DNA of 45,928 nucleotides, from contig JAKAON010000001.1 in NCBI GenBank assembly GCA_021812185.1, positions 1 to 45,928 on the forward strand, in the 5' to 3' direction. Position 1 is the stretch's first letter. Each line of letters begins with the position of its first letter. Below the pieces are notes generated by a model. The model was given only the letters and a program-made list of their open reading frames with translations. It was not told where the DNA came from and did no database searches. A program made the position numbers and the translations under genes. This document shows, in pieces, positions 1 to 45,928 of the stretch. Origin of the DNA: Microcaldota archaeon (GTDB taxonomy: Archaea > Micrarchaeota > Micrarchaeia > Micrarchaeales > CABMGC01).

Positions 1-1119
1 GAGCGGAAGGTAGAGCGTGCTCAAAAGGTTGCCGAGAAGGCAAACGACCAAACTGGAGGATTTGCAAAAAGTGAGAAGAGAGGCATATTGGAGAAGATAT
101 TTGAAAGAAAGCCCAAGGAGAGTGATGTAAAAACACGCAAGGAATTAGGAACAGACGTTAACGATATTGGTAATCAACAGATTGTGCAAACAAAGGAAAA
201 GCAGCATGATGTCCATCACAGCATCTCGCTTGAAACCAAGATAAAAGGGTTTGTCTTTGGCACAGTCGAGATAAAGGAGAAGGACGTAAAGGATATACTT
301 GAAGAGTTCAAGATGGCATTGCTTGAATCGGACGTAAGCTATGACGTCGCCGAGCGTATGGTTGATACAATGCAAAAGAAGCTCGTAGGTAGCAAGGTGA
401 ATTCCCAGGACATAGAAATTGAGATACGCAAGATAATTCGGGATTCTGTATCTGAGGTGCTTAGTTCCAATAGCAACATAGACCTTGTTAAAATGGCAAA
501 TTCGAAGAAAGAGCAAGGCAATGGACCGTTTGTTATATTGTTCATAGGACCCAATGGAGCAGGCAAGACCACGACGATGGGAAAACTTGCAAGCATGATG
601 TTAAAAAATGGGCTTACGTGCGTGCTCTCGGCAAGCGACACATTCAGGGCAGCGGCTATAGAACAAACTGCGATACATGCCCAAAGGCTTGGCATAAATG
701 TGGTCAAGGGGACGTATGGAGCGGATCCGGCAAGCATCGCCTTTGATGCAATAGCATACGCAAAGGCAAGAAACATAGACGTTGTTTTGGTAGACAGCGC
801 AGGCAGGCAGGAAACTAACAAGAACCTCGTTGAGGAGATGAAGAAGATGGTTAGAGTTGCAAAACCCGACGTCAAAATATTTATAGGAGAGAGTATAGCG
901 GGAAATGCGCTGATCGAGCAGGTAAAGACATTTGATGCAGCCATAAAACTTGACGGGATAATACTTACCAAACTAGATGTCGATGCAAAGGGAGGCAATA
1001 CGATATCGATACTAAGCGAGACCACCATACCTGTGCTCTTCTTCGGCGTAGGTGAAGCATATGATAGCCTTATGCCTTATGACCAGAAAGTGGTGCTCGA
1101 CAACATAGTGCCTATATAG
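1..1119 (+). CDS. ftsY: Signal recognition particle receptor FtsY (5' end truncated by window)
   Basis: Frame stays open to base 1 (ERKVERAQKVAEK... upstream of the listed TTG at 88). SRP GTPase motifs GPNGAGKTTTMGKLA, DTFRAAAIEQ, DSAGRQ, TKLDVDAKGG and a C-terminal GVGEAYDSLMPYD. Confidence 0.95.
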   Translation, partial: ERKVERAQKVAEKANDQTGGFAKSEKRGILEKIFERKPKESDVKTRKELGTDVNDIGNQQIVQTKEKQHDVHHSISLETKIKGFVFGTVEIKEKDVKDILEEFKMALLESDVSYDVAERMVDTMQKKLVGSKVNSQDIEIEIRKIIRDSVSEVLSSNSNIDLVKMANSKKEQGNGPFVILFIGPNGAGKTTTMGKLASMMLKNGLTCVLSASDTFRAAAIEQTAIHAQRLGINVVKGTYGADPASIAFDAIAYAKARNIDVVLVDSAGRQETNKNLVEEMKKMVRVAKPDVKIFIGESIAGNALIEQVKTFDAAIKLDGIILTKLDVDAKGGNTISILSETTIPVLFFGVGEAYDSLMPYDQKVVLDNIVPI

Positions 1120-1148
1120 TTGTTTAGATTATATTATCTGAAAATTTG

Positions 1149-1835
1149 ATGACAATGGTAAAACACTGCCCAAGATGCAACAGGTCTGAGGACGAAGTCG
1201 CGTTCTATGGTGAGTTTTGCGAGGATTGCGCACGTAAGGATGTTTTGGAAAAAGTCAAGAATAGAGTAGGCATAGTAGTGTGCAAAAAGTGCGGGAGGAT
1301 ACGAGTCAGCGGCGAGATGCTCGATTTTACTAAGGATAACCTTGAATCTGCGATAAACAAATCGATAAAGACAAATAGGTTCAAGCTCGTGGAATACGAC
1401 GACAAAACTGCAAAAGGGTTCATAATGGAAAGGACCAGGGATGGCACGATAAAATCGCCATTTGAGGTGGAACTTGATAGAAAGAGCATAAACTGCGAAA
1501 ACTGTTTCAAGAAAGCAGGGGGCTATTTCGAAGCGACGTTCCAGCTCAGGGGAGATATGAAAAGGGCAAACGTCTTCTTGGGAAGAATCGAGAGGTACTT
1601 TGAAAAACACGGGGGATTCGTGACAAAGACCGAGAAAGTAAGCGGGGGGCTTGAAGTGTATGTCAGCCATAAATCTATAGCCTCGGCATTGATCTCTTCA
1701 GACAGGCTCAAGACCGTGAGATCGTACACGCTTGCAGGAGTCAAGAATGGAAAACAAGTATATAGAAATACATATACAGTGAGATTTGAGGACGAAATAG
1801 TTACGCGGCCGGTAAGGAAAAGAGATAGCCTTTAG
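1149..1835 (+). CDS. NMD3-like archaeal protein with N-terminal zinc-binding cysteines
   Basis: CPRCNRSEDEVAFYGEFCEDC...CKKCGRIR plus a later CENC, matching archaeal NMD3 architecture; follows ftsY closely. ATG at 1149. Confidence 0.75.
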   Translation: MTMVKHCPRCNRSEDEVAFYGEFCEDCARKDVLEKVKNRVGIVVCKKCGRIRVSGEMLDFTKDNLESAINKSIKTNRFKLVEYDDKTAKGFIMERTRDGTIKSPFEVELDRKSINCENCFKKAGGYFEATFQLRGDMKRANVFLGRIERYFEKHGGFVTKTEKVSGGLEVYVSHKSIASALISSDRLKTVRSYTLAGVKNGKQVYRNTYTVRFEDEIVTRPVRKRDSL

Positions 1836-1855
1836 TCAAAGCTTATACCAATACC

Positions 1856-2971
1856 TTATTTTTTATATGATCCGACTTCAAACACGCCGTCTTTTTCGTA
1901 TCGGACCATGACTTGATCTGAAGTGTTCAAGAATTTTATTTTCACATCTCCATGCGCATCCGTAGATATATTTACAGAACCAGATTCCTTATACGATGCG
2001 GCCCCGTGAGATATTGCAGATGCCGTCTGAAACGAGTATATCCATCCTGAATCTAAAGTATACATGTCTGTGGAAACCCACATAGGCGTATCAGATTTGT
2101 TTTTTGGAGTAAAATCCACGCGGAGCAGCGCGTCTAATTTTGGCAGTGAATTAGTTGCACGGCTAATAGCAGTATGGCGCTCGACCATGGGGCCGGAGAA
2201 GAACCCCTCTTTGTTTGACCTAAGCTGCGTGCCATCGAAGATGTCTGCGCCTTTTGCATCATATCCTATTGTAGCAATTGCATTGGTACGCAGGTCGCGA
2301 ACGCGCATCACTACATAGCCTTCCTTGAAATATAGTTTGAGCTCGACTTTGTCCCCGTCTGCTATTTTATTTTTGAAGTTTAGCATTCCTGCAACATTTG
2401 AATCTATCGTAATCGGGTTTTTTTGCGGACCGTAGATGTTGAATACCACTTGGAATCCAGGTATGTAGAGCGGCCCTTTTGAATCCATGCCTGCAGGATC
2501 GTAGCTTATCCCTACTTGAAACCAGTATCCTTTGTTGCTCAGACCATTTAACAAGTATGCAATGCCGTATCCGCTGCTATCCCTTTGTGACCTTGCAATT
2601 AGGGTATAGTCCAATTCCTTGGAATTTGCAGTAAGCGATCCCATCACTTGTTCGACGGCATTTGCGAATCGTTTTACGTGCACGTCATTTTTGATATTGA
2701 ATCCGTAAGGAGATTTTATCCATCCGGCAGGGGCTGTTGCATTTGCCGCATTTGCATTTGGATTGTGGGTAGATGCGATTGTCGAAAGCGCAACAATTGC
2801 ACATATTGTGCCAGAGCGTATGCATCTTTTTGCAATTTCAATTGTGCTGTGCACTATTTTTGGACTTGTTTTAACATGCTCTTTTTTGTGCTGTGGCACA
2901 TTTGCACCGTTGGCGGTACTGCATTTTTTATTGAATGCCATTTTATCACTTTGAAGTCCCGCATTTTTCAA
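1856..2971 (-). CDS. Predicted exported protein of unknown family (paralog of the upstream gene)
   Basis: Hydrophobic N-terminal segment after a basic region, then a beta-rich body sharing GYG..Y...GL...YWFQV with the neighbour; ATGA overlap with 2968-3936. Confidence 0.7.
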   Translation of the reverse strand: MKNAGLQSDKMAFNKKCSTANGANVPQHKKEHVKTSPKIVHSTIEIAKRCIRSGTICAIVALSTIASTHNPNANAANATAPAGWIKSPYGFNIKNDVHVKRFANAVEQVMGSLTANSKELDYTLIARSQRDSSGYGIAYLLNGLSNKGYWFQVGISYDPAGMDSKGPLYIPGFQVVFNIYGPQKNPITIDSNVAGMLNFKNKIADGDKVELKLYFKEGYVVMRVRDLRTNAIATIGYDAKGADIFDGTQLRSNKEGFFSGPMVERHTAISRATNSLPKLDALLRVDFTPKNKSDTPMWVSTDMYTLDSGWIYSFQTASAISHGAASYKESGSVNISTDAHGDVKIKFLNTSDQVMVRYEKDGVFEVGSYKK

Positions 2972-3936
2972 TTGCCGTTATGCGTATTTGATTTTGTAGT
3001 AAATTTGCCGAAAGGCCCATATTCGAGATAGTATGTCTGGTTCCCCCTTTCAAATAGATAGGTGTATTTTTTGCCGTAAGAATTCGCCAGATGTATTATA
3101 GACGATCTAAATAGCTCATCCCCTAACGGATTATACTCCATTTCAAATATGTACGCAGGAGAGCTGGACTTTGGTATAGGATGATATGTCACTGGATTTA
3201 GGTCCCCAAATGCCTGTGATGTGCTGTACCTTTCAGTTATTATGCCTGTGAAGAATCCCCACGCCGATACAAAGTCGTTTGCGCCTACAAAGAGCTTATC
3301 GCCAGATTCAAGAGATACGCTTGCAGTCGAGTTAGTATTTAGATCACGGGCAACCATGATGACTTTATTTTCGGAAAATGAGAGTTTTAGGTCTACCCTA
3401 TCGCCAGGATTTACCTTGCCATCAAATTTCCTCATTCCCACAATGCCGCGTTTGTTTCCAGAATTATCGACATAAAAACAATCAAAGGACATATAGAATC
3501 CTTTGAAGTAGTATGCATGATTTGGCTGGTGGCCGGGCCAATCATAAACTAGTGCAACCTGATACCAGTGATCCGACTTAGTAAGCCCGCTGACAAAATA
3601 TCCTGCCCCGTATCCGTACTTGTCTGCTTGTGGAGCGGCATTCACAACATATTCAACTGTTTTAGAATCTCTTGCTATCGATGCCGCAATGATCTGGTCG
3701 TAGATTGCTGGCTTTTCGACTGTTTTCGTGTCTTTCCAGGTAGGTTTTGTACCTGCGATTGTTTTTGGATGCTGCATGCTTTGCATTTGTGTCATGTTCT
3801 GTGTTTGTATAGATGCAGCAGCTGCGGATGCTTCAGTGCATACCAGCATCGCAGAAGCCATGCAAGCAGCGCGAAATAGCGCCTTTAGCGGATCTGCTAG
3901 TGAACGATTGCTCTGCTCTGCTTGTTTTTTCTCCAC
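2968..3936 (-). CDS. Predicted exported protein of unknown family (tandem paralog)
   Basis: Signal-peptide-like AACMASAMLVCTEASAAAA; GYGAGYFVSGLTKSDHWYQVALVYD and GDRVDLKLSFSENKVIMVARDLNTNSTASV align to GDKVELKLYFKEGYVVMRVRDLRTNAIATI in 1856-2971. GTG start. Confidence 0.7.
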   Translation of the reverse strand: MEKKQAEQSNRSLADPLKALFRAACMASAMLVCTEASAAAASIQTQNMTQMQSMQHPKTIAGTKPTWKDTKTVEKPAIYDQIIAASIARDSKTVEYVVNAAPQADKYGYGAGYFVSGLTKSDHWYQVALVYDWPGHQPNHAYYFKGFYMSFDCFYVDNSGNKRGIVGMRKFDGKVNPGDRVDLKLSFSENKVIMVARDLNTNSTASVSLESGDKLFVGANDFVSAWGFFTGIITERYSTSQAFGDLNPVTYHPIPKSSSPAYIFEMEYNPLGDELFRSSIIHLANSYGKKYTYLFERGNQTYYLEYGPFGKFTTKSNTHNGN

Positions 3937-4064
3937 TGTATCATCTTGAGAGACGTAGATGATATAGCACTTTAAGTGTGATATTTATAGCGTTTCTGTA
4001 CAGGCGGTCTGGCACTTGCTTGAAAAACGAGTGGGCTATGCGCGGACAAAATAGCTACCGCTTG

Positions 4065-5672
4065 CTACTGAACCTCTTCCTTGCTTTCGTATCTCTTCTT
4101 TATTATGGCACCGTATGCAGGTCTTGTTATTAGTACTCCAAGAAGCGCTCCGAGTATAGTGGATTCGGCAAATCCTATTATGCTAACAAGGGATGTTGAG
4201 AATAGAAGAGGCATCATGGCAAGTATCAGGAGGCCGGCATTTATCCAGATTATGTTGAACGCGTTTCCAAACCTTGACTTCACGGACTGGTCCTTGTTGC
4301 CCTGGAGCACCTCGTCTGTTATTATTATCTGGGCATCGACGCCCGTTCCCACCACAGCTATCATTCCCGCCACCGCCGACAGGTCGATAGTCCCTATCAG
4401 ACCTATTATAGACACTATTATGAACAGTTCTGCAAATGTGGTGAGCAGTATTGGCACTATCAGGAAGAGATTCCTATATCTTATAGTTATGAATATCGCA
4501 ACAGCGATTATCGAAAGTGCTGCGGCAATCGCGCTTATCAATAGGAATTGCGATCCCAAAGTAGGCTTTATCGTCGTAGGCGTATTCACTATGACATGGA
4601 CGGGCAATGCCCCCCCGCTTAATATGCTTGCGATTGTTTTTGACTGGTTGTTTGCAAAAGAAGCCTTTGCTTGCAGGCTTAGGGAGGCTGGCGCGTATCC
4701 GCTTATTTGATAGCTAAGGCCCGCAGACCCGTTCGTTATTTCTGGGCTTAGCACTGGAGCCGAAAGGAGGCCAATTGCAGGCCACGTAGAAACAAAGATG
4801 TTTTGCGATAGCTGGCCTGTGCTTCCGAATTGTGGAGTCATGTTTGCATTGCTAATTTGGGACAATGTATAATTCAGTTCCAGAAGCTTAGATTTTATGC
4901 TCTGTGGGGTCGAGCTTGCAAGTATAACCTCTTTGTAGGTTGCATTGTGCAGTTTGAAGAATGGCTCTATAGCATTCCAATTGCTTGCAGCAGGGTTTAG
5001 GACCTCGACAGGTATTGTCTGATTTCCAAAGGATGTAGCAGTTGCGATTGCGGAAAGTTCAGTAGATTGGGAATTGGTGCCAAGCTGGGCGCTTTGCGCA
5101 GCGCTTAGCAGCGAGGAGTTGATTAGGACTATGGCCCTTGTTGGCCTGTCCAAAAACATGTATATTGGTTGATTTGCCTGGCCAAACACTGTGCTGCCGA
5201 AATGCTTTGCGCCCTTGGTAGTGACGTAGAAATTGACGGCCCACGACACGTTTGTGCCTATCTGTGTAGCTGGCACAGCACCTATGCTGCCGCTTAGTAT
5301 GGATGATCCATTGAGGGCGTCCTTGCCAGACACTATTCCCTCAAATACGCCCTGGCTGTCGATTATGTTTATAGTGGAATTTATTTCAGGTCCAGACACG
5401 CTTGGTATTATCACGTATATCTGGTCATTGCCTATGCCCTCTATAGTAACTTCTTTGAGCCCGAATGTAGAGACTCTTTGCTGCAATATGCTTGTGAGGT
5501 TGCTCATTTGCTGAGGGTTAACAGCAGTGGCGAGCGTGACGGGTATTTGCGTTCCTCCTATGAATTCTATACCGTAGTGTATTCCGTATACTATGTCGAG
5601 TGTGGCGAGCGCTGCTATTATCACTATCAGCAGAAGAATTCTCCTGTCAAATACGTATTCCCTTAATGCCAT
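4065..5672 (-). CDS. secD: Protein-export membrane protein SecD
   Basis: N-terminal TM then GIHYGIEFIGGTQIPV, QQRVSTFGLKEVTIEGIGNDQIYVIIP, and a C-terminal multi-TM RND block; abuts secF. Confidence 0.92.
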   Translation of the reverse strand: MALREYVFDRRILLLIVIIAALATLDIVYGIHYGIEFIGGTQIPVTLATAVNPQQMSNLTSILQQRVSTFGLKEVTIEGIGNDQIYVIIPSVSGPEINSTINIIDSQGVFEGIVSGKDALNGSSILSGSIGAVPATQIGTNVSWAVNFYVTTKGAKHFGSTVFGQANQPIYMFLDRPTRAIVLINSSLLSAAQSAQLGTNSQSTELSAIATATSFGNQTIPVEVLNPAASNWNAIEPFFKLHNATYKEVILASSTPQSIKSKLLELNYTLSQISNANMTPQFGSTGQLSQNIFVSTWPAIGLLSAPVLSPEITNGSAGLSYQISGYAPASLSLQAKASFANNQSKTIASILSGGALPVHVIVNTPTTIKPTLGSQFLLISAIAAALSIIAVAIFITIRYRNLFLIVPILLTTFAELFIIVSIIGLIGTIDLSAVAGMIAVVGTGVDAQIIITDEVLQGNKDQSVKSRFGNAFNIIWINAGLLILAMMPLLFSTSLVSIIGFAESTILGALLGVLITRPAYGAIIKKRYESKEEVQ

Positions 5673-6826
5673 TACCTACCATCCTTCTTCTTTTTATACA
5701 TAAGTATCATTGACGTGTTGCCAAGCCATGTCGTGAACAAGTCGCCTATGAGCCCAAATAGCACTACACCGGATATTTCGTAGTACGTAGGCACGTACGC
5801 GATTAAAGATACTATGAATAATATGCCAAATGAGAGTATTGCGGTGAATGTCATTGTTGTCCCAGTCCTAAATGCGGAATAAGCGCGATCCTCTGCTGTA
5901 CCGTCGTGCCTCTTTAGTATCCTGACTGCGGAGAGCATGTCGGTGTCTATGGAATATCCTATAAGCATGAGCAGGCCTCCGAGGCTTGCAAGCCCAAGAG
6001 GTATTTTGAGCAGGCCCATGAATCCAAGCGCAATTATTATGTCGTTTCCTGCCCCGAAGACCACTGAGAACGAAGGCACTACTGACCGAAATATCACGAA
6101 AACAACTATGGAGATAAGCAGGAACGCCACGACTATTATGTATTCTATTTGGCCAAGGAAGTAAGAGCTTAGGGTCGGCGAGATCTGTTGGTATGAATAG
6201 GACTTGAATGGGACTATTGCTTGAAGCGCACTGACCACTTTTGATTGATAGATAGTGCTTGCATTTGTATACGCATTGTTTGCTACGACCCCCATGCCTG
6301 CAATATCGCTGGCATTGTATGCCCTTTGGCCTATTAGTGGCTTTAGAGTACTAAGTTCCAAGTTCAGGTATTGTGCCATCTTTCCGGAGCTTGCATTCAT
6401 ACCTGCGCTTGCCTTTTCCAGGCCCATTTGGAGAGTCTCGTTGTTAGGACTGTGTTCAAGGCCTATTTGGTCGGTTGTCGCATTGAACTGGAAAGACGAG
6501 TAATTTGCCTGGAACTGGTAGAATGATATCAGATAGTTCTGCGCATTTGATAGGCTCTGGTTCTCAGTTATTGTTATCTCGTAACCTCCAGGACTCGCAA
6601 CGACATCGGGCTCCGAAACGCCCAGTTTTGAAGTTAGCATGCTTGCGAACTGCGAAGGGCTTATGGTTGAATTTGTCTCAAGCAGTATGCTCACGCCGCC
6701 GCTGAGCGTTGAATCGAAGTGTATCTGGGTGGAAAAGTATAGGCCGAGCACCAAGAGGATGATAGGCACGGCTATCAAATGCTTTAGATTCCTGTTCGCG
6801 TATATGTTAGGCAGTTTGAAAGCCAT
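5672..6826 (-). CDS. secF: Protein-export membrane protein SecF
   Basis: TM1 then STLSGGVSILLET; C-terminal GYSIDTDMLSAVRILKR and FRTGTTMTFTAILSFG typical of SecF; 1-nt overlap with secD. Confidence 0.92.
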   Translation of the reverse strand: MAFKLPNIYANRNLKHLIAVPIILLVLGLYFSTQIHFDSTLSGGVSILLETNSTISPSQFASMLTSKLGVSEPDVVASPGGYEITITENQSLSNAQNYLISFYQFQANYSSFQFNATTDQIGLEHSPNNETLQMGLEKASAGMNASSGKMAQYLNLELSTLKPLIGQRAYNASDIAGMGVVANNAYTNASTIYQSKVVSALQAIVPFKSYSYQQISPTLSSYFLGQIEYIIVVAFLLISIVVFVIFRSVVPSFSVVFGAGNDIIIALGFMGLLKIPLGLASLGGLLMLIGYSIDTDMLSAVRILKRHDGTAEDRAYSAFRTGTTMTFTAILSFGILFIVSLIAYVPTYYEISGVVLFGLIGDLFTTWLGNTSMILMYKKKKDGR

Positions 6827-6896
6827 CTTATCATTCTAATTCGCATATTGCTATTTTCAAGAGAAAAAGCAGCATAGATACTATTTGCCAAAAAGG

Positions 6897-6904
6897 TTTA
6901 AATA
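6897..6904 (+). promoter_or_regulatory. Possible archaeal TATA box in the secF/tRNA intergenic region
   Basis: aaaaggTTTAAATAtgc about 35-40 bp upstream of the small ORF at 6939. Confidence 0.35.
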
Positions 6905-6938
6905 TGCAATTAGTAGCCCAAATTCTGATCAGAGATGG

Positions 6939-7022
6939 TTGAAGAAGTCAACTACGCCGTTCCAGATATTGGCTATTGCATGGATTATAGGGGCTATTAC
7001 AGGATGGTTTCGCGCAGAATAA
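6939..7022 (+). CDS. Possible 27-aa single-helix membrane microprotein (TTG start)
   Basis: Translates as MKKSTTPFQILAIAWIIGAITGWFRAE*: basic N-terminus, about 17 hydrophobic residues, charged C-terminus. Not in the supplied ORF list because of length. Confidence 0.3.
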   Translation: MKKSTTPFQILAIAWIIGAITGWFRAE

Positions 7023-7132
7023 TTTTCAGATAGTGGCAAGATAGACTTTGTAGAAGAGTTGATAACTGTAATAGGAGATATGCCTGTAAAAACGAGTAAT
7101 TCTCGAAATAATATCGGATTTATGCTGTTCGA

Positions 7133-7219
7133 TGCAGGGGACGAGATTTGAACTCGCGCATCCACTAAAGGAAACGACCCCTGAAGCCGTCGCATTTGGC
7201 CAAGCTCTGCCACCCCTGC
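7133..7219 (-). tRNA. tRNA-Leu (anticodon CAG), class II, no encoded CCA, no intron
   Basis: Reverse complement GCAGGGG TG GCAGAGCTTGGCCAAATGC G ACGGC TTCAGGG GTCGT ... GCGAG TTCAAAT CTCGT CCCCTGC A. 7-bp acceptor, 5-bp anticodon stem, CAG anticodon, long variable arm and T arm; discriminator A. Confidence 0.95.
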
Positions 7220-7307
7220 ATGCGCTAATATTCTGCAAACCAACAAATAAATATTGATCTTAGTTCGTAATGTTGGACAAGCATTAGATGGTGGGAAAAC
7301 AGAAACA

Positions 7308-7323
7308 TTTAAATATATATTTA
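7308..7323 (+). promoter_or_regulatory. Putative TATA box/promoter of the T4SS-like operon
   Basis: TTTAAATATATATTTA about 30-40 bp upstream of the ATG at 7349. Confidence 0.5.
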
Positions 7324-7348
7324 GGTATAAAATCATATACTTAAGTAA

Positions 7349-7729
7349 ATGGATGAGTATATGAGCACACGCCTTATAGACACCGAAAGATGGATAGCCA
7401 GCAGTTTTTATCGAAGCCATGCATTGTTGGGTTTGTTGCCTTTAGGATTCTTCTTAATGAATAGCCTGACTGGCAGCCTCTCTTCAGTGCAACAGATTCT
7501 GATGCAGGTGGGACCTATCCTAAGCGGCGTGCTCTTCATTATTGCAGGCATATTTTATGCCGTGGGGCAGCTTATGACGCCAGAGAAGAAAGCAAGTTTC
7601 CACACGACTTCAATAAATATAATAATAGGCGCAGTAATCGTTGCGATACTCTCAGTTACGTCTAACACATTTGCATTGGCATCAACGCACCTGCTCTCCA
7701 ACTTGACGATGTCAAACGCAACGACGTGA
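7349..7729 (+). CDS. Small membrane protein, VirB2/TrbC/CedA1-like pilin candidate
   Basis: N-terminal signal-like helix (LLGLLPLGFFLMNSL), then VQQILMQVGPILSGVLFIIAGIFYAVGQL, a charged loop (MTPEKKASFHTT) and SINIIIGAVIVAILSVTSNTFALA; the two-helix pilin layout of VirB2. Confidence 0.55.
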   Translation: MDEYMSTRLIDTERWIASSFYRSHALLGLLPLGFFLMNSLTGSLSSVQQILMQVGPILSGVLFIIAGIFYAVGQLMTPEKKASFHTTSINIIIGAVIVAILSVTSNTFALASTHLLSNLTMSNATT

Positions 7730-7733
7730 GCCA

Positions 7734-8780
7734 ATGCAAATAGACCCATTCGGCCTCTACGGATTCCAGATAGGAGTTATCATAATAGCAATAATGATAA
7801 CCATAAGCGGAATGGTCCTTGGAATAGGATATGCCTTGGACGATAGGAAGATAAAGGAGTTCGGGAGATCTGAGATTTATCAATCAGTTATTAGCGGCGT
7901 GCTACTAGGATCTTTCCTCTTGCTCTTTGCAAACGGAGGAGCAGTATCGAGTCTTGTCAATGCAGTTACGCTGAGCAATGGAACATCGTTTTCCTGCCAG
8001 GCAATGATGCAAAACAATGCAGCACTTTGTTTTGCATCGAACTACCTAAATGGGCCAAAGCAATACACATTCATGAACAGAAGTTATGATTCGCTGATGA
8101 CAATATCTACAGGTTTCCTTGCATCTTTGGTTGCATTGAATTCAGTACTAGGCATACTTGCTGGGATAAAGATAAGTTTGGTCATCGTATCGCTCTCGTT
8201 TGCTGGTGTGATGCAGCCGTTTTTGAACGAGATACAGTATGCCATATCCGCACTGATTGCGATAATGGTAGGTATATCTATAGAATCTTCGCTCCTTTCT
8301 TTTGTGGCTCTTACTGCAACTACGCTTGTGCTTCCGATAGGGTTGTTGCTAAGGACTTTTTATCCGACTAGGAAACTCGGTGGTTTTTTCATAGCCCTTT
8401 CTATAGGGATGTATGTCGTCTTCCCGCTATCGTATCTTTTCGATGCTATGATGGTAAGCCAGTATAATGTAGGGAGCAGTCAAGCAAATCTTTCCGAGAT
8501 AACTTTCAGCGCACAGTCAGCGAAGAATCAGTATATAGGGACGGTTGGCACAAACACACTTGAAAGCACTGGAACCTTGAGCGCCATAACTAACAGCGTA
8601 TCGTCACTATCCTCATCGATTTCAAATATGCTTGACCCACTCTTCAATACGATATCAGGACTTATTATCCAGGTTTTCGTATTGCCGATTTTCAATTTGG
8701 TAGTTACAGGGATATCCATCAGAGAATTTGCAGGTGTATTTGGATCCGAAGCGTATTTCGGTAAATTTAGAATTTTGTGA
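7734..8780 (+). CDS. Polytopic membrane protein, VirB6/TrbL/CedA-like
   Basis: Multiple TM helices; LPIGLLLRTFYPTRKLGGFFIALSIGMYVVFPLSYLF, long extracytoplasmic Ser/Thr-rich segments; second gene of the operon. Confidence 0.5.
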   Translation: MQIDPFGLYGFQIGVIIIAIMITISGMVLGIGYALDDRKIKEFGRSEIYQSVISGVLLGSFLLLFANGGAVSSLVNAVTLSNGTSFSCQAMMQNNAALCFASNYLNGPKQYTFMNRSYDSLMTISTGFLASLVALNSVLGILAGIKISLVIVSLSFAGVMQPFLNEIQYAISALIAIMVGISIESSLLSFVALTATTLVLPIGLLLRTFYPTRKLGGFFIALSIGMYVVFPLSYLFDAMMVSQYNVGSSQANLSEITFSAQSAKNQYIGTVGTNTLESTGTLSAITNSVSSLSSSISNMLDPLFNTISGLIIQVFVLPIFNLVVTGISIREFAGVFGSEAYFGKFRIL

Positions 8781-8784
8781 TTAT

Positions 8785-9501
8785 ATGGATGATCCGCGGA
8801 GCAATAACAGGATTTACGCATATATGATATACGCAGTTTCAATAGGGGTGCTTGCGCTTTCGTTACTAAGCTACAATTTGCTTGGAATAATAGTAGTTGC
8901 AACATTGGCATTTCTATCCGTAGCGTACATGAATTCGGGACATATCATCAACTCGGTAGCTATGAAGAGACTGCGTGTCATTGAGATTTGTGGCGGATAC
9001 CATGTTAGCGGAAGCACGCATTCTGCAATCAAGAGAAATGGTTCCATGTATAACAGCGTTTCTGTGGCTGTACTGAAACCTAACTCCAAGATAGAAGGCC
9101 AGAGCAGGATATTTGAGGAATTGTTAGACAAGATCAAGATACCGTTTGAGTTCAGCATATCTGTAAGGAAACTCGACAGGAAAAAAGTGATTGAGTCTTT
9201 GGAGACCAGAAGGAGAATGAAAGAGCTGGAACTTTCACGCTCTGATGGTCCGGATTACAAGAGTGCAAGTATGATAAAAAGGCAAATACGCGCCATAGAA
9301 AACGAGATATCCATAATATCAGAAGGCGACGAGCCTATTGAAGCGCTCGTGAAGCTGAAGAGCTTTGCCTCTGGAGAGACGGAGGCAGAAGCTGCCCGTA
9401 TGTCGTTTAGGCAATTGGAACAGATAGCCAATCTCGTAGCTTCGTCGTTCAAGCTCGATTATGTAATAGCAACTGGGGAGGATATACTTGATTTACTTTA
9501 A
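8785..9501 (+). CDS. VirB3-like two-TM segment followed by a VirB4 N-terminal-like domain
   Basis: MDDPRSNNRIYAYMIYAVSIGVLALSLLSYNLLGIIVVATLAFLSVAYM, then a soluble alpha/beta region (SVAVLKPNSKIEGQSRIFEELLDKIKIPFEFSISVRKLD), just upstream of a VirB4-type ATPase. ATG at 8785 preferred over the listed 8728, which overlaps the previous gene. Confidence 0.45.
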   Translation: MDDPRSNNRIYAYMIYAVSIGVLALSLLSYNLLGIIVVATLAFLSVAYMNSGHIINSVAMKRLRVIEICGGYHVSGSTHSAIKRNGSMYNSVSVAVLKPNSKIEGQSRIFEELLDKIKIPFEFSISVRKLDRKKVIESLETRRRMKELELSRSDGPDYKSASMIKRQIRAIENEISIISEGDEPIEALVKLKSFASGETEAEAARMSFRQLEQIANLVASSFKLDYVIATGEDILDLL

Positions 9502-10621
9502 AAGTGTACGCGATGAGAGATTCATTATTGGGTCTAGAATGCTATCCAAAATGTTCAGCATATACGCAAATGAAGAGCCTTCAGTAGACCAAATCGCAGT
9601 GGCAGCTGAAAACGGAATATATGTTGGGAAATCTGAAAGATTGTCTACGCCCATATTTTTGGATCCGTCGAAAGCGATTAACCCGCATATATTTGCAGTC
9701 GGAATAACGGGGAGCGGAAAGAGCTACCTAATGAAGAGCATGATGCTGAGAATGGCGTTGATTGGAGAACTTGGGATACTTGTGGTGGATTTTACAGGAG
9801 AATATAGAGAACTTGCAACACTTGCTTTTTGTACGAGGGCTAATTACGAAAACGCACATAGCGCAATTGCCCGTTTGCCTGAAGGCATAGTTTACATGGA
9901 TTTGTCCAATGAACCGGAAGGAAGGAAAGTTGAGATTGCAACTGCGGCATTGAATGAGATTGTACTAAAAATGCGCAGATTTGATGCAAACGGGCATAGC
10001 AGGATATTTGTTTTCCTAGATGAGGCATGGAAGATACTTAAGGATAATGATGTTTTAGAGACCATAATTAGGGAGGGCAGAAAATACGGAGTTGGGATTG
10101 TGCTGGCTTCGCAGATGATAAATGACGTTGAAAAGGATTTTCTACAAAACATCGGGACAATTTTTGTATTCAGGCTACAAAACAGTAAGAATTTGGATGA
10201 TTTGGTAAGCGATTACGGAATTTATACTGAGCAGGCCAGGGACGTCCAGAATTTTGAACAGGGCAGATGTATGCTTATTCAACTAAACAAGGCCAAAAAG
10301 AGATCCTGTTTTGTGATAGCTAAAATAGATGGTGTTAGATTGGACAAGACAATAAAAATCGGTTTGGGCGGAGAGTGCTTGGATATAGAGGAAAATGAAT
10401 TTTATAGGGCGATTGGTGGGCTCGACATAGGAAGCGGCAACCTTGCGGACTTGAGGCTTGACGTGGACAGAAAGGGATCGATAGTACTAAGCAAATTGAT
10501 CGCGACGCTTTTGGAGATGGGTGCGGATAGGAGAGAGGTACTGTGTAAACTGCGAGAATTGGGTTTTAGGGATTTTGATATTGCAGATGCGTTTGCAGTA
10601 GTTGTAAGCGGATCGGATTAA
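9488..10621 (+). CDS. VirB4/TraC/CedB-like P-loop ATPase (C-terminal ATPase half)
   Basis: Walker A GITGSGKSYLMKSM, VDFTGEYREL, Walker B RIFVFLDEAWKIL (VirB4-type DEAW), GVGIVLASQMINDVEKDFLQNIGTIFVFR; overlaps the upstream ORF by 14 nt. Confidence 0.8.
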   Translation: MIYFKSVRDERFIIGSRMLSKMFSIYANEEPSVDQIAVAAENGIYVGKSERLSTPIFLDPSKAINPHIFAVGITGSGKSYLMKSMMLRMALIGELGILVVDFTGEYRELATLAFCTRANYENAHSAIARLPEGIVYMDLSNEPEGRKVEIATAALNEIVLKMRRFDANGHSRIFVFLDEAWKILKDNDVLETIIREGRKYGVGIVLASQMINDVEKDFLQNIGTIFVFRLQNSKNLDDLVSDYGIYTEQARDVQNFEQGRCMLIQLNKAKKRSCFVIAKIDGVRLDKTIKIGLGGECLDIEENEFYRAIGGLDIGSGNLADLRLDVDRKGSIVLSKLIATLLEMGADRREVLCKLRELGFRDFDIADAFAVVVSGSD

Positions 10622-11310
10622 TGGGGCATACCATGAAAAAGACATGCGAGCAGACAATTTTGATGAGAATGCCGATATTGGCAAGGCTCAAAACAAGCTT
10701 GAGAGAGGTGGACAGGACTTTGACAAGTTACCCTCATTTCAAGGCAATCCGGCGTGGCACAATATTGAAGTACGCATTGAAATTAGGATCAACGGTGAAC
10801 TCCGTTTATGGAATTGAGCTTTCCAAAGAGGGCATAATTTTCGATATCCGTTCTAATGAGAGCCCATTGTATGACATGAGAAGCGCCTTGAATATTTCAA
10901 TGGGCGTATGCGCAATACTCAAAAACCACTATGAAGTGCGTCTTGATAGTATGTATCCGTACATAGCATACGAAATGAACAAAGCGGCCATTGAGAGGCA
11001 CAGTTCGATTACAACAAAGGACATGAAACGCAATTATTCTGATATAATACTTGCGAAGAGAATAAACGAGTTGCGCAGGAGGAATGCAGAGCTTGAACTG
11101 GAAATTTCAAACACTTATGACACATTGGTAGATATCACATCCGGGATTTTGATATCTGAAGGACTTAACAGAACAGCAGCTTTTTCAGATGCATTTTTGA
11201 AGTATGGCATAGACAACAAGTATTTGGACGCAGCAATATCAAGAGTTGGAAGCAGAGGATACAAATTGACACTTATTGAAAAAGACAGATTTTCGGTGGT
11301 GAGCATTTGA
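10621..11310 (+). CDS. Uncharacterised soluble operon protein
   Basis: 229-aa ORF, starts where the VirB4-like ORF ends, overlaps the next ORF by 4 nt. No recognised motif. Confidence 0.6.
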   Translation: MGHTMKKTCEQTILMRMPILARLKTSLREVDRTLTSYPHFKAIRRGTILKYALKLGSTVNSVYGIELSKEGIIFDIRSNESPLYDMRSALNISMGVCAILKNHYEVRLDSMYPYIAYEMNKAAIERHSSITTKDMKRNYSDIILAKRINELRRRNAELELEISNTYDTLVDITSGILISEGLNRTAAFSDAFLKYGIDNKYLDAAISRVGSRGYKLTLIEKDRFSVVSI

Positions 11311-11918
11311 ACGAAGTTGGACTAATTGAGATAGAATCATTAGCGCCAGTAGCTTTGGGCGCATTATTTATGTATGGATTGGTGAAGTTGAACCTGAGAA
11401 AGAATACGGTAAAAATTTATATAGATGATAAGCGTCAGCCAAACGAATGTGGTGAACCTAAACATGCGCTCATTGAACATGATTCCGTTGGGGTTGAGAA
11501 CATTAAATTGACAGGTACAGATAGGTTAGATGATTTGGCTACAATTTACTGGCATGTTGGAGATTTAAATGATTCATCGTACTGGAGCAATTATGTCTGC
11601 AGGGGATTAGATTTCAGATCTTGCGTGATTGGCGATACGGTATATGATGAATTTATAGTAAATGGTAAGTTCGTGGTAGCTGATGCGAAGAATAGTATAG
11701 TAGACAAAGGGGCAAAAGAGTTGGGAATTTTTGATTTGTCAAATATTTCCAGCAGATACAGATTATTAGGAGGTTCTTTTAGCCAAAATAAAAACGCCAC
11801 TATAGCACTCTTCGAAAGTTCAGATATGATCTGTGAGATTAGCAAGTATTCTGAAAATTCTGGTTTGATGCTCATGCTTCTTCAAGACCCTAACGTAAAT
11901 ATAATGGTGATGAAATGA
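11307..11918 (+). CDS. Uncharacterised protein with one N-terminal TM (GIDE/E3-like topology uncertain)
   Basis: 203 aa; APVALGALFMYGLVKLNL helix then a soluble domain; ATGA-type overlaps with both neighbours. Confidence 0.55.
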   Translation: MNEVGLIEIESLAPVALGALFMYGLVKLNLRKNTVKIYIDDKRQPNECGEPKHALIEHDSVGVENIKLTGTDRLDDLATIYWHVGDLNDSSYWSNYVCRGLDFRSCVIGDTVYDEFIVNGKFVVADAKNSIVDKGAKELGIFDLSNISSRYRLLGGSFSQNKNATIALFESSDMICEISKYSENSGLMLMLLQDPNVNIMVMK

Positions 11919-12127
11919 ACGCAAGTATGGATTTGGATATGATAAATTTCATAAAGGCAAGTGCATTTATCAGCTGTGTTGCAATTTCAATCTTTGTTGC
12001 ACAGTTATTGTTTAATGGAAAGGGAGATTCAAAGGCTGCAGAAAAACTGAGAGGCTTTGTAAATGGCATGTTGATTTTGACATTCATTTCGTTATCAATA
12101 TATTTGTGGTTTTATGCTAAGGCTTAA
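11915..12127 (+). CDS. Small two-TM membrane protein of the operon
   Basis: FIKASAFISCVAISIFVAQLLFN and GMLILTFISLSIYLWFYA; 4-nt overlap upstream and 14-nt overlap downstream. Confidence 0.55.
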   Translation: MNASMDLDMINFIKASAFISCVAISIFVAQLLFNGKGDSKAAEKLRGFVNGMLILTFISLSIYLWFYAKA

Positions 12128-12398
12128 CGAGATATATAGACATAATGATGGAAGGAACTACAAAATGGCACTTACGGGATTGTGCTTATTTGTGGGGATG
12201 GTGACTTTATGGGCATTGTCATTCTTTCGAGTTGAAGCATATTTAGTTTTTGGGATTTTTGCTGGAGTATTTACCATTATAGGATACCTCCATATTGTTA
12301 GGGAACAGCGAAAAAATTATTTCATTGTTGATTTTAGGCGTATTAGTTTTCTTCTCATTTTGGGGATAATAATTATTACCATAGGGGTTCTGGTGTAG
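12114..12398 (+). CDS. Small multi-TM membrane protein of the operon
   Basis: Three hydrophobic segments, about 94 aa, embedded in the overlapping ORF chain. Confidence 0.55.
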   Translation: MLRLNEIYRHNDGRNYKMALTGLCLFVGMVTLWALSFFRVEAYLVFGIFAGVFTIIGYLHIVREQRKNYFIVDFRRISFLLILGIIIITIGVLV

Positions 12399-12401
12399 GC
12401 G

Positions 12402-14630
12402 ATGGACGGCATAAAACTAGTATCTGTATCCCAAGTGCCGCTTGAGATGGATAGGTCAGTATTTATAACGGCTTTGTCGCAGGAAAAATTTTTAATATGG
12501 CATGATGTTGGAAGGGCCAAGACGCTTGTCGCAGCCAGTCAAAAATCCCTTACACAGATAAATAATGCGTTGCCTGGTCTCGAATTTGTAGATTTCGATG
12601 AAAAAGTGGGATTTAGCAGACCTGTAGGAATTGTCGCCTTCTTGTATAACGAACCAGTGTCTTTTGAGGAGAGAGAGAATTTCAGGGTATTTGGAGATTT
12701 ATACAAAATATTACGGGAATCGCAAGACGGAATCTGCATATGTTTCAACCCAATAGGAATAAGTACGATCAGCGCGCTCAAAACAAGGATTGAACACTTG
12801 CTGAGCACAAAAGAGACGCGCCAAACAAGGAGCCATGGAGATAGATCGCTGTCCTATTCTTTGACTAGTGCAGTTCAGATGGAAAATTATTATGATTCTG
12901 AAGAAAAGAAAGTACTTGTCTCGGTTCTTGATACGCTGGACGATATAGTTATATCCAACGGTTTTTGCTACAAAGTGTTAATTGTTTGCGATGACAACGA
13001 GAGAGTTTTGAACTATTTGAAATCAAAATTATTGATTATCGAGAAAATTAGGATGCATGATGGGGATTTTGAGAGCATTTACAATGCATCTGAAAAAATA
13101 GATGCGTTGCCATATAGCATGAAAAAAATCCTCCACATGCTATCATTTTCAGAAAACATACAAAAAGGCCCGAACGTGAAAACAGGCATTTCCATTTCTG
13201 CGCCTGGCAATATAATTATTGGGAAGGTCCTGGAGGAATCGGTAAAAAATACAGATATGCAGGTTAGGATTATGAACACTGCGTTAAATTTAGGGTGTCT
13301 TATAACAGGATTGCCAGGCAGCGGAAAGACTATGGAGGCTATGAGTATTTGCAAGCAGGTTAAACTTTGTGGCGCAGGCAATACACGCATAATTGCGATA
13401 ACCCCAACCAATGAATGGTTTGGTGTAGCAGCGGAGAACCATTTTGAATATGTGCAGCCTTATGGATCGAATGTTGCAATAAATTTCTTTGAATGTGCAT
13501 CCAAAATAAATATAGAAAAATTTTATGAGAATTTGGCAGTTCTTATAGCTTCTTCATCAAATGCAGGACCATATAAAAATTCGTTAGAAAAATGCTTACT
13601 TGCTGCGTTCAGAAAAGTATATTCTATCACAAGAACCCCAGACCCTTTGGATGTGTATGATGCTATTGAGAGATCCATAATAGAGTATCATGGGAAGGAA
13701 ACGAATGTAGGAGTGAAGTACACAAAACATGGCGAAAATATACGAGCTGCACTTGAAGGCCTTAGGCTTCTTCTATTCAGGGAAGAGTTTTCTTCGACAA
13801 AGGGCGAGAGTTTTAGGAGATTTCTCGATAGTGGAGTGATTTTTGACCTCTCATGCGTGAGCAATAGCATGAAGCCGCTCTTTTACGGATTGATATTAAA
13901 CCAGGTTTACAGCTTCAGCGACGAACTAGATACATTTGGTGACAATGAGCTGAGGATGCTTATCCTAATAGAGGAAGCCCAGCTCATATTTTCACAAGAT
14001 GAAATATCAGGAGCAACATTGGACCTTAAACAACGTATACAAGATTTTAGGAAAAAAGGGGTAGGGCTCATGCTTGTAACGCACAATGTTACTGACATCA
14101 ATCCGAGCATACGGAGATTGTGCCAAAACAAGATGTATTTCAGACAGAGCAACGATATAGCAAAATATGCTTTTTCGGATTTGGGATTTTCGGAGATTTA
14201 CATGGAGCAGGTAATCAACAGGCTAAAGAACACTGAACAGAGGACTTGTGCAGTTAGCTTGGTTGAAAAGACAATTAAAGGAACGCGTGTAATGGACCCT
14301 GCATTCATAATTACAAATGACTTCAGTTATGTGGATGGGATGGATGTGACAAAAATGGTGATGCCCAAAAAACAAGCATATGCGTCAAATATGAAAATAC
14401 ATGTTGTTGATTCTGAGGATATGCCTATTCAAGATCTTAAAGTTTCACTAGATTATGTTTGGGAAAGAATCTGCGATTTGGCCACAGACGAGAATGGATT
14501 AGTAAGCATTGATAATATAATTTTTGGAAGGAGATACAAAGTTAGAATATGCGAGACCGGTAAAAAGAAGGCACTGTTGGTTAAAGAAGTAATTTCTGCA
14601 CCTCTCCTCACCCTAAGAATTGAAAGGTAG
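12402..14630 (+). CDS. HerA/VirB4-superfamily (DUF87-like) ATPase with C-terminal beta-sandwich-like extension
   Basis: Walker A GLPGSGKTMEAM, Walker B RMLILIEEAQLIF, GVGLMLVTHNVTDI; C-terminal ~79 aa IHVVDSEDMPIQDLKVSL...ATDENGLVSIDNIIFGRRYKVRI. Confidence 0.75.
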   Translation: MDGIKLVSVSQVPLEMDRSVFITALSQEKFLIWHDVGRAKTLVAASQKSLTQINNALPGLEFVDFDEKVGFSRPVGIVAFLYNEPVSFEERENFRVFGDLYKILRESQDGICICFNPIGISTISALKTRIEHLLSTKETRQTRSHGDRSLSYSLTSAVQMENYYDSEEKKVLVSVLDTLDDIVISNGFCYKVLIVCDDNERVLNYLKSKLLIIEKIRMHDGDFESIYNASEKIDALPYSMKKILHMLSFSENIQKGPNVKTGISISAPGNIIIGKVLEESVKNTDMQVRIMNTALNLGCLITGLPGSGKTMEAMSICKQVKLCGAGNTRIIAITPTNEWFGVAAENHFEYVQPYGSNVAINFFECASKINIEKFYENLAVLIASSSNAGPYKNSLEKCLLAAFRKVYSITRTPDPLDVYDAIERSIIEYHGKETNVGVKYTKHGENIRAALEGLRLLLFREEFSSTKGESFRRFLDSGVIFDLSCVSNSMKPLFYGLILNQVYSFSDELDTFGDNELRMLILIEEAQLIFSQDEISGATLDLKQRIQDFRKKGVGLMLVTHNVTDINPSIRRLCQNKMYFRQSNDIAKYAFSDLGFSEIYMEQVINRLKNTEQRTCAVSLVEKTIKGTRVMDPAFIITNDFSYVDGMDVTKMVMPKKQAYASNMKIHVVDSEDMPIQDLKVSLDYVWERICDLATDENGLVSIDNIIFGRRYKVRICETGKKKALLVKEVISAPLLTLRIER

Positions 14631-14702
14631 TTTCCTATTTTAGTGCCATTGGATACGTAGAAATATTGATATTAGTGAGGCAGATAACCAATTGAAGCAT
14701 AT

Positions 14703-14716
14703 TTTTATCTTTTTGT
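14703..14716 (+). terminator. U-rich tract, possible terminator between the operon and rad50
   Basis: TTTTTATCTTTTTG shortly downstream of the operon's last stop codon. Confidence 0.3.
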
Positions 14717-14747
14717 TTCAAACTATATGATATCTACTGCGATTCCT

Positions 14748-17054
14748 ATGATAAACTCAATTGAGATGAGGAACTGGAAGACCCATGAGGATACAAAAAT
14801 CGAGTTCTCAAAAGGCACGAATATAATTGTCGGAGAGATGGGGGCCGGAAAAAGCTCCACAATAGACGCGATATGCTATGGGTTGTTCGGTACATTTCCT
14901 TTAGTTAAGCAAAAAAGGGTGAAACTCTCTGAGATAATAAAGAATAGGCCAAAACAGGAGAGAGAGGCTGCAGTAAAGGTCACCTTCACCGCAGAAGGCG
15001 ATATTTACAGCGTAGAAAGGGAGGTTTTTCTTAATGGCAGCACAAAGGCGAAACTGACTAAGAACAATGAATATCTCCAATCACAGCCAGAGAGAGTAAA
15101 TGAGGAGGTTGAAAGGATACTGAAAGTGGACTATGATCTTTTTGCAAGAGCAGTATATTCGGAACAGAATAGGCTTGACTATTTTTTGGAGCTTAAAGCA
15201 AAAGATAGAAAAGATCAGATGGATGCACTTTTAGGGCTTGACAAATTTGCACTTGCAAGTGACAATGCAGGGTCTTTGATAAACAAAGTAAAGGATATGA
15301 TTAGCAATCAGAAAAAGGACGCTATCCAACTTGACGTTGATGGGATTAAGAACCAGCTGCAAGGATTGGCGCTTGAATGCGAGAAGTTGGAGGTTGAAAG
15401 GAGTAAGCTGGTTGCAGAGTTGGTTTTGGTCGACGGATCAGTGAAAACATTGGAATCGCGCATAAAAGAGATGCGAAATCAGGAAGCAAAAAAAGGCATA
15501 TTATCAAAAGAGATTGCCGAGCTGAGGAGCAAAACAGAATATGCAACATTGGAGATACGGAAGATAGAAGAAAAGAATTTGGGCAAACGAGAAGATATAG
15601 GGACTGCAATAAAAAATGCTGAAATGAAGCTAAAGGAGCTAAAGGATCGTGAAAAAGGATCATCGGATTTTGAAAAGACGCTCCAAATGAGATTCTCCAA
15701 AGCAGGTTCTGAAGTGCAACAGCTTGAAAAAAGGATTTTGGAGAGGGATGCGATACTCAAGAGGATTGGAGGAAGAGACTTGGACAAGTTGAAGGGCGAA
15801 TATGATTTGCTTGCAAAAGACCTTCAGCGTATTGAAACAGAATTCCTCACCAACGCTTCCGAAATGAAGAATACTGAAAAATGGCTTAATGAACTAAGAG
15901 TGCATGTTGGAAAATGCCCAGTTTGTGAACGAGATATTGCAGGCGATCTTCATGAAAGGCTTATAGAAGAGCGGCAGAAAAACGCAAGCGAGCTTTCTAA
16001 AAAAATGAAAGAGATTGAAAACGCGCTTGCTAAAAAGCGGGAGAAGGCGAAATCTGCACTCGAGGAGATAAACGAGCTTGTAGTACTGTCTTCCAGAATT
16101 AAGGATTACGAGAACATAGATAAGTTGAAAGCAAGCAGCATTGCCGAAAAGGAAAATGCCAAAGCCGCCTTAGATGCGTCCAGATTGGAGCTGGATGCCA
16201 TAAGGCATGAGACAGAGAAAGTTAGTGTCGAAGCAGCGAATTTGAACAGGGCAAACGAGGAATTGGCAAGAAAAGAGGGATACCTAAAGGATATACTTGC
16301 TTTTGATGCAAGTAGGAAAGATAGAGAAGCAGAATTTGACCTGATAAAAGTTGATGCTAAGGAGATAGAGATTCTGCAGGCCGATTTTGTTGATATGCGA
16401 TCAAAATCTAGTAGCATTAATGCACAAATTGAAGCTCACGCAAAATATATCCATGACAAGAAGGTGCAGATGGAGGACAAGAGAGTGCAAATAGATGCGA
16501 TAGAGAGGATGAATAAGGATATAAAACAAAAGGAGTTCGTTATGCACAATCTCTTGAAGTTCAGGGGGGCTCTTGACGAGACAAAACTCATCCTTAGGAA
16601 CAGGCTTGTAAAGAGCATAAACGACGTGATGCAGGAGATGTGGCCAGATATGTATCCTTACGGGGATTACAAGAGCATAATGCTTGATGCTGCAACAGAC
16701 GATTATGTACTTAATGTCCTTGTTAATAGAGAAGGTAAGGACGTCTGGCAGGAGGTTGATGGGATAGCAAGCGGAGGGGAGAGGAGCACGGCGTGCCTTG
16801 CGCTTAGGGTGGCATTTAGCATGGTGCTTGTACCAAACTTGAAGTGGATAATACTAGACGAACCTACGCATAACATAGATGAGGACGGGATAAAGAGATT
16901 TGTTGAATTATTCAATGACAAACTCCCGAAAATAGTCGACCAGATATTTATAATAACTCATGATGAATTGCTCAAGCAGTCTGTGAATTCAAATATATAC
17001 GTACTTGCAAGGGACAAAGGCAATGGCGGATCAACAGTAGTAGAACGTGCATGA
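14748..17054 (+). CDS. rad50: DNA repair ATPase Rad50 (SMC-like with zinc hook)
   Basis: MINSIEMRNWKTHEDTKIEF, Walker A VGEMGAGKSSTIDAI, coiled coil, zinc hook CPVC (15915-15926), ABC signature ASGGERSTACLALR, Walker B WIILDEPTHNID. Confidence 0.9.
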   Translation: MINSIEMRNWKTHEDTKIEFSKGTNIIVGEMGAGKSSTIDAICYGLFGTFPLVKQKRVKLSEIIKNRPKQEREAAVKVTFTAEGDIYSVEREVFLNGSTKAKLTKNNEYLQSQPERVNEEVERILKVDYDLFARAVYSEQNRLDYFLELKAKDRKDQMDALLGLDKFALASDNAGSLINKVKDMISNQKKDAIQLDVDGIKNQLQGLALECEKLEVERSKLVAELVLVDGSVKTLESRIKEMRNQEAKKGILSKEIAELRSKTEYATLEIRKIEEKNLGKREDIGTAIKNAEMKLKELKDREKGSSDFEKTLQMRFSKAGSEVQQLEKRILERDAILKRIGGRDLDKLKGEYDLLAKDLQRIETEFLTNASEMKNTEKWLNELRVHVGKCPVCERDIAGDLHERLIEERQKNASELSKKMKEIENALAKKREKAKSALEEINELVVLSSRIKDYENIDKLKASSIAEKENAKAALDASRLELDAIRHETEKVSVEAANLNRANEELARKEGYLKDILAFDASRKDREAEFDLIKVDAKEIEILQADFVDMRSKSSSINAQIEAHAKYIHDKKVQMEDKRVQIDAIERMNKDIKQKEFVMHNLLKFRGALDETKLILRNRLVKSINDVMQEMWPDMYPYGDYKSIMLDAATDDYVLNVLVNREGKDVWQEVDGIASGGERSTACLALRVAFSMVLVPNLKWIILDEPTHNIDEDGIKRFVELFNDKLPKIVDQIFIITHDELLKQSVNSNIYVLARDKGNGGSTVVERA

Positions 17055-17151
17055 AGCTTTGAGTTGCACGCTGGCATTAAATTTTATCCAGTGCCTTTGA
17101 CATCTTGAAAAAAAGCTACGTTCAGGCAACCTAATTCGGCACTATGTGCAA

Positions 17152-18195
17152 TCACATGCTGCCAAGAGAGAATTCTGATCTCTCTTCTTCATTGTCGATA
17201 TGATTTCCTGAAAAGGTGTTTTGAACTCCAGTGAATATCGCTATAACTTCAACTTTCCCATTATAGTTTGGGTCCATTCGCGCTCCCCATGTTACGCTCG
17301 CATTCTGCGAAATTGATTCGGTTAGTTTTTCTCCTATGGTGTTCGCATCGCCCAATGTCAGATCAGGACCTCCAGTTATATGGAAGAGAGCGCCGGTTGC
17401 GCCTTCGTAATTAACATCGAGTAGTTTGTTCCTTAGCGTCTCCTTTACAACTTGGTCTATCCTATCTGTTCCCTCCCCCGTACCTACGCTTATTACTGCA
17501 AGCCCTCCGGATGACATTATGTTCCTCACGTCGGCAAAGTCTATGTTTATCATGCTTGGTTGGGTTATCGTTTCTGTTATTCCGCGAACGGCTTTTGCAG
17601 TTATCTCATCGGCCATCATGAATGCCTGCTCTATCCTTACATTAGGATATAGAGATACTAGCCGCTGATTGTCAATTACTATCAAGGTATCGACATGCGG
17701 GCGGAGTTTCTCTATCCCTCTTTTTGCTACGTCGAGCCTTACCCGTTCTAGGGCAAAGGGTATTGTTACCACGCCCACGACTATTGCGCCTACGTCCTTT
17801 GCTATCTCAGCAACTACAGGAGCCGCACCTGTTCCTGTGCCTCCGCCCATTCCGGCGGTCAAGAAGAGCAGGTTTATACCGTTTAGCATATCTGATATTT
17901 TATCCCTTGAAAGTGCTGCGGCTTTTTCCCCCACTTCGGGATATCCTCCGGCACCCAAACCATACGTTATGGACTCGCCAAGGCTTATTTTCTTTATGTT
18001 GCCCGTAATGGAATTTAGCTGTTTCTTGTCAGTGTTGAATGCGAATAGCATAGCCCCTTGTATGTTTAGGTTTGCGAGCCTTGTCACGGTATTATTTCCG
18101 CCTCCGCCCACTCCGACTACGCCTATTTGCGGCCTGAACATATCATATTCATTCACGCTGCTGTTGTCCGTTGTGTATTCATATGCCATATTCAT
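17152..18195 (-). CDS. ftsZ: Cell division protein FtsZ
   Basis: GVGGGGNNTVTRL, FNTDKKQL, tubulin signature GMGGGTGTGAAPV, SMINIDFADVRNIMSSGGLAVISVG. Confidence 0.96.
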   Translation of the reverse strand: MNMAYEYTTDNSSVNEYDMFRPQIGVVGVGGGGNNTVTRLANLNIQGAMLFAFNTDKKQLNSITGNIKKISLGESITYGLGAGGYPEVGEKAAALSRDKISDMLNGINLLFLTAGMGGGTGTGAAPVVAEIAKDVGAIVVGVVTIPFALERVRLDVAKRGIEKLRPHVDTLIVIDNQRLVSLYPNVRIEQAFMMADEITAKAVRGITETITQPSMINIDFADVRNIMSSGGLAVISVGTGEGTDRIDQVVKETLRNKLLDVNYEGATGALFHITGGPDLTLGDANTIGEKLTESISQNASVTWGARMDPNYNGKVEVIAIFTGVQNTFSGNHIDNEEERSEFSLGSM

Positions 18196-18326
18196 GCACT
18201 GATTAGTGTTATTTAGGGCTATAAGGCTAAAATACCTTTCTACTGCCCATTTCTTGTTCCTCCCGATTCATTTCATAGGCGGTGCTAACCTGAAGATTTC
18301 TTATATTTTTAATTTCAAAAGCAATC

Positions 18327-20060
18327 ATGCAAAACAAGGCAATCGCAGATATGCTTGAAGAGATAGCGAGCATGATTGAACTTGAGCCAGGAGATAGGCA
18401 CTTTGAAGTGCGCGCTTATCGCAGGGCTGCACTTAGCATAGAAACGCTCCAGGAGGATGTTGCAGACATCTTGAGAAACAGGGGAATGGAAGGGCTCAAG
18501 GAAATATCCGGAGTTGGAGAGGGAATTGGAGCGAAGATAAAGGAATTTATAGAAACAGGGAAGATGCGCAAGTATGATGAGCTCAAGAAAAAATACCCTG
18601 TCGATTTCAAGGGGCTAACCAAAGTGCAGGGGCTTGGACCAAAAAAGATAATCAAACTGTATAGAAAGCTTGGAATAACTGATTTGGAAAGCCTAAAGAA
18701 GGCGATATCGAGCCATAGGATAATGAAGCTTGAGGGTTTTGGAGAAAAGAGTGAGGCAGAAATGGAAAAGGCCCTTGGTTTCCTTGAATCAAGCAAGGGG
18801 AGGCTCACGTTAGGGCAAGCGCTTCCAGAAGCCGAATCGATTGCGACGAAGTTGCGCAAATCGAAACTTGCATATAGGGTTGAGGTAGCAGGTTCGTTGC
18901 GCAGGATGCGCGAGACGATAGGCGATATAGATATACTGGTCATCTCAAGCGAACCTAAAAAAGTGATGGAGTTTGCAGCAAATCTCGACGAAGTTGACTC
19001 GGTAATTGCTATGGGAGAGACCAAGGCAACTTTCTGGCTCACAATTGGCACAAGCTGTGATATACGTGTTGTTGAGCAAAACAGCTTTGGTTCAGCCATG
19101 CAGTATTTCACAGGAAGCAAAAGCCATGGAGTGAAGATGAGGCAAATTGCAATTAAGAAAGGATTTAGCCTAAGCGAGTATGGATTGTTCGATAAGAAGG
19201 GAAAAGCTATAGCAAGCGAGAGCGAGGAGGAGATTTACAAACGCATTGGAATGGATTATATTGAACCTGAAATGAGGGAGAATATTGGGGAGATAGAACT
19301 TGCCATCAAACACATGCTCCCCAAGCTCATAAGATATGGAGATGTTGTTGGAGACCTTCATGTGCACACCACCCATAGCGACGGCGCTGAAAAAATTGAA
19401 GAAATGGCAAGCTATGCAGAAAAAATCGGCATGAAATATATTGGGATATCCGATCATTCGCAAAGCGAGTTTGTGGCTCATGGCATGGACGATGCCAAGT
19501 TTATGGAGTACTTCAAGGAGATAGACAGGCTAAACGAGAAACTTGAAGGGAGAATCCGGATCCTAAAGAGCGGAGAAGTAGATATTTTGAAAGATGGCAG
19601 TTTGGACCTTTCTAATAAGACACTTGATGAGATGGATTATGTGCTTGCCACAGTACATGGCAACAGGAATATGGATAGGGAAAGCATGACGAAGAGAGTC
19701 ATAACTGCGCTTTCCAGCGGACGCGTTGGTATATGGGCGCACCCTACTGGAAGGCTCATAAACGCAAGGGAACCCCTGCAACTTGATTTGGATAAAATAT
19801 TTGAAGTCGCAAAAGACAACGATGTAGTCATGGAGATAGACGCATATCCAGATAGGCTCGATCTCAACGACGAGAATATACGTAAGGCGAAGAGTTACGG
19901 ACTAAAGTTCGCCATCGACACAGATGCGCACAGGGCGTCTAATTTTGATTTCATAAGATATGGAATAGGCACTGCACGCAGAGGTTGGCTTGAAAAGAAG
20001 GACGTGATAAACACCATGAACATTGAAAGGATGCTAAAGGCATTAAAGGCAAATGCATGA
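18327..20060 (+). CDS. polX: DNA polymerase X family protein with C-terminal PHP domain
   Basis: PolX N-terminal HhH-like helices, GSLRRMRETIGDIDILV nucleotidyltransferase motif, then PHP motif DLHVHTTHSDG ... GISDHSQS ... IDTDAH. Confidence 0.92.
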   Translation: MQNKAIADMLEEIASMIELEPGDRHFEVRAYRRAALSIETLQEDVADILRNRGMEGLKEISGVGEGIGAKIKEFIETGKMRKYDELKKKYPVDFKGLTKVQGLGPKKIIKLYRKLGITDLESLKKAISSHRIMKLEGFGEKSEAEMEKALGFLESSKGRLTLGQALPEAESIATKLRKSKLAYRVEVAGSLRRMRETIGDIDILVISSEPKKVMEFAANLDEVDSVIAMGETKATFWLTIGTSCDIRVVEQNSFGSAMQYFTGSKSHGVKMRQIAIKKGFSLSEYGLFDKKGKAIASESEEEIYKRIGMDYIEPEMRENIGEIELAIKHMLPKLIRYGDVVGDLHVHTTHSDGAEKIEEMASYAEKIGMKYIGISDHSQSEFVAHGMDDAKFMEYFKEIDRLNEKLEGRIRILKSGEVDILKDGSLDLSNKTLDEMDYVLATVHGNRNMDRESMTKRVITALSSGRVGIWAHPTGRLINAREPLQLDLDKIFEVAKDNDVVMEIDAYPDRLDLNDENIRKAKSYGLKFAIDTDAHRASNFDFIRYGIGTARRGWLEKKDVINTMNIERMLKALKANA

Positions 20061-20071
20061 TTTACACGATT

Positions 20072-20553
20072 CTATCTTTTGCGCTTTGTAGCAGCCTTCT
20101 TTAAGCGCGGGTCGATTTCATCATTCAAATTGTACTTCTCGAAGATGCTGACTAGCACATTGGCGCCACTTCCACGATAATCCTCGAACGAAGAATAGTC
20201 GATTGTTATCTCCTCCCTGTTTTTATGTTCCTGATAGCATATGTTACATCTTCGTTTTCTCCTTTCTTGTATTGCGAAATAGAATTTGGATGGACAGAAT
20301 GATTGAAGTATTTTGCATCATCAGTCGGCAGGATGCAGAGTTTGCTCTTCTTGCTACGATACGCGTGCTTCGAGAGATATATCTGCGCCAATGAAGGCAA
20401 TTTCAGGATCTGATTGCCATTGAATTTCTGATCGAAACCAGCAGTGAATTTCCATATTACTGCGCCCTTCATTATAGGCTGGTCTGCAAATAAACCATTT
20501 CCGTGTATTTTGCTTGGGCGAATTTTTGTTTTGACGTACAGCATGGTGCCCAC
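20072..20553 (-). pseudogene. SET-domain protein interrupted by a 1-nt frameshift (or sequence error)
   Basis: HGNGLFA and YFNHSVHPN motifs in the 115-aa ORF. After ...NIKTG the -1 frame continues EEITIDYSSFEDYRGSGANVLVSIFEKYNLNDEIDPRLKKAATKRKR*, restoring the conserved E-I-T-x-D-Y motif. Confidence 0.8.
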
Positions 20554-20562
20554 TTTGATGAC

Positions 20563-20961
20563 TTAGCTCTTTGCAAAGTTATATGCAGATAAAAGCAGTA
20601 GGGATATGACTGCCAAGTGAACGATTGTGCAGTACTCACAGATGTTCCCGATCGAATACTCAGCATAGAGGAAATATATCACAAAACCAAGACCCAGCAT
20701 GTTCCACAGGAGCATCATGCCTCTCTCTTTCCAATGCATTACAAGAGCAATCTCCACTATGAAGAATGCAAGCCCCAAAAGAGCCACAGGAATTCCGAGG
20801 ATGTACGCATACTGACTGTTTAGAACATTTGCGCAATTAATAATGCCGCTGTTTTGGCAGATAAGCGGTATCCCGGCATAATGGTAGGCAGTGAGATACA
20901 GTGAGATAACAAACCCTACCAGAGATATCGCAATCATGGCATTTTTTAGGTTTTTTTCCAT
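20563..20961 (-). CDS. Vitamin K epoxide reductase (VKOR) family protein
   Basis: Four TM helices, ICQNSGIINCANVLNSQYAYILGIPVALLG, and CEYC redox motif. Confidence 0.88.
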   Translation of the reverse strand: MEKNLKNAMIAISLVGFVISLYLTAYHYAGIPLICQNSGIINCANVLNSQYAYILGIPVALLGLAFFIVEIALVMHWKERGMMLLWNMLGLGFVIYFLYAEYSIGNICEYCTIVHLAVISLLLLSAYNFAKS

Positions 20962-20982
20962 TCCTCTCGTTTCAACACCGCG

Positions 20983-21771
20983 CTATGTTAGCTTTTGTAT
21001 CTGCTTTATGTACGTCTGATCACACACATTTGCAGGCTGGTTGTTGTCAGCCTTGCAGATTTGCGCAGTTATCAGATTTGCAGATCCGAGTATCGCCTCT
21101 GATACGCTCGAGTTTGGATTCTCAAGCTGCGCGAATACTTGGTTCCAGTCCATGTTATAGAGCACTTGTGGAGAGTACGTCGCGCCTTCGATGTATGACT
21201 GGTTTGCAAAGACTATGAAAGGTATGCCGCCACCAGAATTGTATTTTGCCGCAAGTGCACGCTCAAGCGGCGTAGGAGTCTGAAGAGGTGAACCAGTTTG
21301 GTTCTCGAATTCCACGCTTACAAAAGATATGTAAGGGCTTGAATATGTGGCATTCGCAAAAGAGAAGGTAGGCGTGTTTGGAAATGCGGGGTCGTTGGGA
21401 TCAGATGACATGTACTTTAGCCCTGAAAATGTACCGAATCTAGACAGCGCGATTATCATAGGCCACCTTTCTGCAGCACAGAAAGGGCAGAATTCTGCTC
21501 CCTGATACACCACTGCAGGTTTGCCACCCACAGTTAGATTATTTGCACTTGATATCTTGGTTGGATAGTTGCCTGCAGAACCTATCCCGATGTATTGAAG
21601 ATTCGAATTAGATATGTTGAATTGCGAATACATGCTTGCAGGTATTTGCTGGCCGTCGTATTTGAGAAGCGCAGCGGCATTCGAACCTGTTGCCAGATAT
21701 ATTAGCGCTATTGCAACTACTATCACTATGGCTGCGCCGGCCAATAACATTTGTTTCTTGCTTAGTTTCAT
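20983..21771 (-). CDS. Membrane-anchored thioredoxin-fold/DUF929-like thiol-disulfide protein
   Basis: N-terminal TM anchor, [42 protein letters not shown]; adjacent to VKOR. ATG at 21771 preferred over 21792. Confidence 0.8.
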
Positions 21772-21782
21772 TTGAAAACCTT

Positions 21783-23054
21783 TTAGTACCATCCTCTGGC
21801 TTTCATGGCTCTTGCAACCCTGTCAACAGCTATTATGTATGCTGCCATTCTTGTGTTTATCTTCTTTCCCTTGTCAGCGTAGGTTTTCTGCATGGCGATC
21901 GTGTCATAGAAAGATTTTGTTATCTTCTTGTCGAGCTCAGCGTAGAATCTGTCAGTATCCCAGTAGTACCCAGTTATGTTTTGCGTCCACTCGAAGTAGG
22001 ATCCAATAACCCCACCGGAGTTGACAAGGAAGTCTGGAAGGTCAAGCACGCCTTTTTGGAACAGTATATCTGTTGCTTCTGGAGTGACTGGGCCGTTTGC
22101 AAGTTCGAGCAATAACTTTGTATTTATCTTATCTGCGTTATCTCCCCTTATCTGATTTTCTATTGCTGATGGTATCAAGATATCGACCTTCAATTCAAGA
22201 AGCTGCTTGTTGGTAAGCTTTTGCGCATTCTTGCTCTCGTATGCCTGCACAGTCCCGTGATTTGCCTTTGCAGCCTCGAGTTTTTCTAGCTCCAGCCCAT
22301 CGGGATCGTATATGGCGCCTTCAGAGTCGCTTATCGCGACGACTTTTGCACCAAATATTTTCTTTGATAAGGTATATGCAAATTTCCCAGCGTTTCCAAA
22401 TCCCTGCACAGCTATGGTTGATGTAGATGGATCGAGTTTTAGCATCTTTGCCGCCTCTCGCATTACAAATATTCCCCCCATGGCAGTAGAGTCCATTCTT
22501 CCCTCACTTCCCCACAAGTCCACAGGCTTTCCTGTTATAGTTCCAAACTGGCTTTTCCTTGTTATGTTCATGTATTCGTCTAGTATCCATGCCATTATCT
22601 GAGGATTCGTGTAAACGTCAGGAGCAGGTATGTCAACTTCTGGACCTATGTCGGTGCCTAATGCTCGTGCATATCCCCTTGATAGCGCTTCAAGCTCACG
22701 ATTATCCATCTTTTTTGTGTCACATATGACTCCCCCCTTCCCTCCTCCGAAAGGTATATCTGCCAATGAGCACTTCCAGGTCATCCATGCTGAAAGAGCC
22801 TTGACAGTGTCTACGTTCTCTTGAGGATGGAACCTTATCCCCCCTTTTGCAGGTCCGCGGGCATCGTTGTATCTTACCCTAAATCCAGTGAATACTTCAG
22901 TCTCACCGCTGCTCATCCTTACAGGAATGTTGACAGTAAGCACACGCTTAGGTTCCCTTAGTATTGCGTGAGCCTGCTTGTCAAGATCCATTATCTGTGC
23001 GGCGCTATCGAGTTGCTCTTGTGCTATTTTGAAAGGATTTAGTTCTTCTACCAT
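21783..23054 (-). CDS. gdhA: Glutamate dehydrogenase
   Basis: [65 protein letters not shown]. Confidence 0.95.
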
Positions 23055-23097
23055 TTAAATTACCCATTAATTTTTCAATTTTGAATATTTTGTGCAT

Positions 23098-23436
23098 TTA
23101 ACTTGCAAACTCAAGCAATTTTTTGTTGGTGCATAATTCTTCTATGCGCATGTTTATCTCGGCATTTCCCTTATTGTCCATTATTGCAGCGATTATGTCC
23201 CTGTTTAACTTGTTTGCATTTATGAAATCCTTTACTTTCTTCATTCTTTCGGAGCATTTGTTGTTGACGTATTTGCTTACTGCAACCTGAACGATACCCA
23301 GACTTTTTGCTATCTCATCTTGCTTGTAATTGTATTTGCCGTAAAGTTCATCGGCCACCGATGCACGTATGGAAGGTATTAGCAATGACATCATTTTTAC
23401 GCATTTTGGTTCCAGAAAATCACAGTTAGTTGTCAA
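23098..23436 (-). CDS. HTH transcriptional regulator (COG2522-like)
   Basis: LIPSIRASVADELYGKYNYKQDEIAKSLGIVQVAVSKYVNNK. Confidence 0.7.
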   Translation of the reverse strand: MTTNCDFLEPKCVKMMSLLIPSIRASVADELYGKYNYKQDEIAKSLGIVQVAVSKYVNNKCSERMKKVKDFINANKLNRDIIAAIMDNKGNAEINMRIEELCTNKKLLEFAS

Positions 23437-23980
23437 TTATTCCCAAAGCATCCTTTAGATGCCCTATTATTCCAGGTCTCTTTGGAAGTTGGTCATCTTG
23501 CGACTCGGATTGTTCATCTTCTTCTGCCTTCTGCTTTTGATCCCGGACTTGGCCCTTATCATTGTTGGTTGGCTTTTGATCCTGGTTCTTGGATTGTGAA
23601 GGTTTGGATTTTTGCGACATTTTTTGCATACCATTGCTCATTAGCATCTTTGCAAACCCATCAGCATCATCGAGGTCGTCTCCAACCACTATTACATTTA
23701 TATTGTTCTTGCGTGCGAGTTCAAAATCCCTGTTGGAATTGCACACTGCGGAATTAATGTTCCTCTGCTTGTTTAGATACATGTTTGCAGCTATAGGGTC
23801 CTTTACAAATACCAGCACAAAATTTGGAGCCTTGCTCTCAAGCGCCGCTGATGCCAAATTAGCTATCTTCTTCTCATCACTGCTGACTTCCTTGAGAGTT
23901 ATGTTTGCATCGAGCTTCTCGAGCGCATTCTCGAAGGATTCTGATTTATCGTATGAATTGCTAATTATGTAAATTTTCAT
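23426..23980 (-). CDS. Uncharacterised protein, possible RpiB/LacAB-like fold, with low-complexity C-terminal region
   Basis: MKIYIISNSYDKSESFENAL...NINSAVCNSNRDFELARKNNINVIVVGDD, then a Q/K/S/D-rich tail; overlaps the HTH gene by 11 nt. Confidence 0.5.
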   Translation of the reverse strand: MKIYIISNSYDKSESFENALEKLDANITLKEVSSDEKKIANLASAALESKAPNFVLVFVKDPIAANMYLNKQRNINSAVCNSNRDFELARKNNINVIVVGDDLDDADGFAKMLMSNGMQKMSQKSKPSQSKNQDQKPTNNDKGQVRDQKQKAEEDEQSESQDDQLPKRPGIIGHLKDALGIIDN

Positions 23981-24121
23981 TCAATCGGCTAGCTATTGAT
24001 TTTTGGGCTTTAAAGATATATAAACCATGTCTCTCCCTGAGGTCCAAATATCAGAAAATCAGATTATCCTTTTATATATTAACTTCTTTATCTATAATCG
24101 AATAACTAATTGGGTGTTCAT

Positions 24122-24361
24122 TTGAGAGGAAAAGAAACTACTGTATACTGCGACAACTGCGGAAGATCGATACCTAGGAACAAGGCCGTTGCCTATGAGA
24201 AAGGAATAAGCATAAGCACAGACTTGCACACGGAAAATGATATCAGATTCTTTGAGAGAAAAAAAGTTTATTACTGCATAAGTTGCGGAAAGCACAAGGG
24301 CATATTCGAGAAGAAGAAGGAACAGGCCCAGAGAGCAAGCCAGAGGGAAAACAGATATTGA
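24122..24361 (+). CDS. Ribosomal protein eS26 (S26e)
   Basis: CDNCGRSIPRNKAVAYEKG...YYCISCGKHKGI, a Cys4 eS26 signature. Start at TTG 24110 or 24122 is ambiguous. Confidence 0.82.
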   Translation: MRGKETTVYCDNCGRSIPRNKAVAYEKGISISTDLHTENDIRFFERKKVYYCISCGKHKGIFEKKKEQAQRASQRENRY

Positions 24362-24373
24362 TGGTGCAGATAA

Positions 24374-25396
24374 TTGACTGAAGCTAGCGACCTTCTTTTG
24401 TTCAAACTTCGTGGCAAGGGCAAAGAGGATAATCAAAAGCCCAGCGAGAGCAAGGCGGCAGAAGAAGAGAAAGTTGTCCAGAATGCCAAGCCAGTTCCAA
24501 GCATCATTTCTTCAAATTCTCAGCAAACTGAGAGCCAGCAGGTTGTTCAGCAGCTGAATTCAGCAGATGAAGGCATCCAAAATGAGCATAAGAAAGTAGG
24601 GTTTTTATCGAACTTGCTTGGATCAGATTTGGAAAACGAAAGAATAGAACCCATAAGAAAGCCAAGCATAGATAGCGGCAAGGTAAGCGCATATGATGGG
24701 GGGAAGCAACAAGAAGTGCAGCAAAAACGCGCTGAGATTGGAAAGAAGCTTACTAAAGAGGAAAGCATAGAGCTTGCGAAGAGCCTTACTTGCCTTGCCC
24801 ACCCTTGGAGAGGTGCATATGCAGTGTGCAATTACTGCAAGATGGGATACTGCTTTGCGGATATAGTTGAACTTGATGACGGTTATTATTGCCTTGCAGA
24901 TTCTGGAAAAGTTGCAATACGTGAGCCGTTCCAAAGCAATTTCCACATAAATGCCGTTTTGCAAATAGCCGTGGCCCTCTTCTTCATGATATCGGTATTG
25001 CTCTTTATTTATACATACAAGCAGGCGTCCTTCATAGCATCTAACATAGGATTGGGGACATTGCTCAAGCTACCTCAATTGCCTTACGTTTATGCCATAT
25101 CGATACTTAACATGATTCTCGCCGTACTTGCGTTCATAGGTGCGATTATAATATTGGTATTCACAGCAAGAAGCATCGAGACAGGAGAGGTAATAGGTGG
25201 AGCACTCATACTTATAATGAGCTATGAATACATGATTAGCGGCACTACATACCTTTTAGGGATAGTAATATGCTCAGTAGCTGCATTGGTGTGCGTTATC
25301 GTTAGCAGGATTATGGAGAACACGGAGGTCTTTGTCAGGGAGACAAATACTGAATCAACAAAGATAAACTGGCCAAGACTCGAAACATTTGGATGA
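24374..25396 (+). CDS. Membrane protein with B-box-like zinc-binding domain and C-terminal TM helices
   Basis: CLAHPWRGAYAVCNYCKMGYCFADIVELDDGYYCL (Cys/His cluster), then about four TM helices. TTG start. Confidence 0.65.
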   Translation: MTEASDLLLFKLRGKGKEDNQKPSESKAAEEEKVVQNAKPVPSIISSNSQQTESQQVVQQLNSADEGIQNEHKKVGFLSNLLGSDLENERIEPIRKPSIDSGKVSAYDGGKQQEVQQKRAEIGKKLTKEESIELAKSLTCLAHPWRGAYAVCNYCKMGYCFADIVELDDGYYCLADSGKVAIREPFQSNFHINAVLQIAVALFFMISVLLFIYTYKQASFIASNIGLGTLLKLPQLPYVYAISILNMILAVLAFIGAIIILVFTARSIETGEVIGGALILIMSYEYMISGTTYLLGIVICSVAALVCVIVSRIMENTEVFVRETNTESTKINWPRLETFG

Positions 25397-25415
25397 GACA
25401 TTAAAATTTGCAGCG

Positions 25416-26732
25416 CTATTTGTTTTTAATGTGTACTCCAGAATGAGCTGTTTTTTCCCAGAAGATGTTTGTACCTAAATATTCGTGCTTGATTGCGCGC
25501 ATATCTGCAATCCACTGCATTACCCAATAAATCGGTGTAGTTGCGCCTACAAACAACGCATTCAAAAGCCTATGTCGCCTGGTCTTATGCACTGCTTTGA
25601 AATATCCATATCCTTGCATTACACAATAGAACACAAACATAGACATGTTAAATCCGAATATGTAATAAATCCATGATGGTAAAGCGATGCCGCTGAAGAA
25701 GATTAAGACGGAATAAACTACTCCTGTAATGTTTATGGGACCCATATGGGGAACAAGAGACATCATCATGGAATGGATTTTATTTAGAAAGTTTTTTGGT
25801 GGATGGATTAAGATTTTCTTAAAAGTCTGTATCTTTCCCCTCTGCCATCTCGTCCTTTGGCGTAACCAACCCATAAACGTTGCCGGAGACTCTTCCAATG
25901 TAACGGAGTCCATCATTGAAAAATTGTATTTGTCATGGAATATGCTCTTGCTCTCTCGCTTTCCAAGCATATCGAAAGCGATTCCTACTTTTTTATGCTC
26001 ATTATACAGACGCATGCCAAGATCGAAATCTTCAGTTACGTTGTAAGGATCCCATCCTTTCAGCTCTCTTAGAATATCTTTTTTGAAGAAATTGGTGGTC
26101 CCACCTAGCGGAACAGGAAAATTTGAGTATGTAAGTGCAGGCATGTATGTCCTATACCAGTAACAGTATTCCGCACGGAGGTGCATGTTAGTAAATCCAT
26201 CACGATCATTCGTCATATCCAAGACTCCCTGCACAGCGTCGCATCCGGAGTTCATTAGCGAGACTACTTTCTTGAACAGTTTCCTATCAATTATATCCTC
26301 CGCATCTATGACTCCGATTATGCTTCCTGTCACGTGCTTTAGGCCGAAGTTCAACGCACGTGGCTTGCCGCGCGGCAAATCTTCCTCTTCGACGCGCAGA
26401 TGTTTTATGCCATAGGTACCGGTTAAACTCTTGACTACATTGATTGTACCAATATCATCTTTTTCAGTTAACACTAGCACATCGATTAGATTAGTCGGAT
26501 AATCGGATTGAAATATCCTCTTTATGCTAAAAGGCAGCACATTTTCCTCATGATAAGCAGGTAGTAATATTGATATCTTTGGTAGATTGCGCGGCAGATT
26601 ATATGCATCTGCTCTCTTTATATGTTGATTTTTTTTCATGTAATAGTTCAATAGAGGGTATAGATTATACAAGTTAATTGATAGCCAAACCGCAGTGTAT
26701 GCTAAAAGTATTGCAAGTAGCACATTGAACAT
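25416..26732 (-). CDS. Membrane-bound processive glycosyltransferase, family 2
   Basis: ISILLPAYHEENVL, GVIDAEDI, VTEDFDLGMRLY, RQRTRWQRG (QxxRW-type) with TM segments. Confidence 0.88.
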   Translation of the reverse strand: MFNVLLAILLAYTAVWLSINLYNLYPLLNYYMKKNQHIKRADAYNLPRNLPKISILLPAYHEENVLPFSIKRIFQSDYPTNLIDVLVLTEKDDIGTINVVKSLTGTYGIKHLRVEEEDLPRGKPRALNFGLKHVTGSIIGVIDAEDIIDRKLFKKVVSLMNSGCDAVQGVLDMTNDRDGFTNMHLRAEYCYWYRTYMPALTYSNFPVPLGGTTNFFKKDILRELKGWDPYNVTEDFDLGMRLYNEHKKVGIAFDMLGKRESKSIFHDKYNFSMMDSVTLEESPATFMGWLRQRTRWQRGKIQTFKKILIHPPKNFLNKIHSMMMSLVPHMGPINITGVVYSVLIFFSGIALPSWIYYIFGFNMSMFVFYCVMQGYGYFKAVHKTRRHRLLNALFVGATTPIYWVMQWIADMRAIKHEYLGTNIFWEKTAHSGVHIKNK

Positions 26733-26821
26733 GATATAACTAAGTAAGATACAATTATATTGGACGTGCAGCTAAGATAAGACGTGCAACGGATCCGTGA
26801 AAGCACAGATAATAGATAGGA

Positions 26822-28765
26822 TTACTTAAATCTCATCGTATCCAGATCCATAGGAGCTCTTGATTCAACCCTCATCCTGTTCCCAAGGGCCCTTGCTAGC
26901 TCTTCGCATTTCGTTTCCTCTCCGTGCATAGTGAATATCTTTTTTGGAGACGGTCTTAGGTTCTCGACAAAACTAACGAGTTGCCTTCTATCGCTGTGTC
27001 CTGAGAACCCATCTATAGTCTCTACCTGAAGCTTAGGCGCTATCGACACCAATTTGCCTTCCTTGTCGGGAAGCACTATCTCTGAAGCGCCATGCTGCAC
27101 TCTTCTCCCCATGGAAGACGCGCTGTTGTACCCTACGAATATTATCTTGTTCCTTGCATCAGGTGCAAGCTCTTTGAAATATTCCACGCTCGCTCCGCCG
27201 TTAAGCATACCTCCGCTTGCAAGAATGACTGCAGGGCCTCTTGAAAGGATTTCGCTCCTCTCCCCTTTTGCAATTTCGAATATTTCGCTCTCGAAAGGTG
27301 ATCTGTTGTTGAGTATCCTCCTCTCCAAATTCATCTTGAGGTATTCAGGATATGCGGTATGTATTGCGCTTGCCTCCAGTATCATCCCATCAAGATATAT
27401 TGGGACATCTAATTTGAAATCCGAATTTCCAGTTAGGTAGCTCTCCATTACAAGCATTAGTTCCTGGCTCCTCCCCACGGCAAAAAGAGGTATCAGCACT
27501 TTGCCGCCGCCCTGTATCGTCCGCTTGATCGAGTTCATGATGTTTATTTCTGCATCCTGCCTCCTTGCAGTTATGTCATTATTACCTCCGTATGTGCTTT
27601 CTATGAACAAAGAATCTATCCTAGGGTACTTGGTATCAGCCATGTCAAGCAACTTGGTGAACCCGTACTTCATATCTCCAGTGTGGACTATGTTGTAAGT
27701 TCCCTCGCCTATGTGAAGGTGCAGTGTTGAGCTGCCAAGTATGTGTCCTGCATTGTGGAACGTAAGCTTTATCTCATCAGTCACGTTGGTGACTTCGCCA
27801 TAGTCCCTTGTTATCATGTGGACCAGCATCTTTCGTACGTCCTTCTCGTCGTACAGCGGCGTACCTCCGCTCCTTTGCACCAACTTGATATAGTCAAAGA
27901 GCAGCAATGCAGCAAGATCTCTGGTTGGCGGTGTGCAGTACACAGGGCCTTCGTAGCCGAACTTGAATAAATATGGAACAAATCCGATGTGGTCCATGTG
28001 TGCGTGCGTAAGTATTATTGCGTCTATATCGTTTATGGTAACGTTGGCGCTGTCCAAATATGGAAATGCCTTGTTCTCGTCAGTATCATTCTTGTTTGCG
28101 TCGCCCCCTCTAACGCTAGGCTCAGGGCTCACGCCGCAATCTATTATTATCTTCGAGTGGTTTGTCTCAAGAAGCATGCTGCTTCTCCCGACTTCCTTGA
28201 ACCCTCCAAGTGCAGTCGCCCTTATCCACTCGCTCTTCATTATAGGAGTGTTTATCTTCTTTCCTACTGCCGTAAGGAATTTTTTGCGGAAAGCGCTCTC
28301 CTTAACTATCATCTGCCTTACGCCCTTGATGACATCGCTGTTCATTGTGGGAGTTCTTAGCACTTTTGGAACCCAATTCGTTTCTATGACTATTGATTTC
28401 AGAGTTGCGCCGTTCTTCCCTATGACAAGTCCAGGCTTGAGTGCTTCTATGTAAACTTCTCCAAACTCCGAGATGAAATTCACATTGCTTACAACTGCCT
28501 CAGCAGGCACTATAGTTTTTATTATATCAAGCGCTTTATCAGGGGCCATGAGCTTTGACGTGTCGCTCCTTACTATCAGTTTCTTCTTGACTGTTGCGGA
28601 TATGTTCCTTATTACGCTCTCATCAGTGTATAGCAGGGATATGTTGCCTACGTAAATAGCTATGTCGGGCCCTTCATACGCAGCTTTTATGAACCCGACT
28701 TGAGGCGGGATCATTTTTCCGATATTCTCTAGAAGATCAACATCTTCTTGTTTTTGTTCTGTCAA
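26822..28765 (-). CDS. aCPSF1/FttA: KH domains plus MBL-beta-CASP ribonuclease (archaeal termination factor)
   Basis: KH region VYIEALKPGLVIGKNGATLKSI; MBL HAHMDHIGFVPYL; beta-CASP motifs; GFSGHSDRRQLVSF. Confidence 0.93.
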   Translation of the reverse strand: MTEQKQEDVDLLENIGKMIPPQVGFIKAAYEGPDIAIYVGNISLLYTDESVIRNISATVKKKLIVRSDTSKLMAPDKALDIIKTIVPAEAVVSNVNFISEFGEVYIEALKPGLVIGKNGATLKSIVIETNWVPKVLRTPTMNSDVIKGVRQMIVKESAFRKKFLTAVGKKINTPIMKSEWIRATALGGFKEVGRSSMLLETNHSKIIIDCGVSPEPSVRGGDANKNDTDENKAFPYLDSANVTINDIDAIILTHAHMDHIGFVPYLFKFGYEGPVYCTPPTRDLAALLLFDYIKLVQRSGGTPLYDEKDVRKMLVHMITRDYGEVTNVTDEIKLTFHNAGHILGSSTLHLHIGEGTYNIVHTGDMKYGFTKLLDMADTKYPRIDSLFIESTYGGNNDITARRQDAEINIMNSIKRTIQGGGKVLIPLFAVGRSQELMLVMESYLTGNSDFKLDVPIYLDGMILEASAIHTAYPEYLKMNLERRILNNRSPFESEIFEIAKGERSEILSRGPAVILASGGMLNGGASVEYFKELAPDARNKIIFVGYNSASSMGRRVQHGASEIVLPDKEGKLVSIAPKLQVETIDGFSGHSDRRQLVSFVENLRPSPKKIFTMHGEETKCEELARALGNRMRVESRAPMDLDTMRFK

Positions 28766-28868
28766 TTTATCACATTAGGAATCGTTATTTTAATTTATTT
28801 TGAAGCTAGTGCTATTGTATGTTACTCGACAAATTTTTAGTGCAAAATTTCTCTGGATTTCTATTAGG

Positions 28869-29501
28869 TTATTTGATCAGCTTTTCGACTTCCGGGCCGT
28901 AGTACTCCTTGTATGAGCCTTTTGTCAGTACGGCTATTCTTATGTTGTTTCCTGTTGCCGAATCCCTCTTCATTGCTACTTTGAGCGCCTTTATGACATC
29001 TTTTACCGCCTCCTGCGTTGTTTTCTCTTTCTTGTACACGTCCTCCAAATAACCCAGTGCGGTGAGGGATCCGCTGCCTGTTGACGTGAATGATTCTTTC
29101 GTATATCCCCCTGCCATGTCTAGATTGTATATCTCAGGCACATCCCCATTCATTCCGGCTATTATCAATTGAACATAGTACGGAGCGAACTTGGTCTCTT
29201 GGAGTATTAATGATATCAGAGATGTTGCAGAAGTAGGAGATAGAGGCTTGTTCTCGTTCATCTTGTATAGTTCATTTTGGACTTTTAGTATCTTTACCAG
29301 GTACTCGGCATCTCCAACAGATCCAGCTATAGTCATTGCAATGTTCTTGTCTATCTTATTTACCTTCACTGCTTCAGTGCTTGCTATGAATGTGTCCATA
29401 GTTGCCCTAGAATCTGCACCAACCACAACACCATCCGCGCATGCCACGGCTACAGTAGTTGTACCCTTCTTAATGCTGTCTTCAATATTTTTATAATCCA
29501 T
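28869..29501 (-). CDS. psmB: Proteasome beta subunit
   Basis: KKGTTTVAVACADGVVVGADSRAT (catalytic Thr after propeptide Gly), GSGSLTALGYLE. Confidence 0.93.
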   Translation of the reverse strand: MDYKNIEDSIKKGTTTVAVACADGVVVGADSRATMDTFIASTEAVKVNKIDKNIAMTIAGSVGDAEYLVKILKVQNELYKMNENKPLSPTSATSLISLILQETKFAPYYVQLIIAGMNGDVPEIYNLDMAGGYTKESFTSTGSGSLTALGYLEDVYKKEKTTQEAVKDVIKALKVAMKRDSATGNNIRIAVLTKGSYKEYYGPEVEKLIK

Positions 29502-29577
29502 AGTTTCGCCTATTTTAGGTTAAACAAAAAAGCGACTGGTCTAGCCACTTACCCAATTAAGAGTTCCCTACAGTTAA

Positions 29578-29820
29578 TTAGGATTCTATTAATAATCCAC
29601 CATTACCTATAAAATACTTGCTGCTTTCTGCAGGCTCGGCATATGCAAAGGCATCATGCACCTTCGTTATCTTTACCTTATATTTTTTTCCAAGTCGGGT
29701 CTTGAAGTTTTTTATCAGTATTATCTGATCGTTTACTTTTCCGATCCCATCCCCCTGCGGACTTTTCGCGTCCACCTTTACCTCGTACAACTCTCCCTCT
29801 AGCAACTTCTCATTCTCCAT
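29578..29820 (-). CDS. TRAM domain protein
   Basis: EGELYEVKVDAKSPQGDGIGKVNDQIILIKNFKTRLGKKYKVKITKVHDAFAYAE. Confidence 0.8.
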   Translation of the reverse strand: MENEKLLEGELYEVKVDAKSPQGDGIGKVNDQIILIKNFKTRLGKKYKVKITKVHDAFAYAEPAESSKYFIGNGGLLIES

Positions 29821-30135
29821 TTTCCCATCTTTTAATCCGATTTTGTTTGTTGGAAAATTATTTTTCCAATTTCCAAAACAGGATAAACTTTCGCCTCTGA
29901 TGTGCTTTTGGATGGTATAACGTATTTAAGCATTTTGTGCAAGTTACGAGTGAAACTTTGCAACATATTCTCAATAAACAGTTATGCATCGTTCACTATA
30001 TGCAGTAAAAGAGTAGGAAAGTTTTTCCGTTATTAATGAGCTAGATAAGACTTACCAGACGTATATCCATAAACAATTCATTCGTGATTTGCAGGGCTTT
30101 CGCCCAAGCAAACCTAGGCAAAAAGAATAAGAGGA

Positions 30136-30156
30136 CATCAGATATTTATTCTGATG
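30136..30156 (-). terminator. Hairpin downstream of the 30173-30787 gene
   Basis: CATCAGA-7nt-TCTGATG perfect 7-bp stem; on the minus strand followed by a pyrimidine/T-rich stretch. Confidence 0.3.
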
Positions 30157-30172
30157 CCGAATTTGAATTCAT

Positions 30173-30787
30173 TCAACTCCTTAGAAGCTCTGCGACCTTT
30201 TGTCTTTTTTCTATCTCTTTTGTCAATGTCGTTGCTTCTTGTCTGAGTTGTTTCGCTTCTGTTTCGAGTTTTTCTGCACGTTCAATCTTTTCCCTTTGTG
30301 CACCTTTCAACTCGCCCAATTCTGACTCGACAACATCAAGTGCTTTGCTTGAGCTTGGGGCTTGGGCTTTGACGCCAACCACCACCGAAGCGACATCGTT
30401 AGGCCCGTCGTTCGCGCCGAGGACGAAACGCCCGATGCTGTAGTAGTCGTCGACGACGAGGAACAACGGCTGATTTCCTGGATAAACACTAACCCTCTGG
30501 TCGTATTTCTCGTTTCCCTTCAGGGGTTGTAATTCCCCTTTATCGTTGAATGTATAAACTCCGTCTTCAGTAATTCCATTTCCGGCAAGATAGAACCACT
30601 CCCTTTCCAGTTCCTTTATCAGTTTCGGAGCTCGTGAAAGCGCCTCTTGATATGTGAGAGGCCTTAGTCCATTTGCTGCAAGGATGCTCATCGAATCTTG
30701 ATGATTAGCTTCTGTCTTTGCTATGTGCAAACCTGCCTTTGTCTCCCTGAATACTACCTGAGTTACTTCTTTTTGTGCTTGTACCAT
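30173..30787 (-). CDS. Uncharacterised protein A of a divergent paralog pair, C-terminal coiled coil
   Basis: GRFVLGANDGPNDVASVVVGVKAQ aligns with GRFGIGGGDFYIAAKVAVVDVKTQ of protein B; start set at the ATG after the shared AATAGTGTGATTAAA leader. Confidence 0.6.
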   Translation of the reverse strand: MVQAQKEVTQVVFRETKAGLHIAKTEANHQDSMSILAANGLRPLTYQEALSRAPKLIKELEREWFYLAGNGITEDGVYTFNDKGELQPLKGNEKYDQRVSVYPGNQPLFLVVDDYYSIGRFVLGANDGPNDVASVVVGVKAQAPSSSKALDVVESELGELKGAQREKIERAEKLETEAKQLRQEATTLTKEIEKRQKVAELLRS

Positions 30788-30934
30788 TTTAATCACACTA
30801 TTTTCTTCTTTTTCCCCATCCATATTAGTTTGTACCAATCCGTCTCACAAAAGTGTACGAATTTGTATGAAATTATGCAAAAATTCAATATTCGTATATT
30901 ATGGTTACCAGCAATGAAATTTGAATTAACTTAG
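30788..30934 (-). repeat. Leader copy A of a duplicated upstream region
   Basis: Shares AATAGTRTGATTAAAATG, CATATTRGTTTGTRCCAA, CACAAAAGTNNNNGAATTTGTRTGAAA and GCAATGAAA blocks with copy B. Confidence 0.7.
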
Positions 30935-30960
30935 TTGCATTTTATAGTTCTTCCATTACA

Positions 30961-31485
30961 TCAAAATGATTTTTGGCCTGATGCAAATCTTGCAATAATC
31001 TTCAAAACATCCGCTATTTTTTGCTTCAATGGTTTTCTAACTACTGATGTAAGCTCTGTAGATTTTTCGAACTGAGTTTTGACATCAACCACCGCCACCT
31101 TGGCAGCTATATAAAAATCGCCCCCACCAATCCCAAACCTTCCGGAATCGCAGACCAGCCCTACAGGAAACCCTTTATTAATAGAATCTATTGCACGCTG
31201 TGAAAAATACACTTCTTTCTCTTCTTCTCCAAGAGTAAGCTTGTTCCATGAATTTCCTTTTATTTCCTCTCCATTATTTTGACGCGTGCCTTTAGGAACA
31301 TTGATCCAGACATAATATCGCCCGTGGATTTCTTCTTCAATTTCAGTGTGTGCTTTCGCACCAAAATTATCAAACGCGTCAAATATCGTAGCAATATATT
31401 TTACTTTTTGTGCACCGGACAATTTGACCGCACTATCCGTCAGCATCAGCGCAGTGCCTGTTTGTTGCATAGTTCTATTTGACAT
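30961..31485 (-). CDS. Uncharacterised protein B of a divergent paralog pair
   Basis: 177-aa ORF; motif shared with protein A; start set at the ATG directly after AATAGTATGATTAAA. Confidence 0.55.
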   Translation of the reverse strand: MSNRTMQQTGTALMLTDSAVKLSGAQKVKYIATIFDAFDNFGAKAHTEIEEEIHGRYYVWINVPKGTRQNNGEEIKGNSWNKLTLGEEEKEVYFSQRAIDSINKGFPVGLVCDSGRFGIGGGDFYIAAKVAVVDVKTQFEKSTELTSVVRKPLKQKIADVLKIIARFASGQKSF

Positions 31486-31653
31486 TTTAATCATACTATT
31501 TCGTTATACTTCATTGTTTTCCCTATTCATATTGGTTTGTGCCAAGTTGCATCACAAAAGTATTAGAATTTGTGTGAAACCAGGAAAAAATTGACATTCG
31601 CACGATGTTTGTATATTATCAAAGTTGGCAGCAATGAAAAATCAACTTTACTT
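31486..31653 (-). repeat. Leader copy B of a duplicated upstream region
   Basis: Same blocks in the same order as copy A. Confidence 0.7.
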
Positions 31654-31699
31654 AGGCAATCTTTTGGCCCTTTTGCCTTAGACGACAGATTTTGCAGTT

Positions 31700-31880
31700 G
31701 TCATTGTAAATGTTTAAACCATATATCCCCATTGCATTTCGTTTAAACATCCTTTTCTCTCTTCAAAAAGTAGAAACATTTCACCTACTTGCCATTTCAT
31801 TTAAACAAATTAGGAGTTGTTTCAATTTCATTTAAACATCTTGTCGACGTAGGCATTTGTGGATGTTTAATCGAATTTTT
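31700..31880. repeat. Degenerate ~29-31 bp period repeat field with TTTAAAC core
   Basis: Cores at 31713, 31742, 31771 (TAGAAAC variant), 31800 and 31831; intervals 29, 29, 29, 31. Partial consensus TTGCATTTCATTTAAACAT; weaker TTTAATC at 31866. Confidence 0.55.
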
Positions 31881-32078
31881 GAAAGCATTTCGTTGTTTTT
31901 ACTGCACTGTCATACGAATGCGAAGATAAACTGCGATTAGTGCACTGACTATTTGCTGCTTGATTTTATGCCAAAGAGCATGCAGGAAGCAACACAACTA
32001 TTTTGCTAAAAGAATTGAAGAAATAAAATACTCTCTCCTTTATGCTAATATTATAGGAGTATTCACTCAGGGCACCGA

Positions 32079-34352
32079 CTACTTAGTGGCGTTGAAGATT
32101 ATGTTGTTCAGGCCGTAGTTTATCGATGTATTTGCCTCGTTGTATAAGGCACTGTGCCCATAGAATAGAAGTTCGTTTAGACCTGGCTGCAGGGACATCT
32201 TCACCGAAAAGTTCCTTTGCGTCTGGTTGAGCTGCTCGCTTGCCACTACATTCTGGGGGTTGTTTAAGATTACCTGCAAGCTTGTTGGACCAGCATAGCT
32301 TAGCGCGGAGAACGCCATGGTGACATTGGTCTCGTTTGTAGGGGCAAATACCATTATGCTCCTTGCATTCGAGCCCCACCACATCCTGCTAAGGGTGGAA
32401 TTGCAAGAGTATGGTGATTGACATAATGATATGCCTGGAATCCATGGAGATGTTGTATATGCTACAAGATTGCTTCCAGCCTTTGAGGCAAGAGCGTTTG
32501 CAGTGGAGAATATTATTGTAGTGTTATCTTGATATACTGGAAGGCCGAAGAGCGAAGTTAGGTACACATATAGCGTTGAGAGGGATGACACGTTGTATGC
32601 AGACCTGATCACTCCGACAAAGTGCACGTTGTAGTATGCCAGAAGAAGCAAGTTTACGTCGCTTATGTTTTCTATTATAGGCGTAGGGTAGATGAATCCG
32701 TATCCCTCCTGCAAGTATAATGACGAAAGGGATATTGGTATCACTTCAACTGTTAAGGATTGAGTGTAATTTGTCCTGCTTGTGTATCCACCCACCATTT
32801 GCTTCTTAAAGGCAGTCTGGTAGTATTCAGACATTCCAGTATATAGCGCAGGGTTTGTGACATTTGGGAGATCAGGCAGGATCATAGTAGTGAAGTTGCC
32901 CTGCACGCTGCCCAGCTCCTGGTAGCCGCGCGGAATTTGCGCGTTGATGAACATCGAGCTTGCAAAAGGACCAGGAGTTGTGATTCCAACGTATTCTATT
33001 ATTATTAAGAAGCCGAGAGCCAAAGTAAGATACTGCTCAGTCTTGAGCTTTGTTATACCCCTAATGCGTTCGTGATTAAAGAGTTCCTTTGCGCCCATTG
33101 CAGCAAGTATGCTCAGCGCTACAGTAACTACAAGATCAAACCTGCCAGGCTCCCTGACCAGGTTGAATAGAGGGATCTTTGAATATAGATAGTAGAGGCT
33201 CGGTATGCCTGTTGTCGCGGTGACTGTAGTGAATTGCACGAACGGGCCAAGTGAGAGCAGGAAGAAGACAATGCCTAGGAATATCCATTCTGCGCTCTTG
33301 GCAAATTTCTCCCTTTTCCTATCGTAGAATATTGCTATAAGGGCAAGCACTGAAGCTATTATGCCAAGGTATGCAGTCCTCTCGGTAGGATCAGGATAGA
33401 ATATCGATCCGTATGCGCTCGTGGCAATGCCGTGGAACTGGTTATTGAACTGGCTCGGCAAAATGTATGAGAATACGCTCTGGCTCCATATCTCATTGTA
33501 TTGTATGGAGGATTGCTGGCTTGCGGTAGCAAGAGCCCCCTGATTTGTTATCCCGTATATTATTGATAGAAAGAACGGAGAGCCCAGCAGCAGTATCACA
33601 AGTATCATCGTGCCCAGGGACTTTGCGAAGTTCGCATTGAGTATTATGGATCTGCGTTTTGTTGAGAGATAGAAGAGCAAGATGAAAAAAGTCATAACTA
33701 CTGTTATTATTCCCTGTTCTATGTCCCCAAGGAAAGATATGAATAGGAAGCTTATCCCTGCGCCTATGGCATACTTGAGATCTTTTTGCTTCATCATCTT
33801 GATCAAAAAGAGCAAATACAGCGGAAGGAATTCGATCCCTGTCCAGTCAAGATGCCCATATGCTTGCGCTATGTGCATTGGACTGAGTGCAAATATCAGC
33901 CCAGCTATGAAAGCTGCGTACTTGTTGCCGGTTATGTGATCTGCAAGCAGATACATGAAAAGGCCCGAGAGTGCAAAATCTAAGAAGAACATGACGTTGT
34001 ATGCAAATGGCATGCTCACGAGCTGGAAAGGGGCGCTCAATATCCCTGCAAGAGGGGTTAATGTTTGCGTCACAAGACTAGCTCCAATCGGATAGTATAG
34101 CAAGTTTGTAAAGTACGGAGAGGTGTGCAAAACAAATAGTGAATAATTTACCCACCACAAATTCCACATTGTCTGAAAGACATCCCCACCACCATTTACT
34201 ACAGTATTTGCGATGTTTATTGTGAGGGGCCAAAATAGTATGAGGGTTATTGCCAGGTATATCAATGCGACTTTTAGATATCCTACATATTTGGTTCGCC
34301 GCAAGTGCCCGTCTATTTGGCCTGCGTTGTTTTGCGCGAGTGCGTCTTCCAT
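32079..34352 (-). CDS. Polytopic membrane protein, GT-C glycosyltransferase-like
   Basis: DVFQTMWNLWWVNYSL, many TM helices, and a large C-terminal extracytoplasmic region; sits near flippases and GT2. Confidence 0.6.
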   Translation of the reverse strand: MEDALAQNNAGQIDGHLRRTKYVGYLKVALIYLAITLILFWPLTINIANTVVNGGGDVFQTMWNLWWVNYSLFVLHTSPYFTNLLYYPIGASLVTQTLTPLAGILSAPFQLVSMPFAYNVMFFLDFALSGLFMYLLADHITGNKYAAFIAGLIFALSPMHIAQAYGHLDWTGIEFLPLYLLFLIKMMKQKDLKYAIGAGISFLFISFLGDIEQGIITVVMTFFILLFYLSTKRRSIILNANFAKSLGTMILVILLLGSPFFLSIIYGITNQGALATASQQSSIQYNEIWSQSVFSYILPSQFNNQFHGIATSAYGSIFYPDPTERTAYLGIIASVLALIAIFYDRKREKFAKSAEWIFLGIVFFLLSLGPFVQFTTVTATTGIPSLYYLYSKIPLFNLVREPGRFDLVVTVALSILAAMGAKELFNHERIRGITKLKTEQYLTLALGFLIIIEYVGITTPGPFASSMFINAQIPRGYQELGSVQGNFTTMILPDLPNVTNPALYTGMSEYYQTAFKKQMVGGYTSRTNYTQSLTVEVIPISLSSLYLQEGYGFIYPTPIIENISDVNLLLLAYYNVHFVGVIRSAYNVSSLSTLYVYLTSLFGLPVYQDNTTIIFSTANALASKAGSNLVAYTTSPWIPGISLCQSPYSCNSTLSRMWWGSNARSIMVFAPTNETNVTMAFSALSYAGPTSLQVILNNPQNVVASEQLNQTQRNFSVKMSLQPGLNELLFYGHSALYNEANTSINYGLNNIIFNATK

Positions 34353-34529
34353 TAAATGCCACGTATTAATTTTGAACAGAATAAATCCTTTAGCCAGAAA
34401 AAGCTTTTAAGGGTATGTTGGTCCGCTCGCAGTTTTGGCATGGTCCAAAAATAGCATGCCATATGGAAGGTTGACAACATTAGCTATAGTATAAAACTGT
34501 TGCGACAAATAATCATTAGGAGTTGGATT

Positions 34530-36137
34530 ATGGAATTTGATGATGATTTTGGAGTGGGAAATAGTGCAGTGCGCATGCTCTACTCCTTATTGGTAGGCAA
34601 GTTCCTCTACGTGATAATCACCGCACTAAGCCTTGTGCTTCTTGCAAGGCTGCTGGACCCAAGCGGATATGGAATATACACGATAGCTTTAGGTTTTTCT
34701 GCACTTCTTGGAGCCGCAGCGCCGTTTGGGATAAGCACATACATGAGCAAGTACCTTGCAGATGCAGGCGTGAAGAAGGAGACGCTGAAAATTTCCAAGA
34801 TAATTACTGACGGTTACCTGATAATAGTCGTGGTTGCTGGGGCATTCGCGGTTATGGGGCTGCTTATGAGCGGATACGCGTCCACGCACATATTCACAGC
34901 ATCTCAAGTCCCCGTAATAGACCTTTTGGTCGCATCCCTTTCAGTATTCTTCTCAGTAGTATTTGGCATATCCTACTCTGCACTTGTCGGCTTAAACAGA
35001 GGCAGGGATGCATCAGTAGCAACAGTGATTGGGGCTCTATTGCAATTAGTGATAGGAGTAGGGCTCGTGATATTGGGATATGGAGTTTATGGCGCGCTGG
35101 TGGGTATGCTCGCAGGAGATATGGCAGGATTTGCATTGGCAACGTACATGGTATATGCTGATGTCAAGAAGAGATTTGATTACAAGTGGGTAGGACCAGA
35201 TGTTAAACATATTACGGAAATACTTCGATTTTCTCTGCCTGTTGCAACGAACAACTTGCTTAGCTCAAGTGGAGTTAATAATTTCGCGGTTCTCTTGCTT
35301 GGCGTCTTCGCGACTTCGGTTGTCCTTGGAAACTATGGAATAGCTTTCAGGGGTTTCAACTTGATGTTGCTATTTTACGGCACAGTGACAACTGTCCTTT
35401 TGCCAACTATATCGAAGGCGCTGAATAAGACAAATGACAGCAAGAAGGCCTTTGAGATATACAACAAAACCATGCTGTACTCAATAGTTGTAAGTCTGCC
35501 GGTAATGGTATTCATAGGGATCTTCTCTGGAGAGATAATAACAATATTTATCTCAAATAGCTATTCCAGCGCGCCGCTTTACCTCACCCTCATAGCAGGA
35601 GGGGTAATAGTAGATTTCATAGGACTGTATGCAGCTAGTTTCTTTACTGCAGGGGGCAAGGTGTATACTATATTCAAGTATTCTGTAGTATCTACTTTCA
35701 TAGAGGTAGTGTCGTTAGTGTTTTTGGTTCCGAAGTTTGGCGCGATAGGAGTCATAATAGCCGTCTTTTACATAGGTAACATTGTAGATGACATTCTCTT
35801 CGTTCGGGGAGTTAGGAAACATTTTGGCATAAAACCAGATTACAAGCAGTATCTAAAGCTTCTCTTAAGTGGAATTGTAATAGCTGGATTATTTGAGGCA
35901 ATTAACATAGCGCACGTGTTTACAGGAGATATTTATATGCATTTTGCGTTCGATATGCTGCTAAGCGCGCTGGTGTTGATACTGATATATCCTGCTTTGC
36001 TGGTGCTGCTTAAGCTAATAGACAGATACATAATAGATGATATACGAAGGTCTACACGGAGCATTCCGCTTGTAGAGCCGATAGCTAATTTCGTGCTAAA
36101 TTATATGATTAGGCTGGAAAAGATAGTTGGAGAGTGA
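34530..36137 (+). CDS. Polysaccharide/oligosaccharide flippase (Wzx/MOP superfamily)
   Basis: LARLLDPSGYGIYTIALGFSALLGAAAPFGISTYMSKYLA and 12-14 TM pattern. ATG at 34530. Confidence 0.82.
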   Translation: MEFDDDFGVGNSAVRMLYSLLVGKFLYVIITALSLVLLARLLDPSGYGIYTIALGFSALLGAAAPFGISTYMSKYLADAGVKKETLKISKIITDGYLIIVVVAGAFAVMGLLMSGYASTHIFTASQVPVIDLLVASLSVFFSVVFGISYSALVGLNRGRDASVATVIGALLQLVIGVGLVILGYGVYGALVGMLAGDMAGFALATYMVYADVKKRFDYKWVGPDVKHITEILRFSLPVATNNLLSSSGVNNFAVLLLGVFATSVVLGNYGIAFRGFNLMLLFYGTVTTVLLPTISKALNKTNDSKKAFEIYNKTMLYSIVVSLPVMVFIGIFSGEIITIFISNSYSSAPLYLTLIAGGVIVDFIGLYAASFFTAGGKVYTIFKYSVVSTFIEVVSLVFLVPKFGAIGVIIAVFYIGNIVDDILFVRGVRKHFGIKPDYKQYLKLLLSGIVIAGLFEAINIAHVFTGDIYMHFAFDMLLSALVLILIYPALLVLLKLIDRYIIDDIRRSTRSIPLVEPIANFVLNYMIRLEKIVGE

Positions 36138-36144
36138 CGTGAGC

Positions 36145-37761
36145 ATGGTGCAAGGATACAACAACGAAAACGCTGAAATGCTTGGCGTAAGCGCGGGCAA
36201 TGTCGCTTCGTTCCTCCTTGTCGGAAAAGTACTTGCCGTAGTTGCAGGTGCAGCTAATTTCATAATAATAGCGAGATTGCTTCAGCCGAGCAACTACGGG
36301 CTTTACACTCTTGCAATTGGACTTTTTGGGCTCTTTTCGACATTCGCCGGGCTCAATGTTAGCGCATACTTCAACAAAAAGATACCTGAGCTTGTGGGTA
36401 ACAATGATAAATATCAAGTATCAAGGGTTCTTGGGAATGGTTTTGCGATATCTATAGTGCTTGCCATTGTATTTGCAGCCATAGGGATACTTGGGATGAA
36501 AGTAATAAGCACGTACATATTTCACAGCCAATCAGCGAATACGATTATAGAAATAACTGCAATAGGCACAATAATCTCAATAGTGTGGACAAATTTGTAT
36601 GCTGCACTAATAAGTTTTGGCGAGGGAAAGCACGCAGCCATATCCAGTGTGATAAGCGCGGTGGTGCAGGCCATAGTCAGCATATCCCTGGTGTTTTACG
36701 GATTTGGGGTTGTCGGGGCGCTGATAGGGATATTTGCAGGGCTTTTTGTTGGGGTTGCATACGGACTTGTGTTCCTATACAGGTACAGCAGCATAGTGTT
36801 TGATGTAAAATATTTTGTTAAGAGGGCGAAGGATATTGTGACTTTCTCAGTGCCGCTTACCATATCGAACATTTTGAACAGCGCTGCAGGAAATCTGGCG
36901 GTGCTCTTCTTAGGGTCCCTCTTTGCCGCAAACGTGATAGGTTCATATGGCGTTGCAACGAAAGTAGGCAACTTCATGGACATAATTATAGGATCGATAA
37001 GCCTTGTGCTCATACCTATGTTTGCTTCGGCATACACCCGCAAATCGATATCGAAACACATAGGCAGGATGTATGATTACTCTATATATTTCGGTCTTCT
37101 TTTCGCGATGCCGCTTATAGTTTTTGTTGTTGTTTTCTCTAAATCTTTGGTATCGCTACTTGTTTCGGCTTCATATACCACCACATTGCAGGTGATAAGC
37201 GTGCCGCTTTTGGGATCTGTGAGTGCAGGCACTCCGCTCTATGTTGTGGCAGTCGGAATAGGCATACTTATAGGTATAATCAACACGTTCGGCACGGCGC
37301 TTGCTACAAGCAAAGGGGACGTTGAGAAAGTTATGAAGTATTCGATAATAGTTTTTATAGCGCAGATGATATCGCTAATTGCGCTTGTACCGACTTATGG
37401 GGCATTGGGAGTTATCTTCTCGCTCTTTTATATAAACAATATAATAGGGGTGCTGTTATTTTACAATTACGCGAAGCTAACTTTGAAACTGAAAGTTGAA
37501 TACAATGTTGGCAAGATCATCATTTCGAATGTTATACTGGGCGTGCTGTTATTTGCAGTTCTTCTTGCAGTGTCAAATCAAATGTTTGAAATACTTGCAG
37601 GTGGCATAGTAATGTTGCTTGCATATCCACCGATACTTGGATTGTTAGGTGGGATAAAGCACTACGAGATGAATCTGCTCAGGCAAATAGGAAGTAGAAT
37701 GCCCATCGCAGGATTTTTAATAAGGCCGTTCATTGAATATGCAGATATATTTGCAAAGTGA
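36145..37761 (+). CDS. Polysaccharide/oligosaccharide flippase (Wzx/MOP superfamily), tandem paralog
   Basis: IARLLQPSNYGLYTLAIGLFGLFSTFAGLNVSAYFNKKIPEL parallels the preceding gene; multi-TM. ATG at 36145. Confidence 0.82.
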   Translation: MVQGYNNENAEMLGVSAGNVASFLLVGKVLAVVAGAANFIIIARLLQPSNYGLYTLAIGLFGLFSTFAGLNVSAYFNKKIPELVGNNDKYQVSRVLGNGFAISIVLAIVFAAIGILGMKVISTYIFHSQSANTIIEITAIGTIISIVWTNLYAALISFGEGKHAAISSVISAVVQAIVSISLVFYGFGVVGALIGIFAGLFVGVAYGLVFLYRYSSIVFDVKYFVKRAKDIVTFSVPLTISNILNSAAGNLAVLFLGSLFAANVIGSYGVATKVGNFMDIIIGSISLVLIPMFASAYTRKSISKHIGRMYDYSIYFGLLFAMPLIVFVVVFSKSLVSLLVSASYTTTLQVISVPLLGSVSAGTPLYVVAVGIGILIGIINTFGTALATSKGDVEKVMKYSIIVFIAQMISLIALVPTYGALGVIFSLFYINNIIGVLLFYNYAKLTLKLKVEYNVGKIIISNVILGVLLFAVLLAVSNQMFEILAGGIVMLLAYPPILGLLGGIKHYEMNLLRQIGSRMPIAGFLIRPFIEYADIFAK

Positions 37762-37765
37762 TACC

Positions 37766-38473
37766 ATGGATTTGGACTACAGGAATTTTACAATAATACT
37801 ACCCACACTTAACGAAGAGGAGAACATAGCGAAGATTATAGGTATACTCACGCGTTCGTATAAGGGCATAAACATACTCGTGTCTGATGACGGCTCAACC
37901 GACAGGACAAAATCGATAGTTGATGCCATTTCTGCAAAAAATAGGCGAGTAAAGTTCCTGGATAGGCGAGGTAGCAGCGCAAAAGGACTTACTGCAAGCA
38001 TAATAGAAGGGTTTGAAAAGATCACTACGGCTTATGGGATAGTGATGGATGCAGATATGCAGCACCCTACTGAAGAAGTGGCCAAGATAGCCATGAATTT
38101 GAGTAGGGGAGATGATATATCTGTTGGGGTGAGAGCAAAATTTGACAATTGGGAATTGTACAGGAAGATAATATCCAGGATACTCGTAACTCTCAGTTAT
38201 ATTATACTGCTTGTGAGAGGCAAACAGGTATGCTCAGACGTATTTGCAGGGTATTTTGGAGCGAGAAAGAAACTGGTCGTGAGTATAGTCAAGGAAAACA
38301 GGAAAAGATTTGTAAACGACGGGCAGAAGATGTTATTCGATCTGCTAAAATGCATAGACAGAGGCACGATAAGGATATCTGAGGTACCTTATACTTTCCA
38401 CCAAAGAAAAGCAGGCACATCTAAAGCAGGAGTCAAGCATGCAATAGCGCTCCTCCAGTCTTATTTTTCCTGA
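37766..38473 (+). CDS. Glycosyltransferase family 2 (dolichol-phosphate sugar transferase-like)
   Basis: IILPTLNEEENIAKIIGIL, ILVSDDGSTDRTKSIV, VMDADMQHPTEEV. ATG at 37766. Confidence 0.88.
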   Translation: MDLDYRNFTIILPTLNEEENIAKIIGILTRSYKGINILVSDDGSTDRTKSIVDAISAKNRRVKFLDRRGSSAKGLTASIIEGFEKITTAYGIVMDADMQHPTEEVAKIAMNLSRGDDISVGVRAKFDNWELYRKIISRILVTLSYIILLVRGKQVCSDVFAGYFGARKKLVVSIVKENRKRFVNDGQKMLFDLLKCIDRGTIRISEVPYTFHQRKAGTSKAGVKHAIALLQSYFS

Positions 38474-40074
38474 GCTCTCTTGTGGGCTGCCTTAATCAGA
38501 GATGTGAATAATGGAGCTGGATTGCTAAGCCTCGATTTGAGTTCTGGGTGAGCCTGGGTGCCTATCCCAAATCCGTTTTTCCACTCAATGATCTCTACCA
38601 ATTTTCCATCAGTGGTCGTACCGGATATTATGAGACCTTTGCGCTCAAGCGCCCTTGCATATTTATTGTTAAGTTCATATCTGTGCCTGTGCCTTTCAGA
38701 TATTATATTTGACCCATAAGCCCTGTATGCTATTGTATCTTTGGATTTTATCTTGCACTTCCATGCACCTAGACGCATTGTTCCTCCTTTGCGCTCGATG
38801 CCTTTTTGAGACACCATTATATCGATAACTTTGTGCCTTGCGTTCTTGTCGAACTCCGAAGAAGTTGCACCCTTAATCATGCACACGTTTCTTGCAAATT
38901 CAATTGCCATTGCCTGCATCCCCAGACATATGCCAAGACAAGGGATGTTTTTCTCGCGCGAGTATTGTATTGCATCTATCATTCCGTCTATGCCCCTACC
39001 GCCGAAACCGCCTGGAATTATTATGCCATCCATTCCGAAAAGCACATTTTTTGCATTTTTCCCGTTTATGTGTTCCGAATTTATCCACGCTATCTCGGTT
39101 CCGAGATTCTGATTCGCAGCTGCATGTATTATTGCTTCCTTAACGCTTGCGTACGAGTCCTGCAACTCAGTGTATTTTCCCACTATTGCTATCTTCACGG
39201 TGTCTTTTGGAGGGTTGGTTATTTTTGCAACTCTCTCCTTGAATTTTGATAGTTTCTTTTTGTTTATCTTCCTCCCGCCAAGCCCTAGTTCCTTGAGCAG
39301 AAGCTTATCGAAATTTTGACTTAACAGATTTAGGGGCAATTCGTATATCGACCGGGTATTTTGATCATCTATTATGTTCTCGATATTCAGATTAGTAAAT
39401 AGGGCTAGCTTCTTCCTAACCTTTTGGTCCAACTTCTTCTCGCTCCTGCATACCAGCAGTTGCGGTTTTATCCCAAGCTGCATTAACGACCTGAAAGCAA
39501 GTTGCGTAGGTTTTGACTTCTGTTCTGATGATGGTCCAATCTCCGGAACATAGGTAAGGTTCACAAAAACAACCTTATGTTTTAATGATAGTTGCCTCAT
39601 TGCCTCTATGAAATAGTTATTCTCTATGTCCCCCACTGTCCCGCCTACTTCTATGACAAGCACATCAAGCTTGTTTCGTGAAGATATTTGCTCTATATTG
39701 GAGATTATTTCGTTAGTCAAGTGGGGTATTATCTGTACATCCTCCCCGAGGTAGTCACCACGCCTCTCCTTTGAAGTAACAAGCCCGAAAACTTTCCCCC
39801 CAGTTATGGAAAATTCCCCTTTGAGGTCTTTCTCAAGAAATCGTTCATACATTCCAAAGTCCATATCTAGCTCGCTCTTGTCGTCAAGAACAAACACTTC
39901 ACCATGCCGATATGGGTTCATGGTACCGCAATCGTAGTTCAAGTAGCCATCGAATTTCACAGGAAAGACGTGATAATCGTAGTAATCGAGTATCTTTAGG
40001 ATTGATGAAGTTACTACCCCCTTTCCCAAACCGCTCATCAGCGAACCTAAAACAACAACAAACTTAGTCTGCAT
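38461..40074 (-). CDS. pyrG: CTP synthase
   Basis: GLGKGVVTSSI, GTMNPYRHGEVFVLDD, YERFL, KERRGDYLGEDVQIIPHLTNEI; GATase IPCLGICLGMQ and AHPELKSR. Confidence 0.95.
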   Translation of the reverse strand: MQTKFVVVLGSLMSGLGKGVVTSSILKILDYYDYHVFPVKFDGYLNYDCGTMNPYRHGEVFVLDDKSELDMDFGMYERFLEKDLKGEFSITGGKVFGLVTSKERRGDYLGEDVQIIPHLTNEIISNIEQISSRNKLDVLVIEVGGTVGDIENNYFIEAMRQLSLKHKVVFVNLTYVPEIGPSSEQKSKPTQLAFRSLMQLGIKPQLLVCRSEKKLDQKVRKKLALFTNLNIENIIDDQNTRSIYELPLNLLSQNFDKLLLKELGLGGRKINKKKLSKFKERVAKITNPPKDTVKIAIVGKYTELQDSYASVKEAIIHAAANQNLGTEIAWINSEHINGKNAKNVLFGMDGIIIPGGFGGRGIDGMIDAIQYSREKNIPCLGICLGMQAMAIEFARNVCMIKGATSSEFDKNARHKVIDIMVSQKGIERKGGTMRLGAWKCKIKSKDTIAYRAYGSNIISERHRHRYELNNKYARALERKGLIISGTTTDGKLVEIIEWKNGFGIGTQAHPELKSRLSNPAPLFTSLIKAAHKRAQEK

Positions 40075-40098
40075 ATTCTATATGGGAAGATATAGTTA

Positions 40099-40929
40099 TT
40101 AAAAACTTTTTGAGCTTGCATTTGCCTTTTGTACTATTGAAAACTTTCCGGCAGGTAGCGCTTGCATCAAATAGTCGATATTATCTGATTTGAAGAAGCT
40201 TGCTATTTTTTTTGCAGCATCTGATTTTTTGGAGTTGCCGGAAGTTATTGATAATGAGCGTGTTATTCCAAGTGCATCGCGCGTCAGTGCAGGATTTATG
40301 GCAATGTATGTTTGTGCTTCGCCCTCATTGGCAACTGGCTTTTGCCGCTCGAATGCAGACAGTTCCAGTGGCATATTCCTGTACCATTCGCGTTCTCCTT
40401 CCAGAAGGAAACTCCCAGTGCCAAGCGAGCCCCTTGCCTTTGATTTGCTTACCTGTTCCCTTCGCATGGCATATACATTGACTATTCCAGTAGCTTGCTC
40501 CCATGCCCTTGAGTGACAAGCTGCGAACTGTGCGACTTCCATCCTGGCTCCCGCAGGGGAATTCTTGCCGTTCTTTAATATCACAACAGACGCACCGAAT
40601 ATATCAGCATGGAAAAAAAGATCATTATCCTCAAAATATTTTGAATTCAGCGTCTCATTTTGCATTGCGTCCCTTCCGCCTATTGCAAGCTCTCCGGAGC
40701 TTGTAAAGAACCACCTGAATTTTTCGTACCATTCTTTCTTTGCAATCTCCCGTACTTCGTTCTTCTTCTGTTTAGCGTAAGCCTCAATTTCCCTGGATTT
40801 AAGTCTCTTTTCAAGATCCTTTATGGTGGCCTGTGCACCAATTTTTTTGTGTCGCGCCTTCTTAGCCCTCTCGAAGTAATCCTTTGCATTATCCTGTGCA
40901 GACTTCGTAAGGTCTATTTTAACCTTCAC
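40099..40929 (-). CDS. NFACT-R domain (DUF814) protein, RqcH-related, lacking the NFACT-N region
   Basis: SAQDNAKDYFERAKKARHKKIGAQ..., WYEKFRWFFTSSGELAIGGRDAMQNE, FFHADIFGASVVILKNG, ACHSRAWEQATGIVNVYAM. Confidence 0.82.
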   Translation of the reverse strand: MKVKIDLTKSAQDNAKDYFERAKKARHKKIGAQATIKDLEKRLKSREIEAYAKQKKNEVREIAKKEWYEKFRWFFTSSGELAIGGRDAMQNETLNSKYFEDNDLFFHADIFGASVVILKNGKNSPAGARMEVAQFAACHSRAWEQATGIVNVYAMRREQVSKSKARGSLGTGSFLLEGEREWYRNMPLELSAFERQKPVANEGEAQTYIAINPALTRDALGITRSLSITSGNSKKSDAAKKIASFFKSDNIDYLMQALPAGKFSIVQKANASSKSF

Positions 40930-40934
40930 TTGAA

Positions 40935-41117
40935 TCAGACTAAAAAGTTGATTATCAGCGATATGAAGTATCCCAAAAAGCCCAATATTAGTATGCCCAA
41001 TACTACTACCTTCAAGGTCCTAGTAAAACTCTGTGTGGTAGGTTTGTATGCTATGCTTAATATGTGTTTTGACTCGTGGTAGAAGTTCTTTACCTTTTTG
41101 TGCGGCTCAAATGCCAT
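40935..41117 (-). CDS. secE: Protein translocase subunit SecE (Sec61 gamma)
   Basis: KNFYHESKHILSIAYKPTTQSFTRTLKVVVLGILILGFLGYFISLIINF; short protein with one C-terminal TM. Internal ATG at 41117. Confidence 0.8.
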   Translation of the reverse strand: MAFEPHKKVKNFYHESKHILSIAYKPTTQSFTRTLKVVVLGILILGFLGYFISLIINFLV

Positions 41118-41205
41118 GGAAACCAGATTATTAAACCAGTGAGAATTTTTAAACATTCCCTAAACCTTCCCGTTTTTCATATTGTGAGATATTTATATAC
41201 ATTTT

Positions 41206-41237
41206 GGTTTAAAAATAAACTATATTGAATTTAAACC
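41206..41237. promoter_or_regulatory. Inverted repeat GGTTTAAA-N16-TTTAAACC, candidate PadR operator
   Basis: Perfect 8-bp arms between a TATA-like ATATTTATATAC (41189-41200) and the PadR-like start codon. Confidence 0.55.
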
Positions 41238-41244
41238 ATTCATT

Positions 41245-41598
41245 TTGGCGTTGTTCATGCTGGACAAGGAGAATTTTATAGATGAAAAATTAAAGCACTC
41301 TATACTTATGTTCATAATCTTGCATTCGCTCAAAAAGAAGCCTGCATACCCTTACGACCTCCTCAGGAAGTTCAACAGCCATAAGAACCATCCAATATTT
41401 TCCACACTTGGAAAGAATGATGTTTACAATGTTATCAGTGCCCTTACAAATAAAGGACTTATAAAGGAAACTTATGTCGACAGCGGCAAGAAAAAATATT
41501 ATACTGTGACAAAAAAAGGTGCGGATATGCTTAAGACATCGAAATTATTACTCATGAAGCACTTAAAGGAGCTGCAGAAGCTTCTCAATGAAGGATAG
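41245..41598 (+). CDS. PadR-family-like winged-helix transcriptional regulator
   Basis: YPYDLLRKFNSHKNHPIFSTLGKNDVYNVISALTNKGLIKETYVDSGKKKYYTVTKKGADML. Confidence 0.8.
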   Translation: MALFMLDKENFIDEKLKHSILMFIILHSLKKKPAYPYDLLRKFNSHKNHPIFSTLGKNDVYNVISALTNKGLIKETYVDSGKKKYYTVTKKGADMLKTSKLLLMKHLKELQKLLNEG

Positions 41599-42595
41599 TA
41601 TGGCAACCAAGGACATAATTGAGATAAAAAACCTTGTCAAGAAGTTTGGGGACTTTACAGCGGTGAATAACATTAGTTTCAATATAAAAGAGGGAGAAGT
41701 ATTTGGATTGCTTGGACCAAACGGAGCAGGAAAAACGACAACACTTAACATGCTTCTCACCCTGCTTGTCCCTACATCAGGAAAGATAATAGTAGACGGG
41801 ATGGAACTTTCGAAGAATCGCGAGAAATGCAAACAGCTCATAGGATTCATGACGCAGGAGACCACAGTTGAAGCTGATTTAACTGCACGCCAAAATCTCG
41901 ACTTGTTCTTGCACCTATATCATGTTCCGGAGGCAGAGATCCCTGACAGGATAGAACTTGCACTTGAAGAGGCGGATCTTGGAAAATTTGGGGATATGAA
42001 AGCGGGCACATTTTCAGGAGGAATGCAGAGAAGACTTGGACTTGTACGTGCAATGATACAGGAACCGAAGATACTTGTACTTGACGAACCTACGACAGGA
42101 CTTGATATACAGAACAGATCTACAATGTGGGCTCGTATAAAGGAACTCAACAAAAGAGGCACGACAGTCATAATAACAACGCAGTATCTTGAAGAAGCTG
42201 ACGAATTGTGCAATAGGATTGGAATAATAGACCATGGAAAGATAATGGCACTTGGTACTCCGTCTGAGATAAAAAGCGAGATAGCAGGAAATGGGAAGGT
42301 TCTTGAGATAGTATCCGACAAAGCGGATGTGCCGAAAATAATATCACTCCTCAAAACAAAGTTCAAGATATCTGCGACAGCAAACGGCGAGACGGTGACT
42401 GCGGTGCTTGACAAGGGCAAAATTGGCGATTTCACAAAAATATCTGCGATGCTTGACAAGGAGAAGATACTTGTCCTGTCGATAGGACTTCACTTGCCGA
42501 CTATTGATGATGTGTTCCTGAAACTTACTGGGACTGCGATCAGGGACACTACAGGAGATATGCAGGGAGGCAGGTCAAATATAAGATGGAGATAG
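41588..42595 (+). CDS. ABC transporter ATP-binding protein (ABC-2 type)
   Basis: GLLGPNGAGKTTTLNML, FSGGMQRRLGLVRAM, ILVLDEPTTGLD; overlaps the regulator. Start 41588 or 41600. Confidence 0.92.
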   Translation: MKDSMATKDIIEIKNLVKKFGDFTAVNNISFNIKEGEVFGLLGPNGAGKTTTLNMLLTLLVPTSGKIIVDGMELSKNREKCKQLIGFMTQETTVEADLTARQNLDLFLHLYHVPEAEIPDRIELALEEADLGKFGDMKAGTFSGGMQRRLGLVRAMIQEPKILVLDEPTTGLDIQNRSTMWARIKELNKRGTTVIITTQYLEEADELCNRIGIIDHGKIMALGTPSEIKSEIAGNGKVLEIVSDKADVPKIISLLKTKFKISATANGETVTAVLDKGKIGDFTKISAMLDKEKILVLSIGLHLPTIDDVFLKLTGTAIRDTTGDMQGGRSNIRWR

Positions 42596-42596
42596 C

Positions 42597-43718
42597 ATGA
42601 GCCTTATTGGAGATTCGATTGAACTGTATAAAAGAGAAATGCTCATATTCTGGGCCAATGCAAGGACGAATCTGGTTAGGGCTGCAATATTTCCACTTGT
42701 TATAATATTGCTTTTTGGAAATCTTGGCAGCTCGGTTAGCAATGTTCCGGTAGTTGTTGTAAATTACGCGAACAATGCGCAGTCGAATCAGTTCATAACT
42801 TCGCTTAGCCAGCAGAACTTGATGAGCGTAAAGACTATTACGACGCAACAAGAAGCCCTGAGCATGCTCAATGCAGGCAAGACATCTTTCGTTATAGTGA
42901 TACTCCCGAATTTCCCATCCAAATCTAGTGCTTCCGCAGTACAGGTCTATTACACCAACACGCAGTATACAGTCACAAGCGCCATACTTCCTGCGATAGA
43001 GGCGCATGCCACTGCATTCACATCACCTGCGGGATTCCAGTTAGAATCATCCCAAAGCTTAGGTTCGGCTAGCCCTGCAATCACCACCCCGATAAGTGAT
43101 GCTAATGGGAATTATAAGGAGTTCCTGTTTTCCGGGATTATAGGGATGGTCATAGTGTTCAGTGCGTTATTCGGAGGGGGAATTTCAATAATAACCGATA
43201 GGACAGGCGGGTACATTAAGGCATTTCTTGTCACGCCGATAAACAAAACTGCGATACTCCTTGGTAGGGTGTTCTCGGGCATGGTCCAATCCATACTCTA
43301 TATAATTATAGTTTTAATCATAGGGTTTGCCGATGGCTCGACAATAGCTATGGGCTGGCTGGGGCTTGTATGGATATTCATATTTGGACTAGTCCTTGCA
43401 GTATGCTTTACATCTCTTGCAGCAATAGTGGCATCGCGTATGAAGAATATACAGGCCTACGCCATGATATCACAAGCCGTCGGAATGCCGCTATGGCTTC
43501 TCTCCGGGGGGATATTTCCAATAGCTAGCATGCCTTCGATACTTCAGGGATTTAGCGTCATAGACCCCATGACTTATGCGACTGACGCATTTAGGTGGGT
43601 TGTATTGCAGGGGACTTTTCCAGTGGCAAATATAGTGACGGATATGGGAGTGCTTTTGGCATTCGCACTTATAACTACATTTGTAAGCATAGAGTTGTTC
43701 AAGGATACGATAGATTAG
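42597..43718 (+). CDS. ABC-2 type transporter permease
   Basis: N-terminal TM, large extracytoplasmic loop, five C-terminal TMs; LSGGIFPIASMPSILQGFSVIDPMTYATDAFR. Confidence 0.9.
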   Translation: MSLIGDSIELYKREMLIFWANARTNLVRAAIFPLVIILLFGNLGSSVSNVPVVVVNYANNAQSNQFITSLSQQNLMSVKTITTQQEALSMLNAGKTSFVIVILPNFPSKSSASAVQVYYTNTQYTVTSAILPAIEAHATAFTSPAGFQLESSQSLGSASPAITTPISDANGNYKEFLFSGIIGMVIVFSALFGGGISIITDRTGGYIKAFLVTPINKTAILLGRVFSGMVQSILYIIIVLIIGFADGSTIAMGWLGLVWIFIFGLVLAVCFTSLAAIVASRMKNIQAYAMISQAVGMPLWLLSGGIFPIASMPSILQGFSVIDPMTYATDAFRWVVLQGTFPVANIVTDMGVLLAFALITTFVSIELFKDTID

Positions 43719-43756
43719 GATTCGAAAATTAATATGATATATTCAATGGTGTGTAT

Positions 43757-45427
43757 ATGAAAACAAGAAGAGAGACGTATTTGAGAAGTATGCTCGCAAT
43801 CATTGCGCTATTCGCAATGATGATGGCGAGCGCAGTTGGGGCGCAAGCAGCACCTCAAAATGCAGCTACCGGGGCACTATCTATAGACAATCTGGTAGTT
43901 AGTCCGCAGCCGGTATATCCTGGCCAGAACGTTACGATATCTTTCCAGCTCTACGACTTATATCCGTATACATTAACTAACGTTAATTTAGGGCTTCAGG
44001 GAACGTATCCGCTGCTCAATTACTCACCATCTAGTACTCAATTGATAAGTTCTATTGGAGCAGGTTTGTATGGAGGGTCTGCAAACTACCTTACATACCG
44101 CGTACACATACCCGCATACGTACAAGCAGGATCGTACACCTTAAATCTTGTTGCAACATACGAGACCACAACAAGTGTGACAATAGGCGGATCGCTTACT
44201 ACAGAAAATGTGGCATCAGAATCTGAAATACCGATAACGATATATGTTGAGGGTAAGCCGAAGATTGCTTTGAATGCAAACCCAGTAACTCAAGTAATCC
44301 CTGGCGAAAGCTCACAAGTTGAGCTTACTGCAGTAAACACAGGGACTGGAATTGCGACAAATTTAAGCATAACCGCATTGAGCACGAAGAGTTTCGCTGT
44401 GATAGGTACAGATAATTTCAATCTCGGAGTCATAGACGCGGGAAGCCAGGCAACAGGCATGTTTACGCTTCAGGCCAATAGCACACTTTCAAGCGGTCTT
44501 GAATATGTGCCGATTAATATCAAATACACATTGGAATCAGGTCAGAATGTATCACAAAATGAGAGCGTGCCAATAAGCGTTCTTGTAAACAACCCTAATA
44601 TAGTTGTAAGCATATCAAGCGCGGAGCCACAATTCTTGTATTCTGGCGGCAACCAGTCATTGGTTCTTTCGATACAAAATATTGGCACAGGAGTCGCAAA
44701 AAATCTTACAGTTAGTTTCAACAGCAATCCGCAGATAAGCGTTGGGAGTTCCTCTTCCCAGTTCTTCTTGGGATCGCTGGACGCTGGAGCTACCTCGAGT
44801 GAGACGCTGTTCATAAATGCAAATAAAAATGATAACAGCACCAATTACTACCTACCTGCAGATATCACGTATGAAAATGCGAATTACCAGCAAGAGTACA
44901 ACAAGACGCAGAATCTGGAGATACACTTGCAGAAATCTGCCATATTCGATGTGCTAAACGTAACGAGCAACCTTTATCCAGGAGTAACTTTTGTTCCTGT
45001 GACATTTAGGATAACAAATACAGGAAGCCAGGAGGCCGACCAAGTATCGCTAAGCCTTCAGACGATATATCCAGTAACCCCGATAAATTCGAATGCATAC
45101 ATAGCAAAATTGGCATCGGGGCAGTCGCAGAACGTAACTTTTTACGTTAATGTCGATTCTGGAGGGAACGCAGGATCGTATCCTGTAACGCTCTTTGAGC
45201 AGTGGACGCAGCAAAATGGTGCAACTAACCAGCAATACACAAGTTCGCAAAACTACTTTGTTCCAGTAGCTGCAGCTAGCACAAGCCAAAGCAACAACTA
45301 TGGATACATAGCAGTAATTGTGATAGTAGTTGTTGCTTTTGTAGCGTACAGGAGGATGAAGAAAGCCAAGGTAGCTGCAGTATCAGGACAGGAAAAGAAG
45401 GATGCAAAGTCATCAGGCAAGAAGTGA
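43757..45427 (+). CDS. Secreted, membrane-anchored COG1361/CARDB-like S-layer-type protein
   Basis: Signal peptide, repeated VPGESSQVELTAVNTGTGIATNLSI / LSIQNIGTGVAKNLTVSF beta-sandwich units, C-terminal TM then a basic tail. Confidence 0.8.
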   Translation: MKTRRETYLRSMLAIIALFAMMMASAVGAQAAPQNAATGALSIDNLVVSPQPVYPGQNVTISFQLYDLYPYTLTNVNLGLQGTYPLLNYSPSSTQLISSIGAGLYGGSANYLTYRVHIPAYVQAGSYTLNLVATYETTTSVTIGGSLTTENVASESEIPITIYVEGKPKIALNANPVTQVIPGESSQVELTAVNTGTGIATNLSITALSTKSFAVIGTDNFNLGVIDAGSQATGMFTLQANSTLSSGLEYVPINIKYTLESGQNVSQNESVPISVLVNNPNIVVSISSAEPQFLYSGGNQSLVLSIQNIGTGVAKNLTVSFNSNPQISVGSSSSQFFLGSLDAGATSSETLFINANKNDNSTNYYLPADITYENANYQQEYNKTQNLEIHLQKSAIFDVLNVTSNLYPGVTFVPVTFRITNTGSQEADQVSLSLQTIYPVTPINSNAYIAKLASGQSQNVTFYVNVDSGGNAGSYPVTLFEQWTQQNGATNQQYTSSQNYFVPVAAASTSQSNNYGYIAVIVIVVVAFVAYRRMKKAKVAAVSGQEKKDAKSSGKK

Positions 45428-45438
45428 TTTCTTGCTTC

Positions 45439-45454
45439 TTTTTTCTTTTTTTTT
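45439..45454 (+). terminator. U-tract terminator after the COG1361-like gene
   Basis: TTTTTTCTTTTTTTTT-type run 12 nt after the stop codon, overlapping the stop codon of the convergent gene. Confidence 0.6.
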
Positions 45455-45928
45455 AGACACTTATCCCTAGATACATCCTGGCGAGGGTTCCTATGACCAT
45501 CGTCAGTATAGCAACTCCGAATGATATAGAAAGCATTTCTATTATCCTTCTCTTGACACTCTCGTTACCAACAACGCTTATTACTATAGAGGCAAGTATG
45601 AGAACTATTGCCGTTAAGACCATCGCAATCCCTATACCAAGATATCCGTTTATGCCAAGTGCAAAAGGAGCTATAGGGAATATTGTGCCGAGGAAATAGA
45701 ATATCCCAGTGTAGTATGCTTCCTTAAGGGGGTTGGTGCGGACATTCGCCCCTGCGCCATTTTCCATTGTTGTAGACACTATTTCTTCGGATTTTGCTGA
45801 GAGATACGCGCCTGCAGCCATGGACAAACTGCCGGATATTGAGACTATGAATCCGGTTATTGCAACAAGTGTGCTTGATTCTACGGCAAACGCTGCAAGG
45901 CCTGCAACTACCGCAAGAACTTCGACAA
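45453..45928 (-). CDS. VIT1/CCC1-family membrane transporter (5' end truncated by window)
   Basis: Frame open to the window edge: EVLAVVAGLAAFAVESSTLVAITGFIVSISGSLSMAAGAYLSAKSE; VIT-type SMAxGxYLS motif. Confidence 0.8.
   Translation of the reverse strand, partial: VEVLAVVAGLAAFAVESSTLVAITGFIVSISGSLSMAAGAYLSAKSEEIVSTTMENGAGANVRTNPLKEAYYTGIFYFLGTIFPIAPFALGINGYLGIGIAMVLTAIVLILASIVISVVGNESVKRRIIEMLSISFGVAILTMVIGTLARMYLGISV

Follow-up and report, generated by a model that had tools for sequence, protein, structure and literature searches.

How do reduced, host-dependent DPANN archaea repair their genomes and gain genes? This question is raised by a nine-gene operon on contig C5 of a 921-kb Micrarchaeota genome (88.5% complete), lying in the window, the whole 45,928-nucleotide stretch of DNA analyzed here. 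The initial annotation had read the locus as a minimal, relaxase-free machine derived from a type IV secretion system (T4SS) with Ced- and Ted-like parts, and the pilin, the VirB4 parts and the synteny described below support that reading. An ORF check confirmed the nine co-directional ORFs at 7349-14630. As had also been noted, every junction is a short gap or overlap, a TATA-like box lies upstream, and the VirB4-style Walker B motif FLDEAW is present in gene 4. A search of the literature outside subscription papers and preprints found no description of this operon in Micrarchaeota. Its genes, with the basis for each reading, are as follows.

7349..7729 (likely start 7361), + strand: gene 1, VirB2/TedC-type pilin with a signal-peptide-like N-terminus (Pfam; relatives' matches)
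7734..8780, + strand: gene 2, polytopic membrane protein in the VirB6/CedA/TedA position (family alignment A2; hydropathy)
8785..9501, + strand: gene 3, predicted VirB3-like membrane hairpin plus VirB4 N-terminal domain (AlphaFold2; PDB fold search)
9488..10621, + strand: gene 4, VirB4/HerA-type motor domain, corresponding to the VirB4 C-terminal half (Pfam; profile)
10621..11310, + strand: gene 5, soluble protein with a coiled coil and a possible C-terminal helix-turn-helix (alignment A5)
11307..11918, + strand: gene 6, N-terminally anchored, fast-evolving protein (28/37 loci; alignment A6)
11915..12127, + strand: gene 7, two-TM protein of 70 aa (positional counterparts in most loci)
12114..12398, + strand: gene 8, three-TM protein of 94 aa (positional counterparts in most loci)
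12402..14630, + strand: gene 9, second HerA/VirB4-type motor with a large N-terminal domain (profile; CedD model)

The order of these genes is conserved far beyond chance. At least 60 Micrarchaeota loci show it, with varying neighbors, and most genomes of the window's family have a gene 4 ortholog, as do several of a second family. Across 37 loci from 36 genomes of the two families, genes 1 to 4 are collinear in essentially all, whereas gene 5 is found in 31, gene 6 in 28 and the terminal gene 9 in 21, counts that include several contigs ending early. The ATPases thus stay collinear with the membrane proteins across Micrarchaeota, as the initial annotation had required. The consensus order is pilin, polytopic protein, genes 3, 4, 5 and 6, two small membrane proteins and gene 9. 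Named public loci, nearly all from Candidatus Micrarchaeota, repeat this order, and the core of genes 1 to 4 reaches the complete ARM-1 and other divergent members. In the first family, about 60 of 79 genomes have a strong match to gene 2 (E < 1e-40), as do 51 of 85 in the second. Many of these genomes are incomplete; the operon is absent from some near-complete second-family genomes. Rad50 adjoins the operon in the window; it was rejected as a part of the system, its adjacency being unconserved in the 37 loci.

Gene 1, previously described as a two-helix pilin-like protein, is a pilin of the T4SS/VirB2 type on the strength of Pfam matches within its family. The window copy matches T4SS_pilin at 5.5e-5, 3 bits below the cut-off; among its relatives, 19 of 35 match this model (best 4.8e-7) and 14 of 35 match TrbC/VirB2. 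An A-x-A-like motif, scored with a permissive pattern, stands ahead of the first conserved helix in 30 of 36 pilin relatives. The adjacent gene 2 encodes a protein with seven hydrophobic segments by hydropathy and two invariant Cys residues in the family alignment. Searches of Pfam, NCBIfam and the PDB gave no match to it, and its relatives were found only in this operon and in loci of the type of a second locus described below, to whose polytopic protein its family is homologous by profile comparison (6.4e-15). With the gene 2 model (pLDDT 78), the fold search turned up nothing significant. A conserved polytopic protein does occupy the VirB6 position, but neither the Pfam and PDB-profile searches nor the fold and family comparisons gave a significant similarity to VirB6, with R388 VirB6 at rank 35 (E 1.3). 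Homology between the pilin and the gene 2 N-terminus, as reported for CedA and CedA1, was also considered and rejected (hhalign, 0.3%).

The motor is divided. Gene 4 matches AAA_10 (3.5e-15) and DUF87 (8.3e-13) in Pfam and VirB4 4ag5 in a profile search (5.9e-11), in keeping with the VirB4-type ATPase first recognized there. Gene 3, which starts at ATG 8785, had been left without a name as a two-TM plus soluble protein. In its AlphaFold2 model (pLDDT 86), the first 12 PDB ranks are all R388 T4SS VirB4 or inner-membrane-complex entries (TrwK/VirB4; best E 1.6e-3; probability 0.90-1.00, best 1.00). The E-values are modest, but the matches are consistent and the gene stands directly before the motor, so the model makes a strong case that gene 3 is a VirB4 N-terminal domain behind a VirB3-like hairpin. 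Because gene 4 supplies the motor domain that matches this N-domain, the two genes amount to one VirB4 split over two proteins. Together with the VirB2-type pilin recognized through its family members, this VirB4-type motor with its N-terminal domain places the operon among T4SS-derived systems.

A second motor is encoded by gene 9, for which the HerA/DUF87-like assignment holds: it matches HerA 8wiv in a profile search (3.9e-6, a weaker HerA/VirB4-type match), and 13 of 21 members of its family match the CedD model (best 6.1e-10). Its C-terminal extension reads like a beta-sandwich. Between the motors, the gene 5 product is related to the protein that follows the motor in the second locus (hhalign E 2.4e-6). 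Genes 7 and 8 have diverged too far to be followed by profile; in most loci, small membrane ORFs occupy the matching gap of about 450 bp.

That second locus lies on contigs C34 and C25, which appear to join, because a protein end on one contig continues on the other. It encodes two further pilins of the T4SS type, six polytopic proteins, a motor of 507 aa, two proteins resembling gene 3 and one resembling gene 5. In profile comparisons, the window operon's gene 3 family matches it at 1.7e-10 and 4.2e-7 and the gene 4 family at 1e-39, and the pilins are weakly linked. These sequence relationships identify it as a larger, T4SS-like paralog of the window operon. The 507-aa ATPase was considered as a canonical HerA and rejected, since its neighbors mark it as the motor of this locus. 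The locus is intact in the four relatives checked, two of which, G037 and G038, showed no window-type operon.

The promoter region contains three elements.

7308..7321, + strand: TATA-like box of the operon (sequence; similar placement in most relatives)
7318..7327, + strand: imperfect upstream operator copy TATTTAGGTA, 8/10, 20 bp from the main copy (sequence)
7338..7347, + strand: predicted palindromic operator TACTTAAGTA, 10 bp (promoter counts in relatives)

The pilin probably starts at ATG 7361 rather than 7349, because the palindrome-to-start spacing is then about -23, as in most relatives. In G002, G018 and ARM-1, exact or nearly exact copies stand in tandem at a distance of 20 bp. A score of at least 9/10 was obtained in 27 of 36 operon promoters against 0.45 expected from random stretches; these were drawn beyond AT-rich intergenic DNA, which makes the enrichment factor an upper estimate, and the count is descriptive, the operator having first been spotted by eye in the same promoters. 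An overlapping set of GTDB loci gave at least 9/10 in 46 of 62. Five exact variants account for 25 copies in 587 kb of loci, of which 24 lie no more than 80 bp from the called pilin start; the remaining one (L036) is likewise at the operon promoter and seemed off-site because the ORF had been called too long. Counted over whole genomes, the operator is not over-represented (61 copies in 60 genomes, below the reversed control).

A separate whole-genome search located the operator at a further promoter. The window genome carries it before the operon (C5:7338) and before a type IV pilus operon (C8:18193). In nine genomes, including this one, it separates the pilus operon from a small, divergently oriented helix-turn-helix-like gene (108-123 aa); the count includes G034, where the ATPase side is unconfirmed. 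The opposite flank encodes a FlaI/CpaF/GspE-family secretion ATPase (E 1.4e-37); in several genomes, the window's among them, paired membrane proteins come after it, together with small prepilin-like ORFs. The operator also lies near FtsZ paralogs and DNA ligase in four or five genomes, and ARM-1 has it close to a ligase-like gene and the regulator gene; the secretion ATPase excepted, these gene names are read from sequence. The candidate regulator gave no PDB match and could be placed in no family. The T4SS-derived operon is apparently controlled through a DNA site that it has in common with the pilus operon. In Sulfolobus, DNA damage jointly induces the Ups pilus and Ced (PMC11868833), and by analogy the shared operator favors a role in DNA exchange.

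Could the operon instead be the transfer module of an integrated conjugative element? A tRNA-Leu does adjoin it here, but relatives have no single flanking tRNA type, and the tRNA was rejected as an integration site. A tree of genes 2 to 4, inferred by a quick method and weak at 14 inner branches, splits the two families with full support and joins all six same-genus pairs; operon distances correlate with those of EF-2 at r 0.37-0.58. Because the operon tree follows the families and the six genus pairs, these sequences indicate mainly vertical inheritance. Flanks are variable, and subsets of loci share recurrent, ordinary chromosomal genes, including L10e-like and DPH2-like ones (by sequence reading). 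Nor is there a visible relaxase: PF03432, the family searched, has no match in the 88.5%-complete genome, which extends the original observation genome-wide. In the plasmid search, gene 2 had no match and gene 4 none that spanned the greater part of it; the viral search returned only remote viral-contig matches, and an origin from a plasmid or virus was rejected for want of a matching locus. With a mainly vertical tree, varied flanks and no matching plasmid locus, the operon does not have the location of a mobile element, and we regard a conjugative element as highly improbable.

A reading in which the same T4SS-derived machine carries proteins or metabolites to or from the host deserves more weight, although we consider it unlikely. 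Chromosomal, mostly relaxase-free T4SS are widespread in host-dependent small-genome bacteria (PMC12102498). Such transport has been proposed for Patescibacteria, whose epibiotic growth requires a relaxase-free chromosomal T4SS, and a VirB4/TraG-type ATPase has been proposed as an effector secretor in nanohaloarchaea (PMC10266531). However, such motors serve DNA transfer in the characterized archaeal systems, and the operon has no recognizable conserved effector gene. Moreover, the operator ties the operon to pilus, ligase and FtsZ genes, a better fit to exchange and repair; DNA exchange is preferred over effector secretion because the operator is common to the machine and the type IV pilus. 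A third reading, in which the operon makes only an attachment pilus and its motors power assembly without substrate transport, would account for the pilin and for an operator common to the pilus operon. A pair of motors plus a large, conserved polytopic protein seems excessive for attachment, though, and a separate type IV pilus operon already exists, so that we think this very unlikely.

We favor, with a probability of roughly 0.6, a chromosomally fixed, T4SS-derived DNA-transfer apparatus working in the manner of Ced and Ted. Its gene 1 product would build a VirB2-type pilus and gene 2 would form the membrane channel. Gene 3 would anchor and complete the gene 4 motor, the pair representing a VirB3-VirB4 divided over two proteins, and gene 9 would be a second motor engaging the substrate, as CedD accompanies CedB. 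DNA, most likely single-stranded and produced without a relaxase, would be taken in from kin or host, to be recombined or salvaged; a role in DNA acquisition, like the substrate, partner and direction, is what we infer from these parts. The genome has no ComEC match; a purM-like match is present, below its cut-off.

A broader proposal, to which we give somewhat less than even odds, is a Micrarchaeota-wide DNA-exchange ("competence") regulon whose machine moves DNA with kin or host, alongside a second, paralogous machine. Just as tentatively, the regulon would place the split-VirB4 machine and the pilus operon under one operator and one regulator, joined in some genera by DNA ligase and FtsZ genes. 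A dedicated regulator is already part of the explanation favored above: probably the small helix-turn-helix-like protein, of presumed identity and sign, it would bind TACTTAAGTA and would govern the contact pilus and the transfer machine jointly, like the induction of Ups and Ced in Sulfolobus. If so, the machine and the pilus operon should change their expression in concert upon DNA damage or host contact. Finding a domesticated transfer machine beyond the Ced and Ted archaea would make this invention wider than reported, and DNA exchange in Micrarchaeota becomes a concrete, testable idea.

How close is this machine to known systems? Like Ced of the Sulfolobales (CedA, CedA1, CedB, CedD, CedE), it is relaxase-free and chromosomal, with a VirB2-type pilin, a polytopic protein (the channel in Ced) and two HerA/VirB4-type motors; in Ced, too, the VirB4 N-domain is spread over two proteins (PMC11868833). 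In contrast to Ced, the N-domain here stands alone as a protein that carries its own membrane hairpin, genes 5 to 8 are additional, and the operator palindrome is not described for Ced in the literature cited here. Membership in Ced or Ted proper was not borne out, the curated cut-offs being missed by far: the CedB equivalog NF041017 scored 75.5 bits (cut-off 700), and CedD NF053655 scored 36.5 bits with gene 4 (cut-off 600). Among NCBIfam models, CedB matches the window's gene 4 protein best, far under the cut-off; we rejected it as proof of membership, since the CedB model also matches HerA-type paralogs in the same genomes.

Ted of the Thermoproteales (TedA, TedB, TedC) resembles the operon in having the polytopic gene directly after the pilin gene, an A-x-A-like signal-peptidase motif, found in TedC and in most pilins here, and a HerA-like gene within the locus (PMC9905601). 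TedB, however, is one VirB4-like protein whereas its Micrarchaeota equivalent is split, no ParA/MinD gene was found among the nine operon genes, and adjacency to Rad50 is unconserved. The Patescibacteria systems are likewise chromosomal, mostly relaxase-free and widespread in reduced, host-dependent cells (PMC12102498), but they belong to the bacterial MPF-FATA class and have neither the archaeal operator nor a paralogous second locus; a VirB3-VirB4 fusion was not found in that dataset (PMC12102498). Finally, the gene 3 fold matches TrwK/VirB4 entries of the R388 VirB3-VirB4 inner-membrane complex, although gene 3 is encoded apart from its motor and bears a membrane hairpin, and no VirB8, VirB9, VirB10 or VirB11 gene was found in the operon. 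Judged by its genes, the Micrarchaeota machine would be a stripped-down, rearranged relative of bacterial DNA-transfer machines.

The putative operator at the operon promoter, the 10-bp palindrome TACTTAAGTA (window 7338-7347), is shared with a type IV pilus operon elsewhere in the same genome, G000 (contig C8, 18193-18202; position 6194 of locus L292), where a small helix-turn-helix-like gene lies divergent to the pilus operon. The two operons with this palindrome possibly constitute one regulon. Two more exact copies occur in G000, at C39:1208-1217 (L293) and C53:144-153 (L294); the former lies 5' of a gene whose 130-aa product, as read from its sequence, resembles a TRAM-domain protein. FtsZ paralogues are close to the palindrome in regions L258, L272, L273, L274, and L300, in some of which a DNA-ligase-like gene is also close to it.

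Proteins with the type IV prepilin-like N-terminus QSAMEYLMTYGWAI are encoded near the operon in 14 loci, approximately 5 kb 5' of it in L041, L042, L054, L055, L057, and others. One relative, G022, carries two closely similar operon copies on different contigs, C2 and C3 (L059 and L060), reflecting either duplication or strain mixture.

G000 also has a larger, paralogous T4SS-like locus on contigs C25 (L248:1-14366) and C34 (L249), encoding two pilins, six polytopic proteins, two proteins resembling the gene 3 product (VirB4 N-terminal domain fold), and one 507-aa motor. It is intact in four relatives examined as well. Separately, the gene at C28:5047-6687 (L232), which adjoins an endonuclease-IV-like gene, encodes a HerA-type ATPase of 546 aa that is extended at its C-terminus and is akin to ATPases in relatives.

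Downstream of the operon in the window is the following gene:

14727-17054, same strand as the operon, Rad50-like gene, 96 bp 3' of the operon

This adjacency is not found in the relatives' loci. A similar arrangement occurs at some loci of Ted, the DNA-import system of Thermoproteales.
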